Shown here in pieces: positions 1 to 49,323 of a DNA stretch of 49,323 nt. Source of the DNA: Rhodoferax sp. OV413 (GTDB lineage Bacteria > Pseudomonadota > Gammaproteobacteria > Pseudomonadales > Pseudohongiellaceae); NCBI GenBank assembly GCA_943330915.2, contig CALQJO020000019.1, positions 1 through 49,323 of the forward strand, in the 5' to 3' direction. A program made the position numbers and the translations under genes. The notes below the pieces were generated by a model. It made no database searches and had not been told where the DNA came from. It worked only from the letters and a program-made list of their open reading frames with translations. Each line of letters begins with the position of its first letter. Positions within the stretch are counted from its first letter, which is position 1.

Positions 1-221
1 AGCGAGCGTGTCCAGCTGTGCGTCATAGCCAGAATGTCCCGCCTGAAAAACACCAGCACAGCGGACAAGCTACCCAGATGCAGCGCGACATCAAAGGCCA
101 GGCCTTGATCCTCCCAGTTGGTGAACACCGGCACCAGTATTAAGTGTGCTGAGCTGGAGACCGGCAGGAACTCTGTCACGCCCTGTACAACCGCCAACAC
201 AATTATTTGCAGCCATTCCAT
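1..221 (-). CDS. uppP: Undecaprenyl-diphosphatase UppP (BacA), N-terminal part
   Basis: Only the first 73 residues are inside the window; the gene continues past base 1. UppP is an integral inner-membrane enzyme that dephosphorylates undecaprenyl diphosphate, recycling the lipid carrier for peptidoglycan synthesis and giving bacitracin tolerance. The sequence begins [20 protein letters not shown] and continues with VSSSAHLIL, the family's N-terminal signature with the conserved Q-G-x-T-E and the SSSAH stretch. Two hydrophobic segments separated by an F-D-V-A-L-H-L-G motif follow, also typical. The ATG start fits the family's usual N-terminus. The later PGxSRS motif lies outside the window, so activity cannot be judged. 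Confidence 0.93.
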
Positions 222-260
222 TTAGTGTTCTCCCGGGCCCAAGCGCCGCGCCATTATCAA

Positions 261-1094
261 CTAATACTTTTCCGGGTCAACCATAGGCGCCCAGTTGCCC
301 ATAAACTGCGCACCGTCCGCCACAATGCTGGCACCATTGATGTAGCGCGCGGCCGGGGAACACAGAAACAGGGTAATGGCTGCCATTTCCCCGGCGGTGC
401 CCATACGATGGGCGGGCACATCCCGCATCGTACTGTCTGCCAGATCGCCATACTCGGCCGAGGCAAATTCCTCTTCATGGACGCCGCGCGTATCGATTGT
501 GCCCGGTGCCAGCGCGTTGATAGTGACACCATGACGGGCCAGGTAATAGGACATCGATTGAGTCATGCTCACCACACCGGCCCGCGCCGCACCCGAATGC
601 ACAAAAGGTGGGGCGCCGCGATTAAATGAATAAACATGCACTATGTTGACAATAGCACCACTCCCTTGTTTGACCATCAGCGGCGAGACCCGGCTGCACA
701 TGTTCCAGGTACCATTCAGGTTAAGATCAACAACGGCGCGCCAGCCATTGTCGCTGATTTCTGATGGACGTGCCGGAAACTGGCCTCCAGCGTTGTTTAT
801 CAGAAAGTCGATTTGCCCGAAGGTGTCAAGACTGCGCTGAAGCAAATTTTCTACCTCACCGGTGTTGCGGATATTCATTGGCACAGCAAGGCAACCGGCT
901 CCCTGTGCACGGATTTTTGCGGCGGCGGGCAGCAGATTCTCTTCACGGCGGCTGGCGATGACGACATTGGCGCCCAGTTGCGCAAACGCCTCGGCGATAG
1001 CTTGCCCGATGCCACGCCCTCCGCCGGTAATGAGCGCAGTCTTCCCTTTAAAGAGTCCTGGCGCGAAGGTATCCAGTGGTGATGACGCTTGCAT
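261..1094 (-). CDS. SDR family oxidoreductase, peroxisomal trans-2-enoyl-CoA reductase (PECR)-like
   Basis: 277 aa Rossmann-fold short-chain dehydrogenase. The cofactor motif TGGGRGIG lies near residues 23-30, NNAGG near 100 and APG near 197. The opening FAPGLFKGKTALITGG and the later HSGAARAGV resemble eukaryotic PECR-type enoyl-CoA reductases as I recall them, which reduce trans-2-enoyl-CoA with NADPH. The canonical YxxxK dyad is not visible: its usual position reads H-S-G-A-A-R, and the tyrosine recalled as catalytic in PECR appears to be valine. The gene is divergent from an acyl-CoA dehydrogenase operon, which supports a CoA-thioester substrate. 2,4-dienoyl-CoA reductase is an alternative. 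The family is certain; the substrate is inferred. Confidence 0.85.
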   Translation of the reverse strand: MQASSPLDTFAPGLFKGKTALITGGGRGIGQAIAEAFAQLGANVVIASRREENLLPAAAKIRAQGAGCLAVPMNIRNTGEVENLLQRSLDTFGQIDFLINNAGGQFPARPSEISDNGWRAVVDLNLNGTWNMCSRVSPLMVKQGSGAIVNIVHVYSFNRGAPPFVHSGAARAGVVSMTQSMSYYLARHGVTINALAPGTIDTRGVHEEEFASAEYGDLADSTMRDVPAHRMGTAGEMAAITLFLCSPAARYINGASIVADGAQFMGNWAPMVDPEKY

Positions 1095-1370
1095 AGATAA
1101 TCCTTGTTTAGTGATGTTGGTGTGTCTTTGAACATGAGATTGTCATGTGCACTGAGCAAGATTAGTGATGGCGGATAATAGCGAGGTCTGTGCGGGGCAA
1201 GCCAGTTAAAGAAGTTTTTTGACGTAGAACAACTGCTCGGCTTTTCCGTTTTCAACGCGCAGGAAAAGTGGTAAAGTCCTGAGACCTCGCGATGTGACCC
1301 CGAGTTCATCAGTCAGATATGCTCGTTGTATTCAAGCGTCATAATTTGAGTATCAAACAGCCGGTCGTTA

Positions 1371-1399
1371 TTGCCAGGGTTTTACTGACACCGGTTAAT
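1371..1399 (+). promoter_or_regulatory. Candidate sigma-70 promoter for the acyl-CoA dehydrogenase operon
   Basis: TTGCCA and GTTAAT are separated by 17 bases and lie about 45 bases upstream of the GTG start at 1444. This is a fair match to -35/-10 spacing. The rest of the 349-base divergent gap 1095-1443 is AT-richer toward the right-hand gene and shows no convincing operator palindrome, tRNA or terminator. Confidence 0.35.
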
Positions 1400-1443
1400 A
1401 CATTTATACATCTGTTAATTAATTTAATTCTGGGAGAATCTCT

Positions 1444-2643
1444 GTGAATGCTGATTTCACTGCTGAAGATTTGAAGTTTCAGAAAGAAGTTCAGGACTTC
1501 TTGAAGGCGGAGTTTCCGCAGGATATCAAACACAAAGTCGACAACGGCATTCGCCTGGAAAAGGACGACTTTGTGCGTTGGCAAAAAATTCTGAACAAGC
1601 GTGGTTGGATGGCACCCAACTGGCCCAAGGAGTACGGCGGTACCGGTTGGACTCCCACGCAAAAGTACATATTTGCGATGGAAATGGGTCTTTACGGCGC
1701 AATGGCGCCCGTGGCCTTTGGTGTCAATATGGTCGCGCCGGTCATTTATACCTACGGCAGTGAAGAGCAGAAAAAACGTTTCCTGCCCGACATTCTTGAG
1801 AGCAATGTCTGGTGGTGTCAGGGTTACTCCGAGCCCAATGCCGGTTCTGACCTTGCGTCGCTGAAAACCACCGCTGTGCGTGATGGTGATCATTATGTTG
1901 TAAATGGCACCAAAACATGGACAACACTGGGACAGCATGCAGACTGGATTTTCTGTCTGGTACGTACCGATAACACCGCCAAGAAACAAGAAGGCATCAG
2001 CTTTCTGCTAATCGATATGAAAACCCCCGGTATCAAAGTTTCTCCGATTTACCTGCTGGATGACGAGCCGGAAGTCAATGAAGTGCATTTTGACAACGTG
2101 CGAGTGCCGGTTGAGAACCTCATCGGTGAGGAAAATCAGGGATGGACTTATGCCAAGGTGCTGCTGACACACGAGCGCACCAATATCGCACAAGTGCCAA
2201 ACTCAAAACTGAAGATGCGCAAGCTGCGCGATCTGGCGGCTCAAACTCCGGATGGTTTTGGCGGCAGTTTGCTGAACGATCCTGTGTTTTCCCGCAAGCT
2301 GGCAGAAGTTGAGATACAGGTACTGGCGCTGGAATATGCAGAGTTGCGCACACTGGCGGCCGTCAGCGTGGGCAAGGCGCCTGGCCCGGAATCATCTATC
2401 CTGAAAATTGTTGGAACCGAAGCCACCCAGTTTATTGATGAGTTGTACATGGAGGTTGCCGGGTATCACAGCCTGCCACACGTCCCGGCTCAGTTTGCAG
2501 AAGGGTTTAGTGGTGAGCGAATCGGTAAAGGTTCCCTGGTGAACAGTTCGAATGTGTATTTCAACAACCGCAAGAAGTCGATTTACGGCGGGTCCAACGA
2601 AATACAGAAGAACATTATCAGCAAAGCTGTGCTGGGCCTGTAA
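1444..2643 (+). CDS. Acyl-CoA dehydrogenase, pimeloyl-CoA dehydrogenase large-subunit (PimC)-like
   Basis: 399 aa flavoprotein that would introduce a trans-2 double bond into an acyl-CoA, passing electrons to ETF. The order is N-terminal helical domain, middle beta domain with GYSEPNAGSDLASLKT and TWTTLGQHADW, and C-terminal helical domain with YGGSNEIQKNIISKAVLGL. These segments closely match PimC-type large subunits. The start is GTG with GGGAG upstream. The next gene encodes a second, shorter dehydrogenase 78 bases downstream, the PimC/PimD pairing, so the two probably form a heteromer. The true chain type (dicarboxylyl, branched or 4-hydroxyacyl) is unknown; the adjacent kinase gene makes hydroxyacyl-CoA a possibility. 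Confidence 0.9.
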   Translation: MNADFTAEDLKFQKEVQDFLKAEFPQDIKHKVDNGIRLEKDDFVRWQKILNKRGWMAPNWPKEYGGTGWTPTQKYIFAMEMGLYGAMAPVAFGVNMVAPVIYTYGSEEQKKRFLPDILESNVWWCQGYSEPNAGSDLASLKTTAVRDGDHYVVNGTKTWTTLGQHADWIFCLVRTDNTAKKQEGISFLLIDMKTPGIKVSPIYLLDDEPEVNEVHFDNVRVPVENLIGEENQGWTYAKVLLTHERTNIAQVPNSKLKMRKLRDLAAQTPDGFGGSLLNDPVFSRKLAEVEIQVLALEYAELRTLAAVSVGKAPGPESSILKIVGTEATQFIDELYMEVAGYHSLPHVPAQFAEGFSGERIGKGSLVNSSNVYFNNRKKSIYGGSNEIQKNIISKAVLGL

Positions 2644-2721
2644 ACGCACACTGCCCGCCGACCCGGTCTTACGAATTGACCGGGTAACTCAAACAGATAA
2701 GGATTTAGAAGAGGAAATATC

Positions 2722-3855
2722 GTGGATTTTTCTTACAGTGATGAGCAGCAGATGCTGCAGGACAGTGTGCAGAAGTTTGTTTACAGCCAATACGACTTTG
2801 ATACCCGTCGCAAAATTATTCAGAGTGAAACGGGATACAGTGCGGAATACTGGGCTCTGTTTGCTGAATTGGGGTGGTTAACCGTGCCCTTTCGCGAAGA
2901 GGACGGTGGCTTTGGTGGTTCCGCTGTTGATTTGATGGTGGTGATGGAAGAGTTTGGCAAGGGCATGGTGATTGAGCCGTTTCTGGCAAGCGCAGTGCTA
3001 AGTGGCGGTCTGATCGGTGAGTTGGGCAGTGCGGCGCAGAAAGAGTCACTGCTGGCCGCCGTGATGGAAGGATCACTGCAGCTCGCCACGGCGTATGCTG
3101 AAGCCGACAGCCGCTACAACCTTGCCAGTGTTGGCACCACCGCCCGCAAACAAGGAGATTCCTATCTGATCAATGGCAGCAAGGTCATGGTGTTGAACGC
3201 ACCGTCTGCTGACAAATTGCTGGTGATTGCCAGAACGTCTGGCGACAAATTTGATCGTGATGGTATCTCCGCATTTATTGTCGACGCCAGCGCTGCGGGC
3301 GTTTCAAAAAACAGCTATACCGCAGTCGATGGTCACCGGGCGGCCGAAGTGCACCTGACCGATGTACTGGTTGCTGCTGCCGACAGACTTGGCGCTGAAG
3401 GCAATGCCTTGGCAGCACTGGAAGCAATCATTGATCGTGCCGCGCTGGCAGTCAGTGCTGAAGCCGTTGGTTCGATGGATTGTCTATTGAAGAAAACGGT
3501 TGAGTACGCCAAAACCAGAAAACAATTTGGTGTGGCAATTGGTACCTTCCAGGCATTACAGCACCGCATGTCAGAAATGTTTATTGAGTGCCAGTTGGCG
3601 CGTTCTGTGGTCATTATGGCTGCGATGAAATTGGATACAGACGGGTCGCCGGCAGAAAAAGCCAAAGCGGTTGCTGCTGCCAAAGCGCGCGTTGGCCGGG
3701 CCATGCGCAAAGTTGGTCAGGAAGCCGTGCAGCTGCATGGTGGCATTGCGGTCACGGATGAGCTGGATGTTGGGCACTTCTTCAAACGCATCACCACCAT
3801 CGAAAATCTGTTTGGCAACACTGACTATCAACTGGCTCGCTTTGCATCACTGTAA
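2722..3855 (+). CDS. Acyl-CoA dehydrogenase, pimeloyl-CoA dehydrogenase small-subunit (PimD)-like
   Basis: 377 aa, with a GTG start preceded by GAGGAA. The N-terminal MDFSYSDEQQMLQDSVQKF and the C-terminal QLHGGIAVTDELDVGHFFKR are typical of the shorter partner in PimC/PimD dehydrogenase pairs. The middle domain holds ATAYAEADSRYN in place of the stricter T-E-P-x-x-G-S-D signature of simple acyl-CoA dehydrogenases, as is common in this small-subunit branch. It follows the large-subunit gene in the same direction, and a clear rho-independent terminator comes after it, so 1444-3855 is probably a transcription unit. It most likely acts with the large subunit rather than alone. Confidence 0.9.
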   Translation: MDFSYSDEQQMLQDSVQKFVYSQYDFDTRRKIIQSETGYSAEYWALFAELGWLTVPFREEDGGFGGSAVDLMVVMEEFGKGMVIEPFLASAVLSGGLIGELGSAAQKESLLAAVMEGSLQLATAYAEADSRYNLASVGTTARKQGDSYLINGSKVMVLNAPSADKLLVIARTSGDKFDRDGISAFIVDASAAGVSKNSYTAVDGHRAAEVHLTDVLVAAADRLGAEGNALAALEAIIDRAALAVSAEAVGSMDCLLKKTVEYAKTRKQFGVAIGTFQALQHRMSEMFIECQLARSVVIMAAMKLDTDGSPAEKAKAVAAAKARVGRAMRKVGQEAVQLHGGIAVTDELDVGHFFKRITTIENLFGNTDYQLARFASL

Positions 3856-3883
3856 TTAAGGGTATTTGACAGTCAAAACAAGT

Positions 3884-3921
3884 GGGGCTGATTGCTGAGG
3901 CAATTACGCCCCCTTTTTTTT
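3884..3921 (+). terminator. Rho-independent terminator
   Basis: GGGGC at 3884-3888 pairs with GCCCC at 3908-3912 around an inner TTGC/GCAA stem, and a run of eight T follows. It closes the two-gene acyl-CoA dehydrogenase unit. The following phosphatase and kinase genes then need read-through or their own promoter. Confidence 0.8.
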
Positions 3922-3993
3922 AATGGATGACTGAACAGCAACTCTGCATGGCTACTCGGGATCCAAGAGGCTAAAGATGAAAGAGGCACAGGC

Positions 3994-4698
3994 GTGAGTG
4001 AATTAGTGTTAGTCCGTCACGGGCAGGCGTCTTTTGGTGCAGACTCTTATGACAAGCTTAGCCCTGTCGGTGAGCGTCAGGCAAGTCTGCTGGCGCAGCA
4101 CTGGCAACAGATGGGCGAACAGTTTGAGGCGGTATACAGCGGCACACTGCAGCGACAGCAACAGACCGCTGCCGCGTTAGTGAGGCTGGTCAGCCAGCCG
4201 GGCATCGTCACCCATCCGGGCCTCAACGAATACAATGGTGAGCCTTTGTTGCGAATATACCTTCGTGATCATGCACACCGTGAAGGGTTTGCGGCCGATC
4301 TTCACTTCCCGCTGCGGGATCGTAAAACCTTTCAGCTGGTGCTGGAGGCGGCTACTCAGCACTGGATCAACGGCACTTTGCTGGCGTCCGTTGACGATGC
4401 GGATTTTGAGTCGTGGAAGGGCTTTCAAGCCAGAGTACATGACACGCTTGACGAATTGATGCGCTCGCACAGCGGTGGCGCGCGTGTGCTGGTCTCAACA
4501 TCAGGCGGGGTCATTGCGCTGGCGTTGCAGCGTGCCTTGAACTTGCCGGATAATCAGGCTATTGCCACCAACTGGATGGTCAACAACAGTTCGGTCACGC
4601 GTCTTGTGTATGGGCGCGGAAAAGTGTCTCTGGGCTGCTTTAATGCGCTGCCTCATCTGCAAACGCCTCACCTGAAGGACTTGATCACGTTTCGTTGA
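3994..4698 (+). CDS. Histidine phosphatase family protein (phosphoglycerate-mutase-like)
   Basis: 234 aa cytoplasmic protein of the histidine phosphatase superfamily. The catalytic motif L-V-R-H-G-Q lies near residues 6-11, followed by the YSGTLQRQQQTA segment that supplies the second arginine. The late region S-T-S-G-G-V carries glycine or serine where many members have a second histidine in a GHG or SHG motif. The GTG start is chosen because the protein then begins directly at the first beta strand. It lies between acyl-CoA dehydrogenases and an acyl-CoA-type kinase; such a cluster suggests it removes phosphate from a related metabolite, but its substrate cannot be read from sequence. Confidence 0.85.
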   Translation: MSELVLVRHGQASFGADSYDKLSPVGERQASLLAQHWQQMGEQFEAVYSGTLQRQQQTAAALVRLVSQPGIVTHPGLNEYNGEPLLRIYLRDHAHREGFAADLHFPLRDRKTFQLVLEAATQHWINGTLLASVDDADFESWKGFQARVHDTLDELMRSHSGGARVLVSTSGGVIALALQRALNLPDNQAIATNWMVNNSSVTRLVYGRGKVSLGCFNALPHLQTPHLKDLITFR

Positions 4699-4747
4699 GC
4701 AGGCGGATGTTGACAGGTCAGCTTCAAACAAAAACAAGGAAATCAAC

Positions 4748-5827
4748 ATGTCACGATTGGATCAACTGGTAGATCAGGCTTACGCGGTTCGGGAAGGCGA
4801 AGAGTTGGATCTGATCGTACTACGCGAGCATTTGCGACCCGTGTTGGGCACACTGGTTGACGCATTACAGGTCAAGCAGTTTCCCGGCGGATATTCCAAT
4901 CTGACCTATCTGCTGAGCAGTGGCCATCACAAGTGGGTGTTGCGCCGCCCGCCCTTTGGCAGCAAGGTCAAGTCCGCACATGATATGGGGCGCGAGTTCA
5001 AAATTCTGACAGCGCTGGAGAAGGTGTTTCCGTACGCGCCCAAACCCATTCATTTCTGTGATGATCCTGCGGTGCTGGGGTGTGATTTTTATCTGATGTC
5101 CTATATCGAAGGTCTGGTGATTCGCCGCGAGTATCCGGCGGGCTTCAATCTGTCACCGCAGCAGGTGCGCCAACAGTTTTTTGCGCTGTTTGATGTATTG
5201 GGGGAGTTGCATTCAGTCAATCTGCAGCAAGCCGGGTTGACTGAATTTGGCAAACCCGAGGGGTATGTGACCCGTCAGGTTGACGGCTGGAGCAAACGTT
5301 ATGTGGCGGCACTGACTAGCGATGCGCCTGACTTCGGGCCGGTCATAGACTGGTTACGGGATAAGATGCCGGCGGAGAGCGGTGTGGTGGGAATCATCCA
5401 CAACGACTACAAACTGGATAATGTGATCTGGTCTGTTGATGATCCCATGAAGGTCATTGGCGTGCTCGATTGGGAGATGGCGACTGTTGGCGATCCGCTG
5501 ATGGATCTTGGCTGCACACTCGGCTATTGGGCCGAGGCAGATGACCCTGCGTTTTTCCGCCAGTTCCGTGCGATGCCCAGCGATGAGCCCGGCGCGCCCA
5601 CCCGTGCCGACATTGTGACCCGCTTCAGTGAACGTACCGGCATTGCCGTTGATAACATTGATTTTTATTTCTGCTTCGGACTGTTTCGACTTGCCGGAAT
5701 CGGCCAGCAGATTTATTACCGTTATGCGCAGGGACTGACCAAAGACCAGCGCTTTGCCCGCCTGATCGACAAGGTTCACAGTCTGCGTCAGATGTGTGAA
5801 CTGGTGATTTCCAGGTCAACCCTTTGA
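4748..5827 (+). CDS. Phosphotransferase (APH family), ACAD10/11 or LvaA-like kinase
   Basis: 359 aa aminoglycoside-phosphotransferase-fold kinase. The Brenner motif HNDYKLDN (about residues 218-225) gives the catalytic Asp and metal-binding Asn, and the metal-binding DWEMATVGDPLMDLG follows. A nucleotide-binding segment with FPGGYSNLTYLL and VLRRPP lies near the N-terminus. Bacterial relatives of this length next to acyl-CoA dehydrogenases resemble the kinase domain of human ACAD10/11 and LvaA of the levulinate pathway, which phosphorylate 4-hydroxyacyl-CoA. AGGAAA lies just before the ATG. It starts 49 bases after the phosphatase gene, in the same direction. Aminoglycoside resistance is unlikely in this context. 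Confidence 0.88.
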   Translation: MSRLDQLVDQAYAVREGEELDLIVLREHLRPVLGTLVDALQVKQFPGGYSNLTYLLSSGHHKWVLRRPPFGSKVKSAHDMGREFKILTALEKVFPYAPKPIHFCDDPAVLGCDFYLMSYIEGLVIRREYPAGFNLSPQQVRQQFFALFDVLGELHSVNLQQAGLTEFGKPEGYVTRQVDGWSKRYVAALTSDAPDFGPVIDWLRDKMPAESGVVGIIHNDYKLDNVIWSVDDPMKVIGVLDWEMATVGDPLMDLGCTLGYWAEADDPAFFRQFRAMPSDEPGAPTRADIVTRFSERTGIAVDNIDFYFCFGLFRLAGIGQQIYYRYAQGLTKDQRFARLIDKVHSLRQMCELVISRSTL

Positions 5828-5889
5828 CGAGTCAACGGGCGTTTTACCAAGGCGGCAATCACGGTTGATGGATGCCTGGACTGTGCTGC

Positions 5890-6819
5890 TCAGGGCACCA
5901 GCAGCAACACCAGCATGAGTGGCAGCAGACTGGCCAGCGTGGAGATCACCGACGCGGCTGCGACGGCTGCTTGTCCGGCGTTATAGCGGATTGAAAACAC
6001 ATACGCGCTGATCCCCACCGGCATAGAGGCGCCCAAAATCGCCGTTTTTGCCCACAGCGGATCAATATCAAACACCACCAGCATCGACAGCGCCATCAGC
6101 AGTGGCAGCATGATCAGCTTGAAGCCGGTGATCATGAGCGCCGGTTTCATTTGCTGGCCGACTTTGTACTGATGCAAAGTTGTGCCAAGCACAAACAACG
6201 CACACGGTATTGCCGCCTCTGACATCAGAGTCAGGCTGCTGTCCAGTGGTTGATACAGCGGGATGTCGAGCAGGTTAAAGGTCAGTCCGGCAATCAGGCT
6301 CGCCGTCAGTGGGCTGCCCAGCAGCTGTTTAAGCAGTCGTACCAGACTGTGCAGAATGGCGCGGATATCAAAGTGTTCCCGTTCTGCCACCAGTGTGCCT
6401 GTGGTGAACAACACCAGATTCTGCGTGGCGATGATCATAAACAGCGGCAGTAATGCGTCACTGCCCAGTGTCTGCAGAACCAGTGGAATGCCCACTACCG
6501 TGGTGTTGGAGTATGTGGTCGCCATTGCAAACACTGACTGCAGTGTTGCATCCGCCTTCAGCCAGAAACGCGCGACCAGTGCGGCAATCACATAGACAAT
6601 CAGGACTGCCGAGTAAAACGCCAGTAAAAAGTTCACACCAAAGTTCTGCGGAATATCAGCGTGAACCATATTCACAAACAACAGGCAGGGAATGATCAGG
6701 TTGAACGTGAATCTGGACAAGGCCAAGGTTTCCGGCACCTGCAGGTAACCGCTGCGCGCCGCAACATATCCAGCGAATGCCAGCGCAAGCACCGGAAATA
6801 TGCCTTCCAACAAGCCCAC
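5890..6819 (-). CDS. AEC family transporter (auxin efflux carrier type)
   Basis: 309 aa, almost entirely hydrophobic, with about ten predicted transmembrane segments in two inverted halves. The N-terminus GLLEGIFPVLALAFAGYVAA and internal stretches such as YSNTTVVGIPLVLQTLG are typical of AEC proteins, secondary transporters of organic anions such as malonate or malate. The proposed GTG start abuts the TAA stop of the MATE gene (TAAGTG), so translation is probably coupled and the two transporters share a transcript. It converges on the kinase gene with only 62 bases between. Substrate and direction of transport are not evident. Confidence 0.87.
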   Translation of the reverse strand: MGLLEGIFPVLALAFAGYVAARSGYLQVPETLALSRFTFNLIIPCLLFVNMVHADIPQNFGVNFLLAFYSAVLIVYVIAALVARFWLKADATLQSVFAMATTYSNTTVVGIPLVLQTLGSDALLPLFMIIATQNLVLFTTGTLVAEREHFDIRAILHSLVRLLKQLLGSPLTASLIAGLTFNLLDIPLYQPLDSSLTLMSEAAIPCALFVLGTTLHQYKVGQQMKPALMITGFKLIMLPLLMALSMLVVFDIDPLWAKTAILGASMPVGISAYVFSIRYNAGQAAVAAASVISTLASLLPLMLVLLLVP

Positions 6820-8205
6820 TTAGCGGACACCTGAATAGGCGGTTTTCCAACGGCCCTTGCGGAAAATATAAAAATACATCGCGGACTTGATCACGTAATC
6901 GGCAATCAGCGCGCCATACACCCAGTAGATACCCAGTTCCATAAAGTAGAACACTGCTGTCAACATCACGCGTCCGAATAGAAAACCGGCCAAGGTAATG
7001 CGAGCGGGAGATTTGGTGTCACCTGCGCCCCTGAGCGCACCACCCAGCGTGAACTCGATAGACATCATGGGTTGCACAATCGCCACCATAACGGTTAATG
7101 CGACCAGATAGTCCAGCACCAATGCGTCGCTGATAAAGAAACTGCCGATCAGGCGGGCATTGACGCCAATCAGCAGCCCCAACACCGCCATGGTGCAGAA
7201 GGCTATTTTCAGAGTCCGCCACGCGGCACGCTCGGCTTCATCCGGCTGTCCGGCGCCAAGGTTCTGGCCGGCCATGGTCGCCGTTGCGATGGCAAAACCC
7301 ATACCGATGACAATGGAAATCGACAGGATGTTGACGCCAATGCCATAGGCCGTAAACGCTTCCGTACCATACAAGGACACTACCCACATAAACCCGATGA
7401 TCGACACGTTAAAAATCGATTGTTCGATGCCCGCTGGCACTGCAATGCGGATCAGGCGCCGCGCGCGGTCTCGCTGCATAAAAATCTGCTTTTCGGGTTT
7501 CAGCATCAGACGCCGCGCGCGCCACATCATAAAAAAAATCACGCTGACAACCAGATACGAAACACCGGCAGCATAGGCAGCACCCTGAATTCCCATGGCC
7601 GGAACTGGCCCGAATCCGTAGACCAGCAGGTAAGCCAGCACGATATTGATGACATTACCGATGGCCGCAATCCATACCGGCGTCAGTGCGTCACCGGCGG
7701 CTCTCAGCGCGGCGCTCATCACCGCCAGAAATGAGAAAAACACATTAAAATAAATCAGCAGCTTCAGATAGAACGCAGCCTCTGCGAGCAGGTCTCCGTG
7801 CAATCCAAAAATGGCGACCATAGGGGTCGCCAGCCACTGAATCAGCACACACAACACTAAGGAAGCGCCGAGCGTGAACACGGCTGACATTTTCACCACC
7901 CGGTCAGCCTCGGCAACATTACGGCTACCCCAGGCAAAGGCCACCATCGCGGTAGTGCCTGCGGTGATCGAAAAAATAATCAGCTGTATCGCCATGTAAA
8001 TGCGGTCGGCAGCAATCACCGCGGCAACAGCTTCTGCGCCGAGTTCGGCAACAATTTTGATGGCTGCCAGATGCACCATAGACAACAGCAGATTGCCGAC
8101 AATAGTGGGGCCAGCAAGTTTAAACAGACTGAGTTTTAAGGGTGCCGCCGTTGCGACAGATGCGGCATTGTCCGACGAGTCCGGACTGGGTTGTTGCGTG
8201 GACAT
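6820..8205 (-). CDS. MATE family efflux transporter
   Basis: 461 aa with twelve hydrophobic segments. The APLKLSLFKLAGPTIVGNLL start of the domain, AGDTKSPARIT near the middle of the C-terminal half and two halves of similar layout are typical of the multidrug and toxin extrusion family, which exports cationic compounds using Na+ or H+. An upstream TTG at 8268 would add 21 residues, but the ATG at 8205 is preferred because the extra segment is basic and poorly conserved in type. Neither start has a good ribosome site. The gene is immediately followed by the AEC transporter gene. Divergent transcription begins nearby for the spermidine-synthase-like pair. Confidence 0.88.
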   Translation of the reverse strand: MSTQQPSPDSSDNAASVATAAPLKLSLFKLAGPTIVGNLLLSMVHLAAIKIVAELGAEAVAAVIAADRIYMAIQLIIFSITAGTTAMVAFAWGSRNVAEADRVVKMSAVFTLGASLVLCVLIQWLATPMVAIFGLHGDLLAEAAFYLKLLIYFNVFFSFLAVMSAALRAAGDALTPVWIAAIGNVINIVLAYLLVYGFGPVPAMGIQGAAYAAGVSYLVVSVIFFMMWRARRLMLKPEKQIFMQRDRARRLIRIAVPAGIEQSIFNVSIIGFMWVVSLYGTEAFTAYGIGVNILSISIVIGMGFAIATATMAGQNLGAGQPDEAERAAWRTLKIAFCTMAVLGLLIGVNARLIGSFFISDALVLDYLVALTVMVAIVQPMMSIEFTLGGALRGAGDTKSPARITLAGFLFGRVMLTAVFYFMELGIYWVYGALIADYVIKSAMYFYIFRKGRWKTAYSGVR

Positions 8206-8343
8206 AAGGGGCCGGATGAGGAGTTTTTTCAGGGCGCTGAGGATACGCCCATGCTTATGGTTTGGCAATCAGACACACTGATTTCGCCATCACCTGTGTG
8301 GTACGCTTGCGCCTCTGATGTCGGCGTAAAGGGCGGTTCTGAA

Positions 8344-9024
8344 TTGAAAAAAAATACAATAAAACAGCAAGCAGCAGCGTTGCACGGATTTGAATCGTCA
8401 GCGCTTGCGCGTCGTGTGGTGCTGGCGGTGGCATTCACCAATGGTTTTGTGATCATGGCCATTCAGTTGTTAGGGGGCCGCATCATGGCACCTTATTTTG
8501 GCAGCAGTGTGTATGTCTGGGGCAGCATCATCACTGTGTTTATGTTGTCTTTGTCACTGGGATATCTGGCCGGTGGCCGTTTATCAACCCGTCAGCCCGA
8601 TGTGCGCATGTTTGCGTCATTTTTTCTGGCCTCGGCCATACTCTGCCTGCCGATCATTTTTTTTGCTGAACCGGTGATGTCGCAGATTTTTGTTGTTGTG
8701 GAAGATCCCCGTTACGGTTCATTGCTGACGGCCGGGCTGCTGTATTTTTTGCCAATCTGTGTGATGGGCATGGTATCTCCCTATTCAGTGCGGTTGTTGG
8801 TGCGTTCACAAGAGGGGAGCGGCGGTGTGGCAGGGATGTTGTACTTTGTGTCAACCATGGGCAGCGCACTCGGTACGTTGGGCACTTCATTTTATTTTGT
8901 GCTCTGGTTTGATCTTGATCAGGTCATGTGGGGCTGTGTGCTGGCGCTGTTAAGTTGTGGTGCTGCGATGACGTGGGTCAATCAACATGTGAATACTGCC
9001 AACAGGCAGTCGGGTGCAAAATGA
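8344..9024 (+). CDS. Membrane half of a spermidine-synthase-like protein
   Basis: About 226 aa with six or so transmembrane segments. Motifs such as QLLGGRIMAPYFGSSVYVWG, SLSLGYLAGGRLS and STMGSALGTLGTSFYFV match the N-terminal membrane domain of the fused MFS/spermidine synthase proteins often found in marine bacteria. The TTG start at 8344 is favoured: GGGCGG stands upstream and the longer reading frame from 8191 would overlap the divergent MATE gene. Its stop overlaps the ATG of the catalytic half by four bases, so both are co-translated. In many genomes the two parts are one polypeptide; here they are separate. The function is not experimentally defined for this type. Confidence 0.75.
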   Translation: MKKNTIKQQAAALHGFESSALARRVVLAVAFTNGFVIMAIQLLGGRIMAPYFGSSVYVWGSIITVFMLSLSLGYLAGGRLSTRQPDVRMFASFFLASAILCLPIIFFAEPVMSQIFVVVEDPRYGSLLTAGLLYFLPICVMGMVSPYSVRLLVRSQEGSGGVAGMLYFVSTMGSALGTLGTSFYFVLWFDLDQVMWGCVLALLSCGAAMTWVNQHVNTANRQSGAK

Positions 9025-9932
9025 GACTTATAGCGATGCGAAGTGTATCTGCATGCCTGATAGTGCTGGTTGTGCTCTGGTTCGGACTGGATAACCGGGC
9101 TGTCGCGCAGCGCACCATCATTCACGAAGAACGGTCTCAGTACCGGGACGTGGTTGTGACTGAGTTTAATAATCAACGCTGCATGTTGTTTAACGTGCAT
9201 CGCGGCGATATGAATCAGACCTGTATTGATCTGCGTGATCCAAAGCGGCTGGTCTTTAACTACACCCGCATGAGTTTTGCCGGGCTGCTGCTTAACCCGG
9301 ACCCTCAACGAATTCTGGTGGCAGGTTTGGGTGGCGGGACAATCCCTATGGTAATGCGCGAACTATTCCCGGCCGCGCGGATCGATGTGTTGGAGGTAGA
9401 CCCGGCGGTGTTGACGGTGGCCAAAGCGTATTTCAACTTTGTTGAAGATGAGCAGTTGGTCAATCATGTCGTTGATGCCCGCGTGTTTATTAAGCGTGCC
9501 GGACTTCGCGGAGAACAATATGACTACATTGTGCTGGATGCGTTTTCCGGTGAATACATTCCCGAACATATGTTGACGCAGGAGTTTCTGCAGGAGGTCA
9601 GCCAGATTCTCACGCCAGACGGCGTGCTGGTTGCCAACACTTTTGCATCCAGCCGTTTGTACGACTATGAGTCAGTAACCTACCGGGCGGTATTCGGCGA
9701 GTTTTTTAACTTCAAAACCGCCGGCAGCGGCAATCGCATCATTCTCGCTAAAAAGCAGGCCTTGCCCTCTATCGCCTCTTTAAATGCGCCGGCGCGTCAG
9801 CTGTTTGAGCGTTTACAGCCTTACGGCATCAACCTGCTGGAGTATCCGGCGCAGCTCAGCACAAGGCCGGACTGGGATGTGGATACCCGCGTGCTCACGG
9901 ATCAGTATTCGCCGGCCAATCTGCTTAACTGA
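9021..9932 (+). CDS. Spermidine-synthase-like protein, catalytic (methyltransferase-fold) half
   Basis: 303 aa. An N-terminal hydrophobic segment of about 20 residues ending in A-V-A-Q suggests a membrane anchor or signal peptide. The polyamine-synthase-like Rossmann domain follows, with the nucleotide-binding loop LVAGLGGGTIPMVM (about residues 100-113), acidic strand end L-E-V-D-P and the DAFSGEYIPEH active-site strand. The ATG overlaps the previous stop (ATGA), which fixes the start. A true SpeE exists elsewhere in the window, so this is not the housekeeping spermidine synthase. Its aminopropyl acceptor, if any, is unknown and the domain may face the periplasm. It converges on the YeeE gene with an 8-base overlap. 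Confidence 0.78.
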   Translation: MRLIAMRSVSACLIVLVVLWFGLDNRAVAQRTIIHEERSQYRDVVVTEFNNQRCMLFNVHRGDMNQTCIDLRDPKRLVFNYTRMSFAGLLLNPDPQRILVAGLGGGTIPMVMRELFPAARIDVLEVDPAVLTVAKAYFNFVEDEQLVNHVVDARVFIKRAGLRGEQYDYIVLDAFSGEYIPEHMLTQEFLQEVSQILTPDGVLVANTFASSRLYDYESVTYRAVFGEFFNFKTAGSGNRIILAKKQALPSIASLNAPARQLFERLQPYGINLLEYPAQLSTRPDWDVDTRVLTDQYSPANLLN

Positions 9933-10359
9933 TCGCTTTGGTGCGGGACTTTTCGATCAGCTCGTAGATCGCCATGCCGGCCACCATAGCCACCACAAAC
10001 ACGATGGCTTTGGGTGCGCCGGTTCCAAAAGCCACCAGCGCCGGGCCAGGGCAAAAGCCAGCCAGGCCCCAGCCTATTCCGAACCCCAGACTGCCCATGA
10101 TCAGACGGCTATCCAGGTCTTGCCGGGTAGGCAGGCGCAAGGGTTCTCCCCACAACGAATGTGTGCGGCCCTTGATCAGCGTAAACGCCACCACGCCCAC
10201 TGCAATGGCGCCTCCCATCACCAGCATCAGCGACGGATCCCAGTTGCCGGTGATATCCAGAAACGACAAAACCTTGTCTGGGTTAGCCATGCCTGAAACC
10301 AGAAGGCCAATACCAAAAATCAAGCCGGTAACAAATGCAGATACAAAGTGTTTATTCAT
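9925..10359 (-). CDS. YeeE/YedE family membrane protein (sulfur transport domain), second half
   Basis: 144 aa membrane protein with four hydrophobic segments. The motif GLAGFCPGPALVAFG contains the Cys-Pro-Gly signature of YeeE/YedE (sulfur transport, formerly DUF395) proteins. GAGGAAAACC precedes the ATG at 10359. It starts 11 bases after the partner half and belongs to the operon regulated by the BigR-like protein. In the studied YeeE the Cys residues pass thiosulfate through the membrane. In bigR-type operons the split pair is thought to move reduced sulfur species, probably out of the cytoplasm. Direction here is inference. Confidence 0.88.
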   Translation of the reverse strand: MNKHFVSAFVTGLIFGIGLLVSGMANPDKVLSFLDITGNWDPSLMLVMGGAIAVGVVAFTLIKGRTHSLWGEPLRLPTRQDLDSRLIMGSLGFGIGWGLAGFCPGPALVAFGTGAPKAIVFVVAMVAGMAIYELIEKSRTKAIS

Positions 10360-10370
10360 GATGGTTTTCC

Positions 10371-10805
10371 TCAGAGTCCCAGTAAATGGCGCACGATGTA
10401 GACCGTTACAAAACCGGTAAACATAAAGGCCACTGTGGCGACAATCGATCGGGGTGACAGCCGTGAGATACCACAAACGCCATGACCACTGGTACAGCCG
10501 GAGCCATAACGGGTGCTGATGCCAACAATCAGGCCGGCAATGATCAGCAGCGGATATCCTGCATCAATCTGCATCTCGGGCAGTGGCCCGGTCAGCAACC
10601 AGGCTGTTGGCGCCAGCACCATGCCGGCAACAAACAGCGCGCGCCATAGCACATCGCCTTTTTTGGGTATCAATAATCCACCCAGAATGCCTGAAATGCC
10701 TGCAATCCGGCCGTTGAGCAAAATGAACATCGCCGCAGCTATGCCAATGATCACTCCGCCCGACAACGATGCCCATGGTGTGAAACTTGTCCAGTCGATA
10801 CTCAT
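10371..10805 (-). CDS. YeeE/YedE family membrane protein (sulfur transport domain), first half
   Basis: 144 aa with four hydrophobic segments. The stretch [19 protein letters not shown] carries the two cysteines of the family signature GCTSGHGxCG, the proposed thiosulfate-binding site in YeeE. AGGAG lies 8 bases before the ATG. The start overlaps the stop of the ArsR-family gene by four bases (10802-10805), so repressor and transporter are coupled. Together with the next gene it reconstitutes one full-length YeeE-like transporter in two polypeptides. The context with a persulfide dioxygenase points to handling of sulfide, persulfide or thiosulfate. Confidence 0.9.
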
Positions 10806-11170
10806 TGTGTGTGCTCCTGATTACAAAAAATGTCATGAAGTTGATGGAGGACGGTCAGCGCTGGCCCTGGGCTGACACGATAAAAGATATGTTTGCCTTC
10901 GCGCCGGGTATCTACCAGGCCCTCGCGGCGCAGCACGCCAAGTTGCTGGGAAAGGCTGGGTTGACGAATATCCAGACCGCTTTCCAGTTCACTGACACAC
11001 ATCTCTTGCTGGCTTAACTGGCATAGCAGCAGCAAGCGGTCTTCATGGGCCAGCGTCCGCAACAGATTGACGGCATCTGCGGCGTTGGTGCGCATCTGGC
11101 TGATGTCTATGTCGGCTGATTTTGTTGCCTTATTACTGACAGCGATCAAGGCATTGGATGTTGGCCGCAT
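10802..11170 (-). CDS. bigR: ArsR family transcriptional repressor, BigR/YgaV-like persulfide sensor
   Basis: 122 aa winged-helix regulator. The recognition region [19 protein letters not shown] and wing [12 protein letters not shown] match BigR and YgaV closely. Two cysteines stand where the sensing pair is expected: one in Q-E-M-C-V-S-E-L-E (about residue 58) and one near the end in I-F-C-N-Q. In BigR this pair forms a disulfide or polysulfide link in the presence of H2S-derived persulfides and releases DNA. AGGAG lies just before the ATG. It is first in the operon bigR-yeeE-yeeE and divergent from the persulfide dioxygenase gene, so it probably controls both from the AT-rich gap. Confidence 0.88.
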
Positions 11171-11214
11171 GTACGCTCCTGTATTCAGTGTTTGACGTGC
11201 TTGTGTGGGTTATG

Positions 11215-11275
11215 GTTAAGATATAAATAATATATACCTAAATATAATGTATTCAAGTAAATTATCTGCATAATG
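11215..11275. promoter_or_regulatory. AT-rich shared operator/promoter region of the sulfur module
   Basis: This part of the 157-base divergent gap is strongly AT-rich against its surroundings and contains overlapping short inverted repeats, for example TATA-N8-TATA within TATATACCTAAATATA. BigR is known to bind AT-rich imperfect palindromes, so this is the likely operator. The exact base pairs contacted cannot be assigned. Confidence 0.5.
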
Positions 11276-11327
11276 TGAAAATAGTGTCAGACCTAACTGC
11301 ATTTCAAACCCATTCAATAGGAGCAAT

Positions 11328-12194
11328 ATGATGAAAAAGCCACAAGTAGAAGCCTTTCTTGATCGGGACTCCGAGACCTTCACCTATGTTGTTTACGATC
11401 ACATCGGCGGTCATGCTGCCGTTATTGATCCGGTACTTGATTATGACCCCAAATCCGGTCGCACCCGCACCGACGGCGCACAGCGTGTCATCGATTTTGT
11501 CCGCACACACAATCTGACCGTTGACTGGGTGCTGGAGACACATGCCCACGCCGATCATCTGTCAGCAGCGCCGTTTGTGCGTGAGCAAGTAGGCGGAAAG
11601 ATTGCGATCGGTGAAAAAATTACTGCGGTGCAATCGATCTTCAAAAACGTCTTTAATCTGGAAAAACAGTTTCTGGTTGACGGCAGTCAGTTTGATAAAT
11701 TGTTTGCCGAGGGTGAATCATTCAACATCGGTGACATCAACGCTGAAGTCATCTACACACCCGGTCACACGCCGGCGGATATGTCATGGAGAATCGGTGA
11801 TGCCGTGTTTGTCGGCGACACCCTCTTTATGCCAGATGTTGGCACCGCCCGCTGCGACTTTCCGGGTGGTAACGCACATACCTTGTATCAATCCATTCAG
11901 ACGCTGTTGAGCATGCCGGAGGATACACGCTTGTTTATGTGTCACGATTATCCGGCAGACAAACGTGAACACGCGTACCTGACAACGGTAGCTGAGCAGA
12001 AAAAGCACAATATTCATGTGCATGATGGCGTGACGGAACAGCAGTTTGTTGCGATGCGCGAAGCCAGAGACAAAACTCTGGAGATGCCGCGGCTGATTCT
12101 GCCGTCAATTCAGGTAAACATCAGAGCCGGTAAAATGCCGCCAGCAGAGGATAACGGCACTGTGTACTTCAAGATCCCGGTCAATGTGTTGTAA
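11328..12194 (+). CDS. blh: MBL-fold persulfide dioxygenase (Blh/ETHE1-like)
   Basis: 288 aa metallo-beta-lactamase-fold enzyme. THAHADHLS (about residues 70-78) gives the HxHxDH motif; the later TPGHTPAD, FVGDTLF and CHDY segments provide the other iron ligands. The family oxidises glutathione persulfide to sulfite and glutathione. The length and the RCDFPGGNAHTLYQSI segment match Blh of bigR operons. The divergent bigR-yeeE-yeeE operon supports a role in removing sulfide-derived persulfide while the transporters move the products. The ATG at 11328 follows GGAG; a second ATG lies one codon later. No rhodanese domain is fused. Confidence 0.92.
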   Translation: MMKKPQVEAFLDRDSETFTYVVYDHIGGHAAVIDPVLDYDPKSGRTRTDGAQRVIDFVRTHNLTVDWVLETHAHADHLSAAPFVREQVGGKIAIGEKITAVQSIFKNVFNLEKQFLVDGSQFDKLFAEGESFNIGDINAEVIYTPGHTPADMSWRIGDAVFVGDTLFMPDVGTARCDFPGGNAHTLYQSIQTLLSMPEDTRLFMCHDYPADKREHAYLTTVAEQKKHNIHVHDGVTEQQFVAMREARDKTLEMPRLILPSIQVNIRAGKMPPAEDNGTVYFKIPVNVL

Positions 12195-12206
12195 CGGGAC
12201 CGGGAT
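12174..12206. terminator. Hairpin spanning the blh stop codon
   Basis: ATCCCGGT at 12174-12181 pairs with ACCGGGAT at 12199-12206, enclosing the last codons of blh. There is no T-run on either side, so it may be a factor-assisted bidirectional end between the convergent blh and fnr genes rather than a classic intrinsic terminator. Confidence 0.4.
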
Positions 12207-12220
12207 TCAAGTTACGTGGG

Positions 12221-13024
12221 TTACTCGCAAAGAATGGCTTTTAATTTTTCCATTTCTTTGATTTCGATTTCCCGGTTCTTGACCAGTAACAGCTCTTTCT
12301 TTTGCAGCGATGAAAAAACACGGCTAACGGTTTCCAGCGTGAGCCCCAGGTATTCACCAATATCACTGCGCGTCATGTGCAGAATAAAACGGTCCGGCGA
12401 CAACTGGCAGCGTGCATAGCGTGCTGACAGGCTCAGCAGGAATGAAGCAAGACGCTGTTCCGCGGTGTAGCTGCTCAGCAAGGTATGAATTTGTTGGTCT
12501 TTGACAATTTCGTTACTCATGATGGCAAAAAAACGGCTTTGCAAATTGGGCAGCTGATGACTCAGACGTTCCAGCTGTGAGAACGGTATTTCGCAGATCG
12601 ACGCGTGCTCAAGCGCCATCGTGGACACGCCATGAATTCGACTGCCGATACCATCCATACCAATAATTTCGCCGGGCATAAAAAAGCCGGTGACGCGGCT
12701 CTGCCCATCCGCACCCAGAAGATACGATTTGAAACTGCCGCTGCGCACGGCAAACACAGAGCGGAACTCATCGCGTTGACGGTAAATGTGTTCGCCTTTT
12801 CGTAGCGGACGGTTACGCTCGATAATTTCGTCAAGTTGTACAATCTCGGTTTTGTTAAGCGAAATCGGCAGACACAGATCACTCAGCCGACAGTTGCTGC
12901 AACTGACACCAGGATTCTGCGGGCAGGGTCTGCCGGCGGACTGTGTGCCGGAACCTGCTAGCGGCACCGATGCTGGTTGTTTGCTGTTGATTCCAATAAA
13001 ACCGTTCATGGATTGATTAGACAT
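12221..13024 (-). CDS. fnr: FNR/ANR-type oxygen-sensing transcriptional regulator
   Basis: 267 aa Crp/Fnr-family protein. The N-terminal C-S-N-C-R-L-S-D-L-C cluster and a fourth cysteine in A-S-I-C-E-I-P give the four ligands of the oxygen-labile [4Fe-4S] cluster. The cyclic-nucleotide-like barrel, the dimer helix and a helix-turn-helix MTRSDIGEYLGLTLETVSRV follow; E, S and R in LETVSR are the base-reading residues of FNR, implying a TTGAT-N4-ATCAA target. The ATG at 13024 is used; a TTG ten codons upstream is possible. The gene lies 36 bases behind uspA in the same direction, so both share the upstream region with its FNR-like site. Confidence 0.93.
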   Translation of the reverse strand: MSNQSMNGFIGINSKQPASVPLAGSGTQSAGRPCPQNPGVSCSNCRLSDLCLPISLNKTEIVQLDEIIERNRPLRKGEHIYRQRDEFRSVFAVRSGSFKSYLLGADGQSRVTGFFMPGEIIGMDGIGSRIHGVSTMALEHASICEIPFSQLERLSHQLPNLQSRFFAIMSNEIVKDQQIHTLLSSYTAEQRLASFLLSLSARYARCQLSPDRFILHMTRSDIGEYLGLTLETVSRVFSSLQKKELLLVKNREIEIKEMEKLKAILCE

Positions 13025-13060
13025 AATGGCTCTTTGGCTCGTCTGTGTGTGCAATGTAAC

Positions 13061-13504
13061 TTAGTGAAGTTTCCCGACACGTACGGTCATGATATCGCAG
13101 GGGGCGCCGTGCAAAACTTTGTTGGCAGTAGAACCCAACAATAACTTCCATCCCGTTGTACCATGGCTGCCGATGACAATCAGGTCAGCATGAATGTCTT
13201 CTGCCATACTGCGAACTTCAGTTGCTGCAGCGCCGGCCAATACCATTTGACGATTGCTTTGGATGCCATGTTTCCCTGCGATGCTCGCAAGTCGCTGCGC
13301 AGCGATGGCCATCGATTCTTCCTGTAACTTGGTGAGGTTTATTGCGTAAGCATCAATAGGGTAAGCGGCAGCCACGGGTTCCAACACGTGTACCAGCATT
13401 ATTCGGTCAGTTTGATTGTCGGCAAGCTCGATCGCGCGTTCGATAATTCTGTCAGATTCATTAGAAAGATCGACGGCCACTAAGAGATTTTTATAGCTCA
13501 TCAC
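13061..13504 (-). CDS. uspA: Universal stress protein UspA family
   Basis: 147 aa single-domain Usp. The N-terminal NLLVAVDLS and the C-terminal GSHGTTGWKLLLGSTANKVL show the G-x2-G-x9-G-S ATP-binding pattern. The proposed start is GTG at 13504, directly followed by an ATG, with GGAGG at ideal spacing. The gene is followed by fnr after 36 bases. A divergent tandem-Usp gene starts about 215 bases away, so the intergenic region may drive both in stress or low oxygen. The specific partner or ligand is unknown. Confidence 0.9.
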   Translation of the reverse strand: MMSYKNLLVAVDLSNESDRIIERAIELADNQTDRIMLVHVLEPVAAAYPIDAYAINLTKLQEESMAIAAQRLASIAGKHGIQSNRQMVLAGAAATEVRSMAEDIHADLIVIGSHGTTGWKLLLGSTANKVLHGAPCDIMTVRVGKLH

Positions 13505-13547
13505 ATGGTCCTCCTGATCAAATTTCTATCATTTAATTCAAAAATAG

Positions 13548-13561
13548 TTGTGATTGATCAA
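13548..13561. promoter_or_regulatory. Candidate FNR/ANR binding site
   Basis: TTGTGATTGATCAA fits the TTGAT-N4-ATCAA consensus in 8 of 10 informative positions: the right half is perfect and the left half has two mismatches. It lies between uspA-fnr and the tandem-usp gene, about 44 bases from the uspA start, so it could autoregulate the fnr operon or activate usp genes under oxygen limitation. Confidence 0.5.
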
Positions 13562-13718
13562 TTGCAGTCTAACCGAGTGCCTGTTAAATGAGAAGCGCAG
13601 AGCCTGACCCTGCCAGGGTCATTGATTGCCACAGCAGTGTTCTTCGCTTAGTCTGCAACTGAACACACTGTTCCGGAGAAAAATAATTTTCACCACACAG
13701 GAATGGAAGGAGATCCCC

Positions 13719-14639
13719 ATGTTATCTGTCAAAAAGATACTGGTTATTATTGAACCCGGCCAGGATTCGCAGCTTGCGCTCGATAAGTCCCTACGTCTGG
13801 CGCGCGCCACCGGTGCTGCTCTGGATCTACTGATTTGTGACCACAGCAGTTATCTGGAAGATGGGTTCTACTTTGATCCACCTCAGGCTGCAATCCTGCG
13901 ACAAGAACATTTGAACCGCAACCGCCAGTTGCTTGACGACATGGCAACCGTTATTCGCCAGCAAGGTTTTGCTGTCACTGTTGATGCGTTGTGGGGAAAT
14001 CCGCCCTATCGCCAGATTATTCACAAAGTGTTGTCGAGCAAGCCTGATCTTCTGGTGCAAAGCACCCGTCATCACGAAAAAATGTCACGATTGTTGTTGT
14101 CTCACCAGGACTGGCAATTGCTTCGCTTCTGCCCTTGCCCGGTGTTACTGGTCAAAGACAGACCCTGGCCAGCGCATCCTGCCTTTGTGGTAGCGGTTGA
14201 CCCGGATCATGCCAATGACAAACCTGCCGATCTTGATCAACAGCTGACGGCGGCCGGGCAGTTGCTGGCAGGGTCAACACAGGGAGACGTATGTCTGTTT
14301 CATTCCTGTTTTCAGCCACCGGTGTCCGGTCTGTATGCGCTTCGCCCCGATATTGATGCCTACCGTGAAAAGACCGCTGCGTTGCTTGGCAAGTTCGGCA
14401 TAATGCCGTCTAAATTGCGACTCGATGAAAGGGAGGTCACGGAATCATTGCCGGCATTTCTTGCGGAAACCAACGCCAGTGTGTTGGTTATGGGAGCAGT
14501 TTCGCGCTCCGCTCTTGACCGCTTTCTGGTGGGCAGCACGGCAGAAAAGCTCCTCGATCTTGTTAATCAGGATGTGCTGATTATCAAGCCTGAAGGGTTC
14601 ACAGATACGGTGAAAAAAGCCACGCTATCGAATCTCTGA
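13719..14639 (+). CDS. Tandem universal stress protein (UspE-like)
   Basis: 306 aa with two Usp domains. The first starts at SVKKILVIIEPG and ends with FCPCPVLLVKDR; the second starts near FVVAVDPDHAND and ends with GAVSRSALDRFLVGSTAEKLL, which keeps the G-x9-G-S-T nucleotide-binding pattern. The first domain lacks a clear version of this pattern (Q-S-T-R-H-H instead), as in UspE. The ATG at 13719 is chosen because GGAAGGAG lies in front of it. Its 3' end overlaps the convergent cardiolipin synthase gene by 41 bases. Confidence 0.85.
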   Translation: MLSVKKILVIIEPGQDSQLALDKSLRLARATGAALDLLICDHSSYLEDGFYFDPPQAAILRQEHLNRNRQLLDDMATVIRQQGFAVTVDALWGNPPYRQIIHKVLSSKPDLLVQSTRHHEKMSRLLLSHQDWQLLRFCPCPVLLVKDRPWPAHPAFVVAVDPDHANDKPADLDQQLTAAGQLLAGSTQGDVCLFHSCFQPPVSGLYALRPDIDAYREKTAALLGKFGIMPSKLRLDEREVTESLPAFLAETNASVLVMGAVSRSALDRFLVGSTAEKLLDLVNQDVLIIKPEGFTDTVKKATLSNL

Positions 14640-16026
14640 TTTTCACCGGTAGCGAACGCTGTTCGATCTGTTCCAGAGTGATAGGCGTGCTCTTCACTTC
14701 GCGTTCATAAAAGTACTGCTGAAGAGCTGCGTTCACACTGGCAGAAAAAATTTCAACGCCCAATTCATAGTTCAGCCGCAGGCTGCGCTGGTCGATATTG
14801 GCTGAACCAATGAGTGAATACTGGCTGTCGATCAGGAGTATTTTTGAGTGCACAAACGGAGCCGGCTGCTGCTTGATCTCAATGCCGGCCTCCAGAAGTT
14901 GGCGCATGGAGTTTTGCATCGCCCAATGCACAGGTTTGATGTTGTTGTGGCCGGGCACCAGAATACAGACCTTTACGCCCCGCAGATGAGCCGCAATCAG
15001 CACGCCAATCATGTCGAGCATGGGCAGAAAATAGGGTGTCATGATCAGCACCTGATGCTGAGCCGCTGATATAACACTGACCATCAGATAATTCAGCTTG
15101 TCGATGTCTTTGTTAGGCCCGTCCAGAATGAGGCGAGCCCAGATATCAGATTGAATTTGTAAGCGGTTAGTGCCAATAAACTCGGGTGCGTCGTGTTCGT
15201 CTTTGCAGTACGCCCAATCCTTCCAGAAAGCCCATTCAAGCTCATCAACAATTTTACCTTTAAGACGGAAATGCAGATCCAAAACGCGATTCGGATTCTG
15301 GTCTCGCATCGCCAGGTGTCGGTCGCCAATATTCTGCCCGCCGGTAAAAGCCCATTCACCATCAATGATCAGCAGTTTACGGTGATTGCGCATGTTGAGA
15401 TTCAGCGCGGGTGGGAACAGGGTCAGGGGATTAAATCTGCAAAAAGGAATGCCCAGTTTCAACAGGTGATTTCCTATTCTGGGCAGGGTCATAAACTCAC
15501 CCATGCCATCGATGATGACCTTCACCTCAACACCTCTTTGCACGGCGGCCGCCAGAGCGTCTGCAATTGCCAGACCGCTGCTGTTGTGGTCAAAGATGTA
15601 AGAGGCCAGCAACACGCGTGAGCGGGCGTGGTGAATGGCTTCGATCATCGCCGGGTACAATTGTTCGCCATTCTCGAGCAGAACCAGTTCGCTGCAGTCG
15701 CTGAGCCCTCTTCGGGTGAGATTCTCACCAATGCCGGACAATGGGCGGAAGTTTGTGCCTTCAGGCTCGCTCACTGTGTCCAGATATTGGCGGGGAATTT
15801 TGATGCGATAGTCGCGCTTGGCCTTGTGATTGATGCGGTTGATACCAAACAACAGGTAAATCAGCGGCCCTGCCACTGGCAAAATAATGCACAACGCAAT
15901 CCAGCCAAACGCGGCTTTGGAGTCGCGCTTGTTGAGCAGGATGTGGCCAGCGGCCATTAAACCCATCATCAGCCATAGAAGCGGCAAGGCATAAAACAGC
16001 AGATCGCCAGCTGATATTGTCTCCAT
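14599..16026 (-). CDS. cls: Cardiolipin synthase (ClsA type)
   Basis: 475 aa phospholipase-D-family enzyme that condenses two phosphatidylglycerol molecules into cardiolipin and glycerol. Two N-terminal membrane helices (about residues 5-25 and 38-62) precede two HKD motifs: NHRKLLIIDGEWAFTGGQNI and VHSKILLIDSQYSLIGSANI, each with H-x-K-x4-D. Length and layout equal ClsA. It is the last gene of a minus-strand run speD-speE-EEP-cls with gaps of 27 and 43 bases, and ends overlapping the tandem-usp gene. Confidence 0.93.
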   Translation of the reverse strand: METISAGDLLFYALPLLWLMMGLMAAGHILLNKRDSKAAFGWIALCIILPVAGPLIYLLFGINRINHKAKRDYRIKIPRQYLDTVSEPEGTNFRPLSGIGENLTRRGLSDCSELVLLENGEQLYPAMIEAIHHARSRVLLASYIFDHNSSGLAIADALAAAVQRGVEVKVIIDGMGEFMTLPRIGNHLLKLGIPFCRFNPLTLFPPALNLNMRNHRKLLIIDGEWAFTGGQNIGDRHLAMRDQNPNRVLDLHFRLKGKIVDELEWAFWKDWAYCKDEHDAPEFIGTNRLQIQSDIWARLILDGPNKDIDKLNYLMVSVISAAQHQVLIMTPYFLPMLDMIGVLIAAHLRGVKVCILVPGHNNIKPVHWAMQNSMRQLLEAGIEIKQQPAPFVHSKILLIDSQYSLIGSANIDQRSLRLNYELGVEIFSASVNAALQQYFYEREVKSTPITLEQIEQRSLPVKIRDSIAWLFSPYL

Positions 16027-16069
16027 GGTGCTCTTCCCGGACTGGGTGGTTCATGCATTAAAAACGCGT

Positions 16070-16834
16070 TTATGACAAAACTGATGACAGTTGCACATCG
16101 GTCATCAGTGCACAGTGATCTGAAAATTCGCGCCAGTTGTCACCTGACAGAATCTGGCAATCCTGTACATCAAAGCCTCGCAGGTAGATGCGATCCATGG
16201 ACAGTATTGGCAAAAAAGCCGGAAATGTCCTGGCGCAGCGACCGTTGGCACTCTCATGTGCTTCCTGTAGTCCCAAAGTTTTTTTTAAGGTTGCGTGTGT
16301 TGTCCGTCGCCAGTCATTCAGGTCTCCGGCGATGATTAACGGGTGTTCATCAGGAACTACACGTCGAACATAGTCAATCAGCCGCATAACCTGTAGTTTG
16401 CGCTCGTGCTCCAGCAAGCCCAGATGAATGCAGATCAGATGGATGCTGCCGTTATCCGTACCGGCAATGGTGCCGTGCAGAAAACCGCGCTGCGAGAAGT
16501 TAACAAACGATGCGTCAATATTGTCCCAATTGATAAACGGGTGCGCGCTCAGGATTGCATTGCCATGGTGTCCATGCTGATAAATGGCGTTTTTTCCGTA
16601 GGCATGGTGTGGCCAGACAGAATCCGCCAGATACTCCAGTTGAGTGCCTTCAGGCCAGTGTTGCACATGTTGGCGGTGACGCTCATTGTCACCAACCACT
16701 TCCTGAAGAAAAACCAGGTTGGCGTTACTGGCGCGAAGATGCTCGCGAATATGAGATAACACAAGTCGCCTGGGGCCGAGTGCAAATCCTTTATGAATGT
16801 TTAGCGTCAGGATTCTGAATGGCTGGGCGGACAT
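16070..16834 (-). CDS. Endonuclease/exonuclease/phosphatase family protein (YbhP-like)
   Basis: 254 aa single-domain EEP fold. The catalytic set is visible in order: L-N-I-H-K-G (Asn), F-L-Q-E-V (metal Glu), GDLNDWR (Asp and Asn) and F-S-D-H-C-A-L (Asp-His). No signal peptide is seen. E. coli ybhP sits directly beside the cardiolipin synthase gene clsB, and here the same type of gene sits 43 bases before a cls gene, which supports a link to phospholipid metabolism. The substrate (DNA, phosphoinositide-like lipid or another phosphodiester) is unknown. Confidence 0.85.
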   Translation of the reverse strand: MSAQPFRILTLNIHKGFALGPRRLVLSHIREHLRASNANLVFLQEVVGDNERHRQHVQHWPEGTQLEYLADSVWPHHAYGKNAIYQHGHHGNAILSAHPFINWDNIDASFVNFSQRGFLHGTIAGTDNGSIHLICIHLGLLEHERKLQVMRLIDYVRRVVPDEHPLIIAGDLNDWRRTTHATLKKTLGLQEAHESANGRCARTFPAFLPILSMDRIYLRGFDVQDCQILSGDNWREFSDHCALMTDVQLSSVLS

Positions 16835-16861
16835 GTTGGACCCAAGGGACGGTAATTGATG

Positions 16862-17749
16862 TCATCGGACTCGGTCAGCATACTCGCCTGGCAGCATGTC
16901 CAGCAAATAGCGAGGCAATGCAAACGCAGCCAGGTGCAGCTCGGGCGTGTAATAACGTGACGGAATATTCTGCGCCTGCCAGCGTTGATGCAGCGTATCC
17001 AATGTGATGTTCAGTAGATCGGGATTATCGCTGGCCCATGCAAAGGTCATCAGACCACCGATATAACTGGGCACAGCCGCGCTATAAAAACGCCAGTCTT
17101 TGAATAACCGGGAAAGTCGTGCAGCTGTATCCGTGAATTCAGATGTCTGCATAAACGGCACGCCATTTTGCGTCACCAACACCCCGCCGGGGTTCAGACT
17201 GCGTTGGCAACCGGCATAAAAATCTTTACTGAACAGCACCTCTCCCGGCCCTACCGGATCGGTAGAGTCGGAAATAATCACATCAAAGCGCTCTGGTGTG
17301 GTTTGCACAAAATCAAAACCATCGCCGATCACGATGTGTGCGCGCGGATCATCATAGGCGCCATTGCTGTGACCAGGAAACCAGGTTTTTGATAATTCAA
17401 TCACCGATGGATCGATCTCCACCTGCGTTACGTGTTTCACAGTCTTGTGACGGCAGACTTCACGCAGGATGCCACCATCGCCGCCACCGATGATCAGCAC
17501 GCGTTGCGCGTTGCCATGAGCGATCAGCGGAACATGTGTGAGCATTTCGTGATAAATAAATTCATCACCTTCGGTGGTTTGCACAATACCATCCAGCGCA
17601 AGCACCCGCCCGAATTGCTCATTGCGAAAGATCAACAGATGCTGATGTGCGGACTTTTCCTCAAACAATATCTCATCAACACGAAAGCTCTGACCGTAGG
17701 AGGAGTACAGTGTCTCTGTCCACAGAGGTTGTGCAGTAAGTGCTGTCAA
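16862..17749 (-). CDS. speE: Spermidine synthase SpeE
   Basis: 295 aa aminopropyltransferase transferring the aminopropyl group of decarboxylated AdoMet to putrescine. The N-terminal W-T-E-T-L-Y-S-S-Y-G-Q-S, the nucleotide loop LIIGGGDGGILREV and ISDSTDPVGPGEVLF, with the catalytic aspartates, are all present. The ATG overlaps the speD stop by four bases, so SpeD and SpeE are translationally coupled and supply the substrate in sequence. It is cytoplasmic, with full family length. Confidence 0.95.
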   Translation of the reverse strand: MTALTAQPLWTETLYSSYGQSFRVDEILFEEKSAHQHLLIFRNEQFGRVLALDGIVQTTEGDEFIYHEMLTHVPLIAHGNAQRVLIIGGGDGGILREVCRHKTVKHVTQVEIDPSVIELSKTWFPGHSNGAYDDPRAHIVIGDGFDFVQTTPERFDVIISDSTDPVGPGEVLFSKDFYAGCQRSLNPGGVLVTQNGVPFMQTSEFTDTAARLSRLFKDWRFYSAAVPSYIGGLMTFAWASDNPDLLNITLDTLHQRWQAQNIPSRYYTPELHLAAFALPRYLLDMLPGEYADRVR

Positions 17750-18249
17750 TTGTCGGAGGCCGATTGTGTCATGCCGCGCAGTTGTTCCCCGACCATAATT
17801 CGCTCGGGTTTAAATGCGCCTTTCAGAATGGGGATCGCCTTTTCTGGTTGCGCATCTCCGCACATAAAAATATCAAACGCAGCATAACCGCGCTCTGGCC
17901 AAGTATGTACGCTGATATGCGATTCGGCCAGCACCGCTACGCCGGAGATCCCGCCATTGGGCGAGAAATGGTGCAGGTGGATATGCAGCAAGGTAGCACC
18001 GCATTTTTCGATGCATTCGCGGAATTTACGCTCCATCAACTCAAGATCGGTGAGGTTGTGTGCGCCCCAGAAATCGATCAGCAAGTGAGTGCCGGCAAAT
18101 TCGATACCGTTGCGGCGAATAAAGTGATCTTTGGGCTCAGCATTGGCTTCGCCACTAAAACTGGGCCACTCATTTTCGTTGGCGCTGCTGATGCTCTCAC
18201 TGGCAGTATTTATGTTGAGAGTCTCTTTAATGGAGGAGGTTGAGCTCAT
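17746..18249 (-). CDS. speD: S-adenosylmethionine decarboxylase proenzyme SpeD
   Basis: 167 aa pyruvoyl enzyme giving decarboxylated AdoMet for spermidine synthesis. Self-cleavage is expected between Glu109 and Ser110 in L-A-E-S-H-I-S-V-H-T-W-P, where the serine becomes the pyruvoyl group; His and Cys of the processing and catalytic steps follow. About 40 extra Ser/Asn-rich residues precede the conserved F-A-G-T-H-L-L-I-D core, making it longer than the shortest prokaryotic class. The ATG at 18249 follows a long leader with a strong hairpin. It is first gene of speD-speE-EEP-cls. Confidence 0.93.
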   Translation of the reverse strand: MSSTSSIKETLNINTASESISSANENEWPSFSGEANAEPKDHFIRRNGIEFAGTHLLIDFWGAHNLTDLELMERKFRECIEKCGATLLHIHLHHFSPNGGISGVAVLAESHISVHTWPERGYAAFDIFMCGDAQPEKAIPILKGAFKPERIMVGEQLRGMTQSASDN

Positions 18250-18295
18250 AATCCTTACCCCAAAAAAAGATGGCGGTGAACGTATAATCCGTCAG

Positions 18296-18316
18296 GGTTG
18301 CTGTAGCACAGCAGCC
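18296..18316 (-). promoter_or_regulatory. Hairpin in the speD 5' leader region
   Basis: GGTTGCTGT and ACAGCAGCC form a nine-base stem (one G-T pair) around AGC, about 47 bases upstream of the speD start. The 305-base gap 18250-18554 otherwise holds the speD promoter region and a downstream hairpin of the neighbouring dehydrogenase gene; no small ORF with a good ribosome site was seen. Confidence 0.4.
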
Positions 18317-18496
18317 TCTTTCCAGACTTTCAGTCTCTGAGCCATACGTGTTTGGTTAGATGATACATCGGTTATTACGATTGATTGCCACTCTGCTGCT
18401 GACATCTTGAAATTTGCAGAGGAGCGGAGTTTATGTATTTTTTGCCGAATTACAAGCTAAATCCGGACGTTTAACAGAGTTGCTCGCAGGTTAACA

Positions 18497-18534
18497 CCGA
18501 CCTTATTTGAATAAATCACCACAGATAAAGTCGG
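18497..18534 (-). terminator. Possible terminator hairpin after the acyl-CoA dehydrogenase gene
   Basis: CCGACCTTAT and ATAAAGTCGG form a ten-base stem with one mismatch, 20 bases past the stop of the minus-strand dehydrogenase. No T-run follows, so intrinsic termination would be weak. Confidence 0.35.
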
Positions 18535-18554
18535 CTAGTTGTTACACGCCAATA

Positions 18555-19703
18555 TCAGGACGCTGCCTTGATCATATTTCTGGCAATAATAATCTGCTGG
18601 ATTTGTGACGTGCCTTCGTAGAGCCTGAACAGACGTACATCGCGATAAAAACGCTCAACAGCATATTCGGAAATGTATCCGGCGCCACCATGAATCTGCA
18701 CAGCACGATCGGCGACACGCCCTACCATTTCTGTTGCAAACAGTTTGCAGGCTGCAGATTCGGTGCTGATGTTTTTGCCTTCATCGCGCAGTCGTGATGC
18801 ATCCAGCACCATGCACTTGGCAGCATATGTCTCAGTTTTGGAGTCAGCAAGCATGGCCTGAATGAGTTGATGTTCGGCAATGGCAACACCGAACTGTTTG
18901 CGATCAATTGCGTAACGCAAAGCGTCTTCGATCAGGCGTTCAGCAACACCGACACTGACGCCGGCAATGTGCAACCGGCCGCGGTCAAGTACCTTCATTG
19001 CTGTAATAAATCCGTCACCTTCTTTGCCGACAAGGTTGGCTGCGGGAACGCGGCAATTGTCAAAAATGACATCACAGGTCAATGAACCGGCCTGGCCCAT
19101 CTTTTTATCGACGGCGCCCAGAATGATACCGGGTGTGCCTTTTTCAACAATAAACGCAGAGATGCCACGTGCACCTTTTATATCAGGGTTGGTGCGCGCC
19201 ATGACGTTAAAGGTGTCGGCCACGGGGCCATTGGTGATGTAGCGTTTGGTGCCGTTGATCACAAAATGGTCGCCGTCACGTACGGCGGTTGTTTTCAGTG
19301 ATCCTGCATCGGATCCAACGTCGGGTTCGGTCAGACAAAAACAGCCGACCCACTCGCCGCTGGCATACTTGGGTAGAAATTTCTGCTTCTGCTCTTCAGT
19401 GCCATCAAAAACCACCGCAGCAGAGCCGATCCCGTTGTTGGTGCCCAGGATAGACCGGAATGCCGGAGAGGTATGGCCCAGTGCCATGGCGACATGGATT
19501 TCTTCTTCCATTGTCAGGCCGAGACCACCGTATTCCTCAGGAATAGTCATGCCGAACAGGCCCAATTCTTTCATTTCCTGAATGATTTCATCGGGGACTT
19601 TGTACTCTTCAGCGACCTGATGCTCAGCCGGGATCAATCTTTCCCGGACAAAACGTTCAACCATATCAATGAGTTGATTTAATGTTTCCTGATCTCGAAT
19701 CAT
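18555..19703 (-). CDS. Acyl-CoA dehydrogenase
   Basis: 382 aa FAD enzyme that oxidises acyl-CoA to trans-2-enoyl-CoA. All three domains are intact: CFCLTEPDVGSDAGSLKTTA (flavin and substrate loop), GTKRYITNGPVADTF, AVQIHGGAGYISEYAVERFY and the terminal EGTSQIQQIIIARN. The catalytic glutamate is expected in the Y-E-G-T-S segment, as in short-chain or medium-chain members. It is divergent from a thiolase/FadJ/alcohol dehydrogenase operon, so it probably supplies its enoyl-CoA. The ATG lies in front of a clear N-terminal helix. Chain-length preference is not evident. Confidence 0.92.
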   Translation of the reverse strand: MIRDQETLNQLIDMVERFVRERLIPAEHQVAEEYKVPDEIIQEMKELGLFGMTIPEEYGGLGLTMEEEIHVAMALGHTSPAFRSILGTNNGIGSAAVVFDGTEEQKQKFLPKYASGEWVGCFCLTEPDVGSDAGSLKTTAVRDGDHFVINGTKRYITNGPVADTFNVMARTNPDIKGARGISAFIVEKGTPGIILGAVDKKMGQAGSLTCDVIFDNCRVPAANLVGKEGDGFITAMKVLDRGRLHIAGVSVGVAERLIEDALRYAIDRKQFGVAIAEHQLIQAMLADSKTETYAAKCMVLDASRLRDEGKNISTESAACKLFATEMVGRVADRAVQIHGGAGYISEYAVERFYRDVRLFRLYEGTSQIQQIIIARNMIKAAS

Positions 19704-19895
19704 GTTTGGCCTCTTTCATGATGCAGCTGTCTTACAGTATCAATGTTTCTTTTTTCGCGTGGTTTAACTATCGAACGGGAGTTCGGCATAATACCCCGAA
19801 CGAGCGTCCGGCGTCGAATTCCACCCCCGAAAGGCATGTGCTACCATGCGGCGCGGTATCGAAATCTATGTTAGGTGGAAGAAGAGAACAATTCT

Positions 19896-21110
19896 ATGAG
19901 TCAATTTCAAGATGCCTTTATCTATGACGGTGCACGTACCGCGTTTGGTCGTCACGGCGGATGTTTGTCGTCGATCCGCCCGGATGACCTGCTGGCCCAT
20001 GTTATTCGCAGCATAGTTGGTCGGAACGTCTTCAGTCCTGAAGCCTACGAAGACGTGATCATCGGCAATACCAACCAGGCGGGTGAAGATTGCCGCAATG
20101 TGGCTCGATTTGCAGCGCTGCTGGCAGGGTTGCCGCGCAGTGTCGGTGGCCTTACCGTCAACCGGCTGTGTGGCTCAGGTCTGGCAGCGGTACTGGATGC
20201 CAGCCGTGGCGTAAAAGCCGGTGAGGGCGAATTGTTTCTCGCCGGCGGTGTTGAGTCGATGAGCCGTGCGCCACTGATTCTGTCAAAGGCAAACTCAGCA
20301 TTTGATCGGGGGCAGCAGATTGCAGACAGTACCTTGGGTGCGCGTTTCACCAATCCTTTGTTCGCCAGCGGTTTTGGCAATGACACCATGCCGCAGACTG
20401 CAGACAACATTGCCACCGACCTTGGCATTACCCGCCAGCAGAGCGATCTGTTTGCAGCGGCGTCGCAGGCTCGGTACGAAGCCGCCAGGGCATCAGGTTT
20501 TTTTAACGGTGAGATCATCACCACGGAAGTGTCTCGGGGCAAAAAACTGCCACCGCTGCTGATCAATAGTGATGAGCACCCGCGTGCGGACTCAACGCTG
20601 GATTCACTGACAGGATTACGCCCGTTGTTTGAAGGCGGTGTGGTGACTGCGGGAAATGCGTCGGGAATCAACGATGGCGCGGCAGCATTGATCATTGGTA
20701 ATGCTGCCATCGGTGAGCGATTTGGCGTGAAGCCGCGTGCGCGCATTATCGCCGGGGCTATTGCTGGCGTTGAGCCCAGAGTCATGGGTCTGGGTCCGGT
20801 GTTCGCGGCGCATAAGGCGCTGGCGCGTGCAGGTTTACAACTTGGCGATATGGACGTCATCGAAATTAATGAGGCATTTGCGACCCAGGTTCTGGGTTGC
20901 CTGAAAATGCTTGACGTCGATTTTAATGATTCACGTGTGAACCCTAATGGTGGGGCGATTGCGGTGGGTCATCCACTGGGCGCCTCAGGTGCGCGGATTG
21001 CACTGAGCACTGTGCGTCAGCTTGAACGCAGTGGCGGACGTTACGCCATGGTGAGCCTGTGTATCGGCATTGGCCAGGGTGTGGCAGCAATTATCGAACG
21101 CTGCGAGTGA
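19896..21110 (+). CDS. Acetyl-CoA acyltransferase (thiolase, PcaF/FadA type)
   Basis: 404 aa thiolase cleaving 3-ketoacyl-CoA to acetyl-CoA and shortened acyl-CoA. The nucleophile cysteine lies in N-R-L-C-G-S-G, the base histidine in GHPLGASGARI and the second cysteine in L-C-I-G-I-G-Q-G. The ATG at 19896 is chosen over the GTG at 19875, as GGAAGAAGAG lies at useful distance before it. It is first in an operon with the FadJ-like enzyme (54 bases downstream). The spacing and pairing support beta-oxidation. Beta-ketoadipyl-CoA thiolase is an alternative substrate class. Confidence 0.92.
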   Translation: MSQFQDAFIYDGARTAFGRHGGCLSSIRPDDLLAHVIRSIVGRNVFSPEAYEDVIIGNTNQAGEDCRNVARFAALLAGLPRSVGGLTVNRLCGSGLAAVLDASRGVKAGEGELFLAGGVESMSRAPLILSKANSAFDRGQQIADSTLGARFTNPLFASGFGNDTMPQTADNIATDLGITRQQSDLFAAASQARYEAARASGFFNGEIITTEVSRGKKLPPLLINSDEHPRADSTLDSLTGLRPLFEGGVVTAGNASGINDGAAALIIGNAAIGERFGVKPRARIIAGAIAGVEPRVMGLGPVFAAHKALARAGLQLGDMDVIEINEAFATQVLGCLKMLDVDFNDSRVNPNGGAIAVGHPLGASGARIALSTVRQLERSGGRYAMVSLCIGIGQGVAAIIERCE

Positions 21111-21164
21111 CAGATATTCAAAAAACGTTTTCCCAATTAAATCAGCTCTATAAGGGATCCTCTC

Positions 21165-23270
21165 ATGTCCAGTGTTGTCAGTTATGAAGTCATCAATAAT
21201 GTCGGTGTTATCAAGGTTAACAGCCCGCCCGTCAACGCCCTGTCGCAGTCAGTGCGCGCCGGCATACTTGACGCAGTGAATGCTGCGCAGAAAGATGCCT
21301 CAGAGGCCATCATTTTGATGTGTGATGGCCGCACGTTTATCGCGGGCGCAGATATTACCGAGTTTGGCAAACCGCCAACGGCGCCGTCTCTTCCTGACAT
21401 TCTGGGTGCTATTGAAGGCTCTTCAAAGTTGGTGATTGCTGCCATCCACGGCACCGCGCTCGGCGGCGGATTTGAAGTTGCGCTGGCCTGTCATTACCGC
21501 TGCGCGGTGCCGTCCGCTAAAGTGGGTCTGCCGGAGGTCAAGCTGGGTCTGCTGCCGGGCGCAGGGGGTACCCAACGTGTGCCACGTATTGCCGGTGTCA
21601 AAGCTGCGCTCGAAATGATTACCTCGGGCGACCCGATAGCCGCGGCGCAGGCCAGCGATATGGGTCTGATTGATGAGGTATTGGGCAGCGAAGATCTGTT
21701 AGCCGGCGCCCTTGCCTATGCACATGACCTTGTCGAGTCTGGTGCCAAACTGAAACGTATCCGTGATATCAGTATCGACCCGGCTACAATCGAACCCGGT
21801 TTTTTTGACGCGTACCGTAAACAGATAGCCAAACGCGCGCGTGGTCAGATTGCACAGGATCGAATTGTTTCGTGTATTGAAGCAGCCGTTGGACAACCCA
21901 TCGATGCCGGTCTGGAAGTGGAGCGCAAACTGTTTATGGAACTGGTGACCTCGTCACAGTCCAAGGCCATGCGCCATGCGTTTTTTGCCGAGCGTGAAGC
22001 GGCCAAGATCAAAGATCTACCCAAAGATACCGCCGTGCGCGACATCAAACAGGTGGCGATCATCGGCAGCGGCACCATGGGTGGTGGTATTGCCATGTGT
22101 TTTGCCAACGTTGGTATTCCGGTCAGACTGGTTGAGCTCAGCGCTGAGGCATTGGAGCGCGGTCTGGGTGTGATTAAAAAGAACTACAGCATGACCGTGC
22201 AAAAGGGCAAATTGTCTGAGGCCGATATGGCCAAGCGCGTGGCGCTGATTACCGGTACAACCAGTTATGGCGATATCGGTGATGCGGATCTGGTGATCGA
22301 AGCCGTGTTTGAAAATCCGGATGTCAAAAAAGAAGTGTTTGCCAAGCTTGATGCGGTATGCAAACCCGGCTGTATCCTGGCGTCCAATACCTCTTACCAA
22401 GACGTAAACATGATTGCAGATTCCACGACCCGTCCTCAGGACGTGGTGGGCATGCACTTTTTCAGTCCCGCCAATGTGATGAAACTGCTGGAAGTGGTTC
22501 GCGGTGACAAGACCTCACACGAAGTGCTGGCCACGGTGATGCAGATTGGTAAAAAGATTGGCAAGGTCTGCGTGTTGTCACGGGTGTGTTACGGTTTTAT
22601 CGGCAATCGCATGTTAACCGGCTACGGGCGCCAGGCGCACATGCTGCTGCTTGACGGCGCAACACCTGCCCAGGTTGACGCCGCCGCTGAAAAATTTGGT
22701 ATGGCCATGGGTCCGTTGGCAGTGGGCGATCTTGCCGGTCTGGATATTGGTTACAAAGCGCGTCAGGCGCGAACCGATGTTGAACATGACCCCAAGACAC
22801 ATTGCATCGCCAGTGCGCTGGTTGAAATGGGCCGTATGGGTCAGAAGACAGGTGCCGGGTATTACTCATATGACCCGGCTACCCGCGCACGGCTCAATGA
22901 TGCCGCCGTTGAAGCACTGATAAAACAGAAAGCAGCAGAGTTGGGCGTTACTCAGCGCGACATCAGCGAGCAGGAGATTGTTGATCGTCTGTTCTTCCCG
23001 CTGATTAACGAAGGTGCGCTGATTCTGGAAGAGGGCATTGCCCAGCGCCCGGGCGATATCGATATTGTTTACCTGTATGGTTACGGCTTCCCGGGTGCCA
23101 AAGGCGGTCCCATGTGTTATGCCGACCATGTGGGTCTGAAAAATGTTGTAAATCGCATCAACGAATTTGCCGGCACCCTGGGAGCAGATTACTGGAAGCC
23201 AGCGCCCTTGCTGGTCAAACTGGCCAGCGAAGGCAAAACATTTGCTGACTGGGCCAAAGAAAACGCATAA
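21165..23270 (+). CDS. fadJ: Bifunctional enoyl-CoA hydratase / 3-hydroxyacyl-CoA dehydrogenase (FadJ-like)
   Basis: 701 aa. The N-terminal crotonase domain (about 1-190) has [10 protein letters not shown] and [15 protein letters not shown] for the oxyanion hole and the glutamate in [16 protein letters not shown] linker leads to an NAD-binding domain with [14 protein letters not shown] (about 297) and [17 protein letters not shown] with the catalytic histidine, then two C-terminal dehydrogenase domains. It performs the hydration and second oxidation of beta-oxidation. Length matches FadJ and peroxisomal MFE1 more than FadB (about 715-730). AAGGGAT precedes the ATG. The upstream thiolase completes the cycle. 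Confidence 0.93.
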
Positions 23271-23282
23271 CGAGGCAAATCC

Positions 23283-24320
23283 ATGTTTTCGTATCAAACT
23301 GCGGCGCCTGGCGCGCCGCTGCAACGGGTAGAATCAGGCACACCTGTTCCACAAGGATCTGAAGTACTGGTGAAAATGCTTGCCTGTGGTGTTTGCCACT
23401 CGGATATCCATCTGCATGACGGTGAGTTTAATCTGGGCAACGACAAGAAGCTCGAAGTCGGTCGTGCAGGTTTGGTGTTGGGCCATGAGATCTTTGGTGA
23501 GGTGGTTGCTGTCGGCCCCGATGCCAAAGACGTCAGTGTCGGAGAACGGCGGGTGATATTTCCCTGGATTGGTTGTGGAGAATGCCCAAGCTGCCGTCGT
23601 GGCGAGGAGCATCTGTGCACACCCGGGCGTGGTCTGGGCACGATGACGCAGGGTGGTTTTGCTGACCATGTGTTGGTGCCCCACCCGCGATATCTGTTTG
23701 ATAAAGGCGATGTTAATGACGCGCTGGCGTCCACGTATGCCTGCTCCGGACTTACGGCTTACAGTGCATTAAAAAAAGTCGGCGCATTGGTAGAAGGTGA
23801 TGAGCTGGTGCTGATCGGCGCTGGTGGCGTTGGCATGATGGCGTTGCAGGTAGCGCTGGCACAGGGGCTGCAGCCTATTGTTGTTGATATTGATGACAAC
23901 AAATTGGCAGCTGCCCTGGAACTGGGCGCAAAAGCCGTGTTCAACTCCAGTGACAAAGCATCTGTGAAGGCCATCAAAACGCTGAGTAATGGCGGTGCCT
24001 ACGTAGTGATCGATTTTGTTGGTGCCGAAGCATCGGTCAATTTTGGCCTGGGCTGCCTGCGCAAGGGCGGCAAAATCATTATTGTCGGTTTGTACGGTGG
24101 GGCATTAAACATGCCCTTGCCGTTTATCCCGATGAGTGCCCGCATTATTCAGGGCAGCTACGTGGGTAGCCTGCAGGAAATGGGCGAGCTGATGGCATTG
24201 GTTCGCGCGGGCAAGATTGCGCCGATCCGCATCGAGGAACGTCCACTGTCCGAGGTCACACAAGCCCTGTCTGATCTTAAGGCCGGCAAGGTGCAGGGGC
24301 GAGTGGTGTTGAGACCCTGA
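23283..24320 (+). CDS. Zinc-dependent alcohol dehydrogenase
   Basis: 345 aa MDR-family enzyme. The catalytic-zinc ligands are in A-C-G-V-C-H-S-D and G-H-E-I-F-G; four structural-zinc cysteines lie in GCGECPSCRRGEEHLC (about 98-113). The Rossmann motif LIGAGGVGMMALQ follows near 178. It oxidises primary or secondary alcohols with NAD+. It starts 12 bases after fadJ with GAGG ahead of the ATG, so it is in the operon, and may feed alcohols or aldehydes into acyl-CoA degradation. A hydroxyacyl substrate is also possible. The E-R-R-V-I-F-P insert before the zinc loop is unusual but in frame. Confidence 0.92.
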   Translation: MFSYQTAAPGAPLQRVESGTPVPQGSEVLVKMLACGVCHSDIHLHDGEFNLGNDKKLEVGRAGLVLGHEIFGEVVAVGPDAKDVSVGERRVIFPWIGCGECPSCRRGEEHLCTPGRGLGTMTQGGFADHVLVPHPRYLFDKGDVNDALASTYACSGLTAYSALKKVGALVEGDELVLIGAGGVGMMALQVALAQGLQPIVVDIDDNKLAAALELGAKAVFNSSDKASVKAIKTLSNGGAYVVIDFVGAEASVNFGLGCLRKGGKIIIVGLYGGALNMPLPFIPMSARIIQGSYVGSLQEMGELMALVRAGKIAPIRIEERPLSEVTQALSDLKAGKVQGRVVLRP

Positions 24321-24435
24321 CAGCATGCGGCTGCGGTTAGCGTTTATCCGCAGTCGTGCGCACCGGTTTGTCAGAGGGCAGTTGATCGTGTTTGAATACC
24401 CTTCGGTCCAATAAAAACTCCAGAAGGATGTTGAT

Positions 24436-25434
24436 ATGCAAACAGTGCTGCGCCTGCTCAAACCACAAATGCTTGCGGCTGCCTTTGCGGCCCTTTGTGT
24501 TTACCTGCTACCGGGCGCTGCGCTGGCGCAAACGCCGCCTGCCAGCCCTCCCGCCGACTGGGGTCCGGTCTCTATCAACCTTGAAGAAATCCCCTATCCT
24601 TATCCCGTTCACTTCCTGCATCGTAATCTTTATGGTCAGGATGTGCGGATTGCGTATATGGATGCCGCTCCAACAGCAAGCGCCAATGGGCGCACAGTGA
24701 TTCTGCTGCATGGCAGCAGTTATTACAGTTGGTACTGGGAAGACACCATGCAGGCACTGACAGCGGCAGGTTTCCGGGTCATCGCCATTGACCGGCTGGG
24801 TTGGGGGCGCTCATCTAAACCGATCATTCCTTACGATGTCAATCTGCATGCCTCCAATGTTATCGCCATCCTTGACAAGCTTGGCATTCAACAGGCCGTT
24901 ATTGGCGGCCACTCACTCGGTGGGCGATTGGCCAGCAGTTATGCGCACATTTACCCGGATCGGTTTAGCCATGTCATCCTGGTTAATCCTATCGGGTTGA
25001 ATGCCTCTGACCGCGGCAGAGCCTGGAATGCGCCAAGCCCGGGTGATGCCGAGCCGGATCTGCAGGCTCACTATGCTGCCAATCTGCGTCAGGAGCAGAA
25101 CCGCATCGTGAATTGGCGTCCTGAATACATGGAGCACGTGCGCATCCGCTACGGCCATGCCTTGAGTGGTGATTTCCACCGGCTGAATCTGGTGCGATCC
25201 ATGAACAGCCAGTTGACTGCGCTGCCCGTGGATGCATTCTGGCCACACATCAATCTGCCTACGCTGCTGGTTGGTGGGGCAGTTGATGGACCCAATTACC
25301 CTGAGGCTGCACAGCGTGCCGTTGACCTGTTGCCAAACGGTTCTCTGGTGTTGTTCCCGGATGTGGGTCATAACCCCCATCTGGAGGCGCCGGAACTGTT
25401 GAATGCCGAGATCCTTAGGTTCCTGAGTAATTGA
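24436..25434 (+). CDS. Exported alpha/beta hydrolase
   Basis: 332 aa. A basic N-terminus and the hydrophobic segment MLAAAFAALCVYLLPG followed by A-L-A-Q give a Sec signal peptide of about 33 residues. The mature part has the alpha/beta-hydrolase core: VILLHGSSYYSWYWED (oxyanion), DRLGWGRSSKP, nucleophile G-H-S-L-G-G and catalytic His in D-V-G-H-N-P-H. An ester, lactone or epoxide substrate is possible. The gene follows the alcohol dehydrogenase after about 115 bases and lies before a beta-lactamase-fold esterase, suggesting a secreted hydrolytic pair, but co-regulation is not shown. Confidence 0.88.
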   Translation: MQTVLRLLKPQMLAAAFAALCVYLLPGAALAQTPPASPPADWGPVSINLEEIPYPYPVHFLHRNLYGQDVRIAYMDAAPTASANGRTVILLHGSSYYSWYWEDTMQALTAAGFRVIAIDRLGWGRSSKPIIPYDVNLHASNVIAILDKLGIQQAVIGGHSLGGRLASSYAHIYPDRFSHVILVNPIGLNASDRGRAWNAPSPGDAEPDLQAHYAANLRQEQNRIVNWRPEYMEHVRIRYGHALSGDFHRLNLVRSMNSQLTALPVDAFWPHINLPTLLVGGAVDGPNYPEAAQRAVDLLPNGSLVLFPDVGHNPHLEAPELLNAEILRFLSN

Positions 25435-25486
25435 GACTAAACGGCGCGAGTGCCACAAAAATAATAAAAAATTAATGAGGTGTCAT

Positions 25487-26788
25487 ATGTCACAGTCAAT
25501 GCAATACAGCCGTTTACTAAAAAAATCGTTGAAGCTTCTGGCAGCTGCAAGCCTGGTATCCTCGTCTATGGTAACCCACGGGCAGACGCCTGTTTCAGGT
25601 CTGCCCATGGCTGACCCTGAGTTAGTCGGGATGTCGGCTGAACGCCTGCAGCGCATCGATGCCTTTACTCAGCGTTATATTGATAATGAGATGGTGGCAG
25701 GCACCGTGACGCTGGTTGCACGCCAGGGAAAAGTGGTGCATTTCAGCGCACAGGGCATGAAAGATGTCGAGCGCAATCAAGTAATGACAACCGACACCAT
25801 CTTCCGCATGGCATCGATGACCAAGCCGATTGCGTCAGTGGCATTGATGATGTTGTATGAAGAGGGCTTGTTCCAGCTGGATGATCCCATTTCCGATTGG
25901 TTGCCGGAATTCAAAAACATGATGGTGGAAGTGGAGCAGGCCGATGGTTCTATCAGCCTTGAGCCAGCCAAAACCCCCATCAGTTTTACGCATATCCTCA
26001 CCCATACCGCCGGCCTGATGAACAGTTACCGTGGTGATATCGCACGCTACTCTGAAGTGTCACGGGTGCAAGGTGACGAAAATCTTGCCAGTTGGACTGA
26101 GCGCCTTGCCACGCTGCCGTTACGCTATGAACCTGGTACACGTTGGGAATATTCCGCCGCGACCAGTGTGGTGGGCCGCCTGGTGGAAGTGATGTCCGGC
26201 GATGACCTGGATACTTTTTTCCGTGAGCGGATTTTTGAGCCTCTGCAGATGACGGATACGCATTTTTATCTGCCGCCGGACAAAGTGAATCGTTTTGCAA
26301 CTTTGTACGGCCCTGACGCGGATAACGGCAATCGCATGATGCTTACTGAGGTCGGTGATGAGCGCAGTAATTATGTTTCCGGGCCGCGGGCGTTTTTCTC
26401 CGGAGCGGGTGGTTTGGTTTCCACTGCTCACGACTATATTCGTTTCCAGCAGATGATGCTAAATGGTGGTGAGCTCGATGGTGTGCGTTTATTGGGATCA
26501 AAAACCGTTGAGCTGATTTTTGCTAACCACACTGGCGATCTGCCGTTGTGGCTGAGTGGCCCGGGTTACGGGTTTGGTCTGGGATATTCAGTGGTAATGG
26601 ATCGTGCAGTGGCGCATACCTCGGATACGGAAGGTTCGGTGTCTTGGGGTGGGGCGTTTGGCACCATGTTCTGGATTGATCCTGAGGAGGAGTTGGTGGC
26701 GATTATCCTGACGCAGATTCGGCCGTATAGTCATATTCGGCTGCGCGAGGGGTTTCATAATGTGGTGAATCAGGCGATTGTTGATTGA
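25487..26788 (+). CDS. Exported serine hydrolase, class C beta-lactamase fold (EstB type)
   Basis: 433 aa. An N-terminal signal (hydrophobic L-L-A-A-A-S-L-V-S-S, cut near T-H-G-Q) leads to a penicillin-binding-protein-like domain. The nucleophile motif S-M-T-K (SxxK) lies in FRMASMTKPIASVALMM; the second motif is Y-S-A in W-E-Y-S-A-A-T, and the third region is S-W-G-G-A-F-G-T. These residues occur in EstB-like esterases and some beta-lactamases. The ATG at 25487 is preferred because AGGTG lies just before it. A paralogue with very similar motifs is at 32765-34057. Confidence 0.9.
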   Translation: MSQSMQYSRLLKKSLKLLAAASLVSSSMVTHGQTPVSGLPMADPELVGMSAERLQRIDAFTQRYIDNEMVAGTVTLVARQGKVVHFSAQGMKDVERNQVMTTDTIFRMASMTKPIASVALMMLYEEGLFQLDDPISDWLPEFKNMMVEVEQADGSISLEPAKTPISFTHILTHTAGLMNSYRGDIARYSEVSRVQGDENLASWTERLATLPLRYEPGTRWEYSAATSVVGRLVEVMSGDDLDTFFRERIFEPLQMTDTHFYLPPDKVNRFATLYGPDADNGNRMMLTEVGDERSNYVSGPRAFFSGAGGLVSTAHDYIRFQQMMLNGGELDGVRLLGSKTVELIFANHTGDLPLWLSGPGYGFGLGYSVVMDRAVAHTSDTEGSVSWGGAFGTMFWIDPEEELVAIILTQIRPYSHIRLREGFHNVVNQAIVD

Positions 26789-26985
26789 CCTGTTTTTGGG
26801 TGGTTAGCTTGGCTGGCCCGAAAAATATCTATCGTGTTTATTTTCTCCTGCGAGAAGCAAATTCTTGATCTATAACTCCTTCGGAGGGCAAGTGAAAATT
26901 CGGGGCCTCAATCAAGTCTTGGTAGCAAGACAAGCAGTTGCTGTTGATAAATTGCATTCAGCATGATCAAAAACAGCCGGTTTTA

Positions 26986-26998
26986 TGCACATCGTGCA
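26986..26998. promoter_or_regulatory. Candidate operator upstream of the double-glycine peptide
   Basis: TGCAC-ATC-GTGCA is a perfect inverted repeat 34 bases before the peptide start codon. It lies where a repressor or activator would act. The gap 26789-27031 also holds a small GTCTTG/CAAGAC hairpin (26916-26931). Confidence 0.3.
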
Positions 26999-27031
26999 CC
27001 TTATTAATGTCATTTTTACAAGGAGTTAGTT

Positions 27032-27238
27032 ATGACAAGCGTATTTGAGGGTAACAATGTTAATTCAAGACTTCGTGAACTTAATGCTGCAGAGATAGAG
27101 CAAGTAAGCGGCGGTGTTCTACCCGCTGTACTCTGGGGGACTGCCAAAATTGCTGGAGGCGCATTTACTGCAGGATTCTTTGGGCACGCTGGGGGGAGAG
27201 CATTTGACTGGCTCGAAGGCTATTTTTTTGCTCATTAA
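27032..27238 (+). CDS. Double-glycine leader peptide, class II bacteriocin/microcin-like precursor
   Basis: 68 aa. The leader R-E-L-N-A-A-E-I-E-Q-V-S-G-G (residues 15-28) matches the ELxxxExxxVSGG signature recognised by peptidase-containing ABC exporters. Cleavage after Gly28 would leave a 40-residue core beginning V-L-P-A-V-L-W-G, rich in Gly, Ala and aromatic residues, with small-residue spacing such as GGAFTAGFFGHAGG that suits helix packing in membranes, as in class IIb bacteriocins. AAGGAG stands before the ATG. No exporter, immunity or modification gene is recognised nearby. A signalling peptide is an alternative. The downstream DUF5658-like membrane protein genes follow after 61 bases. 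Confidence 0.75.
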   Translation: MTSVFEGNNVNSRLRELNAAEIEQVSGGVLPAVLWGTAKIAGGAFTAGFFGHAGGRAFDWLEGYFFAH

Positions 27239-27254
27239 TCGTTAAGTAATTGAG

Positions 27255-27283
27255 GTTTCTGCCGGGTCTGGCTCGGCAGAAAC
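27255..27283 (+). promoter_or_regulatory. Leader hairpin before DUF5658-like gene, copy 1
   Basis: GTTTCTGCCG (27255-27264) and CGGCAGAAAC (27274-27283) form a perfect ten-base stem with a nine-base loop. It lies between the peptide stop and the AGGAG (27288-27292) of the next gene. No T-run follows, so it is a candidate attenuator, mRNA stabiliser or processing site rather than an intrinsic terminator. Confidence 0.6.
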
Positions 27284-27299
27284 TGACAGGAGTGTTGCC

Positions 27300-27788
27300 T
27301 TGAGACCCTTTCTCTTGATTTTAGTCTATGTGATGCTGAATTTATTGGATGCGGGCACGACGGTATATTTGTTTGAAAATTTTCCATCGGGGCGCGAATT
27401 GAATCCATTTGTTGATCCGAGTAGCTGGCAAGGGCTTTTGCTGGCGCCAATCAATTTTTTTGTGTATGCAGCATTTCTGCTGTTTATAATTTTGGCAGAA
27501 AAAGGAAAACACAACATATCTGCAGAAGGTGGATTTTTTTCAAACGCAGCCCTTGCGGCGTATTTTTCGTTGTTTTTGACATTTACACAATTATTGGCGG
27601 TCATCAATAACCTGATGCCAATGGTTGGCATCAGTACGCCGATTTCATATGTCATGATGTTCATGAGCAACTTCCCTGGCAATGAGTCTCAGCATCAATG
27701 GATGTTTTTGTCGGTGCTGTATATAGTGATGGCGCCGGTGGGTTTATGGGTTGTTAAATTGATCTATCGGTCTAAAGCGGCGGCGTAA
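27300..27788 (+). CDS. DUF5658-like membrane protein, copy 1
   Basis: 162 aa with about four hydrophobic segments (roughly 3-23, 49-66, 82-103 and 133-155). The N-terminal N-L-L-D-A-G-T-T and the G-R-E-L-N-P-F motif match the pattern of the uncharacterised DUF5658 family (an Asp in helix 1, E-x-N-P after it). The start is TTG at 27300, with AGGAG at seven bases. It is 61 bases downstream of the double-glycine peptide and may protect the producer or aid export, but that is inference; many DUF5658 genes have no bacteriocin neighbour. It is 86 percent identical (140 of 162) to copy 2. Confidence 0.85.
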   Translation: MRPFLLILVYVMLNLLDAGTTVYLFENFPSGRELNPFVDPSSWQGLLLAPINFFVYAAFLLFIILAEKGKHNISAEGGFFSNAALAAYFSLFLTFTQLLAVINNLMPMVGISTPISYVMMFMSNFPGNESQHQWMFLSVLYIVMAPVGLWVVKLIYRSKAAA

Positions 27789-27849
27789 CCATTCGTTGAT
27801 ATTGAACCCATTAAAATATTTTCTAGTCTCAAGCAGGGTAACCAACCAA

Positions 27850-27885
27850 CTACTCCGCAGCCCCGGCCGCTGCCACAAAAGCCAA
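27850..27885 (-). pseudogene. ridA 3'-end remnant (fossil)
   Basis: On the minus strand this reads L-A-F-V-A-A-A-G-A-A-E then stop, against M-A-F-V-A-A-A-E-G-V-E then stop at the end of the intact ridA gene (28546). It has no upstream coding part and sits where copy 2 is followed by the true ridA end. It is therefore a by-product of the tandem duplication and not a gene. Confidence 0.75.
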
Positions 27886-27950
27886 TTTTATTTCGTGAAT
27901 TATGTCCTGCGAGCGGCAATTTTTAGCTAACTAATCGTTAAGTAATTGAG

Positions 27951-27979
27951 GTTTCTGCCGGGTCTGGCTCGGCAGAAAC
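27951..27979 (+). promoter_or_regulatory. Leader hairpin before DUF5658-like gene, copy 2
   Basis: The same GTTTCTGCCG / CGGCAGAAAC stem and GGTCTGGCT loop as in copy 1, base for base. The AGGAG and TTG start also keep the same distance. Confidence 0.6.
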
Positions 27980-27995
27980 TGACAGGAGTGTTGCC

Positions 27996-28484
27996 TTGAG
28001 ACCCTTTCTCCTGATTTTAGTCTATGTGATGCTGGATTTAATGGATGCGGGCACGACGGTGTATTTGTTTGAAAATTTTCCATCGGGGCGCGAATTGAAT
28101 CCATTTGTTGATCCGAGTAGCTGGCAAGGGAATTTGCTGGCGCCAATCAAATTTTTTGTGTATGCAGCATTTCTGCTACTTTTAATTATGGCAGAAAAAG
28201 GAAAACACAACATATCAGCAGAAGGTGGATTGTTTTCAAACGCAGCCATTGCGGCGTTTTTAGCGTTGTGTTTGATATTTTCAAAATTATTGGCGGTCAT
28301 CAATAACCTGATGCCAATGGTAGGCATCAGTACGCCGATTTCATATGTCATGATGTTCATGAGCAACTTCCCTGGCAATGAGTTTCAGCATCAATGGATG
28401 TTTTGGTCGATGCTTTTTATAGTGATGACGCCGGCAGGTTTGTGGGTTGTTAAATTGATCTATCGGTCTAAAGCGGCGGCGTAA
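27996..28484 (+). CDS. DUF5658-like membrane protein, copy 2
   Basis: 162 aa, with TTG start and AGGAG as in copy 1. The 22 differences from copy 1 are not evenly spread: positions 62-65, 79-97 and 130-147 hold 18 of them, mostly within hydrophobic segments, while 17-45 and 98-129 are identical. Both reading frames are intact, so both copies are probably expressed. It faces the convergent ridA gene 61 bases downstream. Function is unknown; a role linked to the double-glycine peptide is a hypothesis. Confidence 0.85.
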   Translation: MRPFLLILVYVMLDLMDAGTTVYLFENFPSGRELNPFVDPSSWQGNLLAPIKFFVYAAFLLLLIMAEKGKHNISAEGGLFSNAAIAAFLALCLIFSKLLAVINNLMPMVGISTPISYVMMFMSNFPGNEFQHQWMFWSMLFIVMTPAGLWVVKLIYRSKAAA

Positions 28485-28545
28485 ACATTCGTTGATATTG
28501 AACCTATTAAAATATTTTCTAGTCCCAAGCAGGGTAACCAACCAT

Positions 28546-28905
28546 TTACTCCACACCCTCCGCTGCTGCCACAAAAGCCATTTCAACCAGATAGGCCGGG
28601 TTTGCCAGTTGTGCCTGAACACAGGCGCGACTTGGCGCCGTGCCTTCCTCAAACCAGTTGTCCCAAACGCTGTTGAGCCCCGGTAGGTTGGTCAAGTCAG
28701 TCAGGTAAATTGTCACTGACAGTATGCGAGTTTTGTCACTGCCGACCTTGCCCAGTGAGATGGCTGCCTGTGTCAGTATTTGCTGAACCTGGCCGGTGAT
28801 GTCTGCAGTGAGATCGGTTTCGGGCACTTCAACAAAGTGTGCGATACCGTTGTAGACGGTGATGTCTGACCAGCGTTTGCCGGGGTTGATTCTGCGTATG
28901 CTCAT
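28546..28905 (-). CDS. RidA family protein (YjgF/YER057c/UK114)
   Basis: 119 aa. The RidA fold signature is seen in I-L-S-V-T-I-Y-L-T-D-L, and the conserved arginine lies in A-P-S-R-A-C-V-Q-A-Q, followed by L-V-E-M-A-F-V-A-A. That arginine binds the imine/enamine carboxylate in RidA deaminases. The ATG at 28905 is chosen because the protein then begins at the first strand (S-I-R-R-I-N-P-G-K-R-W-S-D); a longer reading frame to 28941 adds a poorly formed tail. It belongs to a subgroup other than the archetypal RidA, judged by the divergent N-terminus. It is monocistronic, and its 3' end was duplicated into 27850-27885. Confidence 0.87.
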   Translation of the reverse strand: MSIRRINPGKRWSDITVYNGIAHFVEVPETDLTADITGQVQQILTQAAISLGKVGSDKTRILSVTIYLTDLTNLPGLNSVWDNWFEEGTAPSRACVQAQLANPAYLVEMAFVAAAEGVE

Positions 28906-29050
28906 AGGTTTATCTGCCTTACAAAATGAGGTGGCTGGCAACGGCGGGATGCAGCTTCAGAATAGTTCTGCTGCCGCGCCGGATACAGCCGCAGGGTAAC
29001 ACGGCAGCACAGCAAAAAACGGCTGGGCGGATATCTACAACAGGCGCATA

Positions 29051-29983
29051 ATGCGCGCGTTTTCTCTTTGGTATCGGGTCATGTCGTCACGTCAGTGGTT
29101 CTGGATCATTCTTCTTGGGGCGGTCTGGGGCGGTTCCTTCATCTTTAATGCGCTGCTGATTCGCGAGTTGGGTCCTCTGTGGGTAACCGCCCTGAGGGTT
29201 AGCATTGGTGCGGTCGGCTGTTGGTTGTTTCTCTTTGTGCGTGGCAAAGCTGTTCCGTTGGAACCCATGTTGTGGCTTAAGCTGGGCTTGCTGGGTGTGC
29301 TCAATTATGCCATTCCGTTTGCTTTGTTTCCGCTGGCACAAGCAAACCTTGCCAGTGGCGTTGCGGCCATTGTGAATGCGCTGACGCCTATCATGACAGT
29401 GATTGTGTCGCACTATTGGGTCAATGGTGAGCGCATGAGCTGGAGTAAGGCCATTGGTGTTGTGGCCGGGTTCACGGGTGTGGCAATTCTGGCATCGCCT
29501 GCGTTGCAGATGGAGGGCAACTCCAAGTTGTGGGCCATTGGTGCCTGTCTTGTGGCGACTTTGTGTTATGCGCTGGCACTGAATATTGTGCGAAGTTTTC
29601 GTGATGTAGAGCCTTCGGCGTTGTCGTCAATCGCGCTCACTGGTGCGGCAGTGGTAACTGTTCCCGTTGCGTTTATCGGCGAAGGCTTGCCGGTGATGGT
29701 GTTGCCCACCACCTGGTTAGCGGCGCTGGCAATTGGTCTGATTTCAACAGCATTTACCTTTCAGATTATGTATCGCTTGTTGCCGCAAGTGGGCGCCACC
29801 AATTTTTCAACTACGACCCTGATTGCGCCGATTTCAGCGATTTTTCTGGGTTTCTGGTTCCTTGGCGAGGTCATCCTGCCATCGCACTTTATCGGCATGA
29901 TTGTGATTTTTATCGGGCTGATGTTTATTGATGGACGTTTGCCGCGTTTCATTCGCCGTTGGGTATTCTCGACCCGTGCATGA
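29051..29983 (+). CDS. DMT superfamily transporter (EamA family)
   Basis: 310 aa with ten hydrophobic segments in two EamA repeats. The first repeat begins WFWIILLGAVWGGSFIFNAL, and A-S-G-V-A-A-I-V-N-A-L-T-P-I-M-T follows; the second repeat has the matching A-T-N-F-S-T-T-T-L-I-A-P-I-S-A-I-F-L-G. Members export amino acids, nucleosides or metabolites. The ATG at 29051 is used; the ATG at 29081 (MSSRQWFW) would begin at a more usual distance from helix 1 and is a fair alternative. No operon partner: the gap to the next gene is 214 bases. Confidence 0.88.
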   Translation: MRAFSLWYRVMSSRQWFWIILLGAVWGGSFIFNALLIRELGPLWVTALRVSIGAVGCWLFLFVRGKAVPLEPMLWLKLGLLGVLNYAIPFALFPLAQANLASGVAAIVNALTPIMTVIVSHYWVNGERMSWSKAIGVVAGFTGVAILASPALQMEGNSKLWAIGACLVATLCYALALNIVRSFRDVEPSALSSIALTGAAVVTVPVAFIGEGLPVMVLPTTWLAALAIGLISTAFTFQIMYRLLPQVGATNFSTTTLIAPISAIFLGFWFLGEVILPSHFIGMIVIFIGLMFIDGRLPRFIRRWVFSTRA

Positions 29984-30153
29984 CGGGTAGAGGAGCACCA
30001 ACTTGACTGATCCCGAGTCATTCCGCGCAGACACAAACCCAGCTCAGACAAACCCGCTGCGTTTCTGCATCCACCACCTGCAGCACTCGTCTGCCTTCCT
30101 GCTATTTCGCGTATATTAGACAGCCACACATGTGAACCTCCCCCTGAAACAAA

Positions 30154-30168
30154 TGATGATTATTATCA
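30154..30168. promoter_or_regulatory. Candidate Fur box
   Basis: TGATGAT-T-ATTATCA matches the 7-1-7 Fur consensus TGATAATnATTATCA in 13 of 14 informative positions, within the longer inverted repeat AAATGAT-N7-ATCATTT. It lies 30 bases before the metallopeptidase ATG, where a repressor would cover the promoter. Confidence 0.6.
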
Positions 30169-30197
30169 TTTAAATGGTAAATGGATAAATCGCTGCC

Positions 30198-30884
30198 ATG
30201 ATTTTTGCTGCTCTAGGACTGTTACTGATTGCCAGTGCTTATCTGCCCCAGGTCTGGGTGCGATACGTGATGAAAAAACATCACCGTGACCAGCCAGATT
30301 TGCCCGGGACCGGGGGTGAACTGGCCAGACATCTGGTTCAACGCTTTCAACTCGAAGGCATCGTGGTAGAGGAAACCGATGAAGGTCGTGATCACTTTGA
30401 TCCTACAGCTAAAGCAGTAAGACTAAGCCCCAGCAACTACCATGGACGATCCGTCACCGCGGTTGCGGTTGCGGCGCATGAAGTGGGTCATGCCATTCAG
30501 TGTTACCGAAACGAGACCATCTTCGAGCTTCGCAAACAATACATGCCGATGGCGGCAAAACTGAGTCGTTATGGCGTGATGTTGATGATGTCGGTGCCGA
30601 TTGCGGCGATTGTGCTGCGCTCGCCCGTTGCTATCGGCGTGGTGATCGGCATCAGCGTCATCATGCAATTGCTTGGCGCACTGGCCTATCTGATTGTGTT
30701 GCCAGAGGAATGGGATGCAAGCTTCAACAAAGCCCTGCCTATACTGATCGAAGGCGAATACATCACTGAGGCGCAGCACCACGGTGCGCGCCAGGTTCTG
30801 AAGGCTGCCGCGCTCACGTACTTTGCCGGGGCTATGGCCAGTATCCTTAACATCGGGCGCTGGCTGATGATCCTGCGGCGCTGA
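30198..30884 (+). CDS. Membrane zinc metallopeptidase (YugP-like)
   Basis: 228 aa. The zinc motif H-E-V-G-H in VAVAAHEVGHAIQCY is at about residues 94-98. There is an N-terminal membrane segment, and two or three further segments after the active site (VMLMMSVPIAAIVL, VIGISVIMQLLGALAY and one near the C-terminus). Length and layout match B. subtilis YugP, a putative membrane neutral zinc metallopeptidase of unknown substrate. A near-consensus Fur box 30 bases upstream suggests iron-dependent control. The PlsB-like acyltransferase gene follows after 82 bases and may be co-transcribed. Confidence 0.87.
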   Translation: MIFAALGLLLIASAYLPQVWVRYVMKKHHRDQPDLPGTGGELARHLVQRFQLEGIVVEETDEGRDHFDPTAKAVRLSPSNYHGRSVTAVAVAAHEVGHAIQCYRNETIFELRKQYMPMAAKLSRYGVMLMMSVPIAAIVLRSPVAIGVVIGISVIMQLLGALAYLIVLPEEWDASFNKALPILIEGEYITEAQHHGARQVLKAAALTYFAGAMASILNIGRWLMILRR

Positions 30885-30966
30885 CGCCGGATTCGACAAG
30901 TCAGGCTGTCGTCTACATTCTCGGTTTATCGCTGAAACAATTACAACAACTGCTACCGGGACGACT

Positions 30967-32391
30967 GTGTCTGAGTCAAGCATCACCCTGCCTGTGTGGG
31001 TTTTCATTTTGCTGCTGATCGCCGCTGCCTACGCAGTGCTGATGAGTGTGTTATTTCCAAGTGTGCGCTGGTATGTCAGACGCAGGCTCAATCGCGCGGT
31101 GGACAGAATCAACACCAATCTGCAGATCCGGATCCGGCCGCTGCAGCGCACACGCCGTCAGGTGCTCATCGATCAGCTGATTTTTGATCAGGATGTTATT
31201 GCCATGATCGAGCAGATGGCACGTGATGAGAACATTCCCCGTGATGTGTTGCAGCAACGTGTGCTCAGTTACGCACGTGAGATTGTGCCCTCGTTTAATG
31301 CCTACGTGTACTACCGCGCGGTCTACTGGATATCCAAAAAACTCTCACGTTTTATCTACAGGGTTCGTGTGTCGGCGGCAGATCCGGCTGGATTGAGGAA
31401 TATTGATCCGGACTCCACGGTGGTGTTTGTGATGAACCATCGCAGCAACATGGATTATGTGCTGATCAGTTATCTTGCTGCCGAACGGGTCACCTTGTCT
31501 TTTGCGGTGGGCGAATGGGCGCGTGTGTTTCCACTGGATATGCTGATTCGTGCGATGGGCGCCTTTTTTGTGCGCCGCGGATCCCAGAACCCGCTTTACC
31601 GCAAGGTACTGGAACGTTACGTGTACATGGCCACCAAAAGTGGCGTATGTCAGGCAGTATTTCTGGAGGGCGGCTTAAGCCGCAATGGGCGCCTGGGCGA
31701 GCCAAAATTGGGGTTTCTGGACTACATATTACGTAATTATGACTGGCAGACGGATCGGTCTGTGGTGTTTGTGCCGGTCAGTATCAACTATGACCGCGTG
31801 CTTGAAGATCACAACATGGTGTCATGGGAAAGCAAGGACAAACGTCTGACTGCGCGTCAGCACCTGGCAAGGCTGCGACAGTTTCTCGGCAACAATCTGT
31901 TTGTCAGCTCGCGCGTGCGCTGGTTGCGTTATGGTTACGCCAGTGTGAACTTTGGTGTCCCGCTGTCCATGCGCGAGTATTGCCGCGAAAACGGCGTCGA
32001 CTTTAATCACCTCAATAAAGAACAGCGCATCACCAGAATTGCCGAACTGGCTAACGTGTTGATGGGCGCTCTACGATATGTGATGCCCATTATCCCGGTG
32101 CCGGTGATTGCCTCCGTGTTGTTACGAGCCGGGGAGGAGTCCTTGACCTCGCTGGAGATTGTCAGCCGCAGTGACGAGTTGCTCGACCTGATGATTACCA
32201 ATGGTGCAGCCATGAAGGCAGAGGAGAAGCCACGCTCACGCACCCTGCTGAAGAGTCTGGAGTTATTGACCGCCCGCCAGTTTGTGGTGGAGGAGAACGA
32301 TCATTACCGCATCAATCCCGCGCAGCGTGTGCTGGTTGAGTACTACGCCAACTCCATTGCTCACTGGTGGCAGGTTGAAACGCGGAACTGA
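30967..32391 (+). CDS. Glycerol-3-phosphate / lysophosphatidate acyltransferase, PlsB-like
   Basis: 474 aa. The acyltransferase block I motif N-H-R-S-N-M-D-Y (HX4D), block II F-F-V-R-R-G-S and block III FLEGGLSRNGRLGEPKLG are in the right order for the GPAT family; the E-G-G-L-S-R form is typical of PlsB-like enzymes. It is about 330 residues shorter than E. coli PlsB and has an N-terminal membrane segment. It would esterify glycerol-3-phosphate or a lyso lipid with acyl-ACP or acyl-CoA. The start is GTG with CGGGA upstream. A housekeeping PlsB would probably exist elsewhere; this may be a secondary enzyme. Confidence 0.83.
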   Translation: MSESSITLPVWVFILLLIAAAYAVLMSVLFPSVRWYVRRRLNRAVDRINTNLQIRIRPLQRTRRQVLIDQLIFDQDVIAMIEQMARDENIPRDVLQQRVLSYAREIVPSFNAYVYYRAVYWISKKLSRFIYRVRVSAADPAGLRNIDPDSTVVFVMNHRSNMDYVLISYLAAERVTLSFAVGEWARVFPLDMLIRAMGAFFVRRGSQNPLYRKVLERYVYMATKSGVCQAVFLEGGLSRNGRLGEPKLGFLDYILRNYDWQTDRSVVFVPVSINYDRVLEDHNMVSWESKDKRLTARQHLARLRQFLGNNLFVSSRVRWLRYGYASVNFGVPLSMREYCRENGVDFNHLNKEQRITRIAELANVLMGALRYVMPIIPVPVIASVLLRAGEESLTSLEIVSRSDELLDLMITNGAAMKAEEKPRSRTLLKSLELLTARQFVVEENDHYRINPAQRVLVEYYANSIAHWWQVETRN

Positions 32392-32444
32392 ATGTAGATA
32401 AAGCGCCTAAATTTTCCTAGATCAATTGAATTGGCACAAGCGTC

Positions 32445-32615
32445 GGGGAGACAGGGCAGCGGCGGACTGGCCGCATCCTTTGCATTGTTGACCGGCGCTG
32501 CGCAACTCACCCTCGCGGCGTCGCCGCTCGGAGTTCGAACAGTGCTCGCGCTTTTCCGGTCAACAACGCAACGGATAAGCGCGGCCTGATTAGTCCACCG
32601 CTGCCCTGTCTCCCC
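32445..32615. repeat. Large structured palindromic element, copy A
   Basis: Outer arms GGGGAGACAGGGCAGCGG (32445-32462) and their complement (32598-32615) are perfect over 18 bases. The next stem pairs GGCCGC (32469-32474) with GCGGCC (32581-32586), then ATCC with GGAT and TTGTTGACCGG (32485-32495) with CCGGTCAACAA (32556-32566). An inner hairpin GCGGCG-T-CGCCGC tops it. The element shares conserved blocks with 34306-34486, but its variable arm blocks differ. It fills most of the 373-base gap 32392-32764. Confidence 0.85.
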
Positions 32616-32677
32616 GCCGCTCTCTCCAGAAAGATACTGAGTGTTTGAATCCCGCACGGTTAAAGGAAGCGGTTCTT

Positions 32678-32742
32678 CAGCAGGAAAAGTGTTTTGCGAA
32701 TAATCAGGCGCGCAGCGCCATGAGCAAAAACTTTTCCTGCTG
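32678..32742. terminator. Hairpin downstream of the serine hydrolase gene
   Basis: CAGCAGGAAAAG (32678-32689) pairs perfectly with CTTTTCCTGCTG (32731-32742), followed inward by TTTTGC/GCAAAA and a GGCGC-GCA-GCGCC tip. It lies 23 bases past the stop of the minus-strand serine hydrolase gene, so it may be a transcript end or a separate repeat. It is unrelated in sequence to the large elements. Confidence 0.45.
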
Positions 32743-32764
32743 GAGAGCCGCCCCCATTCGTGAG

Positions 32765-34057
32765 TTATTTCCGCTCAGTAATCGCCCCGTAAACAAGATC
32801 CTTGCTGATCGCCTGCAACTGACGCGCGTACATCAGGTTACGGTTCTGAATCATACCGATGAAGGTCAGGTTCTCAACCGGGTCAATCCAGAACCACGTA
32901 CCACCAATGCCCCACCACCAGTAACTGCCCTCACTCATCCCATTGTTTCGAGCTGGATCGGCCACAATCGCAAAGTCCACACCAAACTGGTTGCCAGGGT
33001 AACCCGGGATTTCTGCCATACCCGCCGGCAGTTGATTGGTACGCATCGTTGTCACCGACTCGGGTGACAGGATACGCACACCATTCAACTCACCATTGTT
33101 GGCCAGCATCTGGGTGAATTTGATGTAGTCACCGATGGTGGATACCAGTCCGCCACCGCCGCCAAAGAAGGTTGCCGGATCGGGATAGTCGCCGCCCAGA
33201 GCGTCCGCCGCAGCAGTCTCCTGCAGCCCGTTTGGCGTAGATTGGTACATTTTTGCAAATCGTGCACGATCATCATCGGCAACACCAAAGCCGGTATTGT
33301 CCATGCCCAGCGGCGTAAACAGACGCTCTTGCAGGAATTCTTCAAAGGTCTGACCGGACAATACTTCAACCAGATAGCCCTGCACATCCACGGATACACT
33401 GTAATGCCACAAGGTGCCGGGTTGCTGGCGCAGCGGAATACGCGCCAGCTTGTCGATCATGTCCTTGAGTGTGCCGTTGGCATCCAGAATGTTGGCTGCT
33501 ACATACATGGAGTCAACTTGCGAGCGCGAGAACAAACCGTAGGTGAGTCCACCGGTGTGGGACATCAGTTCACGTACCGTCATTTCGTGATGGGCAGGTT
33601 CGGTGACCGGGAAGCCGCCGGGGCCATCCTCAATGGCGACCTGCAGATTGGCCAGTTCAGGGATGTGGCGGGAAACAGCATCATCCAGGGTGAGTTTGCC
33701 CTCTTCAACCAGCATCATTAGCGCCACACCGGTCACCGGTTTGGTCATGGAGTAAATGCGGAACAGGGTATCTTCTGACGCCGGAATCTGGTTCTCGACA
33801 TCCTGATACCCGTAGGCATCCATGTGCACCAGTTTGCCGTCGCGCAATAGGGCGCTGACGATGCCGGACAAATTGCCTTCATCCACTGCAGCGCGCATGC
33901 CATCGGCCAGCGCTTGCACACCGGCGCTGCTGAAGCCGGCTTCTTCCGGGGTGGCGCGCTGAATTTCCTGGGCGTTCAGAGAGAGTGGAAGAATTAATGC
34001 CAGCGCGGAACCCCAGAGCAGGTGTCGCAGGCTGCTAGCCAGTGAGTACTTTTTCAT
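32765..34057 (-). CDS. Exported serine hydrolase, class C beta-lactamase fold
   Basis: 430 aa. The ATG at 34057 gives a signal peptide (basic start, hydrophobic LLWGSALALILPLSL, cut after L-N-A-Q). The catalytic S-M-T-K lies in RIYSMTKPVTGVALMML; Y-S-V is the second motif and G-I-G-G-T-W-F-W the third region. It is close in layout to 25487-26788. The reading frame stays open upstream through the structured element at 34306-34486, but that extension has no signal or ribosome site and is rejected. AGAGG precedes the chosen start. It is flanked by the two structured elements, as a single-gene unit. Confidence 0.9.
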   Translation of the reverse strand: MKKYSLASSLRHLLWGSALALILPLSLNAQEIQRATPEEAGFSSAGVQALADGMRAAVDEGNLSGIVSALLRDGKLVHMDAYGYQDVENQIPASEDTLFRIYSMTKPVTGVALMMLVEEGKLTLDDAVSRHIPELANLQVAIEDGPGGFPVTEPAHHEMTVRELMSHTGGLTYGLFSRSQVDSMYVAANILDANGTLKDMIDKLARIPLRQQPGTLWHYSVSVDVQGYLVEVLSGQTFEEFLQERLFTPLGMDNTGFGVADDDRARFAKMYQSTPNGLQETAAADALGGDYPDPATFFGGGGGLVSTIGDYIKFTQMLANNGELNGVRILSPESVTTMRTNQLPAGMAEIPGYPGNQFGVDFAIVADPARNNGMSEGSYWWWGIGGTWFWIDPVENLTFIGMIQNRNLMYARQLQAISKDLVYGAITERK

Positions 34058-34305
34058 GTCAGGCCTCTTTTGTTTTAACTTTTTTGGTTTGATTAGTGAT
34101 GCGTTTGATCCTGGCGTTCGTTGCAGGTGGTGGTTGAACCTGACGTCGAACAGTCGTTCCGGAGTGTAGCCTAGAGCATAGGGGCGGGCTACATGAAAGA
34201 AGTCAGGTTGTGGGGGATTTGAGGTGGGTGCCTTTTTGCATTGGCTGCCAGTGCGTTTCGGTAATGCGTTGAGTTTCAGGCGCGGTGTTGATTCATGAAC
34301 GTCCG

Positions 34306-34486
34306 CAACGGGGAGGCCGTGTGGCAACGGACTGGCCGCATCCTCTGACGGGTTGCCCGGCGTTGCGCAACTCGTCCTCAGGCGCTGTGCGCCTTGCGAA
34401 CTCGGACAGTGCTCACGCTGTTTCGGGCAACCCGTCAGAGGATAAGCGCGGCCTGATGAGTCTGTTACCACACGGCCTCCCCGTTG
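34306..34486. repeat. Large structured palindromic element, copy B
   Basis: Same orientation as copy A, 1865 bases further right. CAACGGGGAGGCCGTGTGG (34306-34324) pairs with its perfect complement at 34468-34486; ATCCTCTGACGGGTTGCCCG (34340-34359) pairs perfectly with 34424-34443; the tip is AGGCGC-TGT-GCGCCT. Shared blocks with A include ACTGGCCGCATCC, TGCGCAACTC, ACAGTGCTC and GGATAAGCGCGGCCTGAT. It fills much of the 534-base gap 34058-34591; the rest is the serine hydrolase promoter region. Confidence 0.85.
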
Positions 34487-34591
34487 CTCTCTCCGACTTT
34501 TGCGAGTAGGGAAGTTTGGTCATCGTGCTAAGACGTGATCTGCAGTAACATCCCGGTAGTAAGAATTTTTGCCTTGGATTTCAGGAGAGCA

Positions 34592-35287
34592 ATGATGTCG
34601 CGTTACGTGGTTACAGGTACTAACAGAGGTATTGGCCTGGAGTTTGTCAGGCAGTTATTGGCTCAGGGCCACAGCGTGGTGGCGACCGCGCGTGATCCTG
34701 ACACCGTGCCCGCCCTTCAGGCTATGCGGGGCTTGAACAGCCAACTCAGTCTTTTGCCACTGGATTTGGCTGACGAGAACAGTATCAATGCATTTGCCGA
34801 GCGGATGAGTGCCACGCCGATTGATGTACTGATCAACAATGCCGGCATCTACGGACCGCGCCAGGCCAGCCTGGGGCAGTTACGCACGGCAGACTGGGAA
34901 GAGGTGATGTTGGTAGATCTGATTGCACCCATCATGCTGACTCAGGCACTGTTGCCCGCACTGCGCCGGGGTACTGATAAGCGCATTGCCTTTTTAAGTT
35001 CCATCATGGGTTCCATCGCCGATAACAGCGGTGGCGGGGCCTACCTCTATCGCAGCGCCAAGGCCGGTCTGAATCAGGCGGTGAAATCATTGTCGGTGGA
35101 TCTGGCGAAAGAAAATTTTATCGTGTTGCCGCTGCACCCCGGCTGGGTAAAGACCGATATGGGTGGCCCCAGTGCCCAGATTGACGTGCACACCAGTGTG
35201 ACGGGTCTGCTGCAACGCATACAAACAGCCGGCGCCGCCGAGAGCGGCAAATTTCTCAACTACGACGGCAACACAATCGCCTGGTAA
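34592..35287 (+). CDS. SDR family oxidoreductase (CsgA/C-factor-like)
   Basis: 231 aa. The cofactor loop is T-G-T-N-R-G-I-G (residues 8-15), then N-N-A-G and a catalytic serine in A-F-L-S-S-I-M-G-S, and the Y-R-S-A-K dyad. Short length and the V-T-G-T-N-R-G-I-G-L-E-F start resemble the C-factor or sniffer-like group. The ATG ATG at 34592 follows AGGAG. Ten bases after its stop begins a truncated RidA-like gene, presumably a former operon partner. The substrate is unknown. Confidence 0.88.
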   Translation: MMSRYVVTGTNRGIGLEFVRQLLAQGHSVVATARDPDTVPALQAMRGLNSQLSLLPLDLADENSINAFAERMSATPIDVLINNAGIYGPRQASLGQLRTADWEEVMLVDLIAPIMLTQALLPALRRGTDKRIAFLSSIMGSIADNSGGGAYLYRSAKAGLNQAVKSLSVDLAKENFIVLPLHPGWVKTDMGGPSAQIDVHTSVTGLLQRIQTAGAAESGKFLNYDGNTIAW

Positions 35288-35297
35288 TGATGAATGG

Positions 35298-35711
35298 ATG
35301 AAACGAGTGCATCAGTATCAGGCACAGCTGCTGGCGTTATTGATAACAAGTGGCATCAGTACAGTTCACGCCGCTGACAATGATGCCATCTGTTCGGCAA
35401 TGGATCTTGCTGCATTGGAGCCGGCTCCAGGCGCCATGTATGCGGCGGCGCGCATCAGTAACAGCCTGGTGTTTGTGTCGGGGCAGATCGGTGTAGACCC
35501 CGCATCCGCTGCGCCGGCCCCGGATTTTGATTGTGCAGCGACCTTGGCTTTAAGTGAGCGAATAAACTTCAGTCTGTGGCGTAATTGTCTTGTAGCGATC
35601 AGTGCCGCAAGCGCCGCGCCGGAATTGCACTCAGCAACATCAGCAACGCGATATACACATAAAACGGTATATGTAGCTCATCGTCATGCGACGGCGCGGC
35701 CGATCCCATGA
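35298..35711 (+). pseudogene. Truncated, exported RidA-like gene
   Basis: A signal peptide (LLALLITSGISTVHAAD) leads to AMYAAARISNSLVFVSGQIG, the N-terminal half of the RidA fold (P-G-x-Y-x-x-A... F-V-S-G-Q). Homology stops near residue 85 (A-T-L-A-L); the rest of the open frame, S-E-R-I-N-F onwards, runs antisense into the hupE gene and shows no RidA features. The helix and the conserved arginine are missing, so no deaminase activity is expected. Either the 3' half was deleted or replaced when hupE became neighbour. It starts ten bases after the SDR gene. Confidence 0.7.
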
Positions 35712-36708
35712 TCACCTCGGTTTGTGCCTGTCGTCCGTCATTGTCAGTGGTGCTCAGTTGGTATCGTGCTGCGCTGTCGCCACTGAAGGCAAACCAGCCC
35801 TGGCTGTCGGTGCGCAGGAATTCAGTGCGCTGGTTGTTAAGGTTAAATACCTGAATTTCCAGGTCCGCTACTGCCGCATTGCCTGCTGATTCGTCAGCCG
35901 CAATCAGCCGTCCCATGACCTGATCAATGTCAGTGAAGACTTCAAAAGTGGGCGCTGAGCGTTGCTGCACATCGTTAATGTAGCCATTGAGCTGAAAAAT
36001 CAGCAGACCCGCGCCAGCAATGACCAGAGCGGTATTACATGCCTTGCTGATCAGCGGCCAGGCTTTGACCTGCTGCCAGCTGCGGATAGCCACCGCCATA
36101 ATCATCAGCGCAATAATCTGTCCCACTTCCACGCCCAGGTTAAAAATCAGGATTTTGCCAAGCAGGTCCGGGTCATCTGCCAAGGTCACTGCCTGCAGGC
36201 GCGCTGACAGGCCAAATCCATGAATCAGGCCAAATATAAACACCATCACCAGCAAGTTGGGCGCGTTAAACCCCAGCCAGCGTTTAAATCCATTGAGGTT
36301 TTCAAAACCTTTGTAAGCCACGGTGACAGCAATCACCGCGTCAATCAGGTAATGGTTGGCGGTAATCCCGGCAAAGGTTGCAAAAATCAACGTGACGGTG
36401 TGCCCCAGGGTAAATGCAGTGACAAACAGAAAAATATCGCGCAGCCGCGTCAGAAAAAACATCACGCCCAACAAAAACAGCAGATGGTCGTAGCCACTGA
36501 GCATGTGTTCCGCGCCGGTCCACATCACATTGAGAAAACCGCCTTCTGCCATGCGCTCGCGCGCAATCTCGGTCATGTCGTGAGCAAACACCCAAGAAGG
36601 CAGCAGGGCGGCTGCGAGTAGCAGCAGACAAGCAAGACAAGGCTGGGTGAGAGCGGTGAGAACTTTGCGGATCTGCCTAGTGCGAGTCATCTTTGACAGT
36701 GTTGCCAT
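35599..36708 (-). CDS. hupE: HupE/UreJ family membrane protein
   Basis: 369 aa. A signal peptide or first helix, LACLLLLAAALLPSWVFA, ends before H-D-M. Membrane segments carry HMLSGYDHLLFLLGVMFFL, TLGHTVTLIF and the G-L-I-H-G-F-G-L motif, with histidines and an aspartate that are typical of HupE/UreJ and are thought to handle nickel or other divalent metals. After six or so segments there is a periplasmic beta-like domain (about 265-345) and a last helix. No hydrogenase or urease gene is in the window. Its end overlaps the open frame of the truncated RidA gene by 113 bases. Confidence 0.85.
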   Translation of the reverse strand: MATLSKMTRTRQIRKVLTALTQPCLACLLLLAAALLPSWVFAHDMTEIARERMAEGGFLNVMWTGAEHMLSGYDHLLFLLGVMFFLTRLRDIFLFVTAFTLGHTVTLIFATFAGITANHYLIDAVIAVTVAYKGFENLNGFKRWLGFNAPNLLVMVFIFGLIHGFGLSARLQAVTLADDPDLLGKILIFNLGVEVGQIIALMIMAVAIRSWQQVKAWPLISKACNTALVIAGAGLLIFQLNGYINDVQQRSAPTFEVFTDIDQVMGRLIAADESAGNAAVADLEIQVFNLNNQRTEFLRTDSQGWFAFSGDSAARYQLSTTDNDGRQAQTEVIMGSAAPSHDDELHIPFYVYIALLMLLSAIPARRLRH

Positions 36709-36823
36709 GATCAGGGTCTACTGAAATGTGCGTGCAAAGGATTACAGCAGAATGACACTGACCGTGCAATCGATGAGGCGCCAACGTAAAATGCGGCTTC
36801 TACGAAGTTAACCGGGGAAATTC

Positions 36824-37735
36824 ATGTCGCAGTTCAAATCCGATTCCGAGTCAGACCTGATGCAGTCCTTGATGTCAGATCATTGTCAGCGTTTTTTGTT
36901 CTCCGATGCTGATGTGCGTGGTGAAATCGTGCGCCTGACGCGCAGTTACACCGATACCGTGAACAACCATGCCTACCCGCACGCTGTGCGTAAACTGCTC
37001 GGCGAATTTTTGGCAGCCGCTGCTTTGCTCGGTTCAACAATCAAATTTGAAGGCCGTCTGGTGCTGCAGGTGCGCGGTGATGGCGAGTTAAGTCTGATTA
37101 TGTCCGAGTGCACCAGCGAGGGCGCACTGCGCGGCATTGCTCGTTACGAACAGGTACCGCAGCAGCAGGATTTTGATGCATTGACCGGCAACGGTGTGCT
37201 GGTCATCACGGTCGATTCCCGTCATGCGGACACCTATCAGGGTATTGTTTCTCTGGAGGGCGGCTCGCTGGCAGCGTCGTTAAAAACCTATTTTGAACAG
37301 TCCGAGCAATTGCAGTCCTGGTTCTATTTTGCTGCCGATGAGCAGCAGGTGTGTGGTTTTATGTTGCAGCAACTGCCGTCCGCGCGCTTCACCGACAGTG
37401 ATGAGCGGGCGCGCTCCTGGGAGCATCTGCTGGCGCTGGGCCAAACCATTACCCCTGCGGAGCTGCATGAACTGAGTAACGAAGATCTGTTGCACCGACT
37501 GTATCATCAGGAAAAAGTCGAATTGTTTACACCGCGGCCGTTTCACTATCAGTGCAGTTGCTCGCGTGAGCGCACGGCTCGGGCGTTGATTTCCATCGGC
37601 AAACACGAGGTTGACAGTATTATCGCCGAGCAGGGATCAGTGAATATTGCCTGTGAGTTCTGCGGCAAGGACTATCACTTCAGCGCCGCAGAAATCGACT
37701 TGTTGATGCAGGATCGGGGCGCGCAGCTGCACTAA
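36824..37735 (+). CDS. hslO: Redox-regulated chaperone Hsp33
   Basis: 303 aa cytoplasmic holdase. The N-terminal domain includes T-R-S-Y-T-D-T-V and ending regions typical of HslO; the C-terminal zinc centre shows Q-C-S-C-S-R-E and C-E-F-C-G-K-D-Y, the CxC and CxxC pairs that release zinc and form disulfides on oxidation. It binds unfolding proteins in oxidative and heat stress. Length is close to E. coli Hsp33 (292). GGGGAAA stands before the ATG. The following cupin and GFA genes may be in the same transcript. Confidence 0.95.
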   Translation: MSQFKSDSESDLMQSLMSDHCQRFLFSDADVRGEIVRLTRSYTDTVNNHAYPHAVRKLLGEFLAAAALLGSTIKFEGRLVLQVRGDGELSLIMSECTSEGALRGIARYEQVPQQQDFDALTGNGVLVITVDSRHADTYQGIVSLEGGSLAASLKTYFEQSEQLQSWFYFAADEQQVCGFMLQQLPSARFTDSDERARSWEHLLALGQTITPAELHELSNEDLLHRLYHQEKVELFTPRPFHYQCSCSRERTARALISIGKHEVDSIIAEQGSVNIACEFCGKDYHFSAAEIDLLMQDRGAQLH

Positions 37736-37756
37736 ACCAAATTCAGAGGACTCATC

Positions 37757-38083
37757 ATGGCGGGCCACTACCCCGATAAATTTCGCAGTTTACCGCTATA
37801 CGACGGACGCTTTGATGCCTTTAAACTGGCCGCTGAAGGCGCTGATGTGCTGCTGGCGTCCTACACCGCGGGTACGCATATTGCGGAACATCAACATGAC
37901 ACCGATAACTACGGCGTGATTATTCGCGGTGAGTTGCTGCTCACCATGAATGGAAAAACCACCCGTCATGGTTGTGGCGACTGGTATCACGTGCCGGCAT
38001 TTGTGCCGCATGCCGCAACGTTTGATGTGGAGACCGACGAGATAGAATTCTGGTTCAAGGTGGATACAGGAGCAGGCGCATGA
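37757..38083 (+). CDS. Cupin domain-containing protein
   Basis: 108 aa small barrel. The first cupin motif is seen in A-G-T-H-I-A-E-H-Q-H-D-T-D-N-Y, with G-V-I-I-R-G-E-L, and the second in W-Y-H-V-P-A-F-V-P-H. Two or three histidines plus a tyrosine or glutamate position could bind metal. The start is 21 bases after hslO, with AGAGGA. Its stop overlaps the ATG of the GFA gene by four bases (38080-38083), so the two are coupled. The substrate or sensor role is unknown. Confidence 0.85.
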   Translation: MAGHYPDKFRSLPLYDGRFDAFKLAAEGADVLLASYTAGTHIAEHQHDTDNYGVIIRGELLLTMNGKTTRHGCGDWYHVPAFVPHAATFDVETDEIEFWFKVDTGAGA

Positions 38084-38472
38084 AAGGCAGTTGTTTGTGC
38101 AAAGCCGTGGTGTACGAAGTCGACGCGTTTGATAAACCGTTAAGTCACTGCCATTGTTACACCTGTCGCAAGGCTAACGCGGCGGCGTTTAACACCTCCG
38201 GTGTGGCCCTGCGTGAAAATTTCAGATGGGTGGCGGGAGAGGACAAGCTGTCTCACTATGAATCATCACCGGGCAAAATCCGCCACTTCTGTTCGGTGTG
38301 CGGGTCGCAACTGGTCGCGGAAAAGCCTGCGTTGCCTTACATGATTGTGCGCGTGGCAACACTGGATGATGATCCCGGGGTGCGCCCGCTGCGCGCCATC
38401 TGGACTTCCCACAAAGTGCCGTGGCTGGACTACGAGCATCTTGAGGAGTCCTGGCCGGAGTGGCCGGCCTGA
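38080..38472 (+). CDS. GFA family protein (glutathione-dependent formaldehyde-activating/CENP-V fold)
   Basis: 130 aa zinc-binding fold. The cysteines of the family are visible in order: G-S-C-L-C-K-A, H-C-H-C-Y-T-C-R-K-A-N and F-C-S-V-C-G-S-Q. Members include formaldehyde-activating enzyme, but most are of unknown role, and this one has no formaldehyde genes around it. It is translationally coupled to the cupin gene. The stop codon lies in the left foot of a large hairpin element (38469-38598). Confidence 0.87.
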   Translation: MKGSCLCKAVVYEVDAFDKPLSHCHCYTCRKANAAAFNTSGVALRENFRWVAGEDKLSHYESSPGKIRHFCSVCGSQLVAEKPALPYMIVRVATLDDDPGVRPLRAIWTSHKVPWLDYEHLEESWPEWPA

Positions 38473-38598
38473 GGAAGAGCTACCTGCGTTGCTATTGCGG
38501 CGTTAAAAACGGGCGCAAAATGCTCATTTACGTGTTTGTAAACTGCGCTTTTGCGCCCGTTTTTGCCTTGCACTAGCTGCCTCGGCTACGCTCCTCAG
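38469..38598. repeat. REP-like hairpin element
   Basis: AAAAACGGGCGCAAAA (38505-38520) pairs perfectly with TTTTGCGCCCGTTTTT (38549-38564) around an inner TTTAC/GTAAA hairpin. Outer feet CTGAGGA (38469-38475) and TCCTCAG (38592-38598) pair across 130 bases. Such an element with a CATTTAC...GTAAAC tip recurs, as far as I recall, in marine gammaproteobacterial intergenic regions. It could end both convergent transcripts. Confidence 0.75.
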
Positions 38599-38614
38599 AG
38601 TCGTACTCAAGGTC

Positions 38615-39430
38615 TCAGGGCTTGCTGACAATGTCAAAAAAGTTCATGACTTTGCGCATATTGTCGCGGTTGCTGGCGATAAAGTCGGTGTGATCCGCGC
38701 CATCGAGCTCGATGTAAACATGCTGCATGCCCATGTTTCTTATCTCAGCAACCCAGCGGCGGGTGAGCTCAACGGGCACCAATTCGTCGGCAGTGCCCTG
38801 AATCACCAGAATGGGAGTGTCACGCACTGCCTGCAGGATTGTGGGGCTCAGGTCTGCGCGTGGAGCGGGCGCGGCGACCGCCAGCGCTGCAAACATACCC
38901 GGATTGTTGGCGGCCAGGTGATAGGTGCCGGCACCACCCATGGAGTGACCCCACAAGAAGAGCCGCTGAGAGTCGATGCTGAATTCCTCTTGCATCAGTT
39001 CAATAACATTCATGACATCCTGTTCGCTGTAAGCTGCATGTTGCGCAATGTCGGTAGGCCTTGAGCCATACCAGCCGCGGCGTATGTAACCCAGCGGTGT
39101 TACCACCACAAAACCATACTCCTCCGCATAATCCAGAAAGCCTTGATAGCCCATCAGCCAGTCGTAGGTGCGTCCCAAGCCGTGAAGAGACACCAGTAAC
39201 GGGGCAGGCGTGCCGGCGCGGTAGCTCGATGGCACAAACACGGCGTAGGGCAGCGTCTCGCCGGTTGGCGCAAACACATAACTGCGGTGCTGCACACGGG
39301 GGTCGGAGATCAGACTTTCATCATCAGTAGTTTCGCGTTGTGCGTGAGCATAACCGGCCAGTCCTGACAGGCTTGTTATTGCCAGCACAGCGGTGAGCAG
39401 GAATGTGTACCATGGGTTTCTGATCGTCAT
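38615..39430 (-). CDS. Exported alpha/beta hydrolase, PHB-depolymerase/feruloyl-esterase-like
   Basis: 271 aa from the ATG at 39430 (a 39-base longer start at 39469 is possible). The signal peptide FLLTAVLAITSLSGLAGYA ends at A-H-A-Q. The hydrolase core has LLVSLHGLGRTYDWLM (oxyanion) and the nucleophile in L-W-G-H-S-M-G-G-A-G-T, then a V-P-V-E-L loop and the late histidine in G-A-D-H-T-D-F. Members hydrolyse polyester, aromatic esters or acetylated sugars. The gene ends 16 bases from a REP-like hairpin. Confidence 0.85.
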   Translation of the reverse strand: MTIRNPWYTFLLTAVLAITSLSGLAGYAHAQRETTDDESLISDPRVQHRSYVFAPTGETLPYAVFVPSSYRAGTPAPLLVSLHGLGRTYDWLMGYQGFLDYAEEYGFVVVTPLGYIRRGWYGSRPTDIAQHAAYSEQDVMNVIELMQEEFSIDSQRLFLWGHSMGGAGTYHLAANNPGMFAALAVAAPAPRADLSPTILQAVRDTPILVIQGTADELVPVELTRRWVAEIRNMGMQHVYIELDGADHTDFIASNRDNMRKVMNFFDIVSKP

Positions 39431-39483
39431 AAGTGGTGCCGTCCTGTTGTTGTTATGGGTGTGACTCATGTTAAAGCCGTGAT

Positions 39484-40512
39484 TTATGCACGGGTCCGGA
39501 ATTGCTCAAATACCCGCGCCGCACGTTCAATATCATCGTCATTGATATCCAGATGGGTGACTAAGCGGATATTGTCACGGCCAAGACAATCGGCTTTGAC
39601 GCCATGTTCATGCAGCCAGGCCGATAACGCGGTCCGATCCAGTTCCCCGGCATCAATAAACAGCATATTGGTTTGTGGGGGCTCAAGAATGTACCCGGCG
39701 CGCAGCAGCCGTTCAGCCAGCAAACGCGCGCGACGGTGGTCATCAGCCAGGCGCTGAACATGATGTTCCAGCGCATATAAGCCTGCAGCGGCCAGAATAC
39801 CGGCCTGACGCATACCGCCGCCGGTGACTTTGCGCCAACGCCGCGCCGTGTGAATGAACTCCGACGAACCCACCAACACAGAGCCCACCGGCGTCCCCAG
39901 ACCTTTGGAAAGGCAAATGGATACTGTATCGGCGTTGCGGGTAATGTCGATCAGGCTGCAGCCCAGCGCGACCGATGCATTAAACACACGTGCGCCATCC
40001 AGGTGGAGTTGCAGGCCGTGGCGCTGGCACAGCGCATAGGCGCGGGTCATGTAATCCAGTGGCAGCACTTTGCCATGCACGGTGTTTTCCAGCGCCAGAA
40101 GACGGGTGCGGGAGAAGTGAATGTTATCCGGCCGGATGGCGTGTTCGATGTCGTGCAGATCAGGCCCGCCGATGGCCGTCATTGGCAGCGGGTGCGGCTG
40201 TATGCTGCCCAGTGCTGCAGCGCCACCGCCTTCGTATTTGTATGTGTGTGCCTGATCGCCGACGATAAACTCGTCACCTCGGCCACAGTGCGTCAGCAGT
40301 GCAACCAGATTCGATTGTGTGCCGGATGGCAGGAACAGCCCTGCCGCTTTGCCGGCCATCGATGCCAGTGTCTGCTCGAGTTGTGTGACCGTGGGGTCTT
40401 CGCCCCAGACGTCATCACCTACCTCGGCGTCAAACATAGCCTGACGCATAGCAAGGGTTGGGCGTGTAACAGTATCGCTGCGAAAATCTATCCAGTGGCG
40501 CGGGCGGTTCAT
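39484..40512 (-). CDS. ltaE: Low-specificity L-threonine aldolase
   Basis: 342 aa PLP enzyme of fold type I cleaving L-threonine or allo-threonine to glycine and acetaldehyde. It begins W-I-D-F-R-S-D-T-V-T-R-P-T, the family opening; G-D-D-V-W-G-E-D-P-T-V follows. The PLP lysine lies in C-L-S-K-G-L-G-T-P-V-G-S. The ATG at 40512 is used; the frame stays open 56 codons further but with no protein-like features, and the divergent gene begins at 40628. It is monocistronic or shares only the divergent promoter region. Confidence 0.93.
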   Translation of the reverse strand: MNRPRHWIDFRSDTVTRPTLAMRQAMFDAEVGDDVWGEDPTVTQLEQTLASMAGKAAGLFLPSGTQSNLVALLTHCGRGDEFIVGDQAHTYKYEGGGAAALGSIQPHPLPMTAIGGPDLHDIEHAIRPDNIHFSRTRLLALENTVHGKVLPLDYMTRAYALCQRHGLQLHLDGARVFNASVALGCSLIDITRNADTVSICLSKGLGTPVGSVLVGSSEFIHTARRWRKVTGGGMRQAGILAAAGLYALEHHVQRLADDHRRARLLAERLLRAGYILEPPQTNMLFIDAGELDRTALSAWLHEHGVKADCLGRDNIRLVTHLDINDDDIERAARVFEQFRTRA

Positions 40513-40627
40513 GCAGTGTGTTCCATGATTGTTAGGCAAGCCGTGGTTGACAGACAAAGAGTCGTTGCAGTGGCTGCACTCGGTTAAGATGGCTGCCTCA
40601 GTGTAATCCCGGAGTATCCTTCTGACC

Positions 40628-41776
40628 ATGATTTTGTCTGACGCAGAATCGCTGCAGCCGCCTGATGCAGTCACACACACGTGCCCCTTAGTGCTCGCTG
40701 GCGCGGGTCACGCGCACCTGGTGATGATGCGTTTGTGGATTAAGGCGGGTTGGCGACCACCGGCAGGAACCGTGCTGATCAACGCGGGAAGCCATGCCTG
40801 GTATTCCGGCATGATGCCCGGTCTGATTGCCGGGCGATTCGGCTTAGACGAGTGCGCCATCGCGCTGTTGCCCTTATGTCAGCGACTGGGCATCACGCTG
40901 GTTCAGGCGTCCGTCACTGCGCTGGACAGTCAGCATCAGCGGGTGGTGCTGGATAACGGCGAGCATCTGCATTATCAGCTGTTATCAATCAATACCGGGT
41001 CACAACCGGTGGCGCCCGCGCAGCTGGATGGTTCAGTGAACATTCTGCCCGCCAAGCCGTTCCCGGAATTTATTCATCAGTGGCAGCGCTGGCAGACTCA
41101 GGCGCCTGGCAGTGTCATGGTGCTGGGCGGCGGTGCGGCGGCATTTGAACTGGCCATGGCGCTGAGGCAACAGTTTCCGGCATCTGAACTGAGTCTGGCC
41201 TGCAGCGGTGATCTGCTGCAATCCCACGGGCCGGCTCTACGCACACTGGCGCTGCAATGGCTTACGCGCGCGGACATAGCAGTTTTTGAACACAACCGCG
41301 TGGATGCTGTTAGGCATCAGCAGGCGTTTGCAGGGGAGTTACCGCTCATGCGCATTGATGCCCTGATATTGGCCACCGGTGCCAGCGCATTGCCTTGGTA
41401 TTCACGCAGCGCACTGCCGTGTGACAGCCAGGGGTTTATCAATGTCGACCGCTGTTTGCGCAGCAGTGATGCGCGGGTGTTTGCCGCCGGGGATGCCGCG
41501 TCACTGGCCGGCAGTTTGCGATCGGGTGTGTATTCAGTGCGACATGGCCCGGTGCTTGCGCATAATCTTCGCGCCGCTGTCAGCGGACAGGCTTTACTGG
41601 AATATACGGCGCAATCCAATGCGCTGGCATTGCTGGCAACCGGCAATGGTGGCGCAATGATGAGTTACGGCAGGTTTGCGTTGGGTAGTCAGCGATCAGC
41701 GCCGCTACTGGGTCGCTGGAAGGATTATCTGGATCAATCGTTTATGCGCCGTCACCGCTTGGCGGATCAAGCATAA
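40628..41776 (+). CDS. FAD-dependent pyridine nucleotide-disulfide oxidoreductase, SelD-N-terminal-type
   Basis: 382 aa. The FAD motif is in L-V-L-A-G-A-G-H-A-H-L (a G-x-G-H-x-H-L start), then W-Y-S-G-M-M-P-G-L-I-A-G, features of the group that in some bacteria is fused to the N-terminus of selenide-water dikinase. A second nucleotide motif V-L-G-G-G-A-A-A-F-E-L-A is at about 165, and A-A-G-D-A near 295. It is related to NDH-2 and sulfide:quinone reductase but lacks an evident SQR cysteine set. Here it is not fused to SelD. It converges on the AlkC gene with a 35-base overlap. Confidence 0.82.
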   Translation: MILSDAESLQPPDAVTHTCPLVLAGAGHAHLVMMRLWIKAGWRPPAGTVLINAGSHAWYSGMMPGLIAGRFGLDECAIALLPLCQRLGITLVQASVTALDSQHQRVVLDNGEHLHYQLLSINTGSQPVAPAQLDGSVNILPAKPFPEFIHQWQRWQTQAPGSVMVLGGGAAAFELAMALRQQFPASELSLACSGDLLQSHGPALRTLALQWLTRADIAVFEHNRVDAVRHQQAFAGELPLMRIDALILATGASALPWYSRSALPCDSQGFINVDRCLRSSDARVFAAGDAASLAGSLRSGVYSVRHGPVLAHNLRAAVSGQALLEYTAQSNALALLATGNGGAMMSYGRFALGSQRSAPLLGRWKDYLDQSFMRRHRLADQA

Positions 41777-42899
41777 AACTGCCCAGGGCAACGTGTTGTC
41801 CGTTGATCAGTAGTTCCACCTTGTGTTCGCCGGCATAGTGCTGCCGCGTTGTCTTCGCTGCCAGTGACAGACGTTTGCGCAGGCTTACCTGTTGGCCGGC
41901 TTCCAGTTCGCAAGCAGTGAGTTTAAAAACCTTGGGGCGGGTGCTGCCATTGGCTTTGACGTAGTGCACCACAAAGTCTATCAACAGCGACTGGGGGACG
42001 CAGGCAAGACTCTGCACTGAACAGGACAAGGTAACCGAGTCACCTTCACGAACGCTGGCTGGGCTGACGCTGGCGTCGTTGATCTGCACCTGTGCCTGTT
42101 GACCAAATCCCATCAGTGCCAACGCTCGTGGATGAGCATCCTTGACCGCAACGCGTAAGGCATGTTTCACCAGCCAGGCACGGGGCGCGGGCGCGTGACG
42201 CAGCCAGCGCTCGGCAGTGTCCAGCATGATGTCAGTATTGTCTTTGCCGATGTCGTTCAGATTGTTGGCAACTGAGCGGCGTACATAGAGCGAACTGTCA
42301 TCCTTGAGAGCATCCAGCAATGCAATCACCGGGGCCGGATCTTTCTGGAAAACCGGCAGTCGGCCAGCCCAGGGCAGCCGCGGCCTTGTCCCTTCTGAAA
42401 TCAGCCTGCGGACGTGTTCGCTGGGGTCATTCAGCCAGCTCTCAAGCCTGCGCAGTGTTGCTTGCGTGTGTTGCAGCAGAAACGGTCTGATACTGAATTC
42501 GGCGGTGAAACGCTGTGTGAGTTCGTATTGTGCGCGCATAGAGGCCTCAAAGTGTGCCAGACCATAGCGCGCTACAAAAAACGTATGCGGCATAAACAAA
42601 AACGGTGCCAGCGTATTGCCTTCGCGATCTTCAGTCGCGGAATTCACCGCGACATCGGGGCGTGGCGGCGGCAACGATGCCAGCAGAATGTCGACAGCCT
42701 GTTCATAATCCTCAGGCAGCGCGTGATGCAGTCCATCTGCCATGTGCCAGCCGCGCGGCATCAACTCCAGCGCCTCATAGTCTGGAAGCACATAATCCAG
42801 AAACTTCTGCGCGTCAAAAGCCGGGTGCGCCTGCGTGAGCATCGCCGCAATGCGCCGGGGCACATCCGTGCCGTACCTATTTTTCAGAGGCTCTGCCAT
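41742..42899 (-). CDS. DNA alkylation repair protein, AlkC-like
   Basis: 385 aa. The middle half is alpha-helical with HEAT-like units, for example V-R-R-S-V-A-N-N-L-N-D-I-G-K-D-N and the F-S-I-R-P-F-L segment, typical of AlkC/AlkD glycosylases, which remove 3-methyladenine without flipping the base. The C-terminal 110 residues (S-P-A-S-V-R-E-G-D-S-V-T-L onwards) form a beta-rich Ig-like domain, as in AlkC. The ATG at 42899 is preferred over TTG codons just before it; AAGGA is upstream. It lies 23 bases after the mipA stop in the same direction, an unexpected partner for envelope proteins. Confidence 0.85.
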   Translation of the reverse strand: MAEPLKNRYGTDVPRRIAAMLTQAHPAFDAQKFLDYVLPDYEALELMPRGWHMADGLHHALPEDYEQAVDILLASLPPPRPDVAVNSATEDREGNTLAPFLFMPHTFFVARYGLAHFEASMRAQYELTQRFTAEFSIRPFLLQHTQATLRRLESWLNDPSEHVRRLISEGTRPRLPWAGRLPVFQKDPAPVIALLDALKDDSSLYVRRSVANNLNDIGKDNTDIMLDTAERWLRHAPAPRAWLVKHALRVAVKDAHPRALALMGFGQQAQVQINDASVSPASVREGDSVTLSCSVQSLACVPQSLLIDFVVHYVKANGSTRPKVFKLTACELEAGQQVSLRKRLSLAAKTTRQHYAGEHKVELLINGQHVALGSFMLDPPSGDGA

Positions 42900-42922
42900 C
42901 AACAAAATTCCTTGGTGTTGAT

Positions 42923-43795
42923 TTACTGGGGGCGCATCACCTTTTGTTCGCTTTCGCGTAGCAACCAGATCAGGCCCAGACCAAAGCCGGCATTAAACTT
43001 ATTTTCAAACAGTGGGCTGCGGATGTTTGCAGCGCCATGATGAAAACTGGTCTGAATGCTGGCAAACATGCGTGCTTTGTTGCTGATGTGCCAGGTGCCG
43101 GAAAAATTTAATCCGGTGCCGAAATAACCACCCCGCGCCCGATATGTGGAGCGATCCGGCTGGTTAAACTCATGGCTGACATCAAAAAAGTAGCCATGAA
43201 CGTCGCGGGTCGCCCACAAAGGCTTCAGTGATACCGTCGCTTCCAGTTGCGGATGGAATGCACCGTAATGCCGGTAACGCAGCATGGGTTCAAACACATA
43301 ACCATGATGGTCGACTCCGCCAAAATCAGTCGAGAATGCTGCACGGGTCTGCAGTGCCAACTGAATTTCTGAGCGGCTGGTATCGCTGAACTCATATTTT
43401 TGTAAGTTGAACACCAGTTGTGGGCCGACTTCAAAAATAAAGTCCAGATCCGGCATACCCTCGCGCAGTTCATTGCCTTCACTCTCGGAATCAAACGCCG
43501 CGGCAAATGACAGCGACAGCTCATAATTGCCGTTCTCGGAGGCTACCGCGCGCGCTGCACCACCGTCGCCGATGCGCAGAACATCTCCGCGATAAACCAT
43601 GTATGGCAAGCCGAGACCGCGCGTCTGAGTTTCATCCGATGACGGGTAATGCGGCTGCACCAGCACGCCGCCACCCAGACCCAGTTCCCACAGGGGTTTT
43701 TCGATCAGCACTGGCTCTGCCGCCAGTAATGGCATGCTGACAATTGAGGTTGCCACAAACACAGCTGATGATTTCAGGAGTTTGACTGTCTTCAT
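42923..43795 (-). CDS. MipA/OmpV family outer-membrane protein
   Basis: 290 aa. The signal peptide S-S-A-V-F-V-A-T-S-I-V-S-M-P-L-L-A ends before A-E-P. The mature part starts W-E-L-G-L-G-G-G and has Q-P-H-Y-P-S-S-D-E and P-Y-M-V-Y-R-G-D-V-L, the family's opening strands; alternating hydrophobic strands continue to the C-terminal G-L-I-W-L-L. MipA scaffolds murein synthase and lytic enzymes, while OmpV is an adhesin-like porin; both options remain. The start overlaps the S1/P1 nuclease stop by four bases. Confidence 0.88.
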   Translation of the reverse strand: MKTVKLLKSSAVFVATSIVSMPLLAAEPVLIEKPLWELGLGGGVLVQPHYPSSDETQTRGLGLPYMVYRGDVLRIGDGGAARAVASENGNYELSLSFAAAFDSESEGNELREGMPDLDFIFEVGPQLVFNLQKYEFSDTSRSEIQLALQTRAAFSTDFGGVDHHGYVFEPMLRYRHYGAFHPQLEATVSLKPLWATRDVHGYFFDVSHEFNQPDRSTYRARGGYFGTGLNFSGTWHISNKARMFASIQTSFHHGAANIRSPLFENKFNAGFGLGLIWLLRESEQKVMRPQ

Positions 43796-44820
43796 AAATT
43801 TTCCAGAGTATGGGCAATTCGCGCGCCGGCTTCTGCGAGTCGCCGGGTGGCAATGATACGCATCTCTTCCTGATACGCATCAGTCAGCGTAACGGTTTCC
43901 AGTTCATCACCCGTCCGTTCGCTGCGCACCACAAGGCTGGTAATTGATTCCGGGTAGACCGTGCTTTGCAGGATGTCACGGCTCTCCTGTAACCAGCGAG
44001 CAGGATGAAATTCAAGTTGTGCAGGATCCGCCGAGAACTCTGTGCCCATGTTGATCAGCACCGGCAGTGACTGTGACACCGGTGTCTCGCGAAGCGCACG
44101 GTCCCATGCCGAATGCAGATTGCCGACACTCAGGCGTATGCCATTGCCACCGCGGTCGCCCTCTGGAAACAGGCTCTCCGATACCAGCGCGCCGGTGTGC
44201 AGTGGTTGATGAATATCGCCGATCAGGTGCAGCAGCCAGCTCAACGCGACGGCTTTCTCAGCGGGGTCGGAGGCGTTTTGTAGCTGATAAATGGCAAAGT
44301 CCAGGCCGTTGGCCACATTATCCACTTGCGATCGCTGTTGAATCTGCTCGGCAGGAACACCGGCTACGTCCGGGAAAGGCTCGGTGTTGACATAGACATT
44401 GCCTTGACGCACGGCCTCATCGCGCAACCAGGCTCCATCAATCCAGTGCCAGTTCGGGTTGTCAAAACGGGCTTCATCGTCCCCTTCAAATCCGCGTGCC
44501 AGATCCGGCCAGATGGCTGCCTGGCCAAGCTGCCACTGCGCCTGAGTGTCGCGGTCAGCGGCTTTGATGTCATCGGGCATGGTGTCCACAAAGTCCTGAT
44601 TAAAGCGCGGGTGCGCACGCAGCATTGTCATGACCTGTTCGCGTGTGTCGGCTGACATCAACGCCCAGGCGACGTCAGCAGACAGACGATGTCCGACAGC
44701 ATCCCAGGCGGTTGCTGTGAACGGCAGCAACAGCAGGGCAGCGGCTGTCGAGCTTGTCATGACCCGGCGGACATGGCGATGAATGGGGGAGAAAAACGGC
44801 GTGGGGTATTTTGAAAACAT
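43792..44820 (-). CDS. S1/P1 nuclease
   Basis: 342 aa exported zinc nuclease. Signal cleavage after T-A-T-A would leave W-D-A-V-G-H-R, with Trp1 as N-terminal zinc ligand as in P1 nuclease. Other ligands are visible in H-L-I-G-D-I-H-Q-P-L-H and the N-P-N-W-H-W segment. It degrades single-stranded DNA or RNA and removes 3' phosphates. The long start at 44820 gives a 38-residue signal, and ATG 44760 gives a short one of 18. It precedes mipA with translational coupling, which suggests phosphate or nucleotide scavenging with an outer-membrane partner. Confidence 0.92.
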   Translation of the reverse strand: MFSKYPTPFFSPIHRHVRRVMTSSTAAALLLLPFTATAWDAVGHRLSADVAWALMSADTREQVMTMLRAHPRFNQDFVDTMPDDIKAADRDTQAQWQLGQAAIWPDLARGFEGDDEARFDNPNWHWIDGAWLRDEAVRQGNVYVNTEPFPDVAGVPAEQIQQRSQVDNVANGLDFAIYQLQNASDPAEKAVALSWLLHLIGDIHQPLHTGALVSESLFPEGDRGGNGIRLSVGNLHSAWDRALRETPVSQSLPVLINMGTEFSADPAQLEFHPARWLQESRDILQSTVYPESITSLVVRSERTGDELETVTLTDAYQEEMRIIATRRLAEAGARIAHTLENL

Positions 44821-45008
44821 AGATAAGCTTCCGGTTCTGGGGTTTGCGCACAGTGTAACAGAGGCGGGTGTGATGCAGCGCGCAGTCAGTATTGCCGGCA
44901 GATGGTGGGCAAAACAACGCGTGCATGAGGCTGTGCTGCTGATATCAATACGGTATAGTCAGATCACAAGCGTGACAGCATCGAGGCTGGCGCGGTCAGC
45001 GAGCAGGC

Positions 45009-45048
45009 AAAAAAATGCCCACGTGGAGCGCTTGGCTCACACGTGGGC
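45009..45048 (-). terminator. Orphan rho-independent terminator on the minus strand
   Basis: GCCCACGTG (45017-45025) pairs with CACGTGGGC (45040-45048), inside it GAGC/GCTC, and on the minus strand the stem is followed by T-rich A-TTTTTTT. No annotated minus-strand gene ends here: the nearest one upstream on that strand is beyond arfB and VOC. The 564-base gap 44821-45384 is otherwise empty of convincing ORFs. Confidence 0.65.
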
Positions 45049-45155
45049 GAGTTATCACCCATCAATGGAAAAGGGGAGAGTCTGTTCCATTTAAGCCACT
45101 AGCAGGGGAATGCCAGTGCTTGAGAGGGTCTTTGCATGAGCTGTGCCAGTTTTTT

Positions 45156-45183
45156 TTGACATAAGTCTTACTTGTTGTATTTA
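45156..45183 (+). promoter_or_regulatory. Candidate sigma-70 promoter for arfB
   Basis: TTGACA at 45156-45161 and TATTTA at 45178-45183 are spaced 16 bases. A transcript would begin near 45190 and leave a leader of almost 200 bases before arfB. Confidence 0.4.
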
Positions 45184-45384
45184 AAGACAAAGATATTTTT
45201 TTCAAAGTGTTTGGCGGGTTTCTTGTACGTGTAAAGCGTCGCTGCACAGGCACGGAGCGGTTCTTTTTGGGTCTTTCATGGTGATGCTGCACCCATATGG
45301 GGCGTAGCAGGGTGTGGGCCTATCTGGGTGCGTGAATAGCCGGGTGCAGGATTGGCAAGATACTGTCATAGAGGGATGTAGCTG

Positions 45385-45798
45385 ATGGAACCGTCAGAGT
45401 TAAAGCAAGTACAGGTCCATGAAATCGACTTTAACGCCATAAGAGCACAAGGAGCCGGTGGCCAGAACGTCAACAAAGTGTCGTCAGCCATTCATCTGCG
45501 TTACGACGTCAGGGCGTCGTCACTGCCCGACGAGATCAAGTCCTTGGTGCTGGAGTTGCGCGACCGGCGCATGACGGCGGAAGGCGTGATTGTGATCAAA
45601 GCTCAACGGTTCCGCACTCAGGAAAAAAATCGCGAAGATGCCATCAAACGTTTACAGGCGCTCATCGATACCGCCTGTGAGGTAGCGCCGGCGCGTCTAG
45701 CCACCCGTGTGCCACGGGCAGCCAAACGTCAGCGCCTGGATGAAAAGCGCAAGGTATCTACGATCAAGTCCTTACGCGGTAAACCCATTGCCGAGTAA
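45385..45798 (+). CDS. arfB: Alternative ribosome-rescue factor ArfB (YaeJ)
   Basis: 137 aa. The catalytic G-A-G-G-Q-N-V-N-K-V-S-S is at residues 24-35; GGQ releases the peptide from stalled tRNA. The basic C-terminal tail (A-A-K-R-Q-R-L-D-E-K-R-K to K-S-L-R-G-K) enters the mRNA channel of non-stop ribosomes. Length matches E. coli ArfB (140). AGAGGGATG lies before the ATG. The VOC gene follows after 35 bases. Confidence 0.94.
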   Translation: MEPSELKQVQVHEIDFNAIRAQGAGGQNVNKVSSAIHLRYDVRASSLPDEIKSLVLELRDRRMTAEGVIVIKAQRFRTQEKNREDAIKRLQALIDTACEVAPARLATRVPRAAKRQRLDEKRKVSTIKSLRGKPIAE

Positions 45799-45833
45799 AC
45801 TCCGTTATCTAATTTTTACAAGAGAGCAGCACC

Positions 45834-46265
45834 ATGTTACGACCGTTTCATCTGGCCATTCCCGTCCGTGATCTGGACGAAGCCCGCGAATTTTATGGCA
45901 AGCGGCTGAGCCTGCCGCAAGGACGCAGTTCAGATCAGTGGATTGATTACAACCTGTTTGGACATCAGCTGGTGGTGCATTTGAATCCGAATTTGGGAAA
46001 AGAGGGTTCGGTACATCAGCATGCCAATCATGTCGATGGTCATGGCGTGCCTGTGCCGCATTTTGGAGTGGTGTTAACACTGGAGGAGTTTGCTGTGTTC
46101 GAACAGCAACTGCGGGCCATGGGCACCGAATTTGTGATTGAGCCCTACATTCGCTTTAAAGGTCTGGCGGGCGAACAGGCCACCATGTTTTTTAAAGATC
46201 CGTCCGGAAATGCCCTGGAGTTCAAGGCATTCCGGGATATCGAATCGCAGTTGTTTGCGGTCTGA
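45834..46265 (+). CDS. VOC family protein (glyoxalase/dioxygenase fold)
   Basis: 143 aa. Opening [17 protein letters not shown] and closing [15 protein letters not shown] match VOC domains of the Glo_EDI type, with metal ligands His in F-H-L and Glu in L-E-F; a third in H-Q-L-V-V-H. The substrate is unknown. It ends at 46265 with TGA, and the opposing thiolase ends directly at 46266 (TGATCA), so there is no space between two convergent genes. Confidence 0.88.
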
Positions 46266-47447
46266 TCAGTACACTTCAAACAGACCGGCGCCGCCCATTC
46301 CACCACCAATACACATGGTGCACACCACGTATTTGGCGCCGCGACGTTTGCCTTCGATCAGTGCGTGACCCACCATTCGCGCACCGCTCATGCCGTAGGG
46401 GTGACCAATCGAGATAGCGCCTCCGTTGACGTTCAGCAGTTCGTCCGGGATCCCCAGTTTGTCGCGGCAGTACAGTACCTGCACGGCAAACGCTTCATTG
46501 AGCTCCCACAGGCCGATGTCTTCCATTTTTAAACCAAAACGCTTGAGCAACACCGGGATGGCAAATACCGGACCAATACCCATTTCGTCAGGCTCACAGC
46601 CGGCAACAGCCATGCCGCGATAGGCTCCGAGCGGGGTCAAACCGCGTTTTTCAGCGAGTTTGCTGTCCATCAGGATGCTGGCTGACGCGCCGTCTGACAG
46701 CTGGCTGGCATTACCGGCGGTAATGCAGCCGCCTTCAATAACAGGCTTCAGGCTTTGCAAGCCTTCCAGCGTGGTTTCCGGGCGGTTGCCCTCATCTTTA
46801 GTCAACTTGACAGTTTTGAAGCTGATCTCGCCGGTGGCCTTGTCAGCCACGCCCATGGATGACTCCATGGGTGCGATTTCCTGATCAAATTTCCCGGCTG
46901 CCTGGGCAGCGGCTGTGCGCTGCTGGCTCTGAAAGCTGTATTCATCCTGTGCGTCACGGCTGATGCCATAACGCTTGGCAACAATTTCGGCAGTCTGCAG
47001 CATGGGCATGTAGGCATGCTGCGACAGAGCCACTACATTCGCATCAACGGTGCGGAATTTGTTGCGATGATCGTTCTGCACCAGGCTGATTGATTCAAGG
47101 CCGGCACCCACCACAATATCCATGTTGTCGACGATGATTTGTTTGGCAGCCGTGGCGATGGCCATCATGCCAGAGGCACACTGGCGATCGATGCTCATAC
47201 CAGAAACGCTGCTGGGCAGGCCTGCAGCCACACCGGCAAGCCGGCCAATATTGTAGCCAGTCGTGCCTTGCTGCACGGCACATCCCATCACCACATCATC
47301 AATCTCATGGGGTGCGATTCCCGCGCGTTTGACGGCTTCGCGAATGGCATGTGCACCCAGTGTCGGCCCTTCCGTGTTGTTAAAGGCGCCGCGATAGGCT
47401 TTTCCAATCGGGGTTCGGGCGGTTGCCACGATGACTGCTTCTCTCAT
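46266..47447 (-). CDS. Acetyl-CoA acyltransferase (thiolase family)
   Basis: 393 aa. It begins [15 protein letters not shown]. The nucleophile cysteine is in D-R-Q-C-A-S-G-M, the base histidine in I-G-H-P-Y-G-M-S-G, and the second cysteine in C-I-G-G-G-M-G. The G-H-P-Y-G variant differs from the usual G-H-P-L-G. The ATG at 47447 has AAGGA before it. It acts in the last step of beta-oxidation or, reversed, in acetoacetyl-CoA formation. It is a second thiolase in this window and not part of the fadJ operon. Confidence 0.92.
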
Positions 47448-47554
47448 GATGGGTCCTTCTAGTCGTTTGACTGCTTGTTGAGACAAAATGAATCAGAATT
47501 AGAACAGTTGTTCGTGCCGCAGTGTAGCCGAAGCACCATTAAAATCCCAAGCGT

Positions 47555-47570
47555 AATCATGACGATGATT
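47555..47570. promoter_or_regulatory. Candidate operator between thiolase and copper-monooxygenase genes
   Basis: AATCAT-GACG-ATGATT is a perfect 6-4-6 inverted repeat in the 275-base divergent gap. It lies about 108 bases from the thiolase start and 153 from the monooxygenase start. Its binding protein is unknown; it is not a good Fur or FNR site. Confidence 0.35.
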
Positions 47571-47722
47571 CTGACGTGAATTTTGGTGAGTTTGACCTTT
47601 CTGCCGTAGTTCCTGACTTTTGTATCATTGCTGTTGGTCTGAGCTTGTGCTAGCGTCGACCTGTCCGTTTATCAACAATAACAAGGCTGTTCTGCCTCGG
47701 CAGATGGCGAACCGGAGGAAAA

Positions 47723-49323
47723 ATGAAAGCACGTATGCATCCCTTGCAGGGCAGGCGCTTGTTTAGCCTGACAACCCTGTTGTCCGCCGCTACATTGGCA
47801 GCAGCCTTGTCGGCGCCGCTGTCCGCGCAAACCCCCGCCCCTGATCTCAGTAGTCGGGTTGGCGATTTCTCGCTTCTTGATCAAAACGGTTATTTTCATC
47901 ACATGAGTTGGTACGACAATCGCAAGGCGATTGTATTGCTGGTGCAGGCAAACGGCAGTGATGCATTCCGTCAGGCGTTGCCAACCTTTGCTGCGCTGCA
48001 GGCGACGCATCAGGATGACTTCCAGTTCTTTATGCTCAATCCGCTGGGTGAGTCACGTGCATCGGTGATTGACGCCGTTGCTGAGGTTGGACAGACCATA
48101 CCGGTGCTGATTGATGACGCACAAATCGTTGCTGAATCCATGAACGTGCAAACTGTCGGTGAAGCGCTGATTTTCGATCCGCGCTCTTTCCGCCTGGTTT
48201 ACCGCGGCCCGGTCTCCGGTCTTGAGAAGGCGCTGACAGAAGTAAACGCCGGACAGGAAGTCAGTAATCCTGTAGTGGCGGTGACTGGTGAGGCTGTTCA
48301 ATACGCGGCGCGTGATCACAACATGGCACGCACCGTATCGTACTCTCAGGAAGTGGCACCTATCCTTGCCCAAAATTGTGCCAGCTGTCACCGTGACGGC
48401 GGTATCGCGCCGTTTGCACTGGACAGCCACTCCATGGCCCAGGGCTGGTCACCGATGATCCGTGAAGTATTGATGACCAAGCGCATGCCGCCTGGCCAGA
48501 TTGATCCTCACGTCGGCGATTTTGTAAACAGCTACACCGTTAGCCCGCAAGATCAGCAGACCATTCTGCACTGGATTGCCCAAGGTGCTCAGCGCGACGG
48601 CGACGTTGATCCGCTGGCAGAGCTGGTTTGGCCTGCAACCGAATGGGCTTTTGGTGAGCCTGATCTGATTGTTGAGCTGCCGCCGCAGGTCATTCCTGCC
48701 ACGGGAGTGCTGGATTACCGCAATGTGGTTGTCCCGTTTGAAGGTCTGACCGAAGACCGTTGGGTGCGCGCAAGTCAGTACATCGCTGGTGACCGCACCG
48801 TCTTGCACCACACACTTAACAGCATTCTGCCGCCGGGTACCGACGGTAACCGCCGCTTCCTCGGGGGTGGTAGCAATGCAGATGAAGCCAACATCACTGC
48901 CTATATCCCTGGTGCCGAGCCCAGCATCGAGCCGGAAAACACTGGTGGTCTGTTGAAGGCTGGTTCACAGCTTGCTCTGCAGTTGCACTACACAACCAAT
49001 GGTCGTGAAACTGTTGATAACAGCCGTATCGGCATCTGGTTCTATCCAAAAGATCAGGTACCTGAAAAACGCATGTCAGGTCAGTGTGCATGCATCTTTA
49101 CACCTGACTGGACAAATATTCCGCCGAATGATCCTGATTTTGAACAGACACAGTCAGTTACCGTGCCCCGCGATGCTTACTTGCATGCGTTCCTGCCGCA
49201 CATGCATTTCCGTGGCAAGCGTATGCGTTTTGAAGCGACTTATCCGGATGGCAGCAGCGAAGAGCTGATCAATATCGCTAACTACAATTACAACTGGCAG
49301 CTGCGTTACCAGTTGCGCGAGCC
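47723..49323 (+). CDS. Exported redoxin / cytochrome c / copper type II monooxygenase fusion, N-terminal part
   Basis: 533 residues are in the window; the end is cut off. Signal peptide (S-A-A-T-L-A-A-A-L-S-A-P-L-S-A-Q). Residues 45-175 form a thioredoxin-like domain without the peroxidatic cysteine or CxxC. A cytochrome-c heme site C-A-S-C-H is at 219-223. From about 330 on it resembles copper-dependent ascorbate monooxygenases of the PHM/DBM type: His362-His363 (L-H-H-T), His422 (L-H-Y) and His493-x-His495 (P-H-M-H-F), ligands for two coppers. GGAGG lies just before the ATG. The electron path heme to copper is inferred. Substrate unknown. Confidence 0.85.
   Translation, partial: MKARMHPLQGRRLFSLTTLLSAATLAAALSAPLSAQTPAPDLSSRVGDFSLLDQNGYFHHMSWYDNRKAIVLLVQANGSDAFRQALPTFAALQATHQDDFQFFMLNPLGESRASVIDAVAEVGQTIPVLIDDAQIVAESMNVQTVGEALIFDPRSFRLVYRGPVSGLEKALTEVNAGQEVSNPVVAVTGEAVQYAARDHNMARTVSYSQEVAPILAQNCASCHRDGGIAPFALDSHSMAQGWSPMIREVLMTKRMPPGQIDPHVGDFVNSYTVSPQDQQTILHWIAQGAQRDGDVDPLAELVWPATEWAFGEPDLIVELPPQVIPATGVLDYRNVVVPFEGLTEDRWVRASQYIAGDRTVLHHTLNSILPPGTDGNRRFLGGGSNADEANITAYIPGAEPSIEPENTGGLLKAGSQLALQLHYTTNGRETVDNSRIGIWFYPKDQVPEKRMSGQCACIFTPDWTNIPPNDPDFEQTQSVTVPRDAYLHAFLPHMHFRGKRMRFEATYPDGSSEELINIANYNYNWQLRYQLRE

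What the first reader, a model, noticed from the sequence alone, without database searches (positions are those of the whole stretch)
32445..34486. Two large hairpin elements with conserved design and complementary changes in their arms
Elements 32445-32615 and 34306-34486 keep the same order and lengths. Shared blocks include ACTGGCCGCATCC, TGCGCAACTC, ACAGTGCTC and GGATAAGCGCGGCCTGAT. Between them are two variable blocks in each arm: ACAGGGCAGCGG versus GCCGTGTGGCAA (12 bases each), and TTTGCATTGTTGA versus TCTGACGGGTTGC (13 each). In each element the opposite arm carries the matching complement at the same distance. Sequence differs while pairing is preserved, which is the mark of selection for structure. 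I know no named family for it; an RNA or a folded single-stranded DNA site are both possible.
Basis: partly seen in the sequence, partly recalled or inferred. Interest (0 to 1): 0.82.

Follow-up and report, generated by a model that had tools for sequence, protein, structure and literature searches.

The report
Dispersed hairpins with interchangeable arms
Two copies of a repeated, non-coding DNA hairpin scattered between the genes of a little-known bacterium keep their folded shape while the letters of their arms change, probably because the element spreads and renews itself as a hairpin rather than as a fixed sequence.

Summary
Window 32440-32620 and 34305-34487 are two members of a dispersed hairpin family: 8 copies in the own genome, matches in 15 of 15 genomes of the genus (named records say Pseudohongiella), 13 further genomes of the family sample (28 of 99 in all) and 8 from other families. 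Typical copies have a sharply ended 25-bp outer stem, two one-sided bulges, an inner stem of about 20 bp and a conserved apical core. 50 of 61 pairs show two-sided change; 93% of cells pair, against 32-42% when partners are slid. No Rfam match.

Covariation alone does not prove selection here: at two orthologous sites the interior is inverted inside the outer arms, as DNA template switching predicts. But bulges and core stay fixed, and G.T wobbles fall mainly on the minus strand (78 v 14 in inner arms), pointing to one functional folded strand. Some paralogues match end to end with unrelated flanks, and 17 of 17 close pairs are convergent. Best reading: a REPIN/MITE-like miniature mobile hairpin, larger than a REP, mobiliser unknown. 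A host-RNA function is not excluded.

The parts
32440..32620 (+). hairpin element 1, whole stem (model positions 1-181); in some paralogues elsewhere about 12 nt to the left and 14-18 nt to the right also belong to the repeat
   Evidence: cmsearch R1 186 bits; boundaries from paralogue alignments
32440..32464 (+). element 1 outer arm, left
   Evidence: inverted repeat I1, alignment A1
32596..32620 (+). element 1 outer arm, right
   Evidence: inverted repeat I1, alignment A1
32475..32495 (+). element 1 inner arm, left
   Evidence: inverted repeat I5, 90%
32556..32576 (+). element 1 inner arm, right
   Evidence: inverted repeat I5, 90%
32496..32555 (+). element 1 conserved apical core
   Evidence: invariant columns of A1
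32577..32591 (+). element 1: two conserved one-sided bulges (AAGC, TGATT) around a 6-bp helix
   Evidence: fold, A1
34305..34487 (+). hairpin element 2, whole stem (model positions 1-181)
   Evidence: cmsearch R1 185 bits; orthologue L023 in G004
34305..34329 (+). element 2 outer arm, left
   Evidence: inverted repeat I3
34463..34487 (+). element 2 outer arm, right
   Evidence: inverted repeat I3
34340..34359 (+). element 2 inner arm, left
   Evidence: inverted repeat I4, 100%
34424..34443 (+). element 2 inner arm, right
   Evidence: inverted repeat I4, 100%
34360..34423 (+). element 2 conserved apical core
   Evidence: invariant columns of A1
34444..34458 (+). element 2: two conserved one-sided bulges around a 6-bp helix
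   Evidence: fold, A1
32662..32758 (+). a separate hairpin (family F3) beside element 1: conserved core, arms changed in the G002 orthologue with pairing largely kept
   Evidence: inverted repeat I2, 82%
30967..32391 (+). upstream gene, glycerol-3-phosphate acyltransferase-like; its stop codon ends 48 nt before element 1
   Evidence: Pfam PF19277, PF01553
32765..34057 (-). beta-lactamase-family (PF00144) gene between the two elements
   Evidence: Pfam
34592..35287 (+). short-chain dehydrogenase gene after element 2
   Evidence: Pfam PF00106

Best explanation
A family of about 205-bp non-coding miniature mobile hairpins (REPIN/MITE-like). SHOWN: many dispersed, mostly intergenic copies of fixed architecture; some paralogues alike from end to end with unrelated flanks; presence/absence differences at orthologous sites; close pairs convergent in every listed case; arms that change while staying complementary; interior inversion at two sites; wobble bias to the minus strand. 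INFERRED: the recognised form is the folded single minus strand. A protein acting in trans reads the core and the two one-sided bulges and needs a stem of fixed length but not of fixed sequence. After insertion, template switching and recombination within and between hairpins renew the arms, flip the interior and exchange modules; copies that lose the fold drop out. Whether the mobiliser is a Y1/HUH transposase, as for REPs, is not known.
For: Matches in 15 of 15 genus genomes, 28 of 99 in the family sample, 11 of 145 in the order sample. Of 8 paralogue pairs aligned, 4 end near the stem on both sides with unrelated flanks. At the L004 locus G000 has a +/- pair, G001 only one, G002 only the other, G006 none. 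17 of 17 pairs within 700 nt are convergent among the 150 best genus matches. A.C:G.T 78:14 in inner arms (50 copies v 5) and 125:54 in outer arms (65 v 23), 122 distinct copies. Pairing drops from 96% to 47% and then 18-39% at the outer end of the 25-bp stem; 99 of 111 copies have at least 20 of 25 Watson-Crick pairs. Interior inverted at the element-1 site in G002 and at the L002 site in G006. Distant relatives keep the core and, where the outer part exists, the bulges, on unrelated near-perfect arms.
Against: No transposase gene was seen bracketed by the element: 16 Y1_Tnp loci gave no full copy, and Y1_Tnp is in 45 of 56 relatives, carriers or not. No target-site duplication established: the one near-clean empty site keeps the element's left end and is better read as a loss. 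Of the 8 paralogue pairs, 2 extend into flanking REPs, 1 extends to the left, and 1 involves a chimeric contig end. Many sites are shared between species, and most listed copies are not in close pairs (116 of 150). No lagging-strand bias in one complete genome (15 v 13). Sharp paralogue borders could also arise by gene conversion onto existing copies.
Confidence: 0.55

Rival explanations
1. A host-useful structured RNA element: a large hairpin at gene 3' ends (mRNA protector, terminator-like or small RNA), with stem pairing held by selection on the RNA.
For: 52 of 104 classifiable copies lie between convergent genes, against 68 of 319 gaps, and 77 of 104 follow a same-strand gene, median 47.5 and 64 nt after the stop in the two classes. 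Very stable fold. Wobbles biased to one strand. Persistence at orthologous sites.
Against: The wobble-tolerant strand is the minus strand, antisense to the nearest upstream gene in the commonest contexts. Tandem sites show only 25 v 14. No conserved promoter or T-run in the flank profile; the scan of the window region finds no more than shuffles do. The interior is inverted in situ at two sites, which would reverse the RNA. Copy number and occupancy vary and distribution is patchy.
Confidence: 0.22
2. The arm covariation is purely mutational: replication template switching and recombination keep any long palindrome near-perfect while it drifts, and nothing selects the fold.
For: Interior inversion inside the outer arms; rarity of wobbles on both strands (92 A.C or G.T cells of 1827 in inner arms); compensated changes already seen among copies alike at 90% or more of pairs (3 v 8 single in outer, 7 v 6 in inner arms). 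Published: template switching creates and maintains stems and inverts loops (PMC8794818, passages). Two other hairpin families in the same genomes also change arms and keep pairing.
Against: One-sided bulges of 4-5 nt and the apical core are conserved while the arms turn over, although arm correction should erase bulges. The A.C over G.T bias needs a strand-specific cause. The outer stem keeps its length (stem ends are set by the model).
Confidence: 0.15
3. An attC-like site of an unknown tyrosine recombinase: the bottom strand folds, structure rather than sequence is recognised, and sites lie 3' of genes.
For: Minus-strand wobble bias, one-sided unpaired bases, position after genes.
Against: No RYYYAAC/GTTRRRY boxes (motifs recalled) at the stem ends (profile); copies dispersed over the genome with no long array. 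Integrase genes were not searched for.
Confidence: 0.03

Closest known systems
REPINs / BIMEs (inverted REP doublets, RAYT-mobilised)
   Same: Dispersed, extragenic, inverted doublets in a fixed orientation, conserved blocks with intervening arms in which length and hairpin capacity matter and compensatory changes are common; singlets and doublets (PMC3116915, abstract and passages).
   Different: One unit here is a complete hairpin of about 181 nt plus tails, not 20-40 bp. No GTAG or CGTC tag, no full copy beside 16 Y1_Tnp loci, and the pair spacer is not conserved. 5 of 111 copies, all in G009, are enclosed by inverted REP-like repeats.
Long terminal-inverted-repeat families flanking RAYT-like genes (TIRs)
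   Same: Inverted repeats unrelated to GTAG REPs, moderately abundant in several species, tied to Y1 transposases (PMC3733652, abstract and passages).
   Different: The 16 Y1_Tnp loci looked at are not flanked by this element. The published TIR sequences were not compared.
Bacterial MITEs such as ERIC and Correia elements
   Same: Short non-coding repeats with stem-loop potential (PMC2229807, title and start of abstract only; the named families are recalled).
   Different: Those are, as recalled, recognised by conserved sequence; here much of the stem sequence turns over and bulges, core and stem lengths are kept. No target duplication established.
Integron attC sites
   Same: Folded bottom strand, structure over sequence, 3' of genes (recalled).
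   Different: No R boxes at the stem ends, no long array.
Rfam structured RNA families
   Same: Covariation-supported secondary structure.
   Different: No family reaches its gathering score in the window; the two hits at E up to 10 are microRNA models far below threshold.

Membership tests
REP/REPIN | palindromic unit of 20-40 bp | tested here: not met
   stem model is 181 positions
REP/REPIN | GTAG or CGTC tag at one end of the hairpin | tested here: not met
   no such block in the flank profile of 111 copies
REP/REPIN | inverted doublets over-represented | tested here: met
   17 of 17 pairs within 700 nt convergent among the 150 listed matches; G009 3 close pairs v 0.15 expected
REP/REPIN | associated Y1 transposase gene flanked by the repeat | tested here: not met
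   16 Y1_Tnp loci (two of them in G037), no full copy; the single strong hit is a GGGGACGGAGG hairpin. Not every Y1_Tnp gene of the genus was looked at.
MITE | terminal inverted repeats, no coding capacity, many dispersed copies | tested here: met
MITE | target-site duplication and clean empty sites | tested here: inconclusive
   the one near-clean empty site retains the left end and is bounded by 8-nt direct repeats, so a deletion is likelier
MITE | autonomous partner with matching ends | not tested
   no systematic search for a protein-coding element with these ends was made
attC | RYYYAAC and GTTRRRY boxes at the stem ends (recalled) | tested here: not met
   flank and stem-end profile
intrinsic terminator | run of T directly after the stem | tested here: not met
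   right-flank profile, scan of the window region
Rfam RNA family | score at or above the gathering score of a family | tested here: not met
   0 matches in the window; E up to 10 gives two microRNA models far below threshold
functional RNA | expressed transcript | not testable with these tools
   no RNA-seq available

The most novel reading that the evidence does not exclude
A class of mobile DNA whose identity is carried by a fold and not by a stem sequence. Stem arms are disposable and are continually renewed by template switching, so that copies in one genome share on median only about a third to two thirds of their outer-arm letters yet remain recognisable to one strand-specific enzyme. 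At least two further hairpin families in the same genomes (F2, F3) seem to follow the same rule.
Probability: 0.25. Interest if true: 0.8.

Novelty: new variant of a known kind. Interest (0 to 1): 0.58.

Why it matters
Two-sided covariation is the usual proof of a functional RNA structure. This family shows covariation far above shuffled and slid controls, together with signs (interior inversion, module exchange) that DNA-level template switching may make much of it. It is a natural test bed for separating selection from mutation in hairpin evolution: many copies, many at sites shared between species, with an internal control in the conserved bulges. If it is mobile it extends REPIN-like elements to units of about 200 bp recognised by shape.

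Tried and rejected
Rfam at gathering score and at E up to 10: nothing. Lagging-strand targeting: 15 v 13 in G009, rejected (replichores from 20 samples of GC skew). Y1_Tnp presence as the explanation: not diagnostic. An 8-nt TSD at the L004 locus: reinterpreted as the direct repeats of a deletion because the left end of the element remains. 'Element follows a same-strand gene' as proof of a 3' RNA: weak, because convergent gaps satisfy it by definition and tandem gaps give 25 v 14.

Literature: of eight paper searches, six looked for the core letters or for like elements; searches returned 0 papers, the others 8, 12 and 3. I saw their listings and starts of abstracts, and passages of PMC3116915, PMC3733652 and PMC8794818; no description of this family was among what I saw. 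The library lacks most subscription papers. One search lists 15 of 112 papers that name Pseudohongiella; none was opened.

Rows dropped or spoiled: of 71 full-length copies two were left out of A1, L039 (fold-back chimera at a contig end) and L048:1677-1873. The chimera re-entered as L266:5804 in A2 (one of 122 rows) and in the first pair. Rows with L029 are spoiled by a one-column misalignment of the outer arm and are not used. In one search two tally keys mixed class and letter counts; one search is used instead. One search left 7 of 111 copies unclassified.

Full report
CHECK. The two elements lie at window 32440-32620 and 34305-34487. The arms are complementary: outer 93% in both, inner 90% and 100%. 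The window holds no Rfam family.

FAMILY. blastn finds 8 copies in the own genome and matches in 14 of 56 genomes, all 14 in the same genus. Named hits of an exact-pattern scan are Pseudohongiella MAGs, strain LSUCC0112, UBA6173 and one MAG called only Gammaproteobacteria; contig lengths tie G001 to LSUCC0112 and G014 to a Pseudohongiella MAG, hence the genus name. A covariance model R1 was built from 69 copies (181 positions, 61 pairs). It matches in 15 of 15 genus genomes, 28 of 99 in the family sample, 13 of them outside the genus, and 11 of 145 in the order sample, 8 of them outside the family; three of these eight (G150, G160, G219) show only the inner part. One search gives 5-47 matches per genome, but matches are not copies: the own genome has 14 matches for the 8 copies seen by blastn, at least in part because a palindrome is also matched on its other strand. 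An exact core pattern occurs in 6 of 369 genomes of the class sample, 16 times in one of them; it does not match the own genome.

ANATOMY. From the outside inward: short, weakly conserved tails; a 25-bp outer stem; a GACC/GGTC helix; a one-sided bulge (TGATT); a 6-bp GGCCGC helix; a second bulge on the same side (AAGC); an inner stem of about 20 bp; and a conserved apical core with its own small hairpin. The outer stem ends sharply: in 111 copies pairing is 96% at the last base pair, 47% one step outside and 18-39% beyond; 99 of 111 copies have at least 20 of 25 Watson-Crick pairs, and 3 of 111 extend outwards (the ends are set by the model). In more distant genomes the core sits on entirely different but near-perfect arms, with the bulges where the outer part exists; some are inner hairpins alone.

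COVARIATION. 93.2% of 4205 cells form standard pairs, against 68.5% shuffled and 31.6-42.0% slid. 50 of 61 pairs have two-sided changes (41.5 shuffled), and the covariation score is 0.600 v 0.152 shuffled and at most 0.102 slid. The structure came from the same alignment, which favours the unslid version, but the gap is large. Many pairs show all four Watson-Crick types.

WHICH STRAND. Over 122 distinct copies, inner arms have 78 A.C mismatches but 14 G.T; 50 copies have more A.C and 5 more G.T. Outer arms have 125 v 54; 65 copies v 23. A.C on the plus strand is G.T on the minus strand. In the inner arms G.T on the plus strand is no commoner than other mismatches (14, against 64 spread over eight kinds). 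So the minus strand, as defined by the core, behaves like the strand that folds. A strand-biased mutation process is an alternative. The copies are related, so the sign-test p values (2e-10 and 8.5e-6) are too small. A weaker bias in the outer arms is what one would expect if the core flips relative to them (inference).

SELECTION OR MUTATION. Three facts warn against reading the covariation as selection alone. (1) At the orthologous site of element 1, with the same gene ends and the same ATTGGCACAAGCGTCGGGGA flank, the interior is inverted in G002 relative to G000 and G001; the outer arms have also diverged. At the L002 site G006 has the same outer arms as G001 with the interior, bulges included, inverted. 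(2) Outer and inner modules seem to travel separately: copies in one genome can be 0.88-0.92 alike in the outer arm and 0.52 in the inner, and L007 has outer arms that match each other poorly. (3) Two other hairpin families in these genomes, F2 and F3, also change arms while keeping core and most pairing; F3 lies in the window at 32662-32758. Template switching during replication predicts arm homogenisation and loop inversion (PMC8794818, passages). Against a purely mutational origin: bulges and core are kept while arms turn over, and the wobble bias is strand-specific. Among the closest copies (90% or more of pairs the same) single changes are about as common as compensated ones (8 v 3 outer, 6 v 7 inner); compensated ones dominate at greater distance (80 v 25 outer and 41 v 18 inner at 65-80%). 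That fits a two-step process under either cause.

MOBILITY. Eight paralogue pairs were aligned. Four are alike across the element, from at most about 12 nt before to about 14-18 nt after the stem, with unrelated sequence beyond; two, in G009, extend into inverted REP-like repeats on both sides; one, in G012, extends to the left; one involves a chimeric contig end. Occupancy differs at orthologous sites: at the L004 locus G000 has a +/- pair, G001 only one, G002 only the other, G006 none, and G014 short remnants (L273). The G006 site keeps the left end of the element between short direct repeats, so it is better read as a deletion than as a pre-insertion site. At the L002 site G004 carries a different hairpin (F2) instead. 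Among the 150 best genus matches, the part of the list shown, all 17 adjacent pairs within 700 nt are convergent; between 700 and 2500 nt it is 9 convergent, 4 tandem, 2 divergent. In G009, 28 listed copies include 3 close pairs (0.15 expected), and 15 of 28 lie in 270 kb (largest simulated cluster 12 in 3000 runs). 5 of 111 copies, all in G009, are enclosed by inverted GGGGACNNAG repeats. No full copy lies beside any of 16 Y1_Tnp loci.

POSITION. Of 111 distinct copies, 104 could be classified with ORFs of 100 aa or more: 52 convergent, 25 tandem in the element's direction, 14 tandem against it, 13 divergent; gaps in the longer loci were 68 of 319 convergent. The gene calls are crude (longest-ORF choice), the loci were chosen for holding elements, and convergent sites say nothing on orientation. 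In the window element 1 follows an acyltransferase gene and element 2 lies between a beta-lactamase-family gene and a short-chain dehydrogenase gene that diverge.

READING. The best single account is a REPIN/MITE-like miniature mobile hairpin recognised by fold and core on one strand, with arms renewed by template switching. What is missing is the enzyme, a clean insertion, and any transcript data. It works like a REPIN in several ways (extragenic, inverted doublets, compensatory arms; PMC3116915, passages), but it is not a REP: size, end tag and RAYT association fail. I file it as a new variant of a known kind.

Noticed in passing
window 32662-32758; L052 4118 ff.: A third hairpin family (F3) beside element 1, with a conserved core (AAAAGTGTTTTGCGAATAATCAGGCGCG...); arms in the G002 orthologue are changed yet largely complementary.
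   Followed up: partly
L006 1747, L268 698, L247 1433, L277 502 and others (9 distinct places in held loci): Another hairpin family (F2) with core GATCTGCGTCGARGAACAATCAGA and changing arms; in G004 it occupies the site where G000 has the main element.
   Followed up: partly
L330 (G000:C85), L336, L338, L339, L340, L343: Around a Y1_Tnp (RAYT-like) gene, REP-like GGGGACGGAGG hairpins recur about every 600-1300 bp, with small genes between them in L338, the one locus whose ORFs were listed.
   Followed up: partly
L341 3686-3746 (G007:C1): A near-perfect palindrome that begins GGGGACGGAGGG, a compact REPIN-like unit.
   Followed up: no
G009:C1 1.82-2.09 Mb: 15 of 28 listed copies lie in 8% of a complete genome, 0.15-0.42 Mb beyond the switch of GC skew.
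   Followed up: partly
L283-L301 (other Gammaproteobacteria): In most of these loci the same core is preceded by a small CTTTG..CAAAG-like hairpin and an A-rich AAAG..CCAAA stretch; looks like a wider relative of the family.
   Followed up: no
L007 1481-1663 (G000:C17): Looks like a natural chimera: its left outer arm resembles the G004 orthologue's, its right outer arm does not, so the outer stem is broken.
   Followed up: partly
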